64,000 bases of DNA from the NCBI RefSeq assembly GCF_009068765.1, contig NZ_CP035534.1, positions 1,922,001 through 1,986,000 of the forward strand, in the 5' to 3' direction. A program made the translations under genes and the position numbers. Positions 1-64,000 of this stretch are shown in pieces. The notes under the pieces were generated by a model. That model did no database searches, had not been told where the DNA came from, and was given only the letters and a program-made list of their open reading frames with translations. The number at the start of each line of letters is the position of its first letter. The first letter of the stretch is position 1. The DNA is from Sulfurimonas hydrogeniphila (GTDB lineage: Bacteria > Campylobacterota > Campylobacteria > Campylobacterales > Sulfurimonadaceae).

Positions 1-125
1 ACAAAGGCAAAAGTCTTGAAGAAGTTGCAAGTGAAGATGCAGGATATCTGCGATGGATGTTGAAGAATATGGAAAATATTGATGAAGATCTGCGCTACTC
101 TATCAACTACTACCTGGAGTCATAA
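1..125 (+). CDS. C-terminal end of a DnaQ-like 3'-5' exonuclease family protein (partial)
   Basis: The third frame is open from the window edge and ends at TAA 123-125. The visible 40 residues are KGKSLEEVASEDAGYLRWML followed by an acidic, Leu/Tyr-rich helix. A GK-x-leEva-x-D-x-gYLrW tail is typical of proteins with a DnaQ-type exonuclease domain upstream, but the catalytic part lies outside the window, so the function is inferred from the tail alone. The gene converges on the antiporter gene and the two coding ends overlap by 23 nt. An unrelated protein with a DUF3820-like tail is the main alternative. Confidence 0.5.
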   Translation, partial: KGKSLEEVASEDAGYLRWMLKNMENIDEDLRYSINYYLES

Positions 126-1455
126 ATCCAAACAGTATAAACAGAAAAAAAGCAATAAAACCGCTTATAAGCGCATAAGGGAGTTGTGTCTTTACATGTT
201 CGATTACCTCACAATCACTTGCCAAAGAGGAGATAATTGTCGTATCAGAAATAGGAGAACAGTGATCCCCAAAAACACCGCCGCTGATAACCGCTCCTAT
301 TGCCAAAGCCACATCAGCATCCATCCCAACAGCCATCGGTACGGCTATGGGTATCATAATGCTGAAAGTACCCCAGGATGTTCCTGTGGAAAAGGAGATG
401 ATGCTGCTGAGCAAAAATATCACACCGCTTAAAAGAAACAGACTCAGAGACTCATTGGCAAGTGAAGCCAGATACTCCCCTGTTTTCAAGTCAACCGTTA
501 CTTCTCCTATAGCAAAAGCAAAAAGCAGTATCACAGCAATCGGAAAAAGTTTTTTGGCTCCAATGTAAGCGCTTTTTGTATAAGTTTTTACAGACATGTT
601 TTTTGTCCCGACATAATAGAGAAACATTACACTCAAAGTAGCAAGCATTGTATAGTAAATAGAAGTCGAACCGCTTCCTTTGAGCATATTGCCCTCTCCC
701 GTTATGTATAAGAATACAAACACAAATGCAATCATCAAAAAGATCGGGATAAGCATATAATTCATACTCACATGCGCGTTTACATGTAAAGAAGTTTTGG
801 CTAAAGACAGCTTGGCATGTTTCATCGCGCCAATGTCAATATTAAACCAAACAGCCAAAAAAGTAACAATTAAAGCACTCATGGCATAAAAATTATACAT
901 GACGCTATGGAGTAATAAATTTACATTATCACCTTCTATGATGCCTGTTTGTATTTGCGTCGCAATCAGTCCGAGTAAAAGCGCACCCCAGCCGTTAAGA
1001 ACAATTAAAGAGCTGACAGGCGCAGAAGTGGAGTCACAGACAAAAGCCAGTTTGGCATGCGGCACTTTTTCTTTGTCGCAAAGCGGTCTGCCGACAGCTC
1101 CTGCTATTAAAGCAGTTATGGAAGATTCTATAAAAATCAATACACCGATAAAGTAACTGACAAGCAAAGCGGAACGGGGAGAATTGACAAGTCTTGTTTT
1201 TTGGGTCATAAAAGAGACAAATCCGTTAATGCCTCCGCTTTTTTGCATCAACTCCATAACGCTTCCGACAAGCACTGCAAAAGCCAGTGTCTTAAGTATC
1301 CACCCTTCACTTAACAAAGAGAAAAAAAGTGCAACGAGAGCATCAGCCGTTGCAAGGAATGAAAAACCATGCAGAAAAAAAAGTCCTAAAAATATACCGC
1401 CAGATAAAGAGAGTACAATATTTTTGGTATAGAGCGCCAAAACAATGGCTAACAA
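103..1455 (-). CDS. NhaC-family Na+/H+ antiporter
   Basis: This is a 450-residue polytopic inner-membrane protein with about 11-12 hydrophobic segments. Family-typical stretches include ALIAGAVGRPLCDK, CDSTSAPVSSLIVLNGWG and GGVFGDHCSPISDTTIISS, the last being the conserved GDHCSPISDT motif of the NhaC/ArsB-related antiporters. Members exchange Na+ for H+ across the inner membrane. The first usable start is TTG at 1455. The frame stays open upstream to the stop of the preceding gene at 1498 and reads LSVLPSLLAIVLAL, which looks like the normal family N-terminus, so the true start may be a rarer codon a little upstream. The GNAT gene 42 nt upstream on the same strand probably shares the transcript. 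Confidence 0.85.
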   Translation of the reverse strand: MLAIVLALYTKNIVLSLSGGIFLGLFFLHGFSFLATADALVALFFSLLSEGWILKTLAFAVLVGSVMELMQKSGGINGFVSFMTQKTRLVNSPRSALLVSYFIGVLIFIESSITALIAGAVGRPLCDKEKVPHAKLAFVCDSTSAPVSSLIVLNGWGALLLGLIATQIQTGIIEGDNVNLLLHSVMYNFYAMSALIVTFLAVWFNIDIGAMKHAKLSLAKTSLHVNAHVSMNYMLIPIFLMIAFVFVFLYITGEGNMLKGSGSTSIYYTMLATLSVMFLYYVGTKNMSVKTYTKSAYIGAKKLFPIAVILLFAFAIGEVTVDLKTGEYLASLANESLSLFLLSGVIFLLSSIISFSTGTSWGTFSIMIPIAVPMAVGMDADVALAIGAVISGGVFGDHCSPISDTTIISSLASDCEVIEHVKTQLPYALISGFIAFFLFILFGFMTPGSS

Positions 1456-1497
1456 AGAGGGGAGAACCGAGAGAAAAGAGAGTTCTATAAGAAGCCT

Positions 1498-2121
1498 TTA
1501 GAATTCCATAGCCAGAAGCATAACACCGGCTCTGCCAAAAATTTCTCTGTACGCATCACACTCTTTTTTATCGACAATTTCAAAGCCGAGTCTTTTGTAA
1601 AAAAGTTCTGCTTCCAAAGACCCTATCTCTATAACGGTCTGTACAATACTGTAGCCCTTGAGTCTTGCAGTGAGCAGACTTTTTTGCATCAATGCTTTGA
1701 GTACACCCACATCAATAAATCCCTCAAGTTCTTCCATAAAATCAAACATCAATCTGCTTTTGCTTGTATTAAAACTGCATTCATACACAACTTCCAACGG
1801 TTTTTGGATCTCATCACCGCAACCTATCTCTTTGAGGGCCTCTTCAAAAGCCTCTTTTGTTGCAATTCTGGGCTCATAGCTGCATAAGCTCCCCACACTC
1901 TTTCCGTCCATTTGCGCTATTAAAAAATTTTTGTAATGGCAATGGCTTTTTGACTGTGTCTGTGTAAGCTTTTGTAGTTTTTCCAAGACTTCTGTATCAT
2001 TATCTGTCCCAAAAAGCACATCAAAAAGACCCTTCTTTTTTCCTGCCCGTGAACTTTGTAAAATCATTTGTGCTAAAAAAGAAGCATCTTCAGCCGTAGC
2101 CTGTTTTATTTTAAGACTCAT
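1498..2121 (-). CDS. GNAT-family N-acetyltransferase
   Basis: The 207-residue product has the general shape of a GCN5-related acetyltransferase: an N-terminal (I/L)xxATxxDA segment, a central strand region with VGSLCSYEP, and a C-terminal EAELFYKRLGFEIVDKKE, the usual GNAT end in which the side chain of a FYxxxGF motif packs on CoA. The substrate is not evident. I chose ATG 2121 with GGA eight bases upstream over the TTG at 2133, which has no ribosome binding site. It sits directly upstream of the NhaC-type antiporter on the same strand. Confidence 0.7.
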   Translation of the reverse strand: MSLKIKQATAEDASFLAQMILQSSRAGKKKGLFDVLFGTDNDTEVLEKLQKLTQTQSKSHCHYKNFLIAQMDGKSVGSLCSYEPRIATKEAFEEALKEIGCGDEIQKPLEVVYECSFNTSKSRLMFDFMEELEGFIDVGVLKALMQKSLLTARLKGYSIVQTVIEIGSLEAELFYKRLGFEIVDKKECDAYREIFGRAGVMLLAMEF

Positions 2122-2166
2122 TGTTTTATCCAAACTTTAATTTTATCTATTTTACTCTTGACATCG

Positions 2167-2172
2167 TATAAT
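2167..2172 (+). promoter_or_regulatory. -10 box of the L,D-transpeptidase gene
   Basis: A perfect TATAAT lies 20 bases before the ATG at 2192, in the short gap between divergent genes. Campylobacterota vegetative promoters rely on a strong -10 and a weak -35, and the upstream sequence here fits that pattern. Confidence 0.55.
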
Positions 2173-2191
2173 AGTAATAGTACCATACTTT

Positions 2192-2884
2192 ATGATAAAA
2201 AGTTTCTTAATTACAGCAAGTTTGTCAATTTTCTTGTTTTCTTCCCAGCAAATAGTGCTCGTTGTTGCCAATGATATGAACAGTTCATCGGCAAAACTCG
2301 AATGTTATGAGGGCTCAAACAAAGTCTTTGAGACGATGAGCGTCAATTTGGGGAAAAATGGATTAGGCTGGGGTGCAGAAAGCAGGGAATTTCAAAAAAA
2401 GCCTGATGAAGCGTTGAAATATGAAGGTGATAAAAAAGCACCTGCAGGGATTTTCAGCCTAAGTGCAATTTTTGGTTACGCTCCAAAAAGCAATTATAAA
2501 ATGCCCTATCTTTATGCTGAGAAAAATCTGATATGTGTTGATGATACAAACTCAAATTTCTATAATCAGATAATTATGGCACAGGGAGATGAAAAAAGCT
2601 TTGAATATATGAAACGAAACGATGTCCAGTACAAAACAGGCATAGTCGTTGATTATAACAAAAAGTCAGCAAGAGGAAGAGGTTCATGTATATTTATGCA
2701 TATTGAGCGTGCACCGAAGAGTCCCACTGTCGGCTGTACTTCCATGAGTGAAAAAGATATAAAAAAGATTGCCGGCTGGCTTGATAAGAAGAAAAACCCT
2801 GTTTTAGTGCAGATTCCAAAAAAATCCTCTAAAAAGGTTCTCAAACTTTATCCGCAGCTGAAAAATTCCGAATTGCTCAAATAA
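2192..2884 (+). CDS. L,D-transpeptidase (YkuD domain) family protein, exported
   Basis: The 230-residue protein begins with a hydrophobic signal segment (ITASLSIFLFSS). The centre has KKAPAGIFSLSAIFG, the substrate-groove motif of YkuD enzymes, and the active-site block FMHIERAPKSPTVGCTSM at about residues 168-185 holds the conserved His and the catalytic Cys in GCTS. Such enzymes cross-link or trim periplasmic peptidoglycan. In Campylobacterota related proteins (Pgp/Csd families) shape the cell, but those use different folds, so I do not assign a shape gene. It is transcribed alone and converges on argS. Confidence 0.82.
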   Translation: MIKSFLITASLSIFLFSSQQIVLVVANDMNSSSAKLECYEGSNKVFETMSVNLGKNGLGWGAESREFQKKPDEALKYEGDKKAPAGIFSLSAIFGYAPKSNYKMPYLYAEKNLICVDDTNSNFYNQIIMAQGDEKSFEYMKRNDVQYKTGIVVDYNKKSARGRGSCIFMHIERAPKSPTVGCTSMSEKDIKKIAGWLDKKKNPVLVQIPKKSSKKVLKLYPQLKNSELLK

Positions 2885-2885
2885 A

Positions 2886-2903
2886 AAGAGGATTACTCCT
2901 CTT
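2886..2903 (+). terminator. Hairpin between the L,D-transpeptidase gene and argS
   Basis: AAGAGGA-TTAC-TCCTCTT forms a seven-pair stem with a four-base loop, followed on the plus strand by CTTT. It begins just after the transpeptidase stop and includes the stop codon of argS, so it may serve both converging transcripts. Confidence 0.5.
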
Positions 2904-4488
2904 CTTTAGACATTTTATCTTTGGCTGCAATACCCATAAGTGAAAGTCCTGTTTTTATACTCAACGCAACCATCAGCATGAGCTTTAAAAGCTTTGCTTC
3001 ATCTTCTGTACCGATCATGCGCACATCATAATAAAACTTATGCAAAGAAGCTGCCAGAGATTTCAGGTAATCAGTTAATTTCTGCACCTGTCTTGTGTTA
3101 AAAGCATCTTCAATGATTTCAGGCAGCAAAAGTGCATCAAACAATAGTGTATCTGCATTTTCTCCAAGATTTTTCAAACTTGCATTTGCAATATCCTCTT
3201 TGGACACAGTTGCTTTGGAGAGCAGTGTCTGAATACGTGCATGTGCATATTGGATATAAAATATAGGATTCGAGCTGTCCTGTTTTTTAAACTCTGCCAA
3301 ATCAAATTCGAGTGCGGTATCGCTCTTTTTCGATGCAAAAATAAAACGCAGAGCATCTGCACCTATCTCTTCGACTATATCACTCATAAGTATGACATTG
3401 CCGGCACGCTTACTCATTTTATACGGTTCGCCGTCTTTTAAAAGACTTACCATCTGAGAAAGCAGCACTTCAAGTTTTTTTGAGTCATATCCAAGATATT
3501 CAACTGCTGCCTTCACACGGGCAATGTATCCGTGATGATCCGCTCCCCAGATATTAATATAATGATCATACCCGCGTTCAAATTTTTGATTGTGATAGAC
3601 TATATCGCCGGCAAGATAAGTCGGGCGACCGTCTTCACGGACAACAACTCTGTCTTTTTCATCACCTTTAGCCTCTGAAGCTATCCAGAGTTTGCCCTCT
3701 TTTTCATAAATGCCGTCGCCCATTTTTTGCATCACTCTGCCCCAGTCAGCATACAAAGTTGATTCATACACAAAAGTGTCAAAGAAAATATTCAAATCAC
3801 CCAAATCTTTGACAATGATTTTCATCACTTCATCTTTTGCCCAAAGCGCCAACTCTTTTTGACGAGATTCATCATAAAAAATTTCTCTGCCGAATTTTTC
3901 CATCGCATCACGGGCAAGTGCATCCAAATACTCTCCGCGGTAATAACTCTCAGGATATTCTACCGTTTCATCTAAAAGATGATCTCTTGCATAAAGCTGA
4001 ATAGAAAGTCCAAGCAGATCAATCTGATTGCCGGCATCATTTACATAATATTCGGCTGTTATATCATATCCGAGATGTTTTGCCAGACGGTACAGAGTAT
4101 CGCCGTAAACAGCACCTCTTGCATGACCGATATGCAGAGGTCCGGTTGGATTTGCACTGACAAATTCTAAAAGTATTTTTTGGTTTTTTTCCTGTTTTGC
4201 AAACTCTGCAGGATTCTCCAAAGCCCAGGAAGCATACTCAGCTAAAAAATCTTCACTTAAACGAAAATTCAAATAGCCTTTGACGGCCTCTACTTTGGAA
4301 AATACTTCACTCTCTTCAAAAGATGAAGCCAGTTCATCCGCAATGACCATCGGAGATTTTCTGAGTTCTTTTGCCAAAGAAAATGCTATAGGAGTAGCAA
4401 AGTGACCAAAAGAACGATCACGTGGCTTTTCTAAAACAACTTCACGACCTATTTTTTCGCGTAATAACGCCGATACACGTTGTTTCAA
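2893..4488 (-). CDS. argS: Arginyl-tRNA synthetase
   Basis: The 531-residue protein is a complete class I synthetase. The N-terminal Add-1 domain contains GHFATPIAFSLAK, the HIGH signature is PTGPLHIGHARGAVYGD near residue 118, the YVNDAGNQIDLLG block follows, and the C-terminal DALR domain contains GADALRFIF and an anticodon-binding helix bundle. It charges tRNA-Arg with arginine. The start lies 3 nt after the tatA stop. The order gmk-tatA-argS is conserved in Helicobacter and Campylobacter, so this is part of a long operon. Confidence 0.97.
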   Translation of the reverse strand: MKQRVSALLREKIGREVVLEKPRDRSFGHFATPIAFSLAKELRKSPMVIADELASSFEESEVFSKVEAVKGYLNFRLSEDFLAEYASWALENPAEFAKQEKNQKILLEFVSANPTGPLHIGHARGAVYGDTLYRLAKHLGYDITAEYYVNDAGNQIDLLGLSIQLYARDHLLDETVEYPESYYRGEYLDALARDAMEKFGREIFYDESRQKELALWAKDEVMKIIVKDLGDLNIFFDTFVYESTLYADWGRVMQKMGDGIYEKEGKLWIASEAKGDEKDRVVVREDGRPTYLAGDIVYHNQKFERGYDHYINIWGADHHGYIARVKAAVEYLGYDSKKLEVLLSQMVSLLKDGEPYKMSKRAGNVILMSDIVEEIGADALRFIFASKKSDTALEFDLAEFKKQDSSNPIFYIQYAHARIQTLLSKATVSKEDIANASLKNLGENADTLLFDALLLPEIIEDAFNTRQVQKLTDYLKSLAASLHKFYYDVRMIGTEDEAKLLKLMLMVALSIKTGLSLMGIAAKDKMSKEEE

Positions 4489-4491
4489 TGT

Positions 4492-4722
4492 TTAGGCTTG
4501 TGTTGTAGATTTAGGAGTTGATTCAGTAGAAGCTACTTCATCACTTTTTTCAACTTTTTTCGGTGTCTCAACTTCTACTTCATCAACCTCTTTCATTTCT
4601 GCTTTGAAGTTTTTGATTCCTTTTCCGAGACCTTTTGCTAAATCAGGTATCTTTTTTGCTCCAAATAATAAAACGATAATTCCGAAGATTATCAGTAGTT
4701 CAGTTCCACTAGGCATTCCCAT
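4492..4722 (-). CDS. tatA: Sec-independent translocase protein TatA/E
   Basis: The 76-residue protein has the TatA architecture: a short periplasmic N-terminus, a transmembrane helix ([20 protein letters not shown]), the [14 protein letters not shown] hinge, an amphipathic helix ([13 protein letters not shown]) and an acidic Lys/Thr-rich tail. It forms the pore-like component that moves folded, cofactor-bearing proteins across the inner membrane. That suits an organism rich in periplasmic redox enzymes. tatB and tatC are not in the window. Confidence 0.95.
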
Positions 4723-4809
4723 ATTTTTTCCTTGTTATAAATTATGTTGTGAAGTATAACTCACATTTGCTGTAAATTCTCTTATCACTATATATTATGT
4801 TTTGAAGTT

Positions 4810-5430
4810 TTACAAATCTTCCCATTTTTGGACAAATTTGTTAATCTCTTCATTTGATTTTTTAAATCTTGCAACAGTTGCAATAAGACGCAGTTTTTCA
4901 GCAGCAGCATCCAAATCATCATTTATCAAAAGATATTCATACTCAGAGACTCTCTGAATTTCACGTCTGGCCATTTGAATTCTGCGTTCTATCACTTCCT
5001 GCGCATCCGTCTGTCTGTTTTGCAGTCTTCTTTTCAATTCACTCAGCGTCGGTGGCGTAATAAACACAGAAGTTGTAATATCCCCGAGCCGACTGTTAAT
5101 TGCACTGTTCCCCTGCACGTCTATGTCAAAAATAACCAGTTTTCCTTCAGAGAGCGCTTTTTTAACCGGCTTGAGTGAAGTTCCGTAGTAATTTCCATGC
5201 ACAATGGCATACTCTAAAAACTGATCTTCTTCTATCTCTTTTTTAAACTCTTCTTCATCCACAAAATAATAATCCACACCATCCGCTTCTCCCTCTCTCA
5301 TGGGACGTGTTGTTGTAGATATGGAAAAATAACATTCACCGATATCATCGATAATTTTATGGATTAAAGAACTTTTTCCCGCCCCGCTTGGACCGGAAAG
5401 AACCAAAACTGCCCCGTGAATAGCACTCAT
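4810..5430 (-). CDS. gmk: Guanylate kinase
   Basis: The 206-residue enzyme phosphorylates GMP to GDP with ATP. The P-loop is LSGPSGAGKSSLIHKI at residues 11-26. The GMP-binding region contains STTTRPMREGEADGVDYYFV, and the lid is in RLQNRQTDAQEVIERRI. The ATG overlaps the stop of the upstream acidic-protein gene as ATGA, so the two are translationally coupled. The length is normal for the family. Confidence 0.97.
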   Translation of the reverse strand: MSAIHGAVLVLSGPSGAGKSSLIHKIIDDIGECYFSISTTTRPMREGEADGVDYYFVDEEEFKKEIEEDQFLEYAIVHGNYYGTSLKPVKKALSEGKLVIFDIDVQGNSAINSRLGDITTSVFITPPTLSELKRRLQNRQTDAQEVIERRIQMARREIQRVSEYEYLLINDDLDAAAEKLRLIATVARFKKSNEEINKFVQKWEDL

Positions 5431-6773
5431 GAGTTGTCACCCAATGTAATATTTATACTGATTTTCATTCCTTTCATAGATGCTGCAACATCTTTGTCAC
5501 TGAGTGCCTCAAGAAGTTTTTTCAGTGCTTCGACTCCACTGTTTTGTTCTTTATTCTCCTCTTCAGACTCTACTGTTTCTTCAGGTTCCAAAAGATCCGT
5601 CTCTTCTGCTGTTTCTTCCTCTGTCTCTTCTCCAAGAGCCTCTTTTAAATCTTTGCTTGTCAGGCTCTCCAACGGATCAATCTCGTTTTTTGCTATTTGA
5701 AGCAGAGTATCTTCATCCAGTTCGCTCTCTAAATCTTCTTGTGTCAGATTTTCAACAGCATTTTGAATTTCTTCTTCCAGGCTTGCATCTTCTGCCTCTT
5801 GCGGCATCTCTAAATCATCTACAGGATCACGCGAAATATCAACATCTGCTTCGTCTTCCAAATCCAATGCCAGATCCACTGCCAGGTCACCCTCTTTGGC
5901 ATTGAGTTCATCTGTGACAATTTCGTCTATTTCCTCTTCAAGCTCTTCTACTGTTGCTGTTTCGAGTTCTTGCAGTTCTTCGTCTTCAAGTGCTTTGACT
6001 TCCTCTTCCAAATCAAAACTCTCCTCCTCTGAAATATCAACGTCTGCTTCATCTTCCAGATCCAATGCCATGTCATAAGCCTCCATGAGATCCTCTTCTT
6101 CGGCAGATGCCTCTTCTGCTTCCGGTTTTTGCTCCGGTGCCTCTTCATCCAAAGACTCATCCAGGGAAAACTCTTCTTCATTTAATCCCATCTCATCCAG
6201 TTCCAGACTCTCAAGATCATTTTGTACTTCCTCATCAAAAGAGAGATCTTCTTCATTTTCATCAAGCAGATCTTTTACCTTCTGTGCCTCTTCATCATCC
6301 AGTACGCTTTCACCGAAATCTTCTTCATCATCATCCAAAATCAACTCATCATCCAGGTCCAAATCATCAGTCAGCGTATCCAAATCATCCAATTCTTCTA
6401 TTTCATTCTCTTGTGCATGCAGTTCTTCAACCGGCATCTCATCTGCTTCTTTTTTGATTTCTTTTTCCAACATCATAAAAAGTTCTACCAAATCAGTCGG
6501 TAAAAAAGGTTTTTTCAGTATTGATGAAAAAGAATCTCTCTCTTTGGCATCTTTTGCACATATAAACAGTGATTTCTTATATTTTATTTTTGCCTCTAAT
6601 TCATGCAGTAAATCATCAGTGTAAACACTGTCATCAACAATAAGCAAATCATAATCATGTGATGAAATCTCCTCAAGACCAGAGACTGTTTCTACTTCAT
6701 CAGAAGTTTTTTGTGCACTGAGCGTCACTAATTTATTTACAACGGGATTATCATTTAAAAGCAGTATTTTCAC
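5427..6773 (-). CDS. Highly acidic (poly-E/D) protein with receiver-like N-terminus
   Basis: The 448-residue protein has two parts. Residues 1-105 read like a degenerate response-regulator receiver: MKILLLNDNP, then LLIVDD with Asp 47/48, and a KKPF near residues 87-90. Residues 110-420 are almost entirely Glu/Asp with Leu and Ala. The segment ALDLEDEADVDIS occurs twice (236-248 and 302-314). The C-terminal 40 residues (VEALKKLLEALSDKDVAAS) form a normal amphipathic region. Its position between fliR and gmk matches the highly acidic protein of Campylobacter and the poly-E-rich protein of Helicobacter. Function is not established from sequence. Confidence 0.85.
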   Translation of the reverse strand: MKILLLNDNPVVNKLVTLSAQKTSDEVETVSGLEEISSHDYDLLIVDDSVYTDDLLHELEAKIKYKKSLFICAKDAKERDSFSSILKKPFLPTDLVELFMMLEKEIKKEADEMPVEELHAQENEIEELDDLDTLTDDLDLDDELILDDDEEDFGESVLDDEEAQKVKDLLDENEEDLSFDEEVQNDLESLELDEMGLNEEEFSLDESLDEEAPEQKPEAEEASAEEEDLMEAYDMALDLEDEADVDISEEESFDLEEEVKALEDEELQELETATVEELEEEIDEIVTDELNAKEGDLAVDLALDLEDEADVDISRDPVDDLEMPQEAEDASLEEEIQNAVENLTQEDLESELDEDTLLQIAKNEIDPLESLTSKDLKEALGEETEEETAEETDLLEPEETVESEEENKEQNSGVEALKKLLEALSDKDVAASMKGMKISINITLGDNS

Positions 6774-6844
6774 GCATATTCCTTTGGATGATCTATTGAT
6801 TGAATTTCAAAAATCTCTATTAGCACTATTGTATCAAAAAAAAA

Positions 6845-7609
6845 CTAAAAAAGTATTTCCAAAGAGTTAAATGCTTCTTGAATTTCTCCCTTGAGTAATA
6901 GCATAATTGTAGTAAAAGTTGCTATAAGCACGACAAAAGCCACCATTATTTTAATAGGAAAACCAATGACCAGAAGGTTAAACTGAGGCATTGTCTTCAT
7001 AAGCATCCCAAATATGACATCGGCCAGCCATGAAAGTGCAATTACGGGAAAAGCAATAATAAAACCGACCAAAAACATGTTTGATGCCGCATGCATAATG
7101 TAGTGGAACAGATCTTTACTCATCATAAAACCGCCCAGAGGCACTGTTTTTAAAGAATGGTCGACAAAAAGCAGCATCCAGTGATGCAGATTGAGTACAA
7201 GCAAAATCATTAAGCCCATCAAAGAGAGAAACTGAGAAATTATAGGCATTGAAATGCCTGACTGCGGATCAATAGCACTTGCCATCGAAAAGCCCATCAT
7301 AAAAGATATTTGACCGCCTGCAAAAGTAATGACATTATAGGCAAGCTGCAATACAACGCCCACTGACAGACCCAGCAAAAGTTCACCCAGTATAGCAATG
7401 ACAACAGTAGGCACATCAATACTTATATGCAGAGGAGGCATAGAAGAGTAAAAAACGACTGTAAAGAAAAAAGCCATGGTCGCTTTAATGTTCATTGGGA
7501 TATTTTGATGATTGAAAATAGGCACAGCAATAAACAATCCGGCAAAACGAAAAAAAAGCAAAAGAAAGGCTACTACATTCGTTTCGTTAAGTATCTGTGT
7601 CCATCCCAC
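6845..7609 (-). CDS. fliR: Flagellar export apparatus protein FliR
   Basis: The 254-residue membrane protein has about six transmembrane segments. Family hallmarks are FRFAGLFIAVPIF near the N-terminus, GLSVGVVLQLAYNVITFAGG, the MGFSMASAIDPQSG stretch, and the C-terminal PQFNLLVIGFPIKIMVAF. FliR joins FliP and FliQ in the export gate of the flagellar type III apparatus, which implies a motile organism. It sits between an ABC ATPase gene (10 nt upstream) and the acidic-protein gene. Confidence 0.95.
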   Translation of the reverse strand: MGWTQILNETNVVAFLLLFFRFAGLFIAVPIFNHQNIPMNIKATMAFFFTVVFYSSMPPLHISIDVPTVVIAILGELLLGLSVGVVLQLAYNVITFAGGQISFMMGFSMASAIDPQSGISMPIISQFLSLMGLMILLVLNLHHWMLLFVDHSLKTVPLGGFMMSKDLFHYIMHAASNMFLVGFIIAFPVIALSWLADVIFGMLMKTMPQFNLLVIGFPIKIMVAFVVLIATFTTIMLLLKGEIQEAFNSLEILF

Positions 7610-7619
7610 TTTTCTAACC

Positions 7620-8264
7620 TTATTTAATTGGTTTCAATGCTTTGTCTTCAAGTTTATAGACTCGTTTACACATGTTGGCCAGATTATTGTCATGCGTTAC
7701 AAGTATCATACCGGCATCATTCTCCTGACAATAATCAAAAAAAAGTTTCATTACTTCCGCAGCCGTTTTATTGTCAAGATTTCCTGTCGGCTCATCGGCA
7801 AATATTATTGAAGGTTTTTTTGTCAAAACCCTTGCAATAGAGACACGCTGTTGCTGTCCGCCTGAGAGTTCCGTGACTTTTTGGTGCATACACTGCTCGA
7901 TTTCCAAATCTTTGATTAAACTGTTGTCTATCTCTTTTTGTGAAAGAATTTGGGCAACTTCAAGATTTTCATAGGCACTAAAGCCTTTAAAAAGATAATG
8001 GGATTGAAAAACTATACCGAGTTTGTTTCGTTTTATAAGCGTCAGCTCTTTTTTACTCATAGAGGCTGTCTCTTTTCCAAAAAGCGCAACAGTCCCCTTC
8101 TTTGGTTTCAAAAGAGTAGATAAAAGATGCAGCAACGTAGACTTTCCGCTCCCGCTCATACCGATAATAGCAATACTTTCATTACTTTCAAGAGAGAGGG
8201 AAACGTCAGAAAAAAGCTCATATTCAAATGAGTGTGATAAATTTTTGGCAGATAATAGATTCAT
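7620..8264 (-). CDS. ABC transporter ATP-binding protein, LolD/MacB type
   Basis: The 214-residue ATPase is complete: Walker A GMSGSGKSTLLHL (residues 35-47), Q-loop FQSHYLFKGF, signature LSGGQQQRVSIARVL, Walker B IIFADEPTGNLD and H-loop VTHD. The length and the GNLD after Walker B match the LolD/FtsE/MacB subgroup that powers lipoprotein release or peptide and macrolide export. No permease gene is adjacent; the partner must be elsewhere. In Campylobacter an ABC ATPase occupies the same place next to fliR. Confidence 0.88.
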   Translation of the reverse strand: MNLLSAKNLSHSFEYELFSDVSLSLESNESIAIIGMSGSGKSTLLHLLSTLLKPKKGTVALFGKETASMSKKELTLIKRNKLGIVFQSHYLFKGFSAYENLEVAQILSQKEIDNSLIKDLEIEQCMHQKVTELSGGQQQRVSIARVLTKKPSIIFADEPTGNLDNKTAAEVMKLFFDYCQENDAGMILVTHDNNLANMCKRVYKLEDKALKPIK

Positions 8265-8293
8265 AGGGCTATTATATTCTACTCTTGCTTATT

Positions 8294-9499
8294 TTAAGCA
8301 TTAAAAATTTTATCACAGCCTTTTTTTGAACGTCTGTCCAGTTTTATAAAATAGACTTTTTCAATAAATTTTTTCATAACAAATGCCACAAATCCACTGA
8401 TGTATATATTGGAAATTTTTCCTGCTGCATACCTGCGTCCCAGGGCAATCAACATACCACGTGAACGGATATCATGCGCTTTGAGATTTTTGTTTGTGCC
8501 GATACGCATAATATTTTCACTGCACAACTCTGCCATCTGCTCAGCAACATCTGCCGTAGGTGCTATTAATTCACCTTTATTATACAAAGTGGCACAGTCA
8601 CCTATGGCAAAAACCTCTTTTTTTGAACCTGCCTGCAGATACTCATTGATATTTAAAAAACCCCTTTCATTTTTCGGCAAGTCAAGTTTATAGATGAGTC
8701 CGTTTGGCTCAATTCCTCCGGCAAAAATCATAAAATCCATAGGTATGGTCTCTCCGTTGCTCAGTGTAACACTCTCTTGTGTCAAAGAGACCACTCTTGC
8801 CTCTGATTTTATAACGACTTCGAGATCCAGCAATCTTTTGTGAGACTTTTCGACTAAAAAATCATCCAAACCTTTGAGTATCTGCTTTGATGAACTGACA
8901 AGGACTATATTTAATTTTCTGCATAAAAAATTATTTTCACAATAAAACTCTTTTGCATATGATGCCATCTGTGCCGCTATTTCAACACCGCTCAGTCCTG
9001 CACCGGCAACCACAATACTCAAAGCCTTACATGTAACACCGCTCTCCTGTACTTTTTTAAAAAGCGACATTTCAAACTTTTGTTTAAAATACATCGCACG
9101 ATGCAATGCCTTGACTCCATGAGCATACTCTTTGAGCCCCTCAATACTGTTGACAAATTTTGTCCGTGCACCCACAGCTATAATAAGATAATCATAAGAA
9201 AACCGTTGTGTATCAGTAATGACTTTTTTATTTTCAAAGTCAATATTTTCGACTTCCTGTTTGTAAAAACTGACATTTCCCTCAAATCCGCTGCAGTAGG
9301 TAAAAAGATCGACACTCACTTTTGCAAAATCTTTTTCATTGGCAATAAGTTCATATACATCTGTCTGCATAAAATGATAGGCATTTTTATCAAAAAGTGT
9401 AATTTGATTGTTTTTGTCTTTGGCAAGATTTTCTACAGCCCTGAGACCGCCGTAACCGCCGCCGATAACAATGATTTTATTATAATTATTTATACTCAT
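8294..9499 (-). CDS. Type II NADH:quinone oxidoreductase-like FAD-dependent enzyme
   Basis: The 401-residue flavoprotein has two dinucleotide-binding folds: the FAD fold starts IIVIGGGYGGLRAVE (residues 9-23) and the NAD(P) fold is SIVVAGAGLSGVEIAAQMA near residues 160-180. VFAIGDCATLY is the second FAD-contact motif, followed by PTADVAEQMAE. The C-terminal amphipathic, basic region (FVMKKFIEKVYFIKLDRRSK) probably binds the inner membrane, as in NDH-2. It would pass electrons from NADH to menaquinone without pumping. A sulfide:quinone oxidoreductase is less likely, since I do not see its conserved redox cysteines. Its presence between the ABC ATPase and tsf breaks an otherwise conserved cluster. 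Confidence 0.8.
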   Translation of the reverse strand: MSINNYNKIIVIGGGYGGLRAVENLAKDKNNQITLFDKNAYHFMQTDVYELIANEKDFAKVSVDLFTYCSGFEGNVSFYKQEVENIDFENKKVITDTQRFSYDYLIIAVGARTKFVNSIEGLKEYAHGVKALHRAMYFKQKFEMSLFKKVQESGVTCKALSIVVAGAGLSGVEIAAQMASYAKEFYCENNFLCRKLNIVLVSSSKQILKGLDDFLVEKSHKRLLDLEVVIKSEARVVSLTQESVTLSNGETIPMDFMIFAGGIEPNGLIYKLDLPKNERGFLNINEYLQAGSKKEVFAIGDCATLYNKGELIAPTADVAEQMAELCSENIMRIGTNKNLKAHDIRSRGMLIALGRRYAAGKISNIYISGFVAFVMKKFIEKVYFIKLDRRSKKGCDKIFNA

Positions 9500-9564
9500 G
9501 CAAAAAGTATAGCATAAAATTCAGGAAAACGGAGTTTTTAAAAAAGGGAGGGGTTTGTAGTAAG

Positions 9565-9595
9565 AAATGAGTCAAGCCAAAGGCTTAGCTCATTT
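9565..9595 (-). terminator. Terminator-like hairpin after tsf
   Basis: Reading the minus strand, AAATGAG...AAGCC-TTT-GGCTT...CTCATTT forms a long stem with one interior mismatch and a three-base loop. The hairpin starts within the last codons of tsf and is followed by TTTCTTACT. It would end the rpsB-tsf transcript before the oxidoreductase gene. Confidence 0.6.
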
Positions 9596-10637
9596 GTGCT
9601 GCAACTTCTGCTGCGAAGTCGTCTTCTTTTTTCTCGATTCCTTCACCTACTTCAAGGCGAATAAATTCAGTAATCTCGGCAGTACCGCCGCATGCTTTTG
9701 CTGCTTTTTCAACTGCCTGAGCTACAGTTAATTTGTCATCTAAAACATATTGCTGGTCTAAAAGTGCCTGTTCCTGATCAAGAAGTGTGTTGTCTAAAAT
9801 AAAACGGGCAATTTTACCAGGAATAATTTTGTCTAAAATTTTCTCAGGTTTTCCCTCTGCAAGCAATTCTGCTTTGATGTCAGCTTCAGCCTGCTTCATC
9901 ACTTCATCAGTGAGTTGCATCATAGAGATGTATTTAGGTACATTTTTCAAAGGTTTTCCAAGTCTTTGCAACTCTTCATTCTCTTTTTTCAGTGCCTCAA
10001 TACGACCCTGTGTTTCACTTGCAACATACTCAGGATCAAAATCTTTATAGCTGAGTGTTGTCGGTTTCATAGCCGATGCATGCATAGCAATTTGTTTCAA
10101 TGTATCTTTCATGCACTCCGCAGTCTTTTCACTGTCACATTTTGCTTTTACAATAACGGCTATACGGCTGTTTGAGTGGATATATCCGTTTAATGCCTCA
10201 TCCGGAGCAGCTGTAAGCGTACCAAAACGGCGTACTTCGATTTTTTCACCGATTTTCGTTACAGTTTCTGTAAACTTGGCACCGAATTCACTTGCCATAA
10301 GCGCATCAACATCAGCAGGCTGATTGTTGTATACCTCTTCTGCCGTATCTTTTACAAGATTTTGGAAGCCTTCGTTTTGTGCAACGAAATCTGTTTCAGA
10401 ATTTACTTCAACCACAGAAGCTTTCGAGTTGTCATCAGCCATTTTCAGTCCAACAAGACCTTCAGCCGCAACACGGTCAGCTTTTTTGGCTGCTTTGGCG
10501 ATGCCGCGCTCTTTTAAAAGCTCTTTCGCTTTTTCCATATCTCCGTCAGCTTCAACTAAAACTTTTTTACAATCCATCATCGGTGCATCAGTTGCCTGAC
10601 GCAACTCTTTTACCATTGCTGCTGTAACTGCTGCCAT
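9585..10637 (-). CDS. tsf: Translation elongation factor Ts
   Basis: The 350-residue protein opens with [33 protein letters not shown], split here as the UBA-like and [12 protein letters not shown] regions of EF-Ts, followed by [15 protein letters not shown]. That segment contacts EF-Tu and drives GDP release. It is about 60 residues longer than the E. coli protein, with the extra length in the middle (residues about 190-290), as is usual in Campylobacterota. The gene lies 2 nt after rpsB. Confidence 0.97.
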
Positions 10638-10639
10638 AA

Positions 10640-11419
10640 TTATGCTTCCTCTGTAGTTTTTTCTTCAGTTGCAGGAGCTTCTGTAGCTGCTGTTTCTTCA
10701 CTTACAGCTTCTTCTGTTTGCTCTTGCTCTGCCGGTGCATCGCGAAGTGCTTTTCCTTCATTGATAGCTGCTGTCATTTCACGACAAAAAAGCTGAATAG
10801 AACGGATAGCATCGTCATTACCAGGAATAGGATATGTGATAAGATCCGGATCACAGTTTGTGTCAAGCGGTGCTACAATTGGAATATCTAAACATCTTGC
10901 TTCCAAAACTGCAATATGCTCTTTTACCGCATCAACAACAAAAAGCATATCAGGAAGTTTTTTCATATCTTTGATACCACCGAAATACTGCTCAAGTTTG
11001 TCTTTTTTACGAGAAAGCATTAATGCTTCTTTTTTCGTCAAAAGATCTATCTGTCCGTTTTCCTGCATTTGTGTAATCACATCAAGTTTGCGAATAGACT
11101 TTTGAATAGTCGGGAAGTTTGTAAGCATTCCACCCAACCATCTGTTGTCTACATACGGCATACCACAAGCGATAGCTGCTTCTCTTACAGAATTACGTGC
11201 CTGCTTTTTTGTACCGACGAAAAGAATAGTCTTGCCCTCAGCTGCCGCATCCATAACAATAGTATATGTGTTACGGAAATAACGCAAAGTTTTTTGTAAA
11301 TCTATAATATAGATATTTTTACGAACACCAAAAATGTATTTTTTCATTTTCGGGTTCCAACGACGTGTCTGGTGTCCGAAGTGTACACCGCATTCTAAAA
11401 GGTCTTTCATAGTTACCAT
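10640..11419 (-). CDS. rpsB: 30S ribosomal protein S2
   Basis: The 259-residue protein begins [25 protein letters not shown], here shortened: the [20 protein letters not shown] block is diagnostic of S2. [23 protein letters not shown] and the P[14 protein letters not shown] segment follow. The last 40 residues are an acidic Glu/Thr/Ala tail typical of this phylum. S2 binds the small subunit late in assembly. It is followed directly by tsf, the near-universal bacterial pair. Confidence 0.98.
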
Positions 11420-11574
11420 AGGGTATCCTTAAAGGTTTTGTTTCAAACCAGAAATTTGTCAGTTGGCTTTGGTAATGTCGAACAATTATCCGTTAAAAAA
11501 CGGGTTGCACTGACTTTTGACACATACCTGTTAATATTTTCTCTTACATGTAAAAGAAAAATCCGCGAATTATA
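11420..11574 (-). promoter_or_regulatory. rpsB promoter and long 5' leader
   Basis: On the minus strand a TATAAT -10 lies at 11574-11569 (ATTATA on the plus strand), giving a leader of roughly 140 nt before the rpsB start. The leader holds small hairpins, one being CCGTT-TTTT-AACGG near 11500. S2 represses its own operon in other bacteria by binding its leader, so autoregulation is plausible here, but the match to a known S2-leader family was not tested. The leader also contains one copy of TACATGTA. Confidence 0.45.
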
Positions 11575-11721
11575 CTAAAACTTTATTTAAAGCCAGCTTT
11601 TTTAAAAATATGCAATTTTGCATTTGCATAACAAATATTTATATATATCTGCACTTGTTTAAAAGTAAATTTATCTTAAACAATGTATAGTATCACAGAA
11701 ACAACACAAAAAAGGGATGAA

Positions 11722-13296
11722 ATGAAGAAACCTCTACTGCTTTCTTTAGCAACTATTGCTATTTTAGGAACAACAAATGTAAATGCCGAATCAATGTATG
11801 ACAGATTTCAAGCAATGGAACTTGAAATGAAAAAGATGAAAAAAGAGCTTGATGCCCTTAAAGCAAAAGAACAGGCATCTATGATGCAAGAAGAAGATGC
11901 TGATGAGGAAGAATCGGCTGATGATACCGAGGCAACAGCTTCATCAGATGAAGAAGATGACGAAGATGATGATGAAATGACGGTAGAAGAGCAGCTCGCA
12001 GAGATTCAGGATTCCATTTCTAATCTCAACAGAAACACCAACGGAAATCACATAAAATTCAATGTTGATTACAGATTTGCCGTTGACAATCTTCAGTACA
12101 AAATGGCAGACGGCAGCACACAAAAGAACAATGCTTTTATGACAAACAGACTCTGGTTAAATATGAACTGGGCGGCTACAAAACACCTGAGTTTTACAGG
12201 GCAACTTGCATACAACAAAGCATTCGGTGCCAGAAGCGGTGCTTCCAATCCTGCAAATGCCTCTTTTGAAACATTTGACTGGATAGCCAATGAAAATGCC
12301 TATAACGATACCTTAAGAGTACGTTCTGCATACTTTTTCTACAAAAACGACACCTTTATGGGCAGTGATATTCCCTGGACATTCAGTGTAGGACGCCGTC
12401 CTTCAACAAACGGACATCTTGTCAACCTGAGAGATGATGACCATGCAGCTTCTCCGATGGGGCATACAATCAATGTTGAGTTTGACGGATTAAGCTCTAA
12501 GTTTAATTTAGAAAATGTAACCGGTATTGACGGGATGTATGTCAAATTCTGTGCCGGCCGCGGCATGAGCAATGCAGCACCGAGGTTTAATACAGCCCCT
12601 TATGCAGATACAACTTCAAATGCATCTATAGACCTGGTTGGACTGATCTTTACTCCTTGGAGCGACGGACAGTATTCTGTGAATTCCCAGTACTATTATG
12701 CAGGAAACCTGATTGATGTTGTCAATCCCGCAAACCAGACACAAGGTTTTCAGACTGTCGGCAACATACACTCATTTACAGCCAACTTTGTAGCAAACGG
12801 TATAGGAGACGGAATCAATGACTTTTTAGACGATACACTCTTTTTTGTCAGTGGCGCTGTAAGTATTACAGACCCGGACAAAGGACAGAGCATGCTTGGC
12901 AGCGCGGTTGATGAAAGTGTGAAAGGGTATTCTTACTGGATTGGACTGCAGGTACCTTCACTTGTGACAGAAGAAGGAAGATGGGGAATCGAATTTAATC
13001 ACGGTTCAAAATACTGGAGAAGTATTACCTACGGTGAAGATACGAACATCGGTTCAAAACTCGCAGCTCGCGGAAATGCATACGAGGCATACTTTACAGA
13101 ACCTTTGATAGAAGATATTTTATCTTTTCAGATTCGCTATACATATATAGACTATAAATATGCCGGAAGCAACGGCTTCTTCGGAAGCACTTCAGGAAAT
13201 GCAATGAGCATTGACCAGGCAATTGCAGCCGGTTTAGGTTCCCAGGTCGTAGATACAGCCCAGGATATCCGTTTCTATCTCAGATACAGATACTAG
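11722..13296 (+). CDS. DUF3373-type outer-membrane porin-like protein
   Basis: The 524-residue protein starts at ATG 11722, preceded by AAAGGGATGA. It has a signal peptide (LLLSLATIAILGTTNVNAES), a coiled coil (residues about 24-46, MYDRFQAMELEMKKMKKELD), a very acidic linker (about 52-90, runs of Asp and Glu), and a C-terminal domain of alternating aromatic strands ending in FYLRYRY, an outer-membrane beta-barrel signature. The body resembles the DUF3373 proteins common in Campylobacterota, whose substrate is unknown. It is monocistronic and converges on the GGDEF-EAL gene with a 4-nt overlap. Confidence 0.8.
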   Translation: MKKPLLLSLATIAILGTTNVNAESMYDRFQAMELEMKKMKKELDALKAKEQASMMQEEDADEEESADDTEATASSDEEDDEDDDEMTVEEQLAEIQDSISNLNRNTNGNHIKFNVDYRFAVDNLQYKMADGSTQKNNAFMTNRLWLNMNWAATKHLSFTGQLAYNKAFGARSGASNPANASFETFDWIANENAYNDTLRVRSAYFFYKNDTFMGSDIPWTFSVGRRPSTNGHLVNLRDDDHAASPMGHTINVEFDGLSSKFNLENVTGIDGMYVKFCAGRGMSNAAPRFNTAPYADTTSNASIDLVGLIFTPWSDGQYSVNSQYYYAGNLIDVVNPANQTQGFQTVGNIHSFTANFVANGIGDGINDFLDDTLFFVSGAVSITDPDKGQSMLGSAVDESVKGYSYWIGLQVPSLVTEEGRWGIEFNHGSKYWRSITYGEDTNIGSKLAARGNAYEAYFTEPLIEDILSFQIRYTYIDYKYAGSNGFFGSTSGNAMSIDQAIAAGLGSQVVDTAQDIRFYLRYRY

Positions 13297-15230
13297 TTTT
13301 TGGGTATCTCTTTATCTGGCTCAGCCAGATAAAAACCCTGTACCCGTTCAATATCAAGCGATTTTACTATTTCAAACACCGCTTGATTATGAACGAACTC
13401 CGCTACAATCACCAGGTTTAATTTCTTGGCAAAATCTACAATTGTTTCAACTACTATGTGTGCATTGTTATCTGTTTCAAGATTTTTGATAAGACTGCCG
13501 TCAATTTTAATGTAATCAACATCAAGCTTGAGCATATGCTCAAAATTGGAATACCCCGCACCAAAATCATCTATAGAAATTTTACAGCCCAATGTTTTCA
13601 TCTTGCGTATAAAAACTGAAACCTCTTCATAATTTTCAATCCCTTCCGTCTCAAGAATCTCAAAAACTATTTTTTTGCTGACACCGTATTTTTTAACGGT
13701 TTTTTGAATATACTGCACCATCTCTGCATCAAGTATATCATCAATAGAAAGATTGACCGAAAACGATGTGTCTCTGTGCTCAAAATACTGACAGCTTTTA
13801 CTCAGCATAATCTTTGTTAACTGCGGATAGAGTTTACTTTTTTGGGCAATATCTAAAAACCTGTAAGGACTGACAACTGAGCCGTCTGTCTCTATCAGGC
13901 GAATAAGGCATTCATAACTCACCGCTTTTTTCGTTCGGGTATCAAAAATAGGCTGGAAAAAAGGCATTATTCTCTCTTCTTTTATGGCAGCTTTCAGTTT
14001 TTTCACCCACTCCATATTTTCTTGATATTTTCTCTCTATTTCAAGTTTTTCATCATACAGCAGAAAATACTTTTTCTGCTCTTTGGCAACTTTAAGGGCA
14101 ATATCTGCTTTTTCCAACATCTCATTGGGCTGCAATGTTCCACCCATTGTCACACGGATATAAATCTCGTTTTCTTCATAATGAAATACCATCTGTTCAA
14201 TCTCTTTTGACAGACTGTTGACAATTCGCATAAAAGTCCTGTGAGAAGGCCTTGCTCTAAAGCACAGAGCAAATTCATCTCCTGAGAGTCGTGTGACACT
14301 GATGTTTTGCTCCTCTTCAACAAAAGCCTGCAGTTTTTTTGCAAATTCTCTGAGGACATAATCCCCTGCAATCTGTCCGTAGAAATCATTTATCTCTTTA
14401 AAATCATCTATATTTAAAATCAGCAATGCCCCGTCATTATTCAAATTTTCTATATTGTAAAAAAGTTTTTTTCTGTTGGGCAACTGTGTCAGATCATCTA
14501 TAAAAAGCTGTCTTTTCAACTCTACTGTTTTCTTCTCGACTTCTCTTGCCAGATAGGCGTTGATATCTTTTTGTTTTCTTGCATAGTCAAATACTTTCTC
14601 CTGCATCTCATTTAATGCAGAGACTATAAGCGCGATCTCATTATTCTCTTGCATCGGTTCTATCTTTAATTTTTTCTCCGGTGTAAAACCTTTTAATATA
14701 TTGGCAATTTTTCGCAAAGGCTTAAGCAAATTATCTATATAGGCACCAAGAAATATAAATATCAGGAAAAGAATCACAAGCATTTTGAGAAGCAAATGTG
14801 TATACTGTTGTATAAGCTGTTCATAATTGTGATTTGAGTAGCTTAAAACAATTGTTCCTATTTTCTTCCTGGAATTTGGCTGAAGAATATCCCATTTGAT
14901 GGTAAAAAGACTCTGATAATTGTTTTTAGATCTTGTTTCATAAATCAACCTGTCCTTTTCAAAAACCTTCACAGAGAGAATTTCTTTATTTTGCATTAAC
15001 TGCTTCAGTTTCACATCGATTTGGTTTTTTAGTCCCAGATACATATCTACCGCTATCAAAGGTTCTATTGTTTTTAAGATGAGGGTTGCTTTTTGAAATT
15101 CCATATTGTAAAAGGCATGTTTGTTTATTTTTTCAAATGCAAAAAAAATCCCCCCAATTGTAATAAATGAGGTGATTACGATGGAGCTCATAATCCTGAA
15201 TGAGAGCGATTTGAATTTTTTTTCTTTCAT
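13293..15230 (-). CDS. Membrane GGDEF-EAL cyclic-di-GMP signalling protein with HAMP
   Basis: The 645-residue protein has TM helices at about 14-33 and 146-165, enclosing a periplasmic domain of about 110 residues, then a HAMP-like linker (PLRKIANIL onward), a GGDEF domain with SGDEF at 316-320, and an EAL domain with ECL at 440-442. The EAL domain keeps NLS, DDFGAGYSNF, DYIKIDG and QGFYLAEP, so phosphodiesterase residues look largely present. SGDEF is a variant that can still be active. It is the last gene of the acyltransferase, TonB-receptor and YfiR-like operon, so the periplasmic domain probably receives that signal. The layout parallels YfiN, with an added EAL domain. Confidence 0.9.
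   Translation of the reverse strand: MKEKKFKSLSFRIMSSIVITSFITIGGIFFAFEKINKHAFYNMEFQKATLILKTIEPLIAVDMYLGLKNQIDVKLKQLMQNKEILSVKVFEKDRLIYETRSKNNYQSLFTIKWDILQPNSRKKIGTIVLSYSNHNYEQLIQQYTHLLLKMLVILFLIFIFLGAYIDNLLKPLRKIANILKGFTPEKKLKIEPMQENNEIALIVSALNEMQEKVFDYARKQKDINAYLAREVEKKTVELKRQLFIDDLTQLPNRKKLFYNIENLNNDGALLILNIDDFKEINDFYGQIAGDYVLREFAKKLQAFVEEEQNISVTRLSGDEFALCFRARPSHRTFMRIVNSLSKEIEQMVFHYEENEIYIRVTMGGTLQPNEMLEKADIALKVAKEQKKYFLLYDEKLEIERKYQENMEWVKKLKAAIKEERIMPFFQPIFDTRTKKAVSYECLIRLIETDGSVVSPYRFLDIAQKSKLYPQLTKIMLSKSCQYFEHRDTSFSVNLSIDDILDAEMVQYIQKTVKKYGVSKKIVFEILETEGIENYEEVSVFIRKMKTLGCKISIDDFGAGYSNFEHMLKLDVDYIKIDGSLIKNLETDNNAHIVVETIVDFAKKLNLVIVAEFVHNQAVFEIVKSLDIERVQGFYLAEPDKEIPKN
13314..13330. terminator. 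Perfect hairpin in the overlap of two convergent genes
   Basis: ATCTGGC-TCA-GCCAGAT is a perfect seven-pair stem located 18 bases past the DUF3373 stop and inside the final codons of the GGDEF-EAL gene. It lacks a T-tract on the plus strand, so its role as a terminator is only suggested by position. Confidence 0.35.
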
Positions 15231-15274
15231 GCAGCAAGCCTGTTTTTTGCATATATTTTAGCATAAATGTTATG

Positions 15275-15820
15275 TCAAAAACTATCTTTGTCCAAAAACT
15301 TTACCATTTGATATAAAAAAGAGACAAAATCAACATCATCTCTCAGGTTCTCTTTATTAAGATAAATCATGGTTGATTTTTCTATCAGCAAGGAGAGCAG
15401 CAGTCCCTCTTTTAGATTTTCTATATCATACGAAAAGGTGATGATTCCTTTTTCCCTGGCAATTTTTGCAACTCTGGCAATATTCTCCTTGGAAGATTTC
15501 AGAACATAAAATGCGGACGCAGGTGTTTTCATATCAAGATGTGCGAAATCAACTATCTTCACTTCATAAGGGTATTTATCAAAATGCCCTTTAAATTTAT
15601 TTTCTATATACTGCTTTACATGTAGGGCTGTATCATAATCACTTTCATCACACACAATGGTATATACAAGTCTGTTTTTTATAAGTTTTTTTTCTATTTT
15701 TTTATCAAGTAACATGATTTTTGGAAAAATTGATGCCTGTGCTTTGAGTAACAACTCATCATAACTGTATCCAAAAAGCAGAGGAACAAACAAGAAATGT
15801 AAAAGTAATAAACGCATCAT
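15275..15820 (-). CDS. YfiR-like periplasmic protein (DUF4154 type)
   Basis: The 181-residue product has a signal peptide (LLLLHFLFVPLLFGYS) and then a mixed alpha/beta body with FYVLKSSKENIARV, IITFSYDIEN and a C-terminal block STMIYLNKENLR plus an aromatic helix. This pattern of late beta-strand, YLNxxxLR and terminal helix is what I recognise in YfiR/DUF4154 proteins, periplasmic repressors of membrane diguanylate cyclases. The assignment rests on pattern and on context: the next gene, 44 nt downstream, is a membrane GGDEF-EAL protein, and the previous gene (0 nt gap) is a TonB receptor. Confidence 0.65.
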   Translation of the reverse strand: MMRLLLLHFLFVPLLFGYSYDELLLKAQASIFPKIMLLDKKIEKKLIKNRLVYTIVCDESDYDTALHVKQYIENKFKGHFDKYPYEVKIVDFAHLDMKTPASAFYVLKSSKENIARVAKIAREKGIITFSYDIENLKEGLLLSLLIEKSTMIYLNKENLRDDVDFVSFLYQMVKFLDKDSF

Positions 15821-17866
15821 CTAAAACCTCTTTTTAAAGGTAAGTAAAAATGTTCTGCGTTCCTGCGCATAATCATTTACATAGGTATTTGGTGAAGAGG
15901 GGTATCGCACATCTGTATCAAAAAGGTTTTTCACACTGACATTCAATGTATAGCCATACTGAATATTTTTATAATTCACTGCAGTATCGAGTGTCATATA
16001 GCCCTTTAGCTTTGGACGCAGATCTGTCTCCACCCTCTCTTTTGAACTGACATACTTTGCTGTTGCACTCAAAGCCAAAGCAGGATTTATATTATAAATA
16101 TAAAATCCTTTTACCAGATGATGGGATACATTCGGCAGGTTATTACTGTCGCTGCTGCCATCCATCCTGTAGCTGCCATCTGTGTAGGTATAATTTGCAT
16201 ATACTTTGTCATTAGGCAGGATATGCCCCCTGAACTCAAGTTCTATTCCGTAAATATCTGTCTTGGCACTGTTTTTATACACAGGATCCGTAACAGAATT
16301 GTATATCTGATCTTTGTTGGCAAGATAAAAAAGATTCGCCTGCAAATAGGCATCATTGGAAAAATTTCTGATGTATGCCAGTTCATACGATGTTACTTTC
16401 TCCGGCTTTAAATCTGTACTGCCTACTCTTGCACTGTTGTTTTTTGTAAACATCTCCTGCCAAGAGGGATTTCTGTGGGAGTTACTGTATATGGCTTTAA
16501 ATATGTTTTTGAAATCTTTATGATACACAAAAGAAATTCTTGGTTCAAACCCTGCATCTTCATAAGAAGTCTGTTCATAATTTATACCGTATAAGATGCT
16601 TAGCTTAGCATTAACATTGTATTCATCCCCCAAAAAGAACGTATAAACATCCCGTGAAGCATCTTTATCAAAAAACGGCCGTGTCAGCGTATAATCTACC
16701 AAAGTTGCATCACCCGTAGCAAGATTGGAGAGTTTCGAACTCATCTGGATCGTTCTCTCCTGTCTTGCTTTGTAGCCTATTGTAATGGTATGTTTTGCAA
16801 CTCCGCTGTATTTCACATACGTCGACTGATACAAAACTCTCTGCTTTGCATAATGCTCTCCGTAAATACCATCAGGAAATACTACACTGCCTAAAACCAA
16901 ATTATCAGGTGCCAGTTTTGCTTTTGAATCGAAAGCATCGTATTTTACTCCTGCTTTTATGTCCAGTTTAAAAGAGTGTATCTTTTTCATATATCCCAGT
17001 TCAGCATAGTAACTCGGCAGTCTCATTCTGTCACTCTCTTGAGGCAGGGCAAGGTTGATCCCGTAGGCGCTTCCCTGTTTATGTTGCAGCATACGGGCTT
17101 TGAGTCGAAAGTCTTTGTACCTTACATCCAGTCCGAGAGAATATTCATCAAGCCACAGGGGAGCCTCACCGGACTGGGACAAAGCTATGTTTGCCGGACC
17201 TAACGCACCTTGAGAGAGTCCGTCCGGACCGGAAGATATATTTTTATTGTCTTTTTGGTAATAAAAATCTATATGTGTCTTAAACTCTTTGCTTTTAAAG
17301 TTTTTTACAAAACCGCCCATTGTGTAATCATACGACCCGTATTTAAATACAACTTTGTCATTTGATTCAAATTCTTCAAAATCTTCTGCATAAGTAACAA
17401 CATTAATAGATCCGGCATAGGCATTAATCCCGTCTACTTTACTCCCTGGTCCTCTGATAACCTCTATGCGTTTTATCATCTCTATCGGCATGGAAAGATA
17501 CTCGGAATAAGAATCAAAGAAAAGATTGTTTACTAAAACACCGTCTATAAGCAGTTTGGACTGTCCATAGGCAAAAGGGTTGGAACCTCTGAAAATCGGT
17601 GTCTGGTTATTGAAATTATCAGTAGCCATATCTACACCCGGAACAAGCAACAATGCCTCTTTAAGTGTCGACACACCCAACTTTTCCAACTCTTTTGCTT
17701 CAAAGACAGAGATAATATAGGGTTGGTAATGTTCATTTTGTTTTGTTTGTGTAGCAATTTCATTAAACTGCTTCATATCTGTCATAATGGAAGAGAGCAA
17801 ATCTTCTGCCTGCAGTTGCAGTACTGCCAGACAGACAAGTAAATAAAGTCGTATGCTGCGCTTCAC
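15821..17866 (-). CDS. TonB-dependent outer-membrane receptor
   Basis: The 681-residue protein starts at GTG 17866, which overlaps the upstream stop as GTGA and has a GGGGG stretch 7-8 bases before it; an ATG at 17881 is the alternative. The signal peptide is RLYLLVCLAVLQLQAED. The plug domain contains PYIISVFEAKELEKLG, LLLVPGVDMATD and MIKRIEVIRGPGSKVDG. The barrel ends LLTFKKRF with a terminal Phe. The ligand is unknown; it resembles the siderophore, colicin I and vitamin B12 receptor group. Tight coupling to an N-acyltransferase gene and to c-di-GMP genes suggests signal sensing rather than simple uptake, which is inference. Confidence 0.88.
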   Translation of the reverse strand: MKRSIRLYLLVCLAVLQLQAEDLLSSIMTDMKQFNEIATQTKQNEHYQPYIISVFEAKELEKLGVSTLKEALLLVPGVDMATDNFNNQTPIFRGSNPFAYGQSKLLIDGVLVNNLFFDSYSEYLSMPIEMIKRIEVIRGPGSKVDGINAYAGSINVVTYAEDFEEFESNDKVVFKYGSYDYTMGGFVKNFKSKEFKTHIDFYYQKDNKNISSGPDGLSQGALGPANIALSQSGEAPLWLDEYSLGLDVRYKDFRLKARMLQHKQGSAYGINLALPQESDRMRLPSYYAELGYMKKIHSFKLDIKAGVKYDAFDSKAKLAPDNLVLGSVVFPDGIYGEHYAKQRVLYQSTYVKYSGVAKHTITIGYKARQERTIQMSSKLSNLATGDATLVDYTLTRPFFDKDASRDVYTFFLGDEYNVNAKLSILYGINYEQTSYEDAGFEPRISFVYHKDFKNIFKAIYSNSHRNPSWQEMFTKNNSARVGSTDLKPEKVTSYELAYIRNFSNDAYLQANLFYLANKDQIYNSVTDPVYKNSAKTDIYGIELEFRGHILPNDKVYANYTYTDGSYRMDGSSDSNNLPNVSHHLVKGFYIYNINPALALSATAKYVSSKERVETDLRPKLKGYMTLDTAVNYKNIQYGYTLNVSVKNLFDTDVRYPSSPNTYVNDYAQERRTFLLTFKKRF

Positions 17867-18453
17867 TCCATTGTCCCCCATAATTTTACTAATTCGGGAT
17901 TTACACACCCAAGTTCTTTCGTATATAAAATACAAGGATAACGCCATCCAAAATCTTGATGCTGCTGAAGCTTTCCTACCGGTTTATATGGCATTTTGTA
18001 TATTTTCAACAGCCGTAAAAAGTTTTTTTCAAGATTTCCATATGTATATTCTATTCCCTCTTCTAGCATTTTACCATACATATAATGTTTTACCGCTTCT
18101 ATAATAACTTTTGTCGTCTTCATACTTCTGTATTTTTTATCAACAAAGATTCGTGACATCTCGCCAAGTTTGTTTTTTTCAAACATACTGTTGTCAAACC
18201 TTGCACTGTTTTGTGTCGGATATCCAATGGGAGAATTATAAATCAGGCGTACTGTTGCACAGACATTCTCTTCTTCATCCAATGCTGCAAAATGTACCGA
18301 ATATGCGTCATATTTGTCATACTCTTTTTCATCTTTAAGAGCATTTTTTTCCAGATATTCCGGATATATTTCCCTCAGTATTTTATACCTAAAAGCAAAA
18401 ACTTTGTCCAGGGTTTTTTTATCGCTTACCTCTAAAAATGTAAAATTCATCAT
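17863..18453 (-). CDS. LuxI/FeeM-like N-acyltransferase (autoinducer-synthase superfamily)
   Basis: The 196-residue protein carries the polar residues of acyl-homoserine lactone synthases in order: R22 in FAFRYKIL, the acidic stretch with D46 and D49 (EYDKYDAYS), R69 in ATVRLI, and E98/R101 in GEMSRIFVD. These match the LuxI positions R24, D45, D48, R69, E100 and R103. The same fold occurs in FeeM-type N-acyl amino acid synthases and in exosortase-associated acyltransferases, so the product may be an acyl-amino acid rather than a homoserine lactone. No LuxR is nearby. It is the first gene of the four-gene operon and overlaps the receptor gene. Confidence 0.7.
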   Translation of the reverse strand: MMNFTFLEVSDKKTLDKVFAFRYKILREIYPEYLEKNALKDEKEYDKYDAYSVHFAALDEEENVCATVRLIYNSPIGYPTQNSARFDNSMFEKNKLGEMSRIFVDKKYRSMKTTKVIIEAVKHYMYGKMLEEGIEYTYGNLEKNFLRLLKIYKMPYKPVGKLQQHQDFGWRYPCILYTKELGCVNPELVKLWGTME

Positions 18454-18462
18454 CTTCCGGTT

Positions 18463-18933
18463 TTATGACTGCTGCAGTTCTTTGAGTTTTTCTTTGACAG
18501 CTTCTACATGTCCTTTGACACGCACTTTTTCCCATTTCGCACGCACAATGCCCTCAGGGTCTATAATGAATGTGGAACGGACAATGCCCATATACTCTTT
18601 GCCATAGTTTTTCTTCAACTGCCACACACCGTACTTCTGCATCATCTCGGTACTTTCATCACTCAAAAGCGTAATGCCTAAATTGTGTTTTTCTATGAAG
18701 TTCCTGTGCTTTTTCGTACTGTCTGCACTCACCCCAAGAATCACCGCATCCAATGATGAAAAATCCGGAGCAGCCTCCGTAAACTCACAGGCTTCTGTTG
18801 TACATCCCGGGGTATTGTCTCTCGGGTAAAAATACAACACTATCCATTTTCCTTTTAAATCCCGCAGACACATCTCAACATCATCCTGATTCGGCAGGCA
18901 AAAATCCGGTGCCTTCTCTCCAACTTCTATCAT
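18463..18933 (-). CDS. bcp: Thioredoxin-dependent thiol peroxidase (Bcp/PrxQ)
   Basis: The 156-residue protein starts at ATG 18933 after a strong GGAGG. It reduces hydroperoxides with electrons from thioredoxin. PRDNTPGCTTEACEF contains the peroxidatic Cys and, five residues later, the resolving Cys that marks the PrxQ type. APDFCLPNQ opens the thioredoxin fold and VRSTFIIDPEG is the usual strand region. It lies 9 nt upstream of the acyltransferase gene on the same strand and could be cotranscribed. Confidence 0.93.
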   Translation of the reverse strand: MIEVGEKAPDFCLPNQDDVEMCLRDLKGKWIVLYFYPRDNTPGCTTEACEFTEAAPDFSSLDAVILGVSADSTKKHRNFIEKHNLGITLLSDESTEMMQKYGVWQLKKNYGKEYMGIVRSTFIIDPEGIVRAKWEKVRVKGHVEAVKEKLKELQQS

Positions 18934-18971
18934 TTTCTTTCCTCCTAAAAATAAATTTAACATGCAAACTT

Positions 18972-19010
18972 CAAAGCCACTCTCAGCCCGCACTAAAGTA
19001 CGGGTTCCAG
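18972..19010 (+). repeat. Dispersed hairpin repeat, copy 1 (short form)
   Basis: CCCGCACT-A-AAGTACGGG is a near-perfect hairpin with arms CCCG/CGGG, preceded by AAGCCACTCTCAG and followed by TTCC. It is in the gap upstream of bcp with copies 2 and 3. Confidence 0.8.
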
Positions 19011-19021
19011 TAAACCGCCTT

Positions 19022-19060
19022 CGAAGCCACTCTCAAGTCCGCACTGACGTACTAATTCCG
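19022..19060 (+). repeat. Dispersed hairpin repeat, copy 2 (degenerate)
   Basis: AAGCCACTCTCAAG then TCCGCACTGACGTACTAATTCCG repeats copy 1 fifty bases downstream. The right arm is mutated so the hairpin is weaker. It is a direct tandem relative of copy 1. Confidence 0.65.
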
Positions 19061-19081
19061 AAAAAATATCAATATGTACTT

Positions 19082-19150
19082 CGGAACCGGTACTTTTAAC
19101 GCTAAAGCGTAACTTAGAAAAAAACTAAATTTTTTTCTGCAGTGCCGGCT
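19082..19150 (-). repeat. Dispersed hairpin repeat, copy 3 (long three-hairpin form)
   Basis: Read on the minus strand this 69-base element matches copy 4 at 32835-32903 at 67 of 69 positions. The arms are CCGG/CCGG instead of CCCG/CGGG; the two differences sit at paired positions and preserve the stem. Between the arms are two inner hairpins, AGAAAAAAA/TTTTTTTCT and ACGC/GCGT. With copies 1 and 2 it fills the intergenic space between bcp and the DUF420-like gene. Confidence 0.85.
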
Positions 19151-19172
19151 AATTGCTTTAAAAGCGCTATTG

Positions 19173-19652
19173 CTAGTAAACAAACAACAGCAAATATACC
19201 CAAATACCGCTAAATGAAGTAAAAACTATACCCAAAAAAGTTTTCAAAGCCAATAATTTATGCTCATTGGACTTTAACCCAGGAAGCACTCCTTTTATAG
19301 CCTGATAATTTGCTTTTGCTATTGTACGACTCCAGTATACCAATGTAAGTACGGCTATGATTACATGTAAGCCCAGTACAAGAGAAGCGTAAGTATGTGA
19401 AACACCGCTTCCTTCCATAAAAGCATCAAATCCTCCGCCCATACGGACACCGTATTCAAAGTATCCGACAACAATGACCGATACTGCAAAAATGGTATTT
19501 TGAATAATTCCGTGCGCCCTGTAAAGCTTTTTTCTTGCCAAAGATATTGCTCCATATACCAATAATGGCAAAACTGCTACAATAAGTGTCACAACATCCA
19601 TAAACAAAGGGGCTCTTGTTCCCAAAAACCCCTGCGTAAACATATAATCCAT
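19173..19652 (-). CDS. DUF420-like membrane protein
   Basis: The 159-residue protein has four hydrophobic segments with His residues near their ends: YRAHGIIQNTIF, LGLHVIIAVLT and NEHKLLALKTFLG. This arrangement and the final FSGIWVYLLLF fit the DUF420 family, members of which assist haem-copper oxidase assembly in Bacillus (CtaM). The match is by pattern only. It is the last gene of a cluster with a DedA gene, 3 nt apart. Confidence 0.5.
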   Translation of the reverse strand: MDYMFTQGFLGTRAPLFMDVVTLIVAVLPLLVYGAISLARKKLYRAHGIIQNTIFAVSVIVVGYFEYGVRMGGGFDAFMEGSGVSHTYASLVLGLHVIIAVLTLVYWSRTIAKANYQAIKGVLPGLKSNEHKLLALKTFLGIVFTSFSGIWVYLLLFVY

Positions 19653-19655
19653 ATC

Positions 19656-20255
19656 TTATGCCTTTCTTTTTTGATAAGTGTAGTATATCCAGACTAATAT
19701 TACCAACAAAACAAAAACTATTATAGTTATCTCTTTTAAGTATTCTTGTATAAGCGTCTCATTTTCTCCTATAAAATAGCCCAAAAGTGTCAAAATCAGC
19801 GCCCAGATTCCGGCTCCCAGCGTGGTAAAAAAAGAAAACTCAACGATATTCATGCGGGCAAGTCCTGCCGGAATCGAAATAAGCTGTCGAATTCCCGGAA
19901 TAAGCCTGCCTGTAAAAGTAGAGATATGCCCGTGGCTTTGAAAATAATTTTCCATTTTATCAAGTGTCTCTGGAAAAATAAAAAAATATTTCCCGAATTT
20001 CAAAAGAAATTTCCGTCCCAGTGTCAGTGCCAGATAGTAATTCACAAAAGCTCCAACCAAAGAACCGCCCAAAGCACTTCCCATAATGTAAGCTATGCTC
20101 ATATCTCCTTTTGCTGCCAGATATCCGGCAGGAACCAAAACAATTTCACTCGGAAAAGGAATAAAAGAAGATTCAATCGCCATCATAATAAAAATACCGG
20201 GATATCCCCAGTCAAATATCAAATCTACCAAATCCTGCGCCAGTTCCTGTATCAT
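19656..20255 (-). CDS. DedA-family membrane protein
   Basis: The 199-residue protein has the DedA core: ESSFIPFPSEIVLVPAGYLA, GSALGGSLVGAFVNYYLA with GRKF, and GRLIPGIRQLISIPAGLARM, the F/H-x(3)-GR-x-(I/V)-P-x-x-R motif. DedA proteins flip undecaprenyl phosphate or phospholipids at the inner membrane. That role would fit the next gene upstream, murG, whose product uses the same lipid carrier; the two overlap by 4 nt. Confidence 0.9.
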   Translation of the reverse strand: MIQELAQDLVDLIFDWGYPGIFIMMAIESSFIPFPSEIVLVPAGYLAAKGDMSIAYIMGSALGGSLVGAFVNYYLALTLGRKFLLKFGKYFFIFPETLDKMENYFQSHGHISTFTGRLIPGIRQLISIPAGLARMNIVEFSFFTTLGAGIWALILTLLGYFIGENETLIQEYLKEITIIVFVLLVILVWIYYTYQKRKA

Positions 20256-21274
20256 TTCATCTTCTTTTGTACATCTTGAATCATCTGCTGTGCGACATTC
20301 CCGTTTGTGTAGTGCAGAAGCTTTTCACTCTTTTTTTTGAGTTGCGGATTTTTAAGTACCTTGATTAGTTTTGGTTTCAAATTTTTCCCTTCACGTTCGC
20401 ACCATGCCACATTGTCTTTGACAAGAAACTGCGCATTATAATACTGATGATCACCTGCAGCATGCGGATAGGGAACAAAAAACGCAGGACACCCGTTTGC
20501 TGTGAGTTCCCAAAGTGTTGAAGCGCCTGCACGCGAAACAGCCAAATCGGCACGTGTAATCAACTCCGGCAGTTTTTTTGTAAATCCATAAAGCTCAACT
20601 GAAACACCAAGTCTGTCATACTCCTGCCTGACCCTTTCATAATCAGCCTCTCCGGCCTGGTGTATGATGGCAATATCCATCTTTTGCAACTTATAGGCTA
20701 CATGTAAAGCCAAATCATTAATTGCCTTTGCCCCATGAGAACCGCCTAAAAATATAATGGTTTTCAGTTTGTCTCTGCACCTGGCATTTTTATAAAAAAA
20801 CTCTTTGACAGGATACCCCTTTACAGGAGAATTTTTGTCATAAGCAGAAATGAAACTTTTGGCATATTTTTTTAAAAGCCTGTTGAGTCTGCCCTCAACC
20901 GAATTTTGCTCATGAATAAAAAGCGGTATAAAAAGGCTCAAAGAAGCAAAAGATGCCGGTGCCGCAGAAAATCCGCCAACACTGTAAACTGCTTGTATTT
21001 TATGTTTTTTCAGAATCTTTCTTGCCTCCAAGAAGGCTTGAAAAACCTTATAGAGTGCGTTTATCTTTGCAATACCCTTTTTGTTCACAACACCCGTTGT
21101 TTCTAAAAAATAGACATTTGAAAAATTACTGTATTTTTGAAAATATTTTCTGTCCTGTCCCGAGGTCGAACCGACAAAAATCACCTCATATCCATCAGCT
21201 ACAGCAGCCTCTGACAAAGCTTCGGCAATCATCAAATGCCCGCCTGTTCCGCCGCCTGTAATACATAGTTTCAT
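20252..21274 (-). CDS. murG: UDP-GlcNAc:undecaprenyl-pyrophosphoryl-MurNAc-pentapeptide transferase
   Basis: The 340-residue GT28 enzyme converts lipid I to lipid II at the inner face of the membrane. GGGTGGHLMIAEAL is the first glycine loop, SVGGFSAAPA the second motif, FLGGSHGAKAIND the third, and AVSRAGASTLWELTANG plus PYPHAAGDHQYYNA bind the UDP-GlcNAc donor. It follows ftsW by 12 nt, the common division-cluster pairing. Confidence 0.96.
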   Translation of the reverse strand: MKLCITGGGTGGHLMIAEALSEAAVADGYEVIFVGSTSGQDRKYFQKYSNFSNVYFLETTGVVNKKGIAKINALYKVFQAFLEARKILKKHKIQAVYSVGGFSAAPASFASLSLFIPLFIHEQNSVEGRLNRLLKKYAKSFISAYDKNSPVKGYPVKEFFYKNARCRDKLKTIIFLGGSHGAKAINDLALHVAYKLQKMDIAIIHQAGEADYERVRQEYDRLGVSVELYGFTKKLPELITRADLAVSRAGASTLWELTANGCPAFFVPYPHAAGDHQYYNAQFLVKDNVAWCEREGKNLKPKLIKVLKNPQLKKKSEKLLHYTNGNVAQQMIQDVQKKMK

Positions 21275-21286
21275 ACCCGCTTTTCC

Positions 21287-22453
21287 TTAATTCATTTTTG
21301 CTTTTTTCGATGCCATCAACACCATACCAACACCAAAAGCAGCACCAAGCATTGCCGAACCGCCATAAGAGAGAAAAGGAACAGAAATCCCTTTAATAGG
21401 TGTTATACCGCTTATTCCATAGGCATTTACCAAGAAAGAAAAGGAGAGGATCAGTCCGATGCCGATACTAAAGAGATATATACTTGTATCTTTGGTTCTG
21501 TTGGCTATTTTAAATATACGCTGAATCATCCACAAAAAGATGAAAACAACACATAAAACACCAAAAAATCCAAACTCTTCCGCAAGTCCTGCCAAAACAA
21601 AGTCTGTATGTACCTCGCTTAAAAAACCGAGTTTAAATGTTCCGTTTGCAAGGCCTGTACCAAAAAGACCGCCATTGTGTATAGCATTGAGAGAGTGCCC
21701 TATCTGATATGGTTCAACTTCAACAGGCACCCGAAGTTTATCGGCAATCGCATCAGGCAAAAGATCAAGCACAGAGTTTTGTGCCAAAGCCCACCATGAT
21801 TTGATCCTGAGTATTCTGTGCTGTGCCGTTACAATAAAGAGGATAACTGCTCCAAAAATCACACCCAGGATAGAAAAGAAAAACCGAAAACTGCTCCCTG
21901 CAAAAATCAGCATAAAAAGCAAAGTAGCTCCGAGAACAACAACCTGACCCAAATCTTTTTGCAAAAAGGCTATAATAAACATTGCCCCTAAGAAAATAAC
22001 AGCATAGGGCATAAATCTTTTAAACTCGCCACTCAGTCCCATACCGTCATGATGCCCGAGTTTTCGAGAGAAGCTCCAGGCCAGAAAATAGATAAAGCCC
22101 ACTTTGAAAAACTCAACAGGAGCAAGCGAAAAGCCGGCTATTTTAATCCATCGTTTTGCTCCGCCGACTTCAGAAACAATACTTTCAGGCAAAAAAGGCA
22201 TGGCTATCATTAAAATCAGAGAACCAAAAAAGAGAGTGAAACCTATGGGTTTGAGCCATCTGTCCGGATCAAGCTGTGAAAGCATAAAAATTATGATCAG
22301 ACTCATGAGCCCAAAAACAGTCTGTCTTATGGCAAAATGAAATTCATTCACGCCAAACAAGAGTGTAGTATACGGCGTCAGCGTATACGAAAGTACTATA
22401 CTGATACCAATCAAAAGTGACACGAGGGTAAAAAGCTTTCTGTCTGCGTTCAC
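21287..22453 (-). CDS. ftsW: FtsW/RodA-family lipid II polymerase, FtsW type
   Basis: The 388-residue SEDS protein has about ten membrane helices. Landmarks are KRWIKIAGFSLAPVEFFKVGFIYFLAW (only its start and end are diagnostic: KRWI and EF-K), QKDLGQVVVLGATLL, the large loop ending QIGHSLNAIHNGGLFGTGLANG, and VPFLSYGGSAML. SEDS proteins polymerise peptidoglycan with a class B PBP. Pairing with murG favours FtsW over RodA. Confidence 0.93.
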   Translation of the reverse strand: MNADRKLFTLVSLLIGISIVLSYTLTPYTTLLFGVNEFHFAIRQTVFGLMSLIIIFMLSQLDPDRWLKPIGFTLFFGSLILMIAMPFLPESIVSEVGGAKRWIKIAGFSLAPVEFFKVGFIYFLAWSFSRKLGHHDGMGLSGEFKRFMPYAVIFLGAMFIIAFLQKDLGQVVVLGATLLFMLIFAGSSFRFFFSILGVIFGAVILFIVTAQHRILRIKSWWALAQNSVLDLLPDAIADKLRVPVEVEPYQIGHSLNAIHNGGLFGTGLANGTFKLGFLSEVHTDFVLAGLAEEFGFFGVLCVVFIFLWMIQRIFKIANRTKDTSIYLFSIGIGLILSFSFLVNAYGISGITPIKGISVPFLSYGGSAMLGAAFGVGMVLMASKKAKMN

Positions 22454-22460
22454 GCTTGCT

Positions 22461-22985
22461 CTACTTTATCTTGTTTATTTTTAAAACAAATTCCACTTCG
22501 GGTTTGGAGAGATGCAGTTCTTTGGAAATCGTTTCTATGGGAACACCCTGTTTAAACAGCGATATGATTTTTTCATCATCATTCCCGTGAATAGATGCAG
22601 GAATAGAGATCTGCTTGACACCGCTTTCAAGCTGCAGTATTTTGTTTTGTATTTCATGTTCAATGATATTGATATTGTTTTGCAGCTGCTTTATCGCCAA
22701 AGAGAGCGGATGCACCATATCATATACACTGCGTTCTATTTCCTGATAAATCTCCTCATCAGTCATTCTTTGTGAATTGTCTTTTATACTGCTTTGTGTC
22801 TGGTCAAGTTTTTTTTTCAGATAATAAAACTCTCTGTTTAAATCTTCAACCACAGAAGCAACTGAGCGAATGTTTTTTGAATACTCGGCATCTTTTGTAT
22901 AGACATAATAGAGCAGATAGAGAATAATCGCACCGAGTATGACAATAAGATATTCTATATTGAAACTGAATTGATCCAAATTCAC
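22461..22985 (-). CDS. Membrane-anchored coiled-coil protein with C-terminal helix-turn-helix-like segment
   Basis: I do not recognise a named family. The 174-residue protein has one TM helix (YLIVILGAIILYLLYYVY, about 12-30), a long coiled coil (about 40-130), and a compact end KELHLSKPEVEFVLKI that looks like a small helix-turn-helix used in DUF6115-like proteins. Located immediately before ftsW and murG (7 nt), it may act at the division or elongation site. The overlap of 4 nt with the next gene upstream indicates cotranscription. Confidence 0.75.
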   Translation of the reverse strand: MNLDQFSFNIEYLIVILGAIILYLLYYVYTKDAEYSKNIRSVASVVEDLNREFYYLKKKLDQTQSSIKDNSQRMTDEEIYQEIERSVYDMVHPLSLAIKQLQNNINIIEHEIQNKILQLESGVKQISIPASIHGNDDEKIISLFKQGVPIETISKELHLSKPEVEFVLKINKIK

Positions 22986-23506
22986 TGTTTTTTCTCTTTG
23001 GATTCACGGATTAATATACGTTCACGTGCAGTCAGGTAAGCAGCCCACTCTTTTTCATCACGCTCATGCATTCTGACAATCTGTGCCAAATTTGGAGAAA
23101 GTGCCTTAAAAAACACACCGATATCACGTTTGGGATGTACCGGCATACTAATGCGTCCATAATACTCTTTTCCTTCTTGCAGCATAGGTTCTTCGAGTTC
23201 AAAATGTTCAAATCCGATAGCACGAATATGCGCTTCATTTGTCAAAGAGAGCCTTTTTGGTGTTTCATTTTTTAAAAACATCTCCAAAGCGTCTATTTTT
23301 CGGTGAAGTTCCACCATAAGGTTCAGCAAAACAGGATCGCTTTCTGCTGTTTCACCTCGGGCTTTTGCAAGCTTGAGCCACTGTGAAATCGGATCATCAT
23401 CACTTTCACTGAGTTGCTGATACTCTCTTTCATATGCGTCTTTGTTTAAATCGGCTTCTGAAAAAACTATAGCAATCGGTGCGGGAACTAAACGGGGTTT
23501 ATTCAT
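22982..23506 (-). CDS. Hypothetical protein, possibly PilZ-like
   Basis: The 174-residue cytoplasmic protein has no signal or TM segment. An N-terminal helical half (about 1-95) with DPISQWLKLAKAR and LMVELHRKIDALEMFL is followed by a beta-rich half with IRAIGFEHFELEE, KEYYGRISMP and KRDIGVFFKAL. The second half loosely resembles a PilZ barrel but the RxxxR and DxSxxG c-di-GMP motifs are not clear. Start and stop overlap both neighbours by 4 nt. Confidence 0.7.
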   Translation of the reverse strand: MNKPRLVPAPIAIVFSEADLNKDAYEREYQQLSESDDDPISQWLKLAKARGETAESDPVLLNLMVELHRKIDALEMFLKNETPKRLSLTNEAHIRAIGFEHFELEEPMLQEGKEYYGRISMPVHPKRDIGVFFKALSPNLAQIVRMHERDEKEWAAYLTARERILIRESKEKKQ

Positions 23507-24381
23507 GAGAGTGTCCTGTCAATAATAATTAAAATTAAAAAGGCAATGCCCAGATAGCCGTTGACGGTAAAAAAAGCACGGTCTATTTTTGTAAAATCTT
23601 TTCGTACAAGCATTTGCTCATAATAAAGTACAAAACCACTGCCCAAAGCCGCTGCGTACGCAAACATGCCAAGATCTGCCGCCCATACAAAAAGCAGCCA
23701 GAACAAAACGGCCAAGGCATGAAAAAGAGCAGAGATAAAGAGTGTGGCATCTGCTCCGTAACGCGACGGTATAGAGTAAAGATCATTGTCTTTGTCAAAA
23801 TCTATATCCTGTAAAGAATAGAGCAGGTCAAATCCTGCCACCCAAAAAATGACACCCAGAGAAAGCAGGACAGACCATAAAGGTATAGCCGCATTGACCG
23901 CAACCACTCCGGCAATCGGGGCCAGTCCAAGTGCTATACCCAAAACCACATGTGCCAAAGACGAAAAACGCTTAAAATAAGAGTATGCAGCCAGAACAAA
24001 TAAAATAGGAATACTCAGAGCAAAGGCAAGAGAATTTATCATATAGGCTACGGCAATAAAAATAAGCGCATTTACAATGACAAATATAAGTATGCTTCCC
24101 CTGTCAAGTCTGCCGTCTACATTCGGACGGCTGCTTGTTCTTGGGTTTTTTGCATCAATATCACGATCGGCATAACGGTTTACACCCATTGCAAAATTTC
24201 TAGCACTGAGTGCCGCCAAAACACCAAGAACCAAAAGCCATAAACCGAACCAACCATCCGCTGCCACTATCATCGCTATAAAAATGAATGGCAGGGAAAA
24301 GACGGAATGTTCAAACATCACAAGTTCATTAAAATCTTTTGCTTTTTGTAGTATCCGCTGCAAATCAAACCTCATCTTCAC
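23503..24381 (-). CDS. mqnP: UbiA-type polyprenyltransferase of menaquinone biosynthesis (MqnP-like)
   Basis: The 292-residue membrane protein has seven to nine helices. The two aspartate motifs that bind the prenyl diphosphate are NRYADRDID (about 80) and DLLYSLQDIDFDKDNDLYS (about 195). RTSSRP follows the first, typical of the family. In Campylobacterota, which use the futalosine pathway, the UbiA protein is assigned to prenylation of 1,4-dihydroxy-6-naphthoate. The mqnC gene elsewhere in this window supports that choice over ubiquinone. Confidence 0.85.
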   Translation of the reverse strand: MKMRFDLQRILQKAKDFNELVMFEHSVFSLPFIFIAMIVAADGWFGLWLLVLGVLAALSARNFAMGVNRYADRDIDAKNPRTSSRPNVDGRLDRGSILIFVIVNALIFIAVAYMINSLAFALSIPILFVLAAYSYFKRFSSLAHVVLGIALGLAPIAGVVAVNAAIPLWSVLLSLGVIFWVAGFDLLYSLQDIDFDKDNDLYSIPSRYGADATLFISALFHALAVLFWLLFVWAADLGMFAYAAALGSGFVLYYEQMLVRKDFTKIDRAFFTVNGYLGIAFLILIIIDRTLS

Positions 24382-24416
24382 TCTTTTTTATATTCTATCT
24401 AAATGTGATTTAAATT

Positions 24417-27400
24417 TTAATGATATTGTGCAACTCCTGTTTCAAATGCTTCAATATATTCATAAAGCACTTCTGTTTTGTTTTTGTGTTGCAAAGCATT
24501 TTCTTCCAAGGCACTCTTTTCTGTCTCTTGCATGAGGGTGTAGAGTTCCTCAAGAAAAAGTGCCCCTGCCGCACCTTTTATTTTGTGTGCCGTCTCATAT
24601 ATTTTTTTGTTGTCTTCGCGAACAAAGGCATCTTCAAGAAGAGGTACAAGCTCATGCAGACTCTCTAAAAACAACCTCAAAAGTTTTAATCCGACCTCTT
24701 TGCTGACACCTACTTTTTTATTTACCTGCAGTAAGATTTTTTCTATATCTATTTGTATGACATCTCTGTGTTGTCTTGAGTATTTTGACAAAATCGTTTC
24801 CAGTTCCTCACTGTCTATCGGCTTGCTCAGATACTCATTCATACCGCAGGCAAGAAATTTTTCCCGGTCTCCTTTGATGGCATTTGCCGTCAGTGCCACA
24901 ATGGCAACATCAGACTGCAGTTCTTTGCGTATAAGTTTTGTCGCTTCAAGACCATTCATCACCGGCATATTTATATCCATAAAAACCAGATCATACTCGT
25001 TTTGTGCCACTTTATCCACGGCCTCTTTCCCGTTATGTGCAAATTCGAGGGTTATATTTGTATACTTCCTGAAAATTGACTCTATCAGCATTCTGTTTAT
25101 TTCATAATCTTCTGCGACAAGTACATGTAAAGAGAGCTTGTCACATACCCCCTCTTGCTGACACTCTCCATATATATTGTCTTCTTGGAGCGTTTCTTCA
25201 TCCGCATCACACAGATCAAAATCCAGATAAAAGAAAAATTCACTGCCTTTGTCTTCAACAGACTCTACCCGCAGTTCACTGCCAAATACATGAAGCAGAT
25301 CAGCACTGATGCTCAAACCGAGTCCTGTTCCTCCGAATCTTCTCGTTATCGATGTCTCCGCCTGGGCAAAAGGCTTGAATATCTCTTCGAGTTTGTCCTG
25401 TGCAATGCCAATGCCACTGTCTTTGATACTAAAATGGAGTCTTTGCTGTGTCGCAGTTTCCCTGACCAAAGATATACTCAACTTCACAGTACCGCATTCG
25501 GGAGTAAATTTAATGGCATTTGAGAGTAGATTTATCATGACCTGTCGCAGACGGGTAGCATCACTGTACAAACATACAGAGATAGCATTGTCAATTTCAA
25601 GTGTATAGTGCAGGCCTTTTTCGTCTGCTACTGATTTGAGCAGTTCATAGGTTGTTGCAAATTCCACAAAAGGATTCAACGGCACCTTTTCAAGTGAGAT
25701 TTTATTGTTGGTTATTTTTGAAGAGTCTAAAATATCATTGACAATATTGAGCAGCGTTTTTGTCGAAGAGCTGATAACATTGAGATATTTTTCCTGTGTC
25801 GCATCCAGCCGTGTTTTACTCAGCAACTCCGTAAAACCCAAAATTCCGTTCATCGGAGTTCTGATTTCATGACTCATATTTGCCAAAAACATTGCCTGTG
25901 CTGTTTCGGCTGCTTCAGCCTTTTTTCTACTCTCCACCAAAGAGGTTACATCTTCACGAATTGCCATATATTCTATAATCTCATTATTTTCATCATGAAT
26001 GGGAATAATAGAGCTTTTGACATAGTAACTGCTGCCGTCTTTTGCTCTGTTGGCAAACTCTCCCTGCCAGATATTTCCTTTTTTTATTTCTCTCCACATC
26101 TCGGCAAAGACCTCGTCAGGCACATCCGGATCACGGACAATACTGTGCGCCTGACCGATAAGTTCTTCTTTTTTATACCCGCTCACCTCTTCAAAACGTT
26201 CATTCACATAGGTAATGTTTCCCAAAGTGTCTGTTCTTGAAATAATAACAACACTGTCAAGTGCTTTTAAAAACTCGTCAAGTTTAAACTTTGACGCTTT
26301 AAAGTGCTTCTCTTTTTCCTTCAACTCGGTTGTCACATAGTCAATCAGATTAAAAAGGGCACTGTCTGTTTTGGAACTGTTTTTCAGTTTTCTTTTTTCA
26401 TTGAGCGTATGCTTGCGTGTTTGGGTCCCTTTTTCACGCAAAAATAAAATTGTTGTCGTGATATTGAGCAGTCTTGCTTTTTTTTCATTTAAGAAAAACT
26501 CTCCAAAGGTAAAAAAACCGCTGGTGGGTGCAATATTTTCAAGCAATCGAAATATTTTCTCCAGCTCTTTGTCCAAAAACTGTTTTCTTGCAATACAGGA
26601 GTATATAAAGCAGGCCTGCAAAGAGTCTGTATCCGTTATGCCTTCTTTGAGAGTATACTGGTTCACAAGAGTTCTGCTGCCTATACCAAAACGCACCTCT
26701 TCTCCCTCCGCCAAATTACCGCCGTACAATAAACTTCCGTCATCAAACATACTGAGCATGGATCTTGCGACAGGCATATCTTTTTCCTGGCAGATGAGCG
26801 GAAATTCTATCGTTGAAGCCGGCATATTGTCCACGGCGAAATCACCAAGCACTTCGGCATACACATCTTTGATAGGACGGTGATCGATTTCATATACTCT
26901 TGCACCTTCGGATTTTGTAATCATAAAAGTCGGGCCGACAGCTCTCCAACCCAGGTTATAATCCTGAAACACTTCCAGTGCCTCCCCTTGCAGGGTAACA
27001 CATACCGCACCACCGTCAAACACTTTGTCTTCAAAAACTGTATAGGTCTGTTGAAAATGAAGCATATCTGCAGCCATCCCTCCGGCAATGACCGCATGAT
27101 TGAAATTACAGGAGGCAAGCCCTTCAAGGTACTCCTCTCCGTTATGCTGCAGACCGTCCAAAAAGGTAATGACACATTTTGTATCTTTGCCAAAAATCTT
27201 TTTTGACAAAGTGTGCCCGAGTCTATAAGAGTCCTCTCCTCTTTCATAATATGCATGCAGCGTTGTTTTTTCAAAAAGTGTTATGCTGACAACCGTACTG
27301 CTGTCGAGCATCTCTCCGTTTGCAATTTCTCCTGCCGCAGAAGCACCGATGAGCAGGGCATCTGTAAAAGTCGCATATATCTCTGCAGCGGTTTTTTGCA

Positions 27401-27530
27401 GTGCCTCTTTTGATTCCAAAGAGCTGAACAGTTGAATTAAAATATTTTTTTGATTTACATCAATGGCTGCCTCTTGCAAAAAGCTGTGAAAAGCATCCAA
27501 ATCTGTATATATATGATTGTACTGTTTCAT
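24417..27530 (-). CDS. FIST-PAS hybrid sensor histidine kinase with receiver and HPt domains
   Basis: The 1037-residue protein reads: FIST_N (about 30-230), FIST_C (about 235-365), coiled coil (about 385-415), PAS/PAC (about 415-530, with GNITYVNERFEEVSGY), HisKA with H554 in MSHEIRTPMNG, HATPase with FGGTGLGLSISADLL, receiver (Asp near 850 in VFMDINMPVMNG) and HPt (HKIKGAAGALF near 978). FIST domains are thought to bind small ligands such as amino acids. No membrane segment is evident, so it senses cytoplasmic signals. It has no adjacent response regulator; output must go to a protein elsewhere. Confidence 0.93.
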   Translation of the reverse strand: MKQYNHIYTDLDAFHSFLQEAAIDVNQKNILIQLFSSLESKEALQKTAAEIYATFTDALLIGASAAGEIANGEMLDSSTVVSITLFEKTTLHAYYERGEDSYRLGHTLSKKIFGKDTKCVITFLDGLQHNGEEYLEGLASCNFNHAVIAGGMAADMLHFQQTYTVFEDKVFDGGAVCVTLQGEALEVFQDYNLGWRAVGPTFMITKSEGARVYEIDHRPIKDVYAEVLGDFAVDNMPASTIEFPLICQEKDMPVARSMLSMFDDGSLLYGGNLAEGEEVRFGIGSRTLVNQYTLKEGITDTDSLQACFIYSCIARKQFLDKELEKIFRLLENIAPTSGFFTFGEFFLNEKKARLLNITTTILFLREKGTQTRKHTLNEKRKLKNSSKTDSALFNLIDYVTTELKEKEKHFKASKFKLDEFLKALDSVVIISRTDTLGNITYVNERFEEVSGYKKEELIGQAHSIVRDPDVPDEVFAEMWREIKKGNIWQGEFANRAKDGSSYYVKSSIIPIHDENNEIIEYMAIREDVTSLVESRKKAEAAETAQAMFLANMSHEIRTPMNGILGFTELLSKTRLDATQEKYLNVISSSTKTLLNIVNDILDSSKITNNKISLEKVPLNPFVEFATTYELLKSVADEKGLHYTLEIDNAISVCLYSDATRLRQVMINLLSNAIKFTPECGTVKLSISLVRETATQQRLHFSIKDSGIGIAQDKLEEIFKPFAQAETSITRRFGGTGLGLSISADLLHVFGSELRVESVEDKGSEFFFYLDFDLCDADEETLQEDNIYGECQQEGVCDKLSLHVLVAEDYEINRMLIESIFRKYTNITLEFAHNGKEAVDKVAQNEYDLVFMDINMPVMNGLEATKLIRKELQSDVAIVALTANAIKGDREKFLACGMNEYLSKPIDSEELETILSKYSRQHRDVIQIDIEKILLQVNKKVGVSKEVGLKLLRLFLESLHELVPLLEDAFVREDNKKIYETAHKIKGAAGALFLEELYTLMQETEKSALEENALQHKNKTEVLYEYIEAFETGVAQYH

Positions 27531-27587
27531 AATAAATCTTTTTGTTTGAGTTTACACCATAAGGCTTTACAAAGTTATTAAGTTTGG

Positions 27588-27593
27588 TATAAT
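27588..27593 (+). promoter_or_regulatory. -10 box of the lipoprotein/miaA transcript
   Basis: TATAAT lies 40 bases before the ATG at 27633, in the gap divergent from the histidine kinase gene. Confidence 0.5.
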
Positions 27594-27632
27594 TACTCTT
27601 CAAATCAACAAAACAATAAGGTTTATTCAATT

Positions 27633-28304
27633 ATGAAATTTACTATTTTTCTTTTTCTGCTCCTCTTTTTCAGTGCCTGCAATTTCACTGAATCCAAAGA
27701 GGAGCTTGCAGCAAAACAGCTTGCACAAAAAAAAGCTTTTGAAGAAAAAGTTGCCGACACAAAAGAGATACAACTCAAACAAATTGATGCACAAAAAGAG
27801 CAGGAGCTGGCAAAGATAAATGCACAGACTACTCTGGCGAAAATGGAAAAAGCACAACTGCTCGAAAAAATAAAACTTGAAGCAGCAGCACAGAAAGAAA
27901 AAATGCTTTTGGCCCAGGCAAAAGAGAAAGAGGCTTTTGAGGCAAAACTGCGTGATTTGGAGCGTCAGGATGCTATGGAATTAAAACGCTACCTCCTGTT
28001 GATACTCTTTTTTGTACTGCTTATTGCTACTTATTTTATCTACCTCTATTTCAAGCGCAGACACGATGATAAACTCAGAGCCTACCAGGACAACCTGGAC
28101 AAATATTTTCATCAGCAGGAAAACATGACAAAAATGCGTATAGCCGAAAAAATTATCGACACTGTCGCCAGCGGCAAGCTGGGAAAAGAACAGGAGAGTG
28201 AGCTTATAAAAGCACTCAGCGGCAATATTTCACCTGCAGATGAACCTAAACTGCTCAGTGATGAAACAACGCAAGACGCGCAAATAATCGATCAAGACAA
28301 ATGA
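27633..28304 (+). CDS. Lipoprotein with periplasmic coiled coil and a transmembrane segment
   Basis: Unrecognised family. The 223-residue product has a lipobox at LFFSAC (Cys about residue 16), a Lys/Glu/Ala-rich coiled coil (about 20-112), one strong TM helix (YLLLILFFVLLIATYFIYLY, about 114-135), and a charged C-terminal tail with another helical region. If both signals are used the protein is anchored at its N-terminus and spans the inner membrane. The stop overlaps the miaA start (ATGA), so expression is coupled. Confidence 0.75.
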   Translation: MKFTIFLFLLLFFSACNFTESKEELAAKQLAQKKAFEEKVADTKEIQLKQIDAQKEQELAKINAQTTLAKMEKAQLLEKIKLEAAAQKEKMLLAQAKEKEAFEAKLRDLERQDAMELKRYLLLILFFVLLIATYFIYLYFKRRHDDKLRAYQDNLDKYFHQQENMTKMRIAEKIIDTVASGKLGKEQESELIKALSGNISPADEPKLLSDETTQDAQIIDQDK

Positions 28305-29197
28305 GTTTCAAACAGATTGCCATTATAGGACCAACGGCCTCGGGAAAAAGTGACTTGGCCATCAGCGTTGCACAACAGACAAATGCCTGCATTCTCTCCA
28401 TAGATTCACTGAGCATCTATAAAGAAATTGACATCGTCTCGGCAAAGCCTTCTTCTGAAGAACTCACACAAATCAAACATTACGGTATCAATGAACTTTT
28501 TGTCAATGAACATTTCAGTGTTGATATTTTTATAGATTTGTATAAAAAAGTACGCCTTACATGTAAAGAAGAAAACAAAAATCTCGTCATCGTCGGCGGC
28601 ACCTCTTTTTACCTCAAATCTTTGCTTGAAGGGCTCTCGACACTTCCCGATATTACACAGGAACACAGTTTACATGTAACGAAGAAACTGCAAAATCTGG
28701 ATGCCTGTTATGCATTTTTGGTACAAACAGATCCAGAATATATGCAAAAAATCGCCTCCAGTGACAGATACCGTATAGAAAAAGCGCTCCTGATTTATGA
28801 AGCATCGGGTATCTCTGCGAGTGAATGGTTCCGACAAAATCCGCCAAAGCCCATTATCGAGGACATAGATATTTACAATATTGACGTCCAAAGAGATGTT
28901 TTGCGCCAACGCATCCAAAAAAGAACACAGAAAATGTATGAAAAAGGACTGATTGACGAGGTTTGTTTTTTGGAACAAAAATATACAAGAACACCCCATG
29001 CCATGGGCGCCATCGGCATAATGGAAGTGCTTGATTTTTTAGACGGCAAAATAAAACAAGATGAAATGCTCTCTCTTATCTCTACACACACCGCACAGCT
29101 TGCAAAAAGACAACAGACTTTTAACCGCACGCAGTTTAAGAATGTCACAAATGCAAAGCTTGAAGATTTGGAAGAACTTATTTTGAGCAGATTTTAG
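28301..29197 (+). CDS. miaA: tRNA dimethylallyltransferase
   Basis: The 298-residue enzyme isopentenylates A37 of tRNAs reading UNN codons. Motifs are the P-loop GPTASGKSDLAI (residues 10-21), SIDSLSIYKEIDIVSAKPS, the GGTSFYLKSLLEGL block and the C-terminal KRQQTFNR with the conserved Arg/Phe. It is a normal length. Its 3' end overlaps the convergent amidase gene by 20 nt. Confidence 0.96.
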   Translation: MSFKQIAIIGPTASGKSDLAISVAQQTNACILSIDSLSIYKEIDIVSAKPSSEELTQIKHYGINELFVNEHFSVDIFIDLYKKVRLTCKEENKNLVIVGGTSFYLKSLLEGLSTLPDITQEHSLHVTKKLQNLDACYAFLVQTDPEYMQKIASSDRYRIEKALLIYEASGISASEWFRQNPPKPIIEDIDIYNIDVQRDVLRQRIQKRTQKMYEKGLIDEVCFLEQKYTRTPHAMGAIGIMEVLDFLDGKIKQDEMLSLISTHTAQLAKRQQTFNRTQFKNVTNAKLEDLEELILSRF

Positions 29198-30035
29198 CAT
29201 ACATCTCAGGACGTCTGTCTCTTAGCAGCCCCCAATATTCTCTTTGTTTGGCATTCTCAGCCAGGTCAAATTCAGCGTAAATAACCTCTTCTCTCCAACG
29301 GGAAGCCTCTGCAATTTTTGCCCCTGTATAGTCTGTAATAAAAGAAGAACCGTAAAAAGTAAGCCTGCAGCTCTCCCCTTTTTCTTCTCCTGTACGGTTT
29401 GCAACAACCACCGGTACCGTATTTGTCGCGGCATGTCCCATCTGTACCCGTTGCCAGTGCTCTTTTGAATCCAAATGAATCTCCGGTTCACTCCCTATAG
29501 CCGTCGGATAAAACAGAATCTCTGCACCCATCAAAGTCAATGCCCGTGCCGTTTCACAGAACCATTGGTCCCAGCAGATGCCTACCCCGATTTTTCCGTA
29601 CGCCGTTTCATAAACCTTAAAGCCGGTATTTCCCGGTTTGAAGTAAAATTTCTCTTCATACCCCGGACCGTCAGGAATGTGCGTTTTACGATAGTTGTCC
29701 AGCACCGCTCCGTCCGCATTGACAACGACAAGTGAATTAAAGTACCCTTCATCCGCTTTTTCAAAATAACTCACTAAGACAACTACATGTAACTCTTTTG
29801 CCAAAGCCGCAAAATGTTGTATCAGTGCGTTATTTTTCAAAGGCTGTGCCCATGCAAAGTATTTTTCGTCCATATCTTTGCAAAAATAGAGCCCTTCAAA
29901 AAGTTCCGGTAAAAGTATGATATTTGCTCCGTTTGCAGCAGCTTCACGGACAAACTGCCCAGCTTTTAAAACATTGGCGTTTTTGTCTTCGCTCATACTC
30001 ATCTGAATTGCAGCTGCTTTTACCGGTTTATTCAT
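29178..30035 (-). CDS. aguB: N-carbamoylputrescine amidase
   Basis: The 285-residue nitrilase-superfamily enzyme hydrolyses N-carbamoylputrescine to putrescine, CO2 and ammonia. The Glu-Lys-Cys triad is visible: LLPELFEGLYFCK (Glu), YRKTHIPDGPGY (Lys) and GVGICWDQWFCETARAL (Cys). The WDQWFCE context is specific to this subfamily rather than to general amidases. The agmatine deiminase that makes its substrate is also in this window, at 58579. Confidence 0.93.
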   Translation of the reverse strand: MNKPVKAAAIQMSMSEDKNANVLKAGQFVREAAANGANIILLPELFEGLYFCKDMDEKYFAWAQPLKNNALIQHFAALAKELHVVVLVSYFEKADEGYFNSLVVVNADGAVLDNYRKTHIPDGPGYEEKFYFKPGNTGFKVYETAYGKIGVGICWDQWFCETARALTLMGAEILFYPTAIGSEPEIHLDSKEHWQRVQMGHAATNTVPVVVANRTGEEKGESCRLTFYGSSFITDYTGAKIAEASRWREEVIYAEFDLAENAKQREYWGLLRDRRPEMYAKICSK

Positions 30036-30038
30036 AAC

Positions 30039-30317
30039 CTATCCTCTGCCTGTTACTTCTAAAAGATGATAGCCAAACTGTGTTTGAATCGGTCCGTACA
30101 CAACACCGACATCCCCGCTAAATACAGCCTCATCAAATTCAGGAACCATTTGTCCCGGTCCGAATTTCCCCAAATCTCCGCCGTTTGCCGAAGAAGGACA
30201 TGTGGAATTTGCTTTTGCCACCTCCGCAAAATCCGCTCCGTTTTGTATTTCGTTTTTCAATTCATTACACTTTTCTTCACTCTCTACAAGTATATGTCTT
30301 GCTGTTGCCCATGCCAT
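30039..30317 (-). CDS. Parvulin-type peptidyl-prolyl cis-trans isomerase
   Basis: The 92-residue protein is a single parvulin domain: ATARHILVESEEKC, GADFAEVAKANSTCPS, GGDLGKFGPGQMVPEFD and TQFGYHLLEV. This matches stand-alone PpiC-type proteins. There is no signal peptide, so it is cytoplasmic. It is 3 nt from the amidase gene and is transcribed with it. Confidence 0.93.
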   Translation of the reverse strand: MAWATARHILVESEEKCNELKNEIQNGADFAEVAKANSTCPSSANGGDLGKFGPGQMVPEFDEAVFSGDVGVVYGPIQTQFGYHLLEVTGRG

Positions 30318-30348
30318 CTTTTAATTCCTTAATTTTGTTTTACAAAAT

Positions 30349-30499
30349 GAAGGAAACCGTCTATTGGTTTTATCACGAGCATGAAAGTAATTTCATTCTC
30401 TACGTTAACACTAGGTTTCCTTCGGCAGGAAGCCCGTCGCACCAGTACGACTTTATTCCACATTTTGTTTATAAAATTTTACTCTATTTTTACTTATAG
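30349..30499 (+). other. Structured intergenic stretch or 49-residue reading frame
   Basis: The gap between the parvulin and lipoprotein genes is not empty. GAAGGAAACC (about 30350-30359) pairs perfectly with GGTTTCCTTC (30414-30423), TGAAA-GTAA-TTTCA lies between, and GTCG-CACCAGTA-CGAC follows with a TTATTCC tail like the dispersed repeat. The same bases encode an open frame from ATG 30350 reading MKETVYWFYHEHESNF then an aromatic-rich end. There is no ribosome binding site that I can see. It could be a decayed repeat, a small RNA or a short peptide gene. Confidence 0.3.
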
Positions 30500-30535
30500 T
30501 TACACTTTAGGACTTTTGTATTAACTACTTTTACC

Positions 30536-30541
30536 TATAAT
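30536..30541 (+). promoter_or_regulatory. -10 box of the lipoprotein gene at 30566
   Basis: TATAAT is 25 bases before the ATG, followed by ACGGAGAAG, a ribosome binding site seven to ten bases from the start. Confidence 0.55.
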
Positions 30542-30565
30542 ACTGAAAAAATACGGAGAAGATAT

Positions 30566-31135
30566 ATGAAAAATATAATTATTGGACTTTTGGCAACTTT
30601 TTTACTGCTGGGCTGCAGCTCAAAAAGTGATGAAAACAAAAATGTAGAACCAAAACTCGTTGTCTCAAAAAGTCTGGCAGATCTAAAACTCAAAGACCAG
30701 TTTGAAAAGCCGCATACACTCAATGCAGACACATACAAAGTGATTTTTGCTTTTGACAAAGAGCCTGCACATACATGTAACGACTTTTTTAACACACAAA
30801 AACCGAACTACCTGCAAGAGCATCATGTGCAGTTTGTAGCCGATGTGAGTGCGGCACCTTCCATTATCAGAAGCCTTTTTATCCTTCCGGGTCTCAAAGA
30901 CTTCAAACATGTTGTTTTGCTCTTGGATGACAAAAAAGTTGCCGCCCCGTACAGAAAAGGGATTGATACAACAAAAATAGTTGTTGTGACGCTTTTAAAC
31001 AAAAAAATTACCGACATCAAAACAATCTCTACAACCGAGCAGTTGAAAAAAGCGGTTGAAGATAAGTCTGCTATGTCTTACATCGCCCCTGTTATCAACA
31101 AAGTTATGGACAGTGTAGACAACGCTACAAAATAG
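30566..31135 (+). CDS. Predicted lipoprotein of unknown function
   Basis: The 189-residue product has a lipoprotein signal (FLLLGCSSK, Cys 17). The body has KDQFEKPHTLNADTYKVIFAFDK, split here only as a description: a KDQFxxPxxL opening followed by a hydrophobic strand resembles the start of thioredoxin-fold proteins, but there is no CxxC. The end is a helical tail. It converges on the HAD gene with an 11-nt overlap. I do not assign a function. Confidence 0.75.
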   Translation: MKNIIIGLLATFLLLGCSSKSDENKNVEPKLVVSKSLADLKLKDQFEKPHTLNADTYKVIFAFDKEPAHTCNDFFNTQKPNYLQEHHVQFVADVSAAPSIIRSLFILPGLKDFKHVVLLLDDKKVAAPYRKGIDTTKIVVVTLLNKKITDIKTISTTEQLKKAVEDKSAMSYIAPVINKVMDSVDNATK

Positions 31136-31877
31136 AAGCAACTGAATCAAAAAGATAATCAGGCTTGATACCCAAAGACAAATCTTTTTTTGAAAACTTG
31201 CCTGTTTTGACAAGAGCCGCTTTTATACCGGCGTCTTGTGCTCCTTTTATATCACTCTCTATATCATCGCCTATCATGACGCACTTCTCTGGCTTTACAT
31301 GTAAACTCGCACAGGCCAAATGGTAAAACTCTTTGCTTGGTTTGCCTATAAGCGAAGCACTCTGTCCGCTGGCATACTCCAAGGCACTCACAAAACAGCC
31401 GGCATCCATACTCAGTTCGTTGTCCGCATCTTTAAAGTACCTGTTTTTTGCAATGGCAAGCAGCGAAGCCCCCTCCATCAGCTTTCTGAATGCACGGTTG
31501 AGATTTTTGTAATTGAAATTTTCTTGGGCATCTCCGACAACGACATACTTTTTGTCATAATATTTCAGCTCGTTAAAAAAAGAGAGCGCATCATCCGTCA
31601 GTAAAAACTCCGCAGAACTTTTCTCTTTTGCTAAAAACATTTTTGTCACGTCAAGCGCCGTAATAATTTCCTCACTCTCAATGTCAAAGCCCATTTTTTG
31701 CAGTTTTTTGACAACCTGTGCAGAGGTTTTTTGGGTGGTATTTGTCAAAAAACGTATGGGGTAGTGCTTTTTTATCTCTCTTATTGCCGCAACAGCACTC
31801 TCTACAGGCTCCTCGCCTACATACAACACACCGCCGATGTCACACAACACCGCCTTTACAGATTCATCAAACATCAT
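31125..31877 (-). CDS. HAD-superfamily (IIA) phosphatase, LHPP/NagD-like
   Basis: The 250-residue hydrolase starts CDIGGVLYVGEEP, where motif I has D-I-G-G in place of DxDG as in LHPP-type members, then RFLTNTTQKTS (motif II Thr), and closes with GKPSKEFYHLAC (Lys motif III) and MIGDDIESDIKGAQDAGI (motif IV). Substrate unknown; sugar phosphates or phosphohistidine are possibilities from the family. A GGAGGAGAG site inside the end of glsA precedes the start, and the two genes overlap by 11 nt. Confidence 0.85.
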   Translation of the reverse strand: MMFDESVKAVLCDIGGVLYVGEEPVESAVAAIREIKKHYPIRFLTNTTQKTSAQVVKKLQKMGFDIESEEIITALDVTKMFLAKEKSSAEFLLTDDALSFFNELKYYDKKYVVVGDAQENFNYKNLNRAFRKLMEGASLLAIAKNRYFKDADNELSMDAGCFVSALEYASGQSASLIGKPSKEFYHLACASLHVKPEKCVMIGDDIESDIKGAQDAGIKAALVKTGKFSKKDLSLGIKPDYLFDSVASIL

Positions 31878-32811
31878 TCTCTCCTCCTTTAAAAAATCGA
31901 AAGCCCCGTTTTTGTCGTAAAAAGCTCCAGTGCCTTGTACCTATGAGTGAGTTTCCCTGTTCATTCAGTGCAGGTGACCAGACACAGATTCCCATTTTTT
32001 GAGGAATGACGGCTACAATTCCCCCACCTACACCGCTTTTTCCGGGAACACCCACTTTAAAAGCAAAATCCCCCGACGCATCATAATGTCCACAGGTCAG
32101 CATCACGGCATTTATCCGCTTTGCCTGCGCTTTGGTTACATAGGTTTTTTTGTTTATGGGGTCTATGCCGTGGTTGGCAAGGTAGAGCATAGAGCGTGAA
32201 AGCATTTTTGTATTCATCTCCAGGGCACAGTGATTAAAATAGGTCTGCACCAGTGTTATCGCTTCATTGTCTATATTGCCAAAACTCTTCATCAGGTTTG
32301 TCAGGGCCAGATTTCTGTAGGCATGCTGCATTTCTGAACTTGCTACGACTGAATCCATACTTATACTTGTATCATCGGCAATAGAGCGTATAAAATCCAC
32401 TATGGCATCAAAGGCGAGCGTATCTTTTTTGTAATGCGTGATAAGCGTGTCTGTTATAACAATGGCACCCGCATTGATAAAAGGATTTCTTGGAATCCCG
32501 TTTTCATATTCGAGTTGCACAAGAGAATTAAAAGGGTTTCCCGAAGGTTCACGTCCTACGCGCCTGTAAAGCTCTGCACCGAGATATTTTAAAGCCATGG
32601 TAAAGGTAAAAACTTTGGAGATACTCTGTATGGAAAAAAGTGTCTCTGAAGCACCCACATGGTAAGAACTTCCGTCAAAAAAGGTAATGCTCATCGCAAA
32701 CTGCTTTGCATCAGCCTCTGCAAGTGCAGGAATATAGTCGGCCACTTTTCCTTTTCCAAAAAGCGGCTGTATTTCAATTTCAATATCTTGCAGAATTTGT
32801 TGGTAGTCCAT
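31867..32811 (-). CDS. glsA: Glutaminase A
   Basis: The 314-residue beta-lactamase-fold enzyme hydrolyses glutamine to glutamate and ammonia. The SxxK catalytic pair is in FSIQSISKVFTFTMAL, followed by GREPSGNPFNSL, GIPRNPFINAGAIV, the Tyr/Asn region SSEMQHAYRNLAL, and GVPGKSGVGGGIVAV. The length is normal. Translation is coupled to the downstream HAD phosphatase. Confidence 0.95.
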   Translation of the reverse strand: MDYQQILQDIEIEIQPLFGKGKVADYIPALAEADAKQFAMSITFFDGSSYHVGASETLFSIQSISKVFTFTMALKYLGAELYRRVGREPSGNPFNSLVQLEYENGIPRNPFINAGAIVITDTLITHYKKDTLAFDAIVDFIRSIADDTSISMDSVVASSEMQHAYRNLALTNLMKSFGNIDNEAITLVQTYFNHCALEMNTKMLSRSMLYLANHGIDPINKKTYVTKAQAKRINAVMLTCGHYDASGDFAFKVGVPGKSGVGGGIVAVIPQKMGICVWSPALNEQGNSLIGTRHWSFLRQKRGFRFFKGGENDV

Positions 32812-32834
32812 CGGTTTATCCTTTTAAGCCACAG

Positions 32835-32903
32835 AGCCCGCACTGCAGAAAAAAATTTAGTTTTTTTCTAAGTTACGCTTTAGCGTTAAAAGTACGGGTT
32901 CCG
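32835..32903 (+). repeat. Dispersed hairpin repeat, copy 4 (long three-hairpin form)
   Basis: The 69-base element has arms CCCGCACT and AGTACGGG around two inner hairpins, AGAAAAAAA-TTTAG-TTTTTTTCT and ACGC-TTTA-GCGT, and ends TTCCG. It matches copy 3 in opposite orientation with only two, compensatory, differences. It lies between glsA and the recD2-like gene, in an otherwise featureless gap of 128 nt. Confidence 0.85.
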
Positions 32904-32939
32904 AAAAAGTCACTCTAAGATATTTTAACACAATTAAGA

Positions 32940-35174
32940 TTATTTTAATTCCAAAAGTACCGTGTCTCTCCTGGTTACATCAACCCGTCTGCAGGCATTT
33001 TCAAAGGCTCCGCCCTCGCCTATGACGATACATTTGTGCTTGGCACGCGTAATGGCGGTATATATCAGCTTGGTATTATGCATAATGTAATGCGTAAAAC
33101 TCATAGGAATCACCACAATATCATACTCCATGCCCTGTACTTTATGAATCGTCAGGGCATAGGAGAGCATCAAATGTGATTTCAGCTCTTCATATTCATA
33201 ACGAACCACTACATCTTCATTGGGGTAAAAAACAAATACCTGCTCTTCTTCTTCATCAATTTTAAAAAGCAGTCCGCTCATGCCGTTAAAAATTCTCCGC
33301 TCATTTGCTTCCTCCCCCTCTTTAAAGCCCTCGCCGCTCCAAGAAACCATATTTTCGTTTTTCGTATGCACGACCTTGTCCATCAAACGAAATTCAAGTT
33401 CTCCCCGCTTGACACACTTTTTCGGATTGGGATTAAAATACTCCTGCAAAACTTTGTTGAGATTATTCGAGCCTAATATTCCGCCTTTCATAGGCGTAAT
33501 AACCTGAAAATAGTTCAGATACTCTTTAATCTGTTTGTTGCTCAGCCGGTATCTTGCTTTTTCTATAGACTCGACAACCCGGTGAATAATCTCCGCAATA
33601 ATCTGTTGTGAGTTGTCCTCTCTGAGGTTTTTTAACTCCTCCTGTGAGAGTTGGTTTTTCAGCGCATAATAGTTTTGAATACTGACATCGACAAACTCGA
33701 AATCTTCATATTTTTGCCGATACTCGGGAATCTCTGCCTGACGGATTTGGTTGGCGATGAGGGTAATCGCCTGTTCTTCACTCTGTCTGTAAATCTGCGT
33801 CAGTTTCACAGTAGGAGCAAGCGCAAGCGTCAGTACATCACTCAGCACATTTCCCGCACCTATTGGCGGCAGCTGCGCATCATCTCCGACAATAATGACA
33901 ATGGCCTTTTTAGAAATTTTGTGCATCACCCGTGCAAACAATGAAGAGTTTATCATAGAGGCTTCATCAATCAATACAACCGAATAGGGAAATTTGTCAC
34001 TTCCCTCATGTTTGACTAGCAGTGACTGAATTGTTGCAGACTCAAAACCCGTTGTGTCGCTAATACGCTGGGAAGCAATGCCACTCAAAGCACAGGTAAT
34101 TATCTCTTTTTTATCATATCGGGTATTAAGCAGTTCTAAAATTGTTTTGCTTGTCGTGCTTTTTCCCGTTCCGGCATACCCGACTAAAAAAAGTAAAGAA
34201 GCGCCCTTATTTATCATCTCCACGGCAGTTTTTTGCTGTTCGCCGAGCTTAAGAGAACTCTCAGACAAAAAAGCATCAAGGTCTTTGACAAATCCGCCGC
34301 TGTCAAGTTTTGCTCGCGTTGTAAAATCATCATACAAAAACTTCTCTGCATCATACAGACGTACAGGAGAAACCCGATCGTTTTTCATAATCACTATACT
34401 TTGTTCAGCCACCCGCTCCACCAAAGCCGCCTCATACAGATTTTCTTTGTTGACAAACCCGAGCAGTTCGTCCAGACCGCCAAAAAGCACCTCTTTTGCT
34501 ATGCAGCTGTTTCCCTGTGCCTCACAGTAGTTCAGCAGCACATAATCCATAGCCGAACTGATACGCTGTTCATTCTCAGGTGTTATGCCCATTTTCAGTG
34601 CCAGTTCATCCGCACGTTTGAAACCTATGGAGTTGATATTTGTCAGAATGTAGGGATTTTCTTTGATTTTTGTGCACGGCTCGTCCACATCTTTCATCGC
34701 GGTGGCAATCGTTGTCAACAGTGCCGGTGTTACATCATAAGGGCTTAAAAACTCCCCCAGCCGACGCATGGAACGAAACTGTTTCCATGAAGCCTGGATT
34801 TTTTTGAGCCGTTTTTCTTTAATGCCTTTGAACTCCAGCAGTTTTTCTATGTCATTGTCCAAAATTTCTACAAGTTCTTCCGCGCCGAAATGTTCTATCA
34901 GATCCGCAGAGAGTTTTTTTGTAAAGCCTTTAATGATTTTATTTAAAAAGAAAAAGAGTTCATTCTGGTTGACTTTGAGTGTCTCAAATTTAAAAGTCTT
35001 GCCATACTTTTTATGCTCAACCCACTCCCCTTCCAGGGTAATTGCAGACCCTTTAATACTCTCGACATCACTTTCAAAATAGGTCCCGCTGATTTTTTCA
35101 CCGCTTTTTAAAACAGCAATGAAAAAGCCCTCGGATTCAAAAAGAATTCTGTCGATTTGCCCTATGAGTGTCAC
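32940..35174 (-). CDS. RecD2-like ATP-dependent DNA helicase (superfamily 1B)
   Basis: The 744-residue protein has an N-terminal region with two helix-hairpin-helix segments (ILDNDIEKLLEFKGIKEKRLK region, about 105-125), then Walker A VGYAGTGKSTTSKT near 330, Walker B VVLIDEASMI, motif III GDDAQLPPIGAGNVL, motif IV LTQIYRQSEEQAI and the C-terminal SYALTIHKVQGMEYD of UvrD_C_2. The lack of neighbouring recB/recC argues for RecD2, a 5'-3' helicase in repair or replication. The gene ends 4 nt from the M16 gene. Confidence 0.88.
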   Translation of the reverse strand: MTLIGQIDRILFESEGFFIAVLKSGEKISGTYFESDVESIKGSAITLEGEWVEHKKYGKTFKFETLKVNQNELFFFLNKIIKGFTKKLSADLIEHFGAEELVEILDNDIEKLLEFKGIKEKRLKKIQASWKQFRSMRRLGEFLSPYDVTPALLTTIATAMKDVDEPCTKIKENPYILTNINSIGFKRADELALKMGITPENEQRISSAMDYVLLNYCEAQGNSCIAKEVLFGGLDELLGFVNKENLYEAALVERVAEQSIVIMKNDRVSPVRLYDAEKFLYDDFTTRAKLDSGGFVKDLDAFLSESSLKLGEQQKTAVEMINKGASLLFLVGYAGTGKSTTSKTILELLNTRYDKKEIITCALSGIASQRISDTTGFESATIQSLLVKHEGSDKFPYSVVLIDEASMINSSLFARVMHKISKKAIVIIVGDDAQLPPIGAGNVLSDVLTLALAPTVKLTQIYRQSEEQAITLIANQIRQAEIPEYRQKYEDFEFVDVSIQNYYALKNQLSQEELKNLREDNSQQIIAEIIHRVVESIEKARYRLSNKQIKEYLNYFQVITPMKGGILGSNNLNKVLQEYFNPNPKKCVKRGELEFRLMDKVVHTKNENMVSWSGEGFKEGEEANERRIFNGMSGLLFKIDEEEEQVFVFYPNEDVVVRYEYEELKSHLMLSYALTIHKVQGMEYDIVVIPMSFTHYIMHNTKLIYTAITRAKHKCIVIGEGGAFENACRRVDVTRRDTVLLELK

Positions 35175-35178
35175 GAAA

Positions 35179-36459
35179 CTACTTCGTTACTATCGCAAAG
35201 CTCTGCTCTAGGATCTCTGTATGCTTTTTGATAAAATCATTCAAATCTTTGAGCTTTAATTTTTTAATTTTTTTGAGTTCTGTTTCTGAATGATTCAGAG
35301 AAAAACCTTTGTAGTAGTCCATAAAGGTGCGTTGCAGTCTTTGGCTCATGGTTTCTACCCGTAACGGTTCACTGCCGAGAAGAAATTTCTTTGTCTGTTC
35401 AAGCTCTTCTTTGCTTACACCTTTGTGAACAAATTCCGAAATCACATTTATGACTGTTTTTTTCGCCTCATCCATTGAGTCAAGTTTTGTCTGCAGATAT
35501 CCGTCCATATACGAAACAGATTTGTTTACATGTACCCGAGCATAGGCGGAGTAGGCAAGTCCGCGTTTGACACGAATCTCTTCCATCAGACGACTGCCAA
35601 AACCGCCTGTTCCGAGTATAAAGGTTGCCACTCTGGCTTTGTAATACTCTTCATCATTTACAGCCATATTATACGGTGAGCCGAAATAGATGTATGCCTG
35701 TTCTGTTTCTCTTTTTAAAATACTCTCTTTTGGCTTGTCACTCGCTTGAAAATGCGGCAGAGGTTCGCTTTTGCCTTTTGGCAGTGTATTTAAAATTTTG
35801 GCCATATTCTCTTTGACTTCTTTTATATCAAGATCACCTCCGATGACAATGATAGCTCTAGCCACAACCAAATGCTGCTTCACAAACTCTTTTACATCCT
35901 CTAGTTCTATGCTTTTTACGCTCTCTACAGTGCCCGATGCAGGCTGTGCCAGCGGTGTGCCTGGGAAAAGAAGCTTTTTGAGTTCGTTTGATGCAACATA
36001 ATCGTAGTCATTCTCTTTGCGGCTAAGTGAACCAAGCGTCATTGTCTTGACTTTGGAAAGCGCTGCTTCACTGTAGTTTGGATCTTTCAGCAAAGTATTT
36101 AAAAACTTTGTGGCATTTTCAAACTCATCTTTAAGCGAACTCATTTCAATTACAAAGGTCTCACTGCCTGTATTTGCAGATATGTGAATCGCCCGAGACT
36201 CAAGCTCCTCAGAAAAGCCGTTGGAACCCAGTTTTTTTGTTCCCTCATTGAGAAGTTTTGAAGAAAATTTTGCCAATCCAGGTATTTTTGTATCTGTTAT
36301 CGTTCCGCTGTTTGTAAACACAATCTGTGTGTTGACAAGGGGAAGTCTTTTATCCTGCTCAAAAATAAGCGGGACTTTGATTCCCTTTACTTCTATATAG
36401 TCTATTTGTGCTGCCATGATTATCTGTCCTATTGCTAATATTATAAAAAAAAGTTTCAT
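35179..36459 (-). CDS. M16-family peptidase-like protein lacking the zinc motif
   Basis: The 426-residue exported protein (signal LFFIILAIGQIIMAAQ) has the two-lobe M16 fold: VFTNSGTITDTKIPGLAKF, NEGTKKLG, and in the second half GTGGFGSRLMEEIRVKRGLAYSAYA. The usual HxxEH is absent from the first lobe, where LAKFSSKLLNEG stands, so on its own it should not bind catalytic zinc, as in the non-catalytic subunits that pair with an active partner. It shares a TAATG overlap with mqnC. No active partner gene is seen here. Confidence 0.82.
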   Translation of the reverse strand: MKLFFIILAIGQIIMAAQIDYIEVKGIKVPLIFEQDKRLPLVNTQIVFTNSGTITDTKIPGLAKFSSKLLNEGTKKLGSNGFSEELESRAIHISANTGSETFVIEMSSLKDEFENATKFLNTLLKDPNYSEAALSKVKTMTLGSLSRKENDYDYVASNELKKLLFPGTPLAQPASGTVESVKSIELEDVKEFVKQHLVVARAIIVIGGDLDIKEVKENMAKILNTLPKGKSEPLPHFQASDKPKESILKRETEQAYIYFGSPYNMAVNDEEYYKARVATFILGTGGFGSRLMEEIRVKRGLAYSAYARVHVNKSVSYMDGYLQTKLDSMDEAKKTVINVISEFVHKGVSKEELEQTKKFLLGSEPLRVETMSQRLQRTFMDYYKGFSLNHSETELKKIKKLKLKDLNDFIKKHTEILEQSFAIVTK

Positions 36460-37508
36460 TATTGAAATATCTCTAAAGTCTCATATGCCGTATTTCTTAC
36501 AGCCGGGATTTCACCCAGGTCTTTAATGAGATGTACCATCTCCTCTTTTGCCATGTGGTAGGCCGCACCGGCTGAACTGACGACATTTTCTTCCATCATC
36601 GTGCTTCCCAAATCATTTGCCCCGAATTTGAGTGCCATCTGACCGATATAGGGACCCTGCGTAACCCAGGAACTTTGAATATTTGGCACATTGTCAAGAT
36701 ACAGACGGGCAACAGCCAACAAACGCAAGTATCTGTTAGAAGAGGGTTTTTCCATGTCAGGAATCAGACGCAGCAGTTCCGTGTTTTTGCCCTGAAAACT
36801 CCACATAATGAAAGCACGGAATCCTCCCGTTTCATCCTGCAGATTTCGCACCATATCCAAATGTGCTATGATGTCTTCATCACTTTCAACTGTTCCGTAC
36901 ATCATTGTCGCTGTACTCATTATACCGAGTTTATGCGCCTGTCTGTGAACATCCACCCAGACTTCAGCGTCTATCTTTTTGGGTGCAATAATGTCACGCA
37001 CTTTGTCTGAAAGTATCTCAGCCCCCGCACCCGGAATGGAAGCCAGTCCTTTTGCTTTTAAACGTGCCAAAACTTCCTGAATACTGATACGCGAAACTTT
37101 GGCGATGAAGTCCAACTCGATGGAACTGAATCCGTGAATCGTAATCGTCGGGTATTTTTGATGAATGTGTTCCACCAAATCTTCATACCACTCTATTTTG
37201 AGTTTTGGATGCACACCGCCTTGAAAAAGTATCTGTGTCCCGCCGATTTCCAAGAGTTCGTCTATTTTTGCATCTATCTCGTCAAAGCTCAGCACATAGG
37301 CATCCGCATCTTTTTCATGTCTGTAAAAGGCACAGAACTTGCAGTCTACCCAACAGATGTTTGTATAGTTAATGTTTCTGTCAATGACAAAGGTCGTGAT
37401 TCCTTTTGGATGCAACTCTTTTTTTCTGTTCGTCGCCATCTTTCCTAACTCTTTTAAATCCGCATTGCGGATTAAATCCAGTGCTTCTTCTTTTGTCAGT
37501 CTACTCAT
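36459..37508 (-). CDS. mqnC: Cyclic dehypoxanthine futalosine synthase
   Basis: The 349-residue radical SAM enzyme cyclises dehypoxanthinyl futalosine on the way to menaquinone. The 4Fe-4S motif is CWVDCKFCAFYR (CxxxCxxC) near residue 52, preceded by RNINYTNIC. ILFQGGVHPKL and ASIPGAGAEILSDKVRD are the SAM/glycine and substrate stretches of the MqnC/MqnE group. INYTN and the AFYR end favour MqnC over MqnE. Overlaps couple it to the genes on both sides. Confidence 0.92.
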   Translation of the reverse strand: MSRLTKEEALDLIRNADLKELGKMATNRKKELHPKGITTFVIDRNINYTNICWVDCKFCAFYRHEKDADAYVLSFDEIDAKIDELLEIGGTQILFQGGVHPKLKIEWYEDLVEHIHQKYPTITIHGFSSIELDFIAKVSRISIQEVLARLKAKGLASIPGAGAEILSDKVRDIIAPKKIDAEVWVDVHRQAHKLGIMSTATMMYGTVESDEDIIAHLDMVRNLQDETGGFRAFIMWSFQGKNTELLRLIPDMEKPSSNRYLRLLAVARLYLDNVPNIQSSWVTQGPYIGQMALKFGANDLGSTMMEENVVSSAGAAYHMAKEEMVHLIKDLGEIPAVRNTAYETLEIFQ

Positions 37509-37939
37509 TGTATCGCTTTGTTTGTAATTTTATCAAGTGCATTATCTATTTTTTGCACCAGTTTATCTGAGAGCAACGGGTGTTCTTCTTTGAGCCAACT
37601 TCCGTTTCTGTAGGCAACTTTCACCTTTTTGTCTCTGTCTTGGTAGACAAGAATTTTCATAGGCAAATCAACACCTGTTACAATATCCTGCTGCATCAGT
37701 TGTGTGCCTGTTTCAGGATTGCCAAAAATTATCAGTTTACTGCTTCGCATTTGCATCCCGATGTGTTTTGCATTTGCCTGATGGTCAACTACAGTAAAAA
37801 CACGCAAACCCTTTTTTGTCACAATGTCTTTTATCTTCTGTATTGTTGTATCAACACTCTTTGTACTCTCTTTTATAATGATATCATTTGCAAAAAGAGT
37901 AACATTTAAAAGTGTTACCAACAGTAAAAAATATTTCAT
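37505..37939 (-). CDS. Exported DUF302 protein
   Basis: The 144-residue protein starts at ATG 37939, sharing TAATG with the cytochrome stop and preceded by AGAGGATGG. It has a signal peptide (FLLLVTLLNVTLFAN) and the DUF302 core: KDIVTKKGLRVFTVVDH, LIIFGNPETGTQLM and DLPMKILVYQD. DUF302 domains form a small beta-rich fold of unknown role. The tight link to a 12-heme cytochrome gene suggests a shared periplasmic redox function. It also overlaps mqnC by 4 nt. Confidence 0.85.
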   Translation of the reverse strand: MKYFLLLVTLLNVTLFANDIIIKESTKSVDTTIQKIKDIVTKKGLRVFTVVDHQANAKHIGMQMRSSKLIIFGNPETGTQLMQQDIVTGVDLPMKILVYQDRDKKVKVAYRNGSWLKEEHPLLSDKLVQKIDNALDKITNKAIQ

Positions 37940-40368
37940 TATTTCCATCCTCTGTTTCGTGAACTGATAGACTTCTTTTTAATAAAAAGCCTATAAAAAA
38001 TATACATTGCAAGCATACCAATAAATACACCCAGAATTACCTGAAGCCATGCAGCTAAATTTAAAACTTTATGTAAAATATCGGCATGTTCTTTGTTGTC
38101 TATATTTATATTTGCCATCTCTGCAATATGTGCCATTGCGGAAACTGCCAGATTTCCTTCCGGTATACTTTGGTGACAGGCCACACAGGCTCCGGCTCTG
38201 TCTGTTTTATCAATCTGTGACTGACTCAGAGGCTGTGAAAGTTTCCAGTGATGCCCGACAGTCTGCAGTTGCGTTCCGTTTTCATCTAAAAATTTTGAGT
38301 AGTCAAAATGAAGATTCGGTATGGCAGGAATTTGTTCATCTACAATCGTCGGCATTATTTTTCCATCAGCACTCATGATATCGACTATAGTATCCACAGA
38401 AGGATCAAATGTTGTTTGCGAACCTGTTATACCGTACCCGAGTGCTTTTTTCATTGCATGACAGCTTTCACAGCTTCTTGGTTCTTTTTGAATGGTATGA
38501 GGCTGAATCGGTGCCATATCAATGGCATTTTGACCTTCAGCTCCTGCACCTTCGACATTTGGTATTTTAAAAATGTGATTTTGCAAAAGCGCCTTACCGT
38601 CTTTCCCGATAACGGTAATCGTTGTCTGGCATCCCGGAACAGTCGGGCTTATACGTCCTTCTCCGTTTTGGGACAGAGCCGGATCTTCCCAGCGTAAAAA
38701 ACTTCTTGTTTCGGTAACCTGTCCGTCAACCAGATATTTTTTCAATGATTTTCGCATAATACCTGTTTGTCCGTGTATATCATGATCATGAGAAGACTGC
38801 AGATAATCAGGGTTTTGTTTTCCGCCGCTGTAGTCAATTTTCACATGACAACCGTAACACTGTGGTGCCCATGTTGCATGACAGGTGTAACACTCAAGTC
38901 TGTCATTGTGTGCTGTAATCTTGTCCATTGCCAGCAGTCCGGCTTTTGAGAGTTTTTCCTCTTTTTTAAGCAGTTTGAGCGGTTTGAGCACTACATCTTT
39001 TCCGCTTGCCAAATGCATTATAACTTCATTGCCTTTTTTGGTTGCATGTATCAAAGGATTTCCCCGTGCCGAAAGCAGATAACCCTCATCCGCTTTATTG
39101 ACACTTCCCTGTTTTAGATACTCTGCCATCGTCTTTGTAACGCCTCTGGCTTCTCCTGTCTGCGGAGATGTCTTAAACTCATCACTGTAACCCAATGGCA
39201 GTTCCCAGGGATATTTTTTTGTTGTTCCGTGGCAGTCCTGACACTCTATCTCTACAGCACCGGCATTGGCTCCGCTTAAAAAACCGTCTCCGTGCATATC
39301 ATTGGATGTGTGGCAATCCTGACACAGCATTCCCTTTTTGAAGTGCACATCTCCCTGCATATGAATGTATCGTTTGGTATGAAGTTTGGGCTGGGGGTTT
39401 CCGTCTTTGTCAAAAGTTGCCTTGTAAGCAGTTTCCATCAGTCCCTGATATGAAACCCCGATACGCTTTCCGCGATTATGGCATGTTGAACATGTCTCTG
39501 TCGGAATGCCCGAATAACTCTGTTTATGCACCGTAACTTTTGTTTCGCGTGATGACTGTATCTGATGCACAAGCAAATGACCCCGTTCTTTATGCGATAT
39601 ACTTTTGTCGCCACCCTCATAATAGCCTTCGTTTGAATAGGGGATATGACAGGCTGCACAGCCTATACCTCGGTAATCACCTCTTTTTTGACGCCCTTTG
39701 CTTCCTGTATGGCAACGCAGACACTCTTGACGCAAATAGGTATACACAGCCAAAGAAGGGTCTTTTTCAATCTCTTGTGCTGTTGGAGCGGGAGGCAGTT
39801 GGGTCATCTTTTCAGGAAATGCCTGCGGTTCCATTTTTGAGAGTTTTTGCATATACTCCTGATACTTTTTTGTACCAAGTCTGGCATGAATATCTGTCGG
39901 ATTTTTTGTTTGATATGTGCCTACTGTATGGTTATATCCCTCTTTGCCGCCAAAACTCCAAAGTGCTCCCTGGATTTTTCCCTGTTCTGTCATCATCAGA
40001 GAATTCATTTGTGCTGCGACTTCTTCTTTGTGACACATTCCACAGGTATTTTTGTTGACCCAGGTACTTCCCGGTGCCGGATAAAACTCTTTGGGGCCTT
40101 CATGCGACAAAAAGTATTTCAGACTTCCTTTATGGGCTTTGCTTTTATGTTTTGTTGCCGGATTGCCTCCGTGACAGACAATACAGCTGTTTTTCGGATA
40201 CCCTGCTTTGGCTGCTTTTTTTGCAATCGCTTTTGCCATGCCGGATTCAGTCGCCCGTATATGCTCAATCCCTCCGTGACATTTCAAACAGTTGTTTGTT
40301 TGTTTGTAATTGACTGCTGCAGATAAAAATGTTGCAAATAAAACACCGAACCAGAGTATCTTTCTCAT
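37939..40368 (-). CDS. Membrane-anchored 12-heme c-type cytochrome
   Basis: The 809-residue protein has a signal peptide and twelve CxxCH sites (CLKCH, CIVCH, CGMCH, CLRCH, CAACH, CSTCH, CQDCH twice, CYTCH, CYGCH, CESCH, CVACH). A C-terminal TM helix (about 771-795, AAWLQVILGVFIGMLAMYI) and a basic cytoplasmic tail anchor it in the inner membrane, facing the periplasm. No CX15CH or other sirohaem-like variant motif is present, so it is not MccA. It would shuttle electrons between the quinone pool and an unknown periplasmic reductase or oxidant. I do not recognise an exact family. Confidence 0.88.
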   Translation of the reverse strand: MRKILWFGVLFATFLSAAVNYKQTNNCLKCHGGIEHIRATESGMAKAIAKKAAKAGYPKNSCIVCHGGNPATKHKSKAHKGSLKYFLSHEGPKEFYPAPGSTWVNKNTCGMCHKEEVAAQMNSLMMTEQGKIQGALWSFGGKEGYNHTVGTYQTKNPTDIHARLGTKKYQEYMQKLSKMEPQAFPEKMTQLPPAPTAQEIEKDPSLAVYTYLRQECLRCHTGSKGRQKRGDYRGIGCAACHIPYSNEGYYEGGDKSISHKERGHLLVHQIQSSRETKVTVHKQSYSGIPTETCSTCHNRGKRIGVSYQGLMETAYKATFDKDGNPQPKLHTKRYIHMQGDVHFKKGMLCQDCHTSNDMHGDGFLSGANAGAVEIECQDCHGTTKKYPWELPLGYSDEFKTSPQTGEARGVTKTMAEYLKQGSVNKADEGYLLSARGNPLIHATKKGNEVIMHLASGKDVVLKPLKLLKKEEKLSKAGLLAMDKITAHNDRLECYTCHATWAPQCYGCHVKIDYSGGKQNPDYLQSSHDHDIHGQTGIMRKSLKKYLVDGQVTETRSFLRWEDPALSQNGEGRISPTVPGCQTTITVIGKDGKALLQNHIFKIPNVEGAGAEGQNAIDMAPIQPHTIQKEPRSCESCHAMKKALGYGITGSQTTFDPSVDTIVDIMSADGKIMPTIVDEQIPAIPNLHFDYSKFLDENGTQLQTVGHHWKLSQPLSQSQIDKTDRAGACVACHQSIPEGNLAVSAMAHIAEMANINIDNKEHADILHKVLNLAAWLQVILGVFIGMLAMYIFYRLFIKKKSISSRNRGWK

Positions 40369-40374
40369 CTCTGT

Positions 40375-40779
40375 TTATGCCTTTTTGTCTTTGGCTATTG
40401 CATCTAAAACACCATTGATAAACTTTGGAGACTGTTCTGTTCCAAACGATTTTGTAATTTCAACTGCTTCATTGATAACTACGGCAGAATCAAGCCCGCT
40501 AAAAAGAATTTCATACGTAGCCAGTCGCAATGTTGCACGTTCAATGGCACCCAGACGTTCAAAATCCCACTCTTTGAGATGTTCTACAATAGCTTTGTCA
40601 ATTGCCTCAATATGCTCCATTACACCTTCATAGAGTCCAAGAGCAAAATCTTTTTGCTTGTTTCTGATTTTTTTCTCTTCAAGAATTTCATTAGAGTGTT
40701 CGGAAGTATTGCCATTTCCAAGATCGTATGCGTACAAAAGGCTGACTACAGCCATACGTGCCTGTTGACGAGTAGCCAT
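40375..40779 (-). CDS. nusB: Transcription antitermination protein NusB
   Basis: The 134-residue all-helical protein starts ATRQQARMAVVSLLYAYD and contains IDKAIVEHLKEWDFERLGAIERATLRLATYEI, here trimmed in reading: the LxRLGxIERAxLRLAxYE stretch is diagnostic. NusB with S10 acts on rRNA antitermination. It shares a TAATG overlap with ribH, a very common pair. Confidence 0.96.
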   Translation of the reverse strand: MATRQQARMAVVSLLYAYDLGNGNTSEHSNEILEEKKIRNKQKDFALGLYEGVMEHIEAIDKAIVEHLKEWDFERLGAIERATLRLATYEILFSGLDSAVVINEAVEITKSFGTEQSPKFINGVLDAIAKDKKA

Positions 40780-41243
40780 TACAGCACCTCATACAAATCT
40801 AGCATTTCAATCACAACCGTCATTGCTTCAAAACCTTTGTTTCCGGCTTTTGTTCCGGCTCGCTCTATCGCCTGTTCAATCGTGTCAGTTGTCAAAAGAC
40901 CGAATGAAACCGGTTTTTGGTATTTTAGACTCATGCTTGCAATTCCTTTTGTCGCTTCAGCCGCAACATAGTCAAAATGCGGTGTTGAACCGCGTATTAC
41001 GGCTCCCAATGCACAAATTGCATCATATTTTCCACTTGCAAGGAGTTGATCGACGATCATCGGCAACTCAAACGCACCCGGAATCAATACATGTGTCAAA
41101 TCTTCTTCATTCCCGCCGTGACGGTCAAAAGCATCTTTTGCTCCCTCTACGAGTCTGTCCACTATAAAGTGGTTCCATCGTGTACTTACTATGGCAATTT
41201 TTTTGCCGTTTACTACTTTTAATTTACCTTCAATTAACTGCAT
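40779..41243 (-). CDS. ribH: 6,7-dimethyl-8-ribityllumazine synthase
   Basis: The 154-residue enzyme joins the dihydroxybutanone phosphate and the ribityl pyrimidine in riboflavin synthesis. [16 protein letters not shown], the [17 protein letters not shown] block, [18 protein letters not shown] and [11 protein letters not shown] are the substrate-binding segments. ribA is in the same window at 54555 but is not linked. Confidence 0.97.
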
Positions 41244-41263
41244 ACTTCTTCCTTGTGAGTTAT

Positions 41264-42058
41264 TTATATTACTGCTTGTATTTTTTTGATTTTCTCTATC
41301 AGTTTTTCCAATTCGTCTAATTTTAGCATATTTGGACCGTCACTCAAAGCACAACTTGGATCAAAATGTGTTTCAAAGAAAAATCCGTCCACGCCGATGG
41401 CTGCTGCTGCTTTTGCAAGATGCGGCACCATAGAGCTGTCACCGCCTGTTTTTCCGCCTAAAGCACCCGGCATCTGTACAGAGTGTGTGGCATCGAAAAT
41501 CACCGGTGCGAATTCTTTCATAATCACCAAAGAACGCATATCCACAACAATGTTGCCATATCCGAAAGAACTGCCTCTCTCTGTCAGATAGACCCCGTGC
41601 TTTTGGGAATTTTCATAACTCACTTCATCACATCCGCGGGTTTTAAGCACTTTCATAACAGAGTATTTCATATCAGGCGGGTTGATAAACTGTCCCTTTT
41701 TGATATTTACCTCTTTGTCTGTTTTTGCACAAGCGACGAGCAAATCTGTCTGCCGACATAAAAATGCAGGAATCTGCAACATATCTACCACATTTGCAAC
41801 AGGCTCAACCTGAATCGTTTCATGCACATCCGTCACTATTTTATAGCCAAAATCATCTTTGACTTTTTGGAGTATGCGAAGACCTTCACCCATACCCAAA
41901 CCACGAAAACTCTCCAAAGATGTTCGGTTGGCTTTGTCAAAACTCGCTTTAAAATAAAAATCTATTGTCTCGTCATTATGATATTTTTCCAATGCTTTTG
42001 CTATTGTAAAAATATTTTCTTCACTCTCAATAACACAGGGGCCCGCTAAAAGTTTCAT
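41264..42058 (-). CDS. kdsA: 2-dehydro-3-deoxyphosphooctonate aldolase (KDO-8-P synthase)
   Basis: The 264-residue protein starts at ATG 42058, with AAAGG upstream; an earlier TTG at 42076 has no site. [62 protein letters not shown] and [11 protein letters not shown] are the metal and substrate residues. It makes KDO-8-P for the lipopolysaccharide inner core. It precedes ribH and nusB on the same strand. Confidence 0.96.
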
Positions 42059-42111
42059 AATATATCTGCCTTTCAAAAATATAGCTTATTATAGCTAAAC
42101 GATTTTAATCC

Positions 42112-43017
42112 CTACTTATCGCGTGCAACCATAATACCCGCAACCACTATCAGTACAATTCCAAAACTCGTTACCAGTGACGGAAAAGCATCTCCCAAAA
42201 ACAGACCGACCAGTATCGAAAAAAGTATATTTGTATAACTTACAGCACCGACAATTCCCGCTTTTGTCTCTCCGTAGGCTTTTGTCATCAGCAATTGTGC
42301 AATTGTAGCAAAAATTCCCATCGCAAAGAGATAGAACCAGACAATACCATGCGGCATTACAAATTTTGCAAGCATAAAATCAAGTTCAGGAAAGTTCAGA
42401 TAAGGAGAAACAACAAACAAAATGACCGGACCGAGTGTTCCTGTAATCATAAAAGAAAGCACAATGGCACGGGTGTCATAGTAGGCTTTTAATTCCCGTA
42501 CAGAGGTATAGGCAAGTGCTGCACCCACCCCGCTGAAAATTCCGAGCAGATCATATTTTGAAAATCCGATTCCGCTCGGCTGTGTAATAAAAAGTATACC
42601 GATAAAGCCTGTAAAAACGGCAATCCATCCCCTGTAAGAGAGTTTTTCATTTAAAAAAAGCCAGGCAAATATTGCCGTAAAAATCGGAGATGTTTTTGAG
42701 TAGGTCATTGCATCGCCCAGAGGAATATGTGCGATATTGTAAAAAAATGCCAGCAGAGCGACAAAGCCCATGAAACCCCGAAAAAAGAGCAACAGAGGCT
42801 TTCCTCCCTTGTGCTGCATAGGCTTTTTCAATACTGCGATACCGACTAACAGTACCCCTGCAATATTTCTAAAAAAAACAACTTCAAGTGAACTCATGTT
42901 TTGACTGGCAAGTTTGGCAAAAGCACCCATAACAGCAAATGCCAGGCTGGCAATAAGCATATACTGTACGCCTTTGTTTAAATTTTTGATTCTATTCATA
43001 AATGCAATTATATCCAT
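42112..43017 (-). CDS. EamA/DMT-family transporter
   Basis: The 301-residue membrane protein has ten helices in two repeats, as in the drug/metabolite transporter superfamily: SLAFAVMGAFAKLASQ plus VVFFRNIAGVLLVG in the first, TKAYGETKAGIVGAVSYTNILFSIL in the second. Substrate is not predictable. The start is uncertain: ATG 43017 has a weak site and ATG 42999 has none clear. It lies upstream of kdsA by 53 nt. Confidence 0.85.
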   Translation of the reverse strand: MDIIAFMNRIKNLNKGVQYMLIASLAFAVMGAFAKLASQNMSSLEVVFFRNIAGVLLVGIAVLKKPMQHKGGKPLLLFFRGFMGFVALLAFFYNIAHIPLGDAMTYSKTSPIFTAIFAWLFLNEKLSYRGWIAVFTGFIGILFITQPSGIGFSKYDLLGIFSGVGAALAYTSVRELKAYYDTRAIVLSFMITGTLGPVILFVVSPYLNFPELDFMLAKFVMPHGIVWFYLFAMGIFATIAQLLMTKAYGETKAGIVGAVSYTNILFSILVGLFLGDAFPSLVTSFGIVLIVVAGIMVARDK

Positions 43018-43031
43018 TTACTTCAGCATTG

Positions 43032-43037
43032 TATAAT
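43032..43037 (+). promoter_or_regulatory. -10 box of the TerB-DnaJ operon
   Basis: TATAAT lies 24 bases before the ATG at 43061. A ribosome binding site AGGAAAAACT follows. Confidence 0.55.
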
Positions 43038-43060
43038 CTCATAAAAATATAGGAAAAACT

Positions 43061-43816
43061 ATGGGTAATTTATTTTTATTTCTGCTTTTAGGGGCAGTCT
43101 TTTATTATATATTTAAAAGTTACGGCAGATACACAGCCGAGTATTCGCAAGAAGCATTTAAAAATTTTTCTGTTTCGTATGAATCACTCAAAAACAGTGA
43201 GCTGGGACTTTTTGTCGCCCTTGTTGCCAAAGTTGCCAAGGCAGACGGTCATGTCGATGCCCTTGAAGCACAGCTTGTAGGTATCATGTTTGATGACATT
43301 TCCAAGGTCTTTCCGGAACCTGCAAAAACAAAAGATATTTTAAAACAAATCTTCAACGAAGAAAAAGAACGCCGTGACAATACAGAGCAGATTGCCCATG
43401 CTTTAGCAGAAGCACTCAGACGTAATAAAGCCCAACAAGAGCAGTTTATGGGATTTCTCATTCAACTCGCTTTTGCAGACGGTGAAGTAACCCAAAGTGA
43501 AGAAGAAGTACTCACCACAATTGCCGAGGCTTTTGCTTTTGATCCGCAAAAATATCACGCTCTGTTTGACCAGTTTGAAGCGATGATGAAAAACATCCAT
43601 CCGCAGGCTACGCTGGATGATGCCTACAAAATTTTGGGTGTCAGCAAAAATGATGATATGAGCAGCATCAAAAAAGCCTACAGAAAGCTTGTGCGTCAGT
43701 ATCATCCTGATATCATCAAGTCTCAGGGAAAAAGCGAAGAGTATATCAAAGAAGCAACCGCCAAAACGCAGGAGATAAATCAGGCCTATGAGATGATAAA
43801 AAAAGCCAGAGGATAG
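43061..43816 (+). CDS. DjlA-like TerB-DnaJ co-chaperone
   Basis: The 251-residue protein has an N-terminal membrane segment (LFLFLLLGAVFYYIF), a TerB-type domain (about 45-165 with AKADGHVDALEAQ and AFADGEVTQSEEE, each an acidic metal-site motif) and a C-terminal J domain (about 185-251, DAYKILGVSKND and VRQYHPDII with the HPD). The arrangement matches DjlA, which recruits DnaK at the membrane. The next gene starts 3 nt after its stop. Confidence 0.92.
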   Translation: MGNLFLFLLLGAVFYYIFKSYGRYTAEYSQEAFKNFSVSYESLKNSELGLFVALVAKVAKADGHVDALEAQLVGIMFDDISKVFPEPAKTKDILKQIFNEEKERRDNTEQIAHALAEALRRNKAQQEQFMGFLIQLAFADGEVTQSEEEVLTTIAEAFAFDPQKYHALFDQFEAMMKNIHPQATLDDAYKILGVSKNDDMSSIKKAYRKLVRQYHPDIIKSQGKSEEYIKEATAKTQEINQAYEMIKKARG

Positions 43817-43819
43817 CGT

Positions 43820-44176
43820 GTGAAATCTCTTTTTATACTGCTTTGCTTCCTTGGCACTCTTTTGCAGGCATCACAAAACAGTGCCCTGCTCTTTCACGGC
43901 AACTGCACAACCTGTCATTTTGAAACGAAATCTGTCTCGGCCCCGGCAATGATGGAAGTGCGTACAAGATATTTGAATGCATTTCCCAATAAAAAAGATT
44001 TTGTCAGACAGATGGCAGAGTGGGTACAAAAACCGAGCGAAACAACTTCAATCATGCAAGATGCCATTGACAAATACGAACTCATGCCCAATCTTGCCTT
44101 TGAAAAAGATGTTTTACAAGATATAGCTGCATATATTTACGAAACAGATTTTACCAGGCAACACAGTCCGCACTGA
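43820..44176 (+). CDS. Small monoheme cytochrome c
   Basis: The 118-residue protein starts at GTG 43820 and has a signal (LFILLCFLGTLLQAS). A single CTTCH at residues 29-33 binds one heme, and a Met (LMPNLAF, about residue 88) is a likely distal ligand. It is a periplasmic electron carrier. The last codons, CAC-AGT-CCG-CAC-TGA, are supplied by copy 5 of the dispersed repeat, so the natural end is uncertain. Confidence 0.9.
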   Translation: MKSLFILLCFLGTLLQASQNSALLFHGNCTTCHFETKSVSAPAMMEVRTRYLNAFPNKKDFVRQMAEWVQKPSETTSIMQDAIDKYELMPNLAFEKDVLQDIAAYIYETDFTRQHSPH

Positions 44177-44190
44177 AGTACGGATTCCGG
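44162..44190 (+). repeat. Dispersed hairpin repeat, copy 5
   Basis: TCCGCACTGAAGTACGGATTCCG has arms TCCG/CGGA. It contains the TGA stop of the small cytochrome gene. Confidence 0.8.
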
Positions 44191-44243
44191 GAATATGTCA
44201 CAACCCATCCTTTAAGGAAGTGAGAGTGGCAAAAAAGTCACAC

Positions 44244-44275
44244 CAGTCGGTACTTTAGTGCCGACTCTCAGGATT
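44244..44275 (-). repeat. Dispersed hairpin repeat, copy 6 (inverted to copy 5)
   Basis: On the plus strand it reads TCGGTACTTTAGTGCCGA, arms TCGG/CCGA, followed by CTCTCAGG. With copy 5 it forms an inverted pair about 55 bases apart; a complement of the GCCACTCTCA tag lies between them at 44221-44230. Confidence 0.75.
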
Positions 44276-44292
44276 GAAAAGCATAAAACCGT

Positions 44293-44745
44293 TTAACCCG
44301 CTGGGCTGAAATCTTTCTCCCAAAAAAATTCTATCCATGCATCTGCTTCATTTATCCAAAAATCCGGTTCGTATATTGATGTTTTTTTATAAAAAAGTGT
44401 CGAAGATTTAAATGCCGCTTCAGGAAAGTTTTTTTGCAAATGCTGCATGACATACGCAAGTGTTTCACCGCTGTCGGCTATATCATCCACAACAAGCACT
44501 CTTTTCACATCTGACAAACTGCATATTCCAAAAAGAGACAGCGCTTCGCGTTTACATGTAGCATCATACAGCTCTGTTCTTATACTCTGCACATCTCGGA
44601 TATCAAGCCCTTCTGCCAGACAATGCGCCAGAACAAGCCCGCCTCTTGCAACAGCAACTATTGTTTCAGGTTCAAATGTTTTCACATTGTCTCTAAGTTT
44701 ACATGTATCATTTCTGAAATTTTCATAAGAATAGTACTGTTTCAA
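44293..44745 (-). CDS. Purine-type phosphoribosyltransferase
   Basis: The 150-residue protein starts at TTG 44745 with AGGAAAAT upstream. VAVARGGLVLAHCLAEGL (about 28-45) is the pyrophosphate loop, and VLVVDDIADSGETLAYV is the PRPP-binding signature (VVDDxxxSG). It resembles xanthine or hypoxanthine-guanine transferases of Campylobacterota, which salvage purine bases, but the base specificity is not evident. Confidence 0.86.
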   Translation of the reverse strand: MKQYYSYENFRNDTCKLRDNVKTFEPETIVAVARGGLVLAHCLAEGLDIRDVQSIRTELYDATCKREALSLFGICSLSDVKRVLVVDDIADSGETLAYVMQHLQKNFPEAAFKSSTLFYKKTSIYEPDFWINEADAWIEFFWEKDFSPAG

Positions 44746-44815
44746 TATTTTCCTTAGTAATGGTAAAGATTTATGGTAGTATACTACATGTAATGTTAAT
44801 AAAAAGGTACTGTTA

Positions 44816-45418
44816 ATGAATAAAATAATGAAAAATATAATTGCAACAACACTGATTGCAGCAGCGATTACAGGCTGTAGCAGCAAAAAAGCCGAACCAA
44901 AAAAACAAGAAGTCTACACACCCACCTTTACATGTAAACAAGAGGGAGTAGCCGCTCCCAGATGGACCTGTATACCGGAAGTACCCGGTTACTATGCAGG
45001 TGTGGGTGTTGCAGGGAAAAGTGCAGCAGGTATTGCCCATATGCGTCGTGTTGCCCTCATGAACGGCCGTTCTGATTTGGCACAACAGATTGAGAGCAAA
45101 ATCAAAGACAAGATGGAAGGTTTTACGAGAGCCACAGGAAACGGTTCTGCCGAAACAGTGGACAAAGTCACAACGGCTGTCACAAAACAGGTGGCAAAAG
45201 TGGATTTAAAAGGCTCCAAAGCTATAGATATGTGGACGGCGCCATCCGGTGCAATTTATATGCTTGTAACTGTTCCCGAGTCAAGCGTTAACCAAGAGGT
45301 CAAAAAGGCCTACAAAAAAACTGTTGCTTCAAGTTTTCAAAATGACAATGCCCTTTGGCAGCAGTTTCAGTCAAAACAGGCACTGGAAAATTTAGACAAA
45401 GAATTTCCGACTGAATAA
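44816..45418 (+). CDS. LPP20-family lipoprotein
   Basis: The 200-residue product has a lipobox at AITGCSSK (Cys 21). The body carries VGVAGKSAAGIAHMRRVALMNGRSDLAQQIES, described only in outline: a long LPP20-like helix with AxxxGRxxLAxxI and later YMLVTVPE. LPP20 of Helicobacter is an outer-membrane lipoprotein and antigen of unclear role. It is transcribed alone; a hairpin terminator follows 12 bases later. Confidence 0.85.
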   Translation: MNKIMKNIIATTLIAAAITGCSSKKAEPKKQEVYTPTFTCKQEGVAAPRWTCIPEVPGYYAGVGVAGKSAAGIAHMRRVALMNGRSDLAQQIESKIKDKMEGFTRATGNGSAETVDKVTTAVTKQVAKVDLKGSKAIDMWTAPSGAIYMLVTVPESSVNQEVKKAYKKTVASSFQNDNALWQQFQSKQALENLDKEFPTE

Positions 45419-45429
45419 CAGCACTCCCT

Positions 45430-45455
45430 ACTGCCTGTAAAACAGGCAGTTTTTG
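45430..45455 (+). terminator. Rho-independent terminator of the LPP20-like gene
   Basis: CTGCCTG-TAAAA-CAGGCAG is a seven-pair GC-rich stem followed directly by TTTTTG. Confidence 0.9.
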
Positions 45456-45485
45456 TTTCTCTCCCCATTTAAACCATAATTTAGA

Positions 45486-45491
45486 TATAAT
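45486..45491 (+). promoter_or_regulatory. -10 box of der
   Basis: TATAAT lies 46 bases before the der ATG. AAGG precedes the start. Confidence 0.5.
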
Positions 45492-45536
45492 TTCAAAAAT
45501 ATTTTATAATTCTTCGCAAGTTTACAAGGTTCACTC

Positions 45537-47015
45537 ATGAAAAAAATCGCAATTATAGGCCGTCCAAATGTTGGAAAAAGCTCACTTTTTAATCGTTTGG
45601 TAAAAAAACGTGATGCCATAACATCTGATTTGGCAGGAACAACACGGGATGTCAAACGAAAAACAGCCGTAATTATTGACAAAGAAGCAGAACTGTTAGA
45701 TACGGGTGGACTTGATAAAGGGTGCGAGCTTTTTGATAAAATAAAAGAGATGTCATTAAAAGCTGCCTACAAAGCAGATATTATTTTGTATATGGTCGAC
45801 GGCAAAGGTTTGCCTGAGGATGAAGACAAAAAACTTTTTTATGAACTCCAAAATATGGGTAAAGAGATTGCTCTTGTTGTCAACAAAATAGACAATGACA
45901 AAATGAAAGAGAAGCTCTGGGAGTTTTATGAGTTTGGCACAGATGCCATCTTCGGTATCTCTGTAGCACACAACAGGAATACTGTTGAACTGCTTGATTG
46001 GATCTATGACAAACTGCCACAAAGTGATATTCTCAAAGAAGACGAAACAGAAGAAGTACAAATCATCACAGAGGAGAAAGAAGAACTCAGTGATGAAGAA
46101 TTTTTCTCACAATATGCCCAGGATGAAGAAGATGACAGTTTCATCTACTGGGATGAGGAAGAGGTAGAAGATGACTCAATATTTGCTCAGAATGATCGTA
46201 TCAAAGAGTTTGATGAAAATGACATAAACCATATAAAAATAGCTATTATCGGACGTACCAATGTCGGAAAAAGTTCACTGCTTAATGCTCTTTTGGGCGA
46301 AGAACGTTCTGTTGTGAGTTCTGTTGCCGGTACAACAATCGACCCGATTGATGAGACCATAGTCTATAAAGACAAACAGCTTACCTTTGTTGACACAGCA
46401 GGGCTTCGCCGTCGTGGAAAAATTGTCGGTATTGAAAAATATGCTTTAATGCGCACAAAAGAGATGCTTGAAAATGCAAATATGGCACTTGTTGTTTTGG
46501 ATGCGAGTGAGCCGTTCTTGGATTTGGATGAAAAAATTGCGGGACTTGTTGATCAAAACAGGCTTGCCTGTATTATCATTCTTAACAAATGGGATATTGC
46601 CAAAAGAGAAGAGCATGACAAAATCATCAAAGAGGTGCGTGACAGATTTAAGTTTTTAGCCTATGCCCCTATTTTAACCCTTTCGGCAAAAAGCCATCAA
46701 AGAGTAGACAAACTTCATGATATGATTTTAGAAATAAACGAAAACTATTCACAAAGAATTCCGACATCCCGGCTCAATGAAGTTTTGGAGCGGGCACTGC
46801 GCCGTCACACCCTGCCAAGTATGCACGGACAGGTGATTCGAATCTATTATGCAACACAGTATGAAACACGACCGCCAAAAATTGCCATTGTTATGAATAA
46901 GCCCAAAGGTCTGCATTTTACCTACAGACGCTATCTTACTAACAAACTGCGCGAAGCCTTTAATTTCAGTGGAACCCCGCTTCTTTTTAAAGCAAAAAAG
47001 AGAGGAGACAAATAA
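45537..47015 (+). CDS. der: Ribosome biogenesis GTPase Der (EngA)
   Basis: The 492-residue protein has two tandem GTPase domains: GRPNVGKSSLFNRL (8-21) with DTGGL, and GRTNVGKSSLLNAL near 240 with DTAGL, plus a C-terminal KH-like domain. The acidic linker between them (about 165-225) is longer than in E. coli, consistent with this phylum. Der assembles the 50S subunit. It is transcribed with the 37-residue gene two bases after its stop. Confidence 0.97.
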   Translation: MKKIAIIGRPNVGKSSLFNRLVKKRDAITSDLAGTTRDVKRKTAVIIDKEAELLDTGGLDKGCELFDKIKEMSLKAAYKADIILYMVDGKGLPEDEDKKLFYELQNMGKEIALVVNKIDNDKMKEKLWEFYEFGTDAIFGISVAHNRNTVELLDWIYDKLPQSDILKEDETEEVQIITEEKEELSDEEFFSQYAQDEEDDSFIYWDEEEVEDDSIFAQNDRIKEFDENDINHIKIAIIGRTNVGKSSLLNALLGEERSVVSSVAGTTIDPIDETIVYKDKQLTFVDTAGLRRRGKIVGIEKYALMRTKEMLENANMALVVLDASEPFLDLDEKIAGLVDQNRLACIIILNKWDIAKREEHDKIIKEVRDRFKFLAYAPILTLSAKSHQRVDKLHDMILEINENYSQRIPTSRLNEVLERALRRHTLPSMHGQVIRIYYATQYETRPPKIAIVMNKPKGLHFTYRRYLTNKLREAFNFSGTPLLFKAKKRGDK

Positions 47016-47017
47016 AC

Positions 47018-47131
47018 ATGAGTTATGCGCTTGCGTTTACATTTTTATTTGGCGGAATCGGGCTGACAGCCTTGAGTGTTTATTTTTACAAAAAGATGAA
47101 AGAGGAAGAAAGAAAAAACAGTCGGCACTAA
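47018..47131 (+). CDS. 37-residue single-span membrane protein
   Basis: MSYALAFTFLFGGIGLTALS is followed by a basic/acidic tail; one TM helix (about 4-22) leaves a cytoplasmic end of Lys and Glu. AGGAG lies about nine bases before the ATG. The final codons Ser-Arg-His-TAA lie in copy 7 of the dispersed repeat. The small size and simple sequence resemble CcoQ-like helper proteins, but no family is assigned. It follows der by two bases. Confidence 0.5.
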   Translation: MSYALAFTFLFGGIGLTALSVYFYKKMKEEERKNSRH

Positions 47132-47146
47132 AGTACCGATTCCGAT
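47119..47146 (+). repeat. Dispersed hairpin repeat, copy 7
   Basis: TCGGCACTAAAGTACCGATTCCGA has arms TCGG/CCGA. It sits at the 3' ends of two convergent genes, the 37-residue gene and hemJ. Confidence 0.8.
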
Positions 47147-47578
47147 TTAAAAGGGTTTGAGTACAACCATCGCTACAATAACAAGCATCAAAAGTGTCGG
47201 TACTTCATTATACATTCTGAAAAACTTTCCGCTTTTTGTGCATCTGTCTTCTAAAAGCTGTTTTCTGTACACATTCATTGAGTAAAAGTCTATAATTAAA
47301 AAAAGTACAAACAGAAGCTTTACATGTAACCACGGAGCACTCATCCATCCGCCAAGATAAATAAGTGCTGCACCGCTAAGGAGTGTAGCCCACATAGCAG
47401 GCACACCTATATATTTAAAAAGCTTCATTTCCTGAATTTTAACTACCTCTACAAAACCTTTGTTATTACTGTTTTCAACATGATAGACAAAAAGCCTAGG
47501 CAGATAAAACAATACTGCAAACCAGGAGATAAAAGAGATGACATGAAACCATAAAAGCCAGTTATACATATAAGACAC
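47147..47578 (-). CDS. hemJ: Protoporphyrinogen oxidase HemJ
   Basis: The 143-residue membrane protein has four helices and the HemJ pattern: WLLWFHVISFISWFAVLFYLPRL near the N-terminus (conserved His 12 and Arg), SAPWLHVKLLFVL and YNEVPTLLMLVIV. HemJ oxidises protoporphyrinogen IX and is the usual form in this phylum. The window also holds hemB. One base separates it from the next gene upstream. Confidence 0.9.
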   Translation of the reverse strand: MSYMYNWLLWFHVISFISWFAVLFYLPRLFVYHVENSNNKGFVEVVKIQEMKLFKYIGVPAMWATLLSGAALIYLGGWMSAPWLHVKLLFVLFLIIDFYSMNVYRKQLLEDRCTKSGKFFRMYNEVPTLLMLVIVAMVVLKPF

Positions 47579-48178
47579 CTAAAAGTTTTTTTCTATATAC
47601 ACAGATTCATAGTTTGAACCACCGTGTCTTACATTGTTAATCAAACCAAAAATCCCTGACCGGTGTTTTAACAAAACACCAATATATGTTTCATCTAATG
47701 GCTTATACTTCACAAGTTTTCCCAAATCAAAATCCAGGCTTATATCCAAATAATTTAAAAAGTGTGAATTGTTGTCATTATGATTTTGAGCATCTATGCG
47801 TTCTATCTCCAAAACACGGCTTACATAAGAAGCCCCCTCTCCAAAACCAAAACGCACTCTGTTATTCCAAAAATCAATATTGTAATATGCTTTTATATAA
47901 ATATCAGCACCATATACATCTTTTTGTGCCGTTTCATCATAAAATGTCAATCCGCCTTTAAGATACAAATCTAATGGTAAAGTAAATAAATCTTTTGCTA
48001 AAAGATACCCTCCATCTAAATTATACGCTTTTAAATCATCTCTGTAAGCTCCGAACTTTCCAAGCGCTATATCAGCTGCCGAATAGAATGTAGGTTTTCC
48101 AACCGCCACTCTAAGAGAATAGTTACTTTGTGATGCCCAAAGATTTACTGTGAAAATCAAAAATAATAATAATTTCAT
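47579..48178 (-). CDS. Predicted outer-membrane beta-barrel protein, possibly PagL-like
   Basis: Not recognised with certainty. The 199-residue product has a signal (KLLLFLIFTVNLWAS) and alternating aromatic strands ending ESVYIEKNF with a terminal Phe. A late KHRSGIFG with an Asn- and Gly-rich loop and a Glu 19 residues after the His recalls the His-x-Ser catalytic site of PagL lipid A 3-O-deacylases, but spacing and context are weak evidence. It is cotranscribed with hemJ. Confidence 0.6.
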   Translation of the reverse strand: MKLLLFLIFTVNLWASQSNYSLRVAVGKPTFYSAADIALGKFGAYRDDLKAYNLDGGYLLAKDLFTLPLDLYLKGGLTFYDETAQKDVYGADIYIKAYYNIDFWNNRVRFGFGEGASYVSRVLEIERIDAQNHNDNNSHFLNYLDISLDFDLGKLVKYKPLDETYIGVLLKHRSGIFGLINNVRHGGSNYESVYIEKNF

Positions 48179-48187
48179 ATAGCTGCT

Positions 48188-48520
48188 TTATACATCTGTA
48201 AGTTCTAATTCTTTAATAGAAGGCCCTTTATGATCAGTTACTTTGTCATGTAAGCGGCGTAAAGCTTTATTTGCACGGTCAACAGCCACATCAATGGCAG
48301 CATCCAGGTCTTTGTGGTGTTCACTGATGACAATAGGAGCAGAGTGTGCTACATGTATTTCAAACTCTACCAAGACACCTGCTCTTTCAGCAGAAACTAT
48401 ACAGTTTACTCTTGTAATATCTAAAGAAAACTTTTTAAATTTTTCAATGCCCTGTTCTATATGTGCTTTCTTTTCGTCTGTTAAAGTTATATCTTTTGCA
48501 CGAATTTGTACTATCATCAT
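48188..48520 (-). CDS. hpf: Short-form ribosome hibernation promoting factor
   Basis: The 110-residue protein reads QIRAKDITLTDEKKAHIEQ, then VEFEIHVAHSAPIVIS and DLDAAIDVAVDRANKALRRLHDK, the HPF/RaiA core. It lacks the extra C-terminal dimerisation domain of the long form. It silences 70S ribosomes in stationary phase. It reads away from trpS. Confidence 0.9.
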   Translation of the reverse strand: MMIVQIRAKDITLTDEKKAHIEQGIEKFKKFSLDITRVNCIVSAERAGVLVEFEIHVAHSAPIVISEHHKDLDAAIDVAVDRANKALRRLHDKVTDHKGPSIKELELTDV

Positions 48521-48592
48521 AAATCCTTTAATTTTAAGCCATAGGGCTTAATTATATTTAACTATATAATAGCAAAATAAAGCTGAGATGGG

Positions 48593-48598
48593 TATAAT
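48593..48598 (+). promoter_or_regulatory. -10 box of trpS
   Basis: TATAAT with an upstream G (GGTATAAT) lies 28 bases before the trpS ATG. Confidence 0.6.
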
Positions 48599-48625
48599 AC
48601 GCCTTAAAAAATCAGGAATTGTATA

Positions 48626-49591
48626 ATGAGAGTTTTAACCGGTATTCAACCCTCAGGTGATTTGCATATAGGAAACTACTTTGGTTCTATCAAACAGATG
48701 GTCGATGCACAAAAAGAGAATGACACTTTTGCATTTATAGCAAACTACCATGCACAGACAAGCGTAAAAGACGGCAAAAGACTGGCAGAGCTGACTATGC
48801 AGTCGGCAACAGATTTTTTGGCACTCGGCATAGACCCGCAAAAATCAACTTTTTGGGTACAGTCTGATGTAAAAGAAGTCTTGGAACTCTACTGGGTGCT
48901 CTCTTCTTTTACACCTATGGGGCTGCTCGAACGTGCTCACAGCTATAAAGACAAAACTGCCAAAGGCATAGCCGCCAACCATTCGCTCTTTTCCTATCCT
49001 GTTTTAATGGCTGCCGATATTTTACTCTATCAGCCTGATATTATACCGGTGGGAAAAGATCAGATCCAGCATGTTGAGATTGCACGCGACATTGCCATAA
49101 AATTCAACAACGAATATGGTGATATATTTAAACTTCCGGAATATAAAATAGAAGCGAATGTTGCCACAGTTCCAGGAACTGACGGACAGAAAATGTCTAA
49201 AAGCTATAACAATACTGTCAATATATTTGGTGAAGAGAAAAAACAGCTCAAAACAATCAAAAAAATTGTTACCGAAGCAGTACCGATGGAAGAACCAAAA
49301 GAGTATGAAAACTGTAATGTGTACAATATGGCAAAACTCTTTTTAAATGAAAATGAATGCAAAGAACTCCAGGAACGTTACAAAAAAGGCGGGGAAGGAC
49401 ACGGGCATTTTAAACTCTATCTACATGATGTGATTTGGGAATATTTCAGACCCTACAGAGAAAAAAGAGAATATTTTGCAGCGCATCAAGACGAAGTGAG
49501 AGAAATACTCCTCCAGGGTGCGCACAAAGCAAAAGAGATTGTAGCGCCGACTATAGACAAAGTCAGAACAGTAACAGGGATAAAATACTAA
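48626..49591 (+). CDS. trpS: Tryptophanyl-tRNA synthetase
   Basis: The 321-residue class I synthetase has GIQPSGDLHIGNYFGSIK with the HIGH-type motif HIGN, and GTDGQKMSKSYNNTV with KMSKS. MAADILLYQPDIIPVGKDQ is the tryptophan pocket. It is monocistronic, with a hairpin straight after the stop. Confidence 0.97.
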   Translation: MRVLTGIQPSGDLHIGNYFGSIKQMVDAQKENDTFAFIANYHAQTSVKDGKRLAELTMQSATDFLALGIDPQKSTFWVQSDVKEVLELYWVLSSFTPMGLLERAHSYKDKTAKGIAANHSLFSYPVLMAADILLYQPDIIPVGKDQIQHVEIARDIAIKFNNEYGDIFKLPEYKIEANVATVPGTDGQKMSKSYNNTVNIFGEEKKQLKTIKKIVTEAVPMEEPKEYENCNVYNMAKLFLNENECKELQERYKKGGEGHGHFKLYLHDVIWEYFRPYREKREYFAAHQDEVREILLQGAHKAKEIVAPTIDKVRTVTGIKY

Positions 49592-49603
49592 AAAAGTATT
49601 TTA

Positions 49604-50791
49604 TCAAAGTCGCAAAGAACTTTTTACTATAAAGTTCTTTTTCGACCAGATCGGCTCTTTCAGATCCAGCAAATTGCGAACCTCATCGTTTACCAGACGG
49701 TAATACAATGTCACTTCAACACTGTCTGCCCCATTGACCAGCGGCAAACGTATTGTTTTCTCACCATGTGCCTTTATACTTGTATCTTTACTTTGCTTCA
49801 GCGCAAGATGCGCAATACCGACTTTTTTATGTCTTCTTATATAATGGCGTGAAAGAGAAACAGTTTTTTCACTGATGACTACAGTCCCTTTCTTATAGAC
49901 AATTTCAACAAGAAGTTCTCTTGAACCAAAACCGCTTGGTATATTGTGCGGTTGCGGATTTTTAATTTTTATGAGCAGTCTGTTTTTTTGTTTTTTCAGT
50001 TGCAAGCGCAAAGCGCCTTTCCATAAACCGGGTGTATGTGCACCAATAAATCCGTGTTTTCTCACCATTCGCATTTTTGCTTTACCATTGTACATTTTAT
50101 ATGTTGCGGCAACACCCTTTTGTTTGGGACCCATATGACACGAGACACAGGTCTGCTTACCGACATACTCACTCTCCATATCTGTAAAAACCACGCCTTT
50201 TACACTTCTGTCATTTGCATGGCATACAAAACAGAGTTTATTTGGATTTGAATGCATAAACTCATGTGAGACTACCTTGTGATAAGGCGATTTGGCATCT
50301 TTGAAAGGTCCCGTCATAACACCCGACGGAGTCCACTCCACTCTGTTGATTCCTCGTTTTGATTTGTCATATTCATCATGTATTTTATCTATATTGTGAC
50401 ATACAACACAATTAATTCCTTCACTGATAACCTTTGAATTTACTGCTTTGTTCACAGGATCATCTTCATCTGCCAATCCCATAACAGCAGCAATTTCATA
50501 ATCTTCATCTGTTTTTGTTACACTGATTCGAGGGTTATGACAGGTAGCACACTGAATTTTTACAGCATTTAAACTTTTTCTTGTTTTACGGCTGACATAT
50601 TCAAGACTTTTCTTAAAATATTCATCTTTTTCAAAATGACTTTTTGCATGCCATGAAGCACTCCACTCTTCTACGATACGCCTGTGACAGACTTTGCAGT
50701 TTTCGGAACTTTCAAACCGTTTGCCGACTTCAACTGCTTTTGCTCCAAAAAGAGAAGTAAAAAAAATGAGTAAAAAAAGAAAAAATTTCAT
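49604..50791 (-). CDS. Five-heme cytochrome c, cytochrome c554-like
   Basis: The 395-residue protein starts at ATG 50791 with AAGG 11 bases before; TTG 50800 is less likely. After the signal (FFLFLLIFFTSLFGA) come five CxxCH sites: CKVCH 35-39, CATCH 84-88, CVVCH 131-135, CFVCH 190-194, CVSCH 218-222. The first half resembles cytochrome c554 and related tri- to octaheme proteins. The second half (about 230-395) is beta-rich with no heme. It is periplasmic; the electron partner is unknown. Confidence 0.88.
   Translation of the reverse strand: MKFFLFLLIFFTSLFGAKAVEVGKRFESSENCKVCHRRIVEEWSASWHAKSHFEKDEYFKKSLEYVSRKTRKSLNAVKIQCATCHNPRISVTKTDEDYEIAAVMGLADEDDPVNKAVNSKVISEGINCVVCHNIDKIHDEYDKSKRGINRVEWTPSGVMTGPFKDAKSPYHKVVSHEFMHSNPNKLCFVCHANDRSVKGVVFTDMESEYVGKQTCVSCHMGPKQKGVAATYKMYNGKAKMRMVRKHGFIGAHTPGLWKGALRLQLKKQKNRLLIKIKNPQPHNIPSGFGSRELLVEIVYKKGTVVISEKTVSLSRHYIRRHKKVGIAHLALKQSKDTSIKAHGEKTIRLPLVNGADSVEVTLYYRLVNDEVRNLLDLKEPIWSKKNFIVKSSLRL
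49613..49642 (+). terminator. trpS terminator inside the end of the convergent cytochrome gene
   Basis: AAGAACTTT-TTACTAT-AAAGTTCTT followed by TTTT gives a nine-pair stem and a T run on the plus strand. It overlaps the last codons of the cytochrome gene. A weaker AAAATACT/AGTATTTT stem lies just before it, over the trpS stop. Confidence 0.65.
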
Positions 50792-50811
50792 CTGAATCAA
50801 ATCCTTGTCTG

Positions 50812-51327
50812 TTATTGGTTCAAGTACTTTTTGTACTTCATTTTTGCAAGTTTTTCTGACTTTTTGTCTACCTCATCCTTCATTGCAGTTTTATACTCGG
50901 CAATCTTTTTCTGCAGGGCTTCATCCCCTGTCCCAATAATTTGCGCTGCAAGAATTCCTGCATTTTTGGCACCGTTAATAGCTACTGTCGCCACAGGAAC
51001 ACCTCCCGGCATTTGCACGATAGAGAGCAGAGAATCCATTCCGTCAAGTGCAGAACTTCTCACCGGCACTCCAATAACAGGCAAGACACTCAGCGCAGCA
51101 ATCATACCCGGCAGATGTGCAGCTCCGCCGGCTCCTGCGATGATGACGCGCAAGCCTCTTGCTTGTGCTGTTTGTGCATACTCTACAAGTTTTTGCGGTG
51201 TACGGTGTGCGGAGACAATATCTACTTCACAGGCAACACCAAATGCTTCACATATCTCAATAGCCCCACTCATAACCGGTAAATCCGAGTCACTCCCCAT
51301 AATAATTCCAACCAACGCTTTACTCAT
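50812..51327 (-). CDS. purE: 5-(carboxyamino)imidazole ribonucleotide mutase
   Basis: The 171-residue enzyme moves the carboxyl group of N5-CAIR to C4 in purine synthesis. [30 protein letters not shown] and [19 protein letters not shown] and [30 protein letters not shown] (in part) are the classic PurE segments. Its ATG overlaps the purK stop (ATGA). Confidence 0.97.
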
Positions 51328-52475
51328 ATCTTTTTGCTTCCTTTAATTTTTAGAATATCTTTTGCTTTCATTGCCTTTTTTAATGCCTCGTCAATATCAT
51401 CATCAAGGATTGTTACATGCCCCATTTTTCTAAATGGTTTCGTAAAGGTTTTTCCGTAAAAATGAAAAGACAGCTCCGGAATCTCCAATGCATCATGAAT
51501 TCCTTCTATAAAAGGTTCTCCCTCATATCCTTCTTCTCCGAGCAAATTAATCATAACTGCAGGAGAAATAAGCTTGGTAGATCCCAAAGGCAGATTTGTT
51601 ACCGCCCGGATAATCTGTTCAAACTGTGATGTTGCACAGGCTTCGACTGTATAATGTCCAGAATTATGAGGACGCGGTGCTATTTCATTAACCAAAATCT
51701 TGCCTTTTTTTGTTAAAAACAATTCAACAGCAAAAATTCCGACACCGTCCAAGGCTTTGATGGCTTCAATTGAAATTTCTCTTGATTTGTCCGCAATTTC
51801 TTTTGAAATTTTTGCAGGAGCCATCACAATGTCACAAATATTCACTCTCTCATCAAAAAGCATTTCAACCACAGGGTAGCATTTGATCTGGCCTTCAATA
51901 TTCCTCGCGACGATTACGGCCAGTTCCTTGTCTATATCCACAAGCTCTTCGATAAATGATTCGGTCTGGAGTGCATTTTTTACATCTGCTTCGGATTTTA
52001 GCATTTGCACGCCCTTTCCGTCATAACCGCCCATCTTTGCTTTTTGAATAACAGGAAATCCGAAGGCAGCCAAATCTTCCTCTTTCTTCACATCTTTATA
52101 GGCAGGAACAGGAACACCTTTTTTGTCAAGAAGTTTTTTTTGCTCATATTTATTTTGAATGAGTTCGATAATATAAGGAGAGGGATGAATGATATGCCCA
52201 TGATCAAACAGCTCTTTGAGTATAGAAGTGTCTACATGTTCCAATTCAAAAGTTGTCACATCTGTCTCTTGCACTAACTGTTCAAGCTTCTCTTTATCAT
52301 AAAACCCGCCAAGGATATGCTTGTCTGAAACCTGTGCGGCAGGACAGTTAAATGTGGGGTCAAGTATTGTTACATGAAATCCCATCTTTTTTGCTTTGTG
52401 TGACATGATTCTGCCGAGTTGCCCGCCTCCGATAATGCCGAGTTTCAAATTTGAATAGTTGAAATTTTTATCCAT
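51324..52475 (-). CDS. purK: 5-(carboxyamino)imidazole ribonucleotide synthase
   Basis: The 383-residue ATP-grasp enzyme carboxylates [20 protein letters not shown] opens the fold, [18 protein letters not shown] is the ATP-binding loop, and [19 protein letters not shown] is the metal/substrate end. It pairs with purE downstream and lies 10 nt from argF. Confidence 0.96.
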
Positions 52476-52485
52476 TTGTCAACAG

Positions 52486-53406
52486 TTACCTTTGTCTGTC
52501 AAGCCAGACCATAAGCCCTTTTTGTGCATGCAGTCTGTTCTCAGCCTCTGCAAACACTATATCCGCATTGTCTTCAAGCAACTCTTCGCTTACTTCCTGT
52601 CCCCGATACGCAGGCAGACAATGTAAAAATTTTGCATTTTTTTGTGCAAGACACATCATCAGTCCGTCAACCATAAAGCCTTTGAAATCTTTGATTCTCT
52701 GCTCTTTTTCATCTTCTTGCCCCATTGAAGCCCATGTATCTGTTGTGACAATTGTAGCCCCGCGTACTGCCTCTTTGGGATCATTCATTACCCTGATAAT
52801 CGCACCGCTCTCTTTTGCTGTATCCAAAGCATCTCGAAGAACCTTACTGTCAACTTCATATCCCTTTGGTGTTGCAATACGTAATTCAAAGCCCAGTTTT
52901 GCAGCAAGCATCAACCATGAATTTGTCATGTTGTTTCCGTCACCGACGTAGGCAACAATTGCATTTTTTGCAACTCCAAATTCAATCATCGTCATATAAT
53001 CAGCCAAAAGCTGCACGGGATGATAGGTATCAGTGAGTCCGTTAATAACAGGTACCTGAGAATACGATGCAAACTCTTCTATCATGGAATGTTCATAGGT
53101 GCGTATCATTACCATATCACACATGCTCGAAATAACTCTTGCCGTATCTTTTACAGGTTCTCCCCGTCCCAAATGAATATCACGGCTAGAGAGAAAAAGC
53201 GCATGCCCCCCAAGCTGAAACATTCCTGTTTCAAAACTTACACGCGTTCTTGTTGAACTCTTTTCAAAGATCATAGCAAGTGTCTGCATCTCTAATTCTT
53301 TATTGTAAATGCCCGCTTTGAGCTCTTTTTTTATTTTCAGACCGATATCTATAATTTCTAAAATCTCTTCTTTGGTAAAATCTTTGAGTGTTAAAAAATG
53401 TCTCAC
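52486..53406 (-). CDS. argF: Ornithine carbamoyltransferase
   Basis: The 306-residue enzyme makes citrulline from ornithine and carbamoyl phosphate. [15 protein letters not shown] is the carbamoyl phosphate loop, [12 protein letters not shown] the second substrate segment, DTWASMGQE the ornithine loop and [13 protein letters not shown] the catalytic Cys. The length is normal. Confidence 0.96.
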
Positions 53407-53458
53407 AGTTTCTTCCTCTTTTTTGTTTATCAGCTATTTTAATATACTTTTCTTTAAA

Positions 53459-54433
53459 TTAGCGATTTTTGAGCATTTGTGCTACTTCTTTTGCATGATA
53501 TGAGATAATTATGTCAGCGCCTGCACGTTTAAATGCTATCATCGTCTCCATCACCACGCGTTCATAGTCTATCAAATTATTCAGACCGGCAAATTTCAGC
53601 ATAGCATACTCACCGCTTACATTATAAACAGCCATCGGAAGCGAAGTGTTGTCTTTAATCTCACGCACAATGTCCAAATAAGCCAAAGCAGGCTTTACCA
53701 TCAAAATATCAGCCCCCTGCTCTTCATCACTTTTACTCTCAGCAATCGCTTCACGGCGGTTTGCAGGATCCATCTGGTACGAGGAGCGGTCACCAAAACT
53801 AGGAGTTGATTCAGCCACATCACGAAACGGTCCGTAATATCCACTTGCAAATTTTGTAGAGTATGCCATAATCGGCAACTCTTTATACCCTGCTCTGTCC
53901 AGGTATGTTCGCAAAGTTTCTATAATACCGTCCATCATACCCGAAGGTGCTATCATATCTGCACCTGCTTTAGCATGTATAATTGCCTGCTGTCCGGAAA
54001 TCTCCAAAGTGGCATCATTATCAACTGTTTCACGATCATCATCAATTATGCCGCAATGCCCGTGATCGGTATATTCACAAAAACACAAATCTGTGACGAC
54101 AAACATATCAGGGTGTGCTTTTTTTATCTCCCGTACTGCTGAAGCGATAATCCCGTGTTCACACAAAGCATCACTGCCTATGGAATCTTTGACATCGGGA
54201 ATTCCAAAAAGAATAATCGAATACAATCCTAATTTTTTAAGCACCGCACACTCTTTTACAGCCTCATCAATACTCATCTGATAAACACCCGGCATGGATG
54301 CCACTTCGGTTTTAATACCTTCACCGCTACGGATAAAAAGCGGATATATAAAATCATCTACAGTTACATGTGTTTCTCTTACAAGCGCACGGAGATGCTT
54401 GTTTAGTCTGGTTCTGCGAAATCTTTGAAACAT
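53459..54433 (-). CDS. hemB: Delta-aminolevulinic acid dehydratase (porphobilinogen synthase)
   Basis: The 324-residue enzyme condenses two ALA molecules. The zinc-binding [16 protein letters not shown] carries the three Cys, [15 protein letters not shown] holds one catalytic Lys, and [14 protein letters not shown] the second. The length is normal. Confidence 0.97.
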
Positions 54434-54520
54434 TTTTGACCCTTTATATTTTAAAGAGGCTATTTTACCCTTTTAAAGATTAAATTTATTCATATAATAT
54501 AATTCTAATCATAATCTAAC

Positions 54521-54526
54521 TATAAT
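54521..54526 (+). promoter_or_regulatory. -10 box of ribA
   Basis: TATAAT overlaps an ATG at 54525, so that ATG cannot be the start of ribA and the next, 54555, is chosen. The hemB start lies divergently upstream. Confidence 0.6.
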
Positions 54527-54554
54527 GCCTGCAAAATTGTACAGGACAGCATAT

Positions 54555-55118
54555 ATGCAAATAAAAATATCTGATGTGGCAGATTTGCCCTCAAGATTCG
54601 GTGATTTCAATGTACAGGCTTTTAAACAAGGGCAAAAAGAGCATCTTGTTATTTGTGCAAAAGAGTTGGCTGAAGTGCCGATAGTACGTGTTCACTCGGA
54701 GTGTCTTACCGGAGATGCCATAGGCAGTTTAAAATGCGACTGCCGTGACCAGCTTGAGTATGGTTTGCAAATGGCTGATAAAACCGGCGGAATGGTAATC
54801 TATCTTCGGCAGGAGGGAAGAAACATAGGACTTTTAAACAAAATCAACGCCTATGCCCTGCAGGACAAAGGGCTCAATACCATAGAGGCCAACCATCAAC
54901 TCGGTTTTGCTGCAGATGAGCGTACCTATGAAGTCGTCACTTTTATTTTGCATCATTACAATATCAAAAAAATAAAACTGCTGACCAACAATCCTGACAA
55001 AGTAAACTCGATCAGCGGTGTTGAAATTGTTGAGAGGATTCCCATTATTATGAAACCGAACAAGCATAATGAAGGATACCTTGATGTCAAGCGCGACGGA
55101 ATGGGACATCTTTTATAA
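54555..55118 (+). CDS. ribA: GTP cyclohydrolase II
   Basis: The 187-residue enzyme opens GTP in the first step of riboflavin synthesis. VRVHSECLTGDAIGSLKCDC carries the zinc ligands, GGMVIYLRQEGRNIGL the catalytic Arg/Glu residues, and KLLTNNPDKV the Lys/Thr end. AGGA is eight bases from ATG 54555. There is no fused RibB domain. The convergent CZB gene ends three bases later. Confidence 0.95.
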   Translation: MQIKISDVADLPSRFGDFNVQAFKQGQKEHLVICAKELAEVPIVRVHSECLTGDAIGSLKCDCRDQLEYGLQMADKTGGMVIYLRQEGRNIGLLNKINAYALQDKGLNTIEANHQLGFAADERTYEVVTFILHHYNIKKIKLLTNNPDKVNSISGVEIVERIPIIMKPNKHNEGYLDVKRDGMGHLL

Positions 55119-55121
55119 AGA

Positions 55122-55565
55122 TCAGGAAAACTTTGATGCGCTCAGGGCCTGCACTCTTCTTTTGCTTGTCTCAAGAAGTCTCAGCAGATCTTTTGTAATC
55201 TCTTCAAGATCTTTATAATATACTTTTGCCTTTTCAAGTTCCAAATCATCTACCTTATGTGTTTTAAACAGTTTGGAAAAAAAACCCTCCTCTTTTGCAC
55301 CCGTAAAAATAGCATGGATTTTGGCATACTGTATATGCCACTCTTCATGTATCCTGTCTAGACTCTCATAAAACTGAACACCTAAAACACTTTTTATTTC
55401 TTGGGTATCATCATAAAACCACTTCCCAAATTCACACTTCATTTTCGACACAGGTGTTAAATTGTCAATATTTTTGCCTTCAATCAAAAACTTTATTTTT
55501 GTCATCTGCTCTATATGTGCCTCACGGGCATGTTCCATCGCATCTATTGTTTTTTCTTTCGTCAT
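55122..55565 (-). CDS. Soluble CZB zinc-binding sensor protein
   Basis: The 147-residue protein is one chemoreceptor zinc-binding domain: HIEQMTKIKFLIEG on the first helix, KCEFGKWFYDD with the Cys ligand, and RIHEEWHIQYAKIH with later His. That gives the 3His-1Cys pattern of CZB. A C-terminal helical tail follows (about 90-147). It may sense zinc or oxidants for chemotaxis. Divergent from the PAS gene by 111 nt, it probably works with it. Confidence 0.85.
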   Translation of the reverse strand: MTKEKTIDAMEHAREAHIEQMTKIKFLIEGKNIDNLTPVSKMKCEFGKWFYDDTQEIKSVLGVQFYESLDRIHEEWHIQYAKIHAIFTGAKEEGFFSKLFKTHKVDDLELEKAKVYYKDLEEITKDLLRLLETSKRRVQALSASKFS

Positions 55566-55642
55566 ATTGTTTCACCTTATAAAGTACCTGTATTATTACA
55601 TAAAATTTCTAAATTTATTCATCTATTTAAGAAAAATCATTA

Positions 55643-55648
55643 TATAAT
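55643..55648 (+). promoter_or_regulatory. -10 box of the PAS gene
   Basis: TATAAT is 29 bases before the TTG at 55677, in the divergent gap with the CZB gene. Confidence 0.55.
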
Positions 55649-55676
55649 TTGTCAAAACTTAAGAAAGGAATGTAAC

Positions 55677-56240
55677 TTGAAACACCCAGAACCAATTAAT
55701 AACCAAATCAAATTAAATCCAAAAAAATATATAGTTTCCAAAACAGATCCAAAAGGAATCATCGAATACGGCAATGATTATTTTGTAGAAATCTCCGGAT
55801 ACAGTGAATCAGAACTTATCGGAAAACCTCACAGTATCATACGACATCCTGATATGCCAAAAGTTGTATTTAAAATGATGTGGGACAGAATCAATGATGC
55901 AAAAAACATCATCGCTGTTGTGAAAAATCTTGCCAAAGACGGAAGTTACTACTGGGTTGTCACAGAATTTGAGCCAAAAATAGATCCTATTACAAACAAA
56001 ATCATCTCTCATACGGCATACAGAAAAGCCGCTCCGCAAAAAGCAGTTGATACAATGGAACCGATTTATGCAAAACTGCTTGAGATCGAGCAGGAAGGCG
56101 GGATGGAAGCAAGTGAAAAATACTTAAGAGGATTTTTTGAAGAAAAACAAATCACTTATGACGAGTTTATCAATGACCTTGTTGGAAACAAAGGTCTGTT
56201 CAAAATTTTCTTTACAGCTATGAAAAAAATATTTTCATAA
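55677..56240 (+). CDS. Aer/CetB-like PAS sensor protein
   Basis: The 187-residue cytoplasmic protein starts at TTG 55677 after AAGGAA. The PAS core (about 15-125) reads GIIEYGNDYFVEISGYSESEL and HSIIRHPDMPKVVFKMMWDRI, trimmed to show the Aer/CetB-type HPDMP and MWDxI. No TM or signalling domain is fused, so it would act with a separate chemoreceptor, as CetB does with CetA. The C-terminal tail is helical. Confidence 0.88.
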   Translation: MKHPEPINNQIKLNPKKYIVSKTDPKGIIEYGNDYFVEISGYSESELIGKPHSIIRHPDMPKVVFKMMWDRINDAKNIIAVVKNLAKDGSYYWVVTEFEPKIDPITNKIISHTAYRKAAPQKAVDTMEPIYAKLLEIEQEGGMEASEKYLRGFFEEKQITYDEFINDLVGNKGLFKIFFTAMKKIFS

Positions 56241-56293
56241 TAAATTCTGAATTCCTGCAATTTACATTCTATTAAATAATATTCAGATAAAAT

Positions 56294-56309
56294 ATCCTTT
56301 TTAAAGGAT
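56294..56309 (+). promoter_or_regulatory. Hairpin over the rsmG ribosome binding site
   Basis: ATCCTTT-TT-AAAGGAT is a perfect palindrome whose right arm contains the only AAAGGA before the TTG start at 56316. The stem could hide the site, so translation may be regulated. Confidence 0.4.
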
Positions 56310-56315
56310 ATTCTA

Positions 56316-56903
56316 TTGGATTTAAAAACAACACTGGCTCATGACAAAATAGAGTTACCAAATAATTTTTTTCAAAACATACAAAAATACAAAGAGCATC
56401 TCTTTAAATGGAATAAAATTCATAATCTTACAGGTGCAAAAAGTGAACGGACTATAAATGAGTTCATTTATGATGCGGTTTTTCCTGTCAGTTTTTTACC
56501 AAAAGTAGACTCCCTCCTCGACATAGGCACCGGTGCCGGATTTCCGGGAATGATTTTGGCATTTGCACTGCCGCACACAGAGGTAACACTTGTAGAGCCT
56601 TTAACAAAACGGGCAAGTTTTTTGCAGTTTGTCAAGGCTGATTTGGGACTTGACAATGTAAAAGTCGTAAAAAAACGGGTTGAAGAGATGCAGCCGAAAG
56701 TATTTGATCTTATCACATCACGTGCCGTCACAGACACAAAAATGCTTTTATCTCTCAGTAAAAATTTTCGGGATGCTCATTCAAAGCTGCTTTTTTACAA
56801 AGGTGAAAAAGTTTTTGATGAAATTGAAGCTGATATTGATATAAAACATAAAATAATTGAAACAAAAAACAGACACTATTTACTTCTAGGAGAAGAATTA
56901 TGA
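56316..56903 (+). CDS. rsmG: 16S rRNA (guanine527-N7)-methyltransferase
   Basis: The 195-residue enzyme starts at TTG 56316. [11 protein letters not shown] marks the RsmG N-terminus; [17 protein letters not shown] is the SAM-binding loop, [13 protein letters not shown] the second motif and DLITSRAV the third. It methylates G527 of 16S rRNA, and its loss gives low-level streptomycin resistance in other bacteria. The stop overlaps the next gene (TTATGA). Confidence 0.95.
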
Positions 56904-57136
56904 TACTGAAAATACTTATAATCGGAGCAGTTATTGCTGCGGTTTACTTTCTGTTTTTCAAGACAAAACCAGAAGCAAAAGTTACAAAAAAGAACACGAA
57001 AAAAGACTCCGCAAAGCCCGATGCCGATGAAATGGTGGAGTGTACAAGCTGTGGTGTTTATGCGGAAATACAAGAGTGTATTCTCAGTAACGGAAAATAC
57101 TACTGCTCTCGCGAATGTTTACAAAAGGGAAAATAA
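56900..57136 (+). CDS. Small membrane-anchored zinc-finger (PP0621-like) protein
   Basis: The 78-residue protein has one TM helix ([16 protein letters not shown], about 5-20), a Lys-rich linker, and a C-terminal Cys domain: [13 protein letters not shown] and YYCSRECLQ, a CxxC-x(8)-C...CxxxC zinc ribbon. PP0621-type proteins have no established function. Coupled to rsmG and the next gene. Confidence 0.8.
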
Positions 57137-57525
57137 TGCTTTTATTTGGTCATAGATTTATAAAGAGTGAAAAATTTTATCATGTGTCTGATATAGACGC
57201 AATTGTTCAGACACCACCTGCGTCAATAATTTACCTCGAATTTGAAGAGAAAAACCTTGATATTATTGAATACCTCAATCAGAATTCTATAAAATTCGCA
57301 CTCAAAGTTCAAAATGTCACAGAGCTCATTTATGCTTCTGCCCTGGGTGCAAGTTATATCCATGTAGAGCAGAAACTGGCAAAAACTGCCCAGAAAATTG
57401 CTGAAAACTATTTGTTTGATGCAAAAATATTAGTACATATAGAGAAGGAAGAAGAGATAGAAGAGATGGCACTGTTGGGAATAGACGGTGCTGTATTTAC
57501 AGAGGCGATTGTCAAAATAGCTTAA
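57136..57525 (+). CDS. Conserved hypothetical protein (129 residues)
   Basis: Starts at ATG 57136 in a TAATG overlap with the previous gene. Alternating strands and helices (IIYLEFEEKN, ASALGASYIHVEQ, AKILVHIEKEEE and ALLGIDGAVFTEAI) recall the tail half of a TIM barrel with the phosphate-binding GxDGAVF. No family named. Last gene of the rsmG operon. Confidence 0.75.
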   Translation: MLLFGHRFIKSEKFYHVSDIDAIVQTPPASIIYLEFEEKNLDIIEYLNQNSIKFALKVQNVTELIYASALGASYIHVEQKLAKTAQKIAENYLFDAKILVHIEKEEEIEEMALLGIDGAVFTEAIVKIA

Positions 57526-57533
57526 GGACACCT

Positions 57534-58562
57534 CTAAATTGTTCTTCGCAGGTGTGCTTTTAAAGAGGTCAGGATTTCATAGCTTATTGTGCCCGCATAC
57601 TTGGCAACTTCGCGTGCATCATTAAAAATCAGGAGTTCTTCTTTGTCTGTCAAAAAAGAACTGTTGTCCATAGAAATTCTACCCGCTATTTTAATGCCCT
57701 CAGGCGTTATAAAATTGTGCGAACAGCTTCTTAAAAAACCATCACCATACCCAAAATCATAATTTGTCACGCTACAAGAGGCCTTTGCCTCAAAAGCTGC
57801 TCCATAACCGACACAGTCTCCTTTTTGAAGCTTTCTTGAAGAGATCTTTTTTGCATATACAGACAAAACAGGTGCCAATTCGTTTACATGTAAGCCTTTT
57901 ACATGTAAAGCATTCGGCAATTCCAGACAACCATAGGCTGCGATGCCTACGCGCGCCATATCTTCATCAAAATCATTTGTGCGAAAGAGTGCGGCAGAAT
58001 TACACGAATGAAACCCTAAAGGAGTAAAATCATACTTTTTTGCCAACACCTTTGCTTCTTTTTTCACCTGTTGAAAATTTTTGTTTTGCAAATCAAAATA
58101 TTCATTCTCTTCATCAGCACAAGAGTGGTGTGTAAAAACAGCTTCAAGTTTGAGTCCCTGTTTTGCACATAACACAAAGGCTTCTTCGAGTTCATCCATC
58201 AAAATACCGTTACGACACATTCCCGTATCTACTTTAAGTTGTACTTTTGTGTTTTTTGCAAATTTGTGAATTGCCTGCAAATCATTAATCGTATATCTTA
58301 TTTTTTCATTTGACTCCTGTGCAAAATCTGCCAAAACCAAAATATACTCAAAAAAGCTCTCAATCTGTTTTGCTTCTTCAAAGGTGCGTACCACTGCTTT
58401 TGTTATGCCGTACTCTTTTGCCATCTGTGCGATTTGCAAAAGTCCGTGCCCGTAGGCATTATCTTTCAAAACCAGCGCTGTTTTATCTTTTGTTTTAGTT
58501 AGTTTGGTAATAATATCAAGATTGTTAAAAAAATAATTTTTATCTAATGCGATGTAAGCCAT
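57534..58562 (-). CDS. alr: Alanine racemase
   Basis: The 342-residue PLP enzyme makes D-alanine for peptidoglycan. LVLKDNAYGHG holds the PLP Lys (about 39), KVDTGMCRNGI the phosphate-side segment, and GDCVGYGAAFEA the catalytic Tyr. ATG 58562 is chosen over GTG 58577. It is divergent from the agmatine deiminase gene with only 16 nt between starts, so their promoters must lie inside each other's genes or overlap. Confidence 0.93.
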   Translation of the reverse strand: MAYIALDKNYFFNNLDIITKLTKTKDKTALVLKDNAYGHGLLQIAQMAKEYGITKAVVRTFEEAKQIESFFEYILVLADFAQESNEKIRYTINDLQAIHKFAKNTKVQLKVDTGMCRNGILMDELEEAFVLCAKQGLKLEAVFTHHSCADEENEYFDLQNKNFQQVKKEAKVLAKKYDFTPLGFHSCNSAALFRTNDFDEDMARVGIAAYGCLELPNALHVKGLHVNELAPVLSVYAKKISSRKLQKGDCVGYGAAFEAKASCSVTNYDFGYGDGFLRSCSHNFITPEGIKIAGRISMDNSSFLTDKEELLIFNDAREVAKYAGTISYEILTSLKAHLRRTI

Positions 58563-58578
58563 AGGAGAATTATACACA

Positions 58579-59634
58579 ATGAAAGAGAAAAAAAGGCTAA
58601 TTGCCGAATTTGAAGAACAAAGTTTTACCCAAATTATATTTCCCCATGCAGATACAGACTGGGCAGACTACCTTGAAGATGCACAAAACACCTTTGTCAG
58701 TATCATCAATGCCATCAGAAAATATCAAAAATGCCTTGTTGTCGTCTATGACACAGATGCGGTAAAAAAATATTTTTCAGATACAGACAATCTTGAATTT
58801 GTACACTGTGTTACAAATGACACCTGGGCAAGAGACTGTTCTGCTTTATCTGTTAAAACAGCCAATAAAACCGCTTTGCTTGATTTTTCTTTTAACGGCT
58901 GGGGCAACAAATTTGATGCCAAAAAGGACAATCTGATGACGCAAAAAATTGCGCACAAATACCTGCCATGCAAGGTTGAAAAAATTGATTTTGTTCTTGA
59001 AGGCGGTGCAGTTGAGAGTAATGGTGCAGGTATCCTTTTAACAACCGCTGCATGTATGCACAACAAAAACCGCAATCCCCAATTCACTGCCAAAGAAATT
59101 ACAAAAAAACTCCAAGAGTTTTTCGGCGCAGAACAGATTTTATATCTACATCACGGCTACCTGGCTGGAGACGATACAGATTCCCACATAGACACCCTTG
59201 CAAGATTTACAGATGAGAAAACCATCATGTATGTAAAATGCGATGATACCAATGACGAACATTATCATGAGCTCAAACTTATGGAAGAAGAGCTGCAACA
59301 CTTGGCAAAAACGCATGATTTTAAGCTTGTTTCACTTCCGATGTGTGATGCGATTTATTTTGAAAAAGAGAGGCTGCCCGCGACTTATGCCAATTTTCTT
59401 TTTGTCAACGGTGCCGTTTTAGTACCGGTTTATGGTGTTTCACAAGATAAGGAAGCACTTGCAATTTTTAAAAAAACGTTTCCAGACAGAGACGTTGTAG
59501 CCATAGACTGCTCTGTTCTAATCCGTCAACACGGCTCACTGCACTGCGTAACAATGAACTTTTGCGTATCAGTTCAGCTTTTTAAAAACCCAAACACTTT
59601 AGTCGGCACTGAAGTACCGATTCCGATTAAATAG
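58579..59634 (+). CDS. aguA: Agmatine deiminase
   Basis: The 351-residue enzyme hydrolyses agmatine to N-carbamoylputrescine. NDTWARDCSALSV, FVLEGGAVESNGAGILL, the GDDTDSHIDTLARF catalytic His/Asp and HGSLHCVTMNF with the active Cys are all present. The last dozen codons (VGTEVPIPIK) come from repeat copy 8 and are probably an extension to the ancestral end. Its partner amidase is at 29178. Confidence 0.93.
   Translation: MKEKKRLIAEFEEQSFTQIIFPHADTDWADYLEDAQNTFVSIINAIRKYQKCLVVVYDTDAVKKYFSDTDNLEFVHCVTNDTWARDCSALSVKTANKTALLDFSFNGWGNKFDAKKDNLMTQKIAHKYLPCKVEKIDFVLEGGAVESNGAGILLTTAACMHNKNRNPQFTAKEITKKLQEFFGAEQILYLHHGYLAGDDTDSHIDTLARFTDEKTIMYVKCDDTNDEHYHELKLMEEELQHLAKTHDFKLVSLPMCDAIYFEKERLPATYANFLFVNGAVLVPVYGVSQDKEALAIFKKTFPDRDVVAIDCSVLIRQHGSLHCVTMNFCVSVQLFKNPNTLVGTEVPIPIK
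59601..59629 (+). repeat. Dispersed hairpin repeat, copy 8
   Basis: TCGGCACTGAAGTACCGATTCCGA, arms TCGG/CCGA, read in frame as part of aguA. Confidence 0.8.
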
Positions 59635-59636
59635 CG

Positions 59637-59667
59637 TTACGGAACCCGTACTTTGTAGTGCGGGCTG
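59637..59667 (-). repeat. Dispersed hairpin repeat, copy 9 (inverted to copy 8)
   Basis: On the plus strand CGGAACCCGTACTTTGTAGT then GCGGGCT; arms CCCG/CGGG, loop one or two bases longer. With copy 8 it forms an inverted pair. Confidence 0.78.
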
Positions 59668-59702
59668 TGTGTCATACAAGCCATCTCTGCAAGACAAAGC
59701 CT

Positions 59703-59801
59703 TTACTGCAGCATCGCCATCCCGCTCATAATCAAATAGGTCGCCAGACCAAACCCCGCTGCTATTAAAATCGTCCGTTTTATTTTTTCTTTTGTACTCA
59801 T
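59703..59801 (-). CDS. Possible 32-residue membrane protein
   Basis: MSTKEKIKRTILIAAGFGLA begins a peptide with a basic N-terminus and one TM helix (about 10-30), ending MAMLQ. No clear ribosome binding site is seen. It lies on the strand opposite to both flanking genes, in the gap upstream of the copper receptor. It may be real or chance. Confidence 0.35.
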   Translation of the reverse strand: MSTKEKIKRTILIAAGFGLATYLIMSGMAMLQ

Positions 59802-59822
59802 AGTGCAATTTTAGCAAAAAAT

Positions 59823-59854
59823 TAACACTTTTGTAACACTTCTTTTTGTATCAT
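59823..59854 (+). promoter_or_regulatory. Direct-repeat operator and promoter of the copper receptor gene
   Basis: TAACACT-TTTG-TAACACT is a perfect pair of 7-mers with 4-base spacing (11-base period), followed after 8 bases by TATCAT as -10. This spacing is used by OmpR/PhoB-family regulators. The same element precedes the DUF2202 gene at 61931. Confidence 0.6.
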
Positions 59855-59910
59855 AAATTAAATAATTTCTTAAAATTATTCTTTAAATATATATTTAAAA
59901 AGGGTACACC

Positions 59911-61911
59911 ATGAAAAGAACAATTACACTCTCTTTATTAGTCTTCTCCTCTTTGTATGCATCAGAAATTGAACTTGCACCAATCAGCGTAGAATCCACA
60001 ACACTCACAGACGTCGCACAAAATGCGCAGGTTTCTGCTGATGTCGCACAAGCGCTCGCTGATTCAGTTCCAAGTATAGACATGAGTCGCAGAAGCGGTA
60101 TTGCCAATGACATCTTCATCCGCGGTCAAAAACGCGACAATATTTCCGTAGAAGTTGACGGTACAAAAATCTATGGAGCCTGCCCAAACAGAATGGATCC
60201 GCCGGTTTCACACATTGTAGCCAACCAGATTGATTCTATCGAAATAATCACAGGACCATATGATGTAACAACATACGGCAATTTAAGCGGTGGCGTGAAG
60301 ATAAAAACAAAACAACCTACAAAAGATTTCAAAGCATCTGTTAATCTTGGTTTTGGTTCATGGAACTATAAAAAATTTGGTGCAAGTGCAAGCGGTGGCA
60401 ATGATTTTATCCGTATGACTGCAACAGTTTCAACTGAATCCTCTGATCAGTATCATGACGGAAACGGTGACTCTTTAGCACAGCAGATTGACAAATACCA
60501 AGCAGCAAATTCTGCAACACTGGTTGGGTCCAAAGACCCAAGACTCCAACCTGCTTATTATGATATGCCTGCATACACAAAAAAAAGTGCCATGGCCAAA
60601 GCCTTTATCACAACTGCAAAAGATCAAGAACTTCGTTTAAGTGTCACAGCAAACAGAAGTGAGAATGTATTGTATGCAAACTCCAAAATGGATGCACTCT
60701 ATGATGACTCAAATATATACTCAGTGGAATATAATATTGACAATGTAGCCAAAGGGTACAAAAATATCAATTTGCAATATTACCACTCTGATGTTGACCA
60801 TCCAATGGGAACAAATTACAGAAACTCTTCTCTTGCAACAGGAAATATTAAAAACTGGCTGACAACAAATCTTGACGGTATCAAACTAAAAAACAGTTTT
60901 GACATCAACTCCTACAAACTTCTTATCGGTCTTGATGCTAGTAACAGAAAATGGAATGGACATTATGAGAAAAATGATTCAGCAGCACTCATAGGGTACA
61001 AGAAAAGTATCGACAATGCAGTAACAAAAAACACAGCACTCTTTGCAAAACTTGACAAAAATTTTGGTGCATTCAACCTTTCTCTTGGAACCAGAGTTGA
61101 TGACACTATCATAACAAACGACAGCTATCAAGACAACGATTATCACTCGGTAGGTGCAAATATTCTTGGAACATATAATCTCAATCAAGAGAATAAAATC
61201 TTCTTTGGTATCGGACAGGCTTATCGTGTACCAGATGCCAGAGAACTTTACTTCTTCAGTTCTATGGGTAATCTTGTCGGAACCCCTGACCTTAAAAATG
61301 TCAGAAATCAAGAAGTTGATTTAGGATACGAAATCAATAATGACAGTTTCGAGTTTAAAATCAAAACTTTTTACTCAAAACTTAAAGATTATATCTACAT
61401 CCAAAAAGGTGTAGCCGTAAATGCATTTCAAAATATTGACGCATATATTTATGGCGGAGAAGCCAGCGCATCTGTTTATCTGAGTGATGACATCTCTTTA
61501 GATATGAGTGCAGCCTATAAACGCGGAAAAAAAGATGCTCCCCTTGCAGGACAAACAAACACAAACCTGGCGGATATAGCACCGCTTGAGGGGAAAATTG
61601 CTCTTAACTATGAATATGCAAACCGTTCTATGGCAACAATTGACACTATGATGCGTAAACGCTGGACACAGATAGATGATGAAAACGGTGAACAGGTTCT
61701 AGCCGGCTGGGCAATACTCAATGCAAAAATAAAACATGCTGTCAGTAAAAAATTCGACTTCACTGTAGGGATGAATAATATACTCAACAAAACCTATGCA
61801 AGAAGCAATACATATGCAGACTTGGTCCTTATTTCAGGTGGTACAACTGATGTTATGCTTATGAATGAACCGGGGCGTTACTTCTACACAAATTTGGATT
61901 TTAAATTTTAG
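59911..61911 (+). CDS. TonB-dependent copper receptor, OprC/NosA family
   Basis: The 666-residue outer-membrane receptor has a signal peptide, a plug with SIDMSRRSGIANDIFIRGQK and the family-specific GACPNRMDPPVSH with C91 and M95, and a HxM pair at H297/M299 (VDHPMG). CxxxM and HxM are the copper ligands of OprC. The barrel ends YTNLDFKF. OprC/NosA import copper ions, needed by copper oxidases and nitrous-oxide reductase. The lack of a TonB box cannot be judged from sequence alone. Confidence 0.85.
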   Translation: MKRTITLSLLVFSSLYASEIELAPISVESTTLTDVAQNAQVSADVAQALADSVPSIDMSRRSGIANDIFIRGQKRDNISVEVDGTKIYGACPNRMDPPVSHIVANQIDSIEIITGPYDVTTYGNLSGGVKIKTKQPTKDFKASVNLGFGSWNYKKFGASASGGNDFIRMTATVSTESSDQYHDGNGDSLAQQIDKYQAANSATLVGSKDPRLQPAYYDMPAYTKKSAMAKAFITTAKDQELRLSVTANRSENVLYANSKMDALYDDSNIYSVEYNIDNVAKGYKNINLQYYHSDVDHPMGTNYRNSSLATGNIKNWLTTNLDGIKLKNSFDINSYKLLIGLDASNRKWNGHYEKNDSAALIGYKKSIDNAVTKNTALFAKLDKNFGAFNLSLGTRVDDTIITNDSYQDNDYHSVGANILGTYNLNQENKIFFGIGQAYRVPDARELYFFSSMGNLVGTPDLKNVRNQEVDLGYEINNDSFEFKIKTFYSKLKDYIYIQKGVAVNAFQNIDAYIYGGEASASVYLSDDISLDMSAAYKRGKKDAPLAGQTNTNLADIAPLEGKIALNYEYANRSMATIDTMMRKRWTQIDDENGEQVLAGWAILNAKIKHAVSKKFDFTVGMNNILNKTYARSNTYADLVLISGGTTDVMLMNEPGRYFYTNLDFKF

Positions 61912-61930
61912 GTACCTCATCCTGAGGTAC
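61912..61930 (+). terminator. Hairpin after the copper receptor gene
   Basis: GTACCTCA-TCC-TGAGGTAC is a perfect eight-pair stem one base after the stop. No T run follows, so it may act as a processing or stabilising hairpin. Confidence 0.5.
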
Positions 61931-61961
61931 TAACACTGCGCTAACACTTTTGTATTATACT
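61931..61961 (+). promoter_or_regulatory. Direct-repeat operator and promoter of the DUF2202 gene
   Basis: TAACACT-GCGC-TAACACT matches the operator upstream of the copper receptor. TATACT follows 7 bases later as -10, 33 bases before the ATG. Confidence 0.6.
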
Positions 61962-61993
61962 TTTGAAAACTAAGGACAAAAGGATTCTACTCT

Positions 61994-63322
61994 ATGCAAA
62001 CAAAATATTTAAAAACACTTCTTAGCATATCTACTGTTGCAGCGACACTTCTTTTAAGTGGCTGCGGTTCATCATCTGACAGTACTGCTACAGCCACATC
62101 TCTCACTGCAAGCGGGCAGCTTGTAGACAGTTTTGTCGCTGATGTCAACTATACATGCAGTGACGGTACAACAGGTGTGACCGATGAAAACGGCTCATTT
62201 ACATGTACTGCACTTCCAGTAACGTTCAGTGTTGAAACACTTGAACTTGGAACAATTTACACACTTCCACAGGATGCTATGGTTTTTCCGCAAGATTTGA
62301 CAGATGTAAACAGAACAGATCTCAATAACAGTGAAGTCATCGCAATTGCAGAATTTTTGCAGTCATGCGACGACAACAACAACGCAAATGATGGTATTCG
62401 TATTCAGGCACAGGTACGCGAACAGCTTCGTCAAAGAGCACATGAAAAACTAACAGCAGAAAATCTTGATGCAATTGCTGCAGATTTAAACCTTACACTT
62501 GTCGACCAAGAAACAGCAATCCAACACCTTACCCAAACAACAGATTATGTCCAAAGTGTCATTTCGGCTCATGGATATTCAAGAAACTCAGCCGCACATC
62601 AGGGTAATGGAATTTCAGATACCGCTACTATGCAGACACAAACAACATCAGCAGTAACACAGGCACTGCTTTCACCTGCTTCTGCTCTTACACAAGAGGC
62701 AAAAGATACCCTGGCATATATGGGAAATGAAGAGCGTCTGGCACATGATGTCTATATGACACTCTATAATTACCACCTTGAGAGCGGAACCGAAATTAAA
62801 ACACTCTACAATATCGCAACAAATTCTGAGACAGTCCATACAACAGATATGCAACTTTTGATTAAAAAATATATCACTTCTTTAGATGAGTTTACCAATG
62901 TAGATGCAGCTCAAAATCTTCCGGATGCGAATTTAAGCTATTTAGATATGAGTGTAAGTGAATTACCGGCAGGACAATACAACATTCAGGCTATCCAAAA
63001 TCTTTATGACACACTCGTAGCAAAAGGAAAACAGTCTCAACAAGATGCACTTGAAGTCGGATGTATGGTAGAGGTGACAGATATCAACGACCTTGATGAG
63101 GATATCGCCATTGCACAGGATTCAAATGCAAGCGATGTCGTCACCGTATTTAACTTTTTAAGAGACGGTAGCTATACACACTACTGGGCATTTGATACGG
63201 CCCTCAAAAATATGGGTGTAACAGAGGGATGTGCAGTCATTGGTGAAGAATACAATCATCCGGAGTATCCACAAGACACAGCATCTGCAACAGGAAACGG
63301 TCATCAATACGGACGACAGTAA
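61994..63322 (+). CDS. DUF2202 lipoprotein with ferritin-like domain
   Basis: The 442-residue product has a lipobox at LLLSGCGSS (Cys 24). An N-terminal beta-sandwich-like part (about 30-190, with two Cys in YTCSDGTTG and SFTCTAL) is followed by a DUF2202 ferritin-like domain (about 235-420): MGNEERLAHDVYMTLY, SETVHTTDM and the late LRDGSYTHYWAFDTAL. The EExxxxxDxY and E..H pairs suggest a dimetal site. Function is unknown. Its promoter shares an operator with the copper receptor gene, which suggests a role in copper or metal limitation. Confidence 0.85.
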   Translation: MQTKYLKTLLSISTVAATLLLSGCGSSSDSTATATSLTASGQLVDSFVADVNYTCSDGTTGVTDENGSFTCTALPVTFSVETLELGTIYTLPQDAMVFPQDLTDVNRTDLNNSEVIAIAEFLQSCDDNNNANDGIRIQAQVREQLRQRAHEKLTAENLDAIAADLNLTLVDQETAIQHLTQTTDYVQSVISAHGYSRNSAAHQGNGISDTATMQTQTTSAVTQALLSPASALTQEAKDTLAYMGNEERLAHDVYMTLYNYHLESGTEIKTLYNIATNSETVHTTDMQLLIKKYITSLDEFTNVDAAQNLPDANLSYLDMSVSELPAGQYNIQAIQNLYDTLVAKGKQSQQDALEVGCMVEVTDINDLDEDIAIAQDSNASDVVTVFNFLRDGSYTHYWAFDTALKNMGVTEGCAVIGEEYNHPEYPQDTASATGNGHQYGRQ

Positions 63323-63333
63323 AAAACTTCCTA

Positions 63334-63358
63334 AGCCCTTTTTTACCTAAAAAGGGCT
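63334..63358 (+). terminator. Hairpin between the DUF2202 gene and ispG
   Basis: AGCCCTTTTT-TACCT-AAAAAGGGCT is a ten-pair stem just after the stop, with the T run inside it. Confidence 0.5.
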
Positions 63359-63369
63359 AAAATCCAACC

Positions 63370-64000
63370 ATGATAAAAAGATACCCAACTAAAAAAATAT
63401 TTGTCGGTGATGTGCCCGTCGGTGGTGATGCTCCTGTCTCTGTGCAGTCTATGACCTACTCTGACACACACAATGTTGCAGCAACGGTTGAGCAGATAAA
63501 CCGCCTGCACTTTGCAGGAGCGGACATTGTCCGAGTTGCTGTACCGGATATGAAAGACGCCCTTGCACTCAAAGCCATCAAAGCACAGATTTCACTCCCG
63601 CTTGTTGCAGATATTCACTTCAATTACAAACTTGCACTCATTGCAGCCGAATCAGTGGACTGCATCCGTTTCAACCCCGGAAATATCAGCGATAAAAGCA
63701 AAATAAGAGAGATAGTAAAAGCCTGTCAGGAACGAAATCTTCCTATTCGCATCGGTGTCAATGCGGGGAGTCTCGAAAAAGAGTTTGATGACAAATACGG
63801 TCCGACGGCAGAAGCAATGGTCGCTTCGGCAGAGTACAACATAAAGTACCTTGAAGACTTGGGTTTTGATGACATTAAAATATCGCTCAAAGCCAGCGAT
63901 GTGCAAAGAACGGTTGAAGCCTACAGAATGCTGCGTCCAAAGAACCACTATCCGTTTCATTTGGGTGTAACAGAGGCGGGAACTATTTTTCATGCAACCG
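63370..64000 (+). CDS. ispG: 4-hydroxy-3-methylbut-2-en-1-yl diphosphate synthase (partial)
   Basis: Runs off the window with 210 residues present. [57 protein letters not shown] and [12 protein letters not shown] with LGVTEAG are the IspG TIM-barrel motifs. It makes HMBPP in the methylerythritol pathway to isoprenoids, including the menaquinone tail. The Fe-S Cys are expected beyond the edge. Confidence 0.97.

Follow-up and report, generated by a model that had tools for sequence, protein, structure and literature searches.

The Yfi system of Pseudomonas aeruginosa (YfiBNR, TpbB) places a YfiR-fold periplasmic protein beside a c-di-GMP protein of TM-periplasm-TM layout and has an outer-membrane partner (PMC3375315). 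The Yfi core is modular; most of the distant operons are without YfiB and some have GGDEF-EAL outputs (PMC3375315). On the enzyme side, FeeM-type enzymes make N-acyltyrosine surfactants (PMC4897644) and belong with the N-acyl amino acid synthases Nas343 and Nas354 (PMC4897644) and that of the stieleriacine cluster (PMC7293339). N-acyltyrosine synthases from a biofilm metagenome were found fused to a PilZ c-di-GMP domain, and the authors proposed a role in signalling (PMC4897644). Two further groups are close to the enzyme described here, namely the LuxI/LasI synthases and the PEP-CTERM/exosortase-associated acyltransferases of model TIGR03694.

The locus presented here lies in a 64,000-nucleotide stretch (the window) of the complete, 2.34-Mb, single-contig genome of Sulfurimonas hydrogeniphila, which was also the genome used in all whole-genome searches below. 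The closest named matches at the locus were MAG contigs labelled Campylobacterales and Sulfurimonas. The features are as follows.

17863..18453, minus strand: acyltransferase of the LuxI/FeeM superfamily, 196 aa (PF13444 over cut-off, fold, profile)
15821..17947, minus strand: TonB-dependent outer-membrane receptor, 708-aa ORF (PF07715 and PF00593)
15275..15820, minus strand: YfiR-like periplasmic protein, 181 aa (AlphaFold model and fold match)
13293..15230, minus strand: YfiN-like inner-membrane GGDEF-EAL protein, 645 aa (Pfam GGDEF and EAL)
14070..14501, minus strand: GGDEF domain of the GGDEF-EAL protein, signature SGDEF (Pfam and alignment)
13317..14000, minus strand: EAL domain of the GGDEF-EAL protein, catalytic residues invariant (Pfam and alignment)

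The initial annotation had described four tightly packed leftward genes, and the four ORFs were found where it placed them, all on the minus strand. The receptor and YfiR-like genes are separated by 0 nt and the YfiR-like and GGDEF-EAL genes by 44 nt. As called, the receptor ORF overlaps the acyltransferase gene; the true start is probably either a GTG at 17866, which would give a 4-nt overlap (GTGA) with the acyltransferase stop, or an ATG at 17881, immediately ahead of the signal peptide. A bcp-like peroxiredoxin gene which was absent from the initial annotation (18463-18993, same strand) ends 9 nt upstream of the acyltransferase gene, so the transcript may begin further up. A promoter scan at the operon gave a score no better than that of shuffled sequence.

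Only one Pfam family, PF13444, matched the acyltransferase above its cut-off (40.8 bits). The FeeM model PF21926 fell 2.4 bits short (24.6 bits, cut-off 27) and Autoind_synth PF00765 was also below threshold (23.3 bits, cut-off 24). The best NCBIfam match was TIGR03694, matched by all 29 relatives; the window enzyme scored 67.3 bits against this model's cut-off of 111.95. At an E value of 0.1, Autoind_synth was matched by 27 and FeeM by 21 of the 29 relatives, and an unlinked relative, L134, exceeded the Autoind_synth cut-off (40.6 bits) and scored 30.1 bits with FeeM. When a profile of the 29 relatives was compared with the PDB the top matches were LasI (9e-6), RpaI, TofI and BjaI, all AHL synthases. 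The AlphaFold model (pLDDT 93) gave VIA Z scores of 17.6-18.9 with LasI, TofI, FeeM, RpaI and BjaI, with LasI best at 18.9 and FeeM (2g0b) at 17.9, while plain GNATs reached at most 16.3. An ordinary GNAT identity is ruled out by the lower rank of plain GNATs in both fold comparisons, and the LuxI/FeeM-like character first proposed for the gene was thus upheld by both profile searches and structure prediction.

LuxI-type synthases carry the catalytic polar residues R24, D45, D48, R68/70, E97/101 and R100/104, and this set is present in the acyltransferase when aligned through LasI. All 29 homologues share R22, E44, D46, D49, E98, S100 and R101, and 28 of them have R69, which confirms the ordered series (R22, D46/D49, R69, E98, R101) read earlier from the single sequence. 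The enzyme likewise has the fold, the polar residues and the catalytic Glu (E98) of FeeM and the N-acyl amino acid synthases. The gene is under purifying selection (dN/dS ~0.1). It differs from LuxI and LasI at what we take to be the conserved aromatic positions of LuxI, Phe28, Trp34 and Phe84, where the family has L/V/A, F/L/Y and M/L, respectively. The acyltransferase is thus a member of the LuxI/FeeM superfamily that fits no single signal-synthase family in full.

Searches of the whole genome returned no match to the LuxR-type autoinducer-binding domain PF03472, so that the reported absence of a LuxR holds genome-wide and a LuxR partner encoded elsewhere is ruled out. Nor was there any match to exosortase PF09721 in the genome, which rules out a PEP-CTERM/exosortase partner role of the kind associated with TIGR03694.

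The second gene product had been called an outer-membrane TonB receptor, and this was confirmed by plug (PF07715, 61 bits) and barrel (PF00593, 118.9 bits) domains, both well over cut-off. The window's YfiR-like protein is, in contrast to the Pseudomonas protein, too distant in sequence for Pfam: it gave no usable match, PF13689 included, and 6 of 32 relatives matched PF13689 (best 1.9e-4). Its resemblance to YfiR holds by fold; in comparisons of the AlphaFold model (pLDDT 92) with the PDB, YfiR chains were the top matches (Foldseek E ~1e-6; VIA Z 14.1, rmsd 3.1, 143 aligned). For the last protein, annotated as TM-periplasm-TM-HAMP-GGDEF-EAL, a membrane GGDEF-EAL protein (GGDEF 84.9 bits, EAL 211.6 bits) with an intact EAL site was borne out, but the HAMP domain scored below cut-off (12.3 bits). 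The NCBIfam DgcN/YfiN model covered residues 13-378 with 108 bits, under its cut-off. The EAL catalytic residues E440, N493, E524, D554, D555, K575, E611 and Q631 are invariant in 23 homologues. The GGDEF signature drifts, being SGDEF in the window and SADEY or SADEF in some relatives. A fair guess from these residues is that the protein is an active phosphodiesterase whose GGDEF domain is perhaps regulatory, although it is possible that the protein is bifunctional. As the EAL half looks active, the output of the operon may be c-di-GMP breakdown. The cassette thus departs from YfiBNR in having a TonB receptor as its outer-membrane member with no YfiB lipoprotein in the operon, an output with an intact EAL domain, and a signal-synthase-like gene.

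To establish how widely the arrangement is kept we surveyed 200 genomes of the order and 397 genomes of the phylum Campylobacterota. The acyltransferase was found in 30 of the 200 genomes, and the order acyltransferase-receptor-YfiR-like-GGDEF-EAL is kept in three families (f1, f4 and f18) with differing surroundings. In the phylum sample the acyltransferase, counted at 100 bits or more, occurred in 31 genomes and the related triad of the other three genes in 33; 29 genomes have both (Fisher p 2e-37, without correction for relatedness). By coordinates, the acyltransferase and YfiR-like genes lie ~2.6 kb apart in 25 of the 31 genomes. Among the remaining six, the contig ends past the receptor in two and at the acyltransferase in one, and the gene is unlinked in three (G234, G417 and G003); in G234 and G417 the synthase and triad are both present at separate loci. 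Five fetched genomes, all from one genus, have the GGDEF-EAL gene flipped yet adjacent. In G126 and G385 the acyltransferase has decayed (remnants L090:8060-8306 and L139:7752-8086) next to an intact receptor-YfiR-GGDEF-EAL set. Synthase and receptor distances were correlated (r 0.86), as expected from shared inheritance. The gene set is therefore real and conserved: the survey of neighbourhoods rules out a chance neighbourhood, and the four-gene linkage first noted in one genome extends across families.

An occurrence in G044 (f10) was discounted because the contig is a 3.7-kb MAG fragment whose flanking bcp gene is ~84% identical to that of the window, and it is probably misbinned. A search of plasmids gave no matches and that of one Nostoc genome weak matches only. 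The G044 contig (L091:1-3702) is 92-98% identical to window positions 18700-15100 over most of the synthase and the initial two thirds of the receptor, and past that stretch identity falls to about 66-80%. This mosaic could reflect recombination moving synthase and receptor jointly, or a chimera of metagenome assembly, and we treat it as a lead. Family f4 also contains a separate clade of related acyltransferases unlinked to the triad (L083, L084, L085, L088, L089), one of which, in L084, adjoins a RecD2-like helicase gene.

Synthase-free triads of TonB receptor, YfiR and GGDEF(-EAL) genes are widespread across Campylobacterota (L153-L172); in 19 of the 20 fetched loci a receptor is no more than a few genes away from the YfiR-like gene. 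In a receptor tree, built with a quick method version, every linked synthase fell within one subclade of 46 receptors (support 100), which also takes in the broken and unlinked cases and a few that are free of a synthase; no synthase adjoins the receptors of YfiR-GGDEF triads that fall outside it. Genome G181 carries, besides the full cassette, a second receptor of this subclade, accompanied by a YfiR-like gene and by another, different GGDEF gene (L153:6060-8693). Since synthase-free triads are common in the phylum, most such receptors would sense something else, and the novelty lies in the attachment of a synthase to one subclade. The earlier view that such triads are known elsewhere and that the synthase link is new therefore stands as regards the synthase, but has to be amended in that triads are common in the same phylum.

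Evidence on the product of the acyltransferase came from the unlinked copies. In G234 and G417, which belong to different families, the acyltransferases are sisters (70% identical) and come right after a gene of the leucine-carboxyl-methyltransferase family. A homologue of this methyltransferase (49% identical) precedes a FeeM gene in G004; the encoded protein scores 85.1 bits with the FeeM model, over the cut-off, and also carries a cyclic-nucleotide-binding domain. In all, a PF04072/TIGR00027 carboxyl methyltransferase was seen just before an acyltransferase at L133:8755-10283, L134:7957-9424 and L178:5920-7750, in three genomes of three families. Because the unlinked copies follow a methyltransferase whose homologue precedes a true FeeM gene, we infer an N-acyl amino acid as the probable product, likelier than an AHL; carboxyl methylation would suit the free carboxylate of such a compound better than a lactone. 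The missing LuxI Trp and Phe residues likewise make an AHL synthase improbable.

The best explanation of the cassette, to which we give about an even chance, is that it encodes a self-made acyl signal that is sensed at the outer membrane and sets c-di-GMP. It draws on the gene order, fold classes, catalytic residues, conserved linkage and co-occurrence, and on the absence of LuxR and exosortase. With acyl-ACP or acyl-CoA as donor, the acyltransferase would attach a fatty acyl group to an amino compound (an amino acid most likely), and the amphiphilic product would presumably leave the cell. The TonB-dependent receptor would bind this putative ligand at the outer membrane, and its periplasmic plug or N-terminus would alter the availability of the YfiR-like protein, which would in turn act on the GGDEF-EAL protein by releasing or repressing its YfiN-like periplasmic domain. 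Through its apparently active EAL half, and with GGDEF serving as regulator or cyclase, that protein would then set local c-di-GMP, perhaps by breakdown, and this would govern surface life versus motility. The circuit first outlined for these genes, from acylated compound through receptor and YfiR-like relay to c-di-GMP, retains its synthase-like fold, profile and residues, its YfiR fold and its four-gene linkage; as to the signal, an N-acyl amino acid is favoured over an AHL. No constantly linked exporter was found among the neighbourhoods surveyed. An AcrB-type RND pump gene, a possible exporter, lies directly upstream of the synthase in f4 only (L068:9384-12494).

Simple import, whether of the compound or of some unrelated ligand, is another possible role for the receptor. 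A rather unlikely but more specific form of this reading is uptake of an acyl siderophore or surfactant, in which an acylated metal chelator or biosurfactant, made or completed by the enzyme, is retrieved through the receptor, and the YfiR and GGDEF-EAL proteins report nutrient status and not density. The receptor is a full TonB-dependent transporter with siderophore, heme and B12 receptors as its best NCBIfam models (all under cut-off), synthase-free triads are common, and N-acyltyrosine surfactants are among the known products of FeeM-type enzymes (PMC4897644); however, no other siderophore biosynthesis gene or metal transporter was seen constantly linked, and neighbours vary between families.

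Genuine AHL quorum sensing through a receptor other than LuxR, in which a divergent LuxI makes an acyl-homoserine lactone, is decidedly unlikely. The AHL synthases at the head of the profile matches and relatives such as L134 above the Autoind_synth cut-off speak for it, but the window enzyme is itself below that cut-off, the LuxI aromatic positions are not conserved and the carboxyl methyltransferase pairing suggests a free carboxylate. We consider it very unlikely that the enzyme makes an aminolipid or alters an envelope component, with the c-di-GMP genes answering envelope state: OlsB ornithine acyltransferase models did match 12 of 29 members weakly, but they were outscored by TIGR03694 and the AHL synthase models, the operon has no second lipid acyltransferase and the genome no exosortase. 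Caulobacter HmrABCX was considered as a related lead and dismissed as unrelated.

Returning to the self-made acyl signal, the conserved cassette suggests a chemical self-sensing circuit without any LuxR regulator. A broader proposal, which we hold tentatively and at somewhat less than even probability, is that of a novel class of signalling between cells, where the acyl (probably N-acyl amino acid) signal of a LuxI-fold enzyme acts through a dedicated TonB-dependent receptor at the outer membrane and YfiR on c-di-GMP, without LuxR, with receiver-only strains and perhaps with synthase-receptor pairs that move together. Neither this four-gene combination nor a receptor for N-acyl amino acids was found described in searches of full-text literature outside most subscription journals.

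A role in signalling has been proposed for the products of N-acyl amino acid synthases, enzymes that resemble AHL synthases (PMC4897644). In Nas343 and Nas354 a PilZ domain provides the tie to c-di-GMP (PMC4897644), whereas the acyltransferase of the cassette lacks PilZ and is accompanied by an outer-membrane receptor and a protein of c-di-GMP turnover. The cassette thereby supplies a candidate receptor, and because this receptor and a c-di-GMP readout occur in a single operon the signalling idea is directly testable. The carriers belong to several families of sulfur-oxidising Campylobacter relatives. If the reading is true, Campylobacterota would gain a self-made acyl signal, and the Yfi module would be seen rewired to a chemical input.
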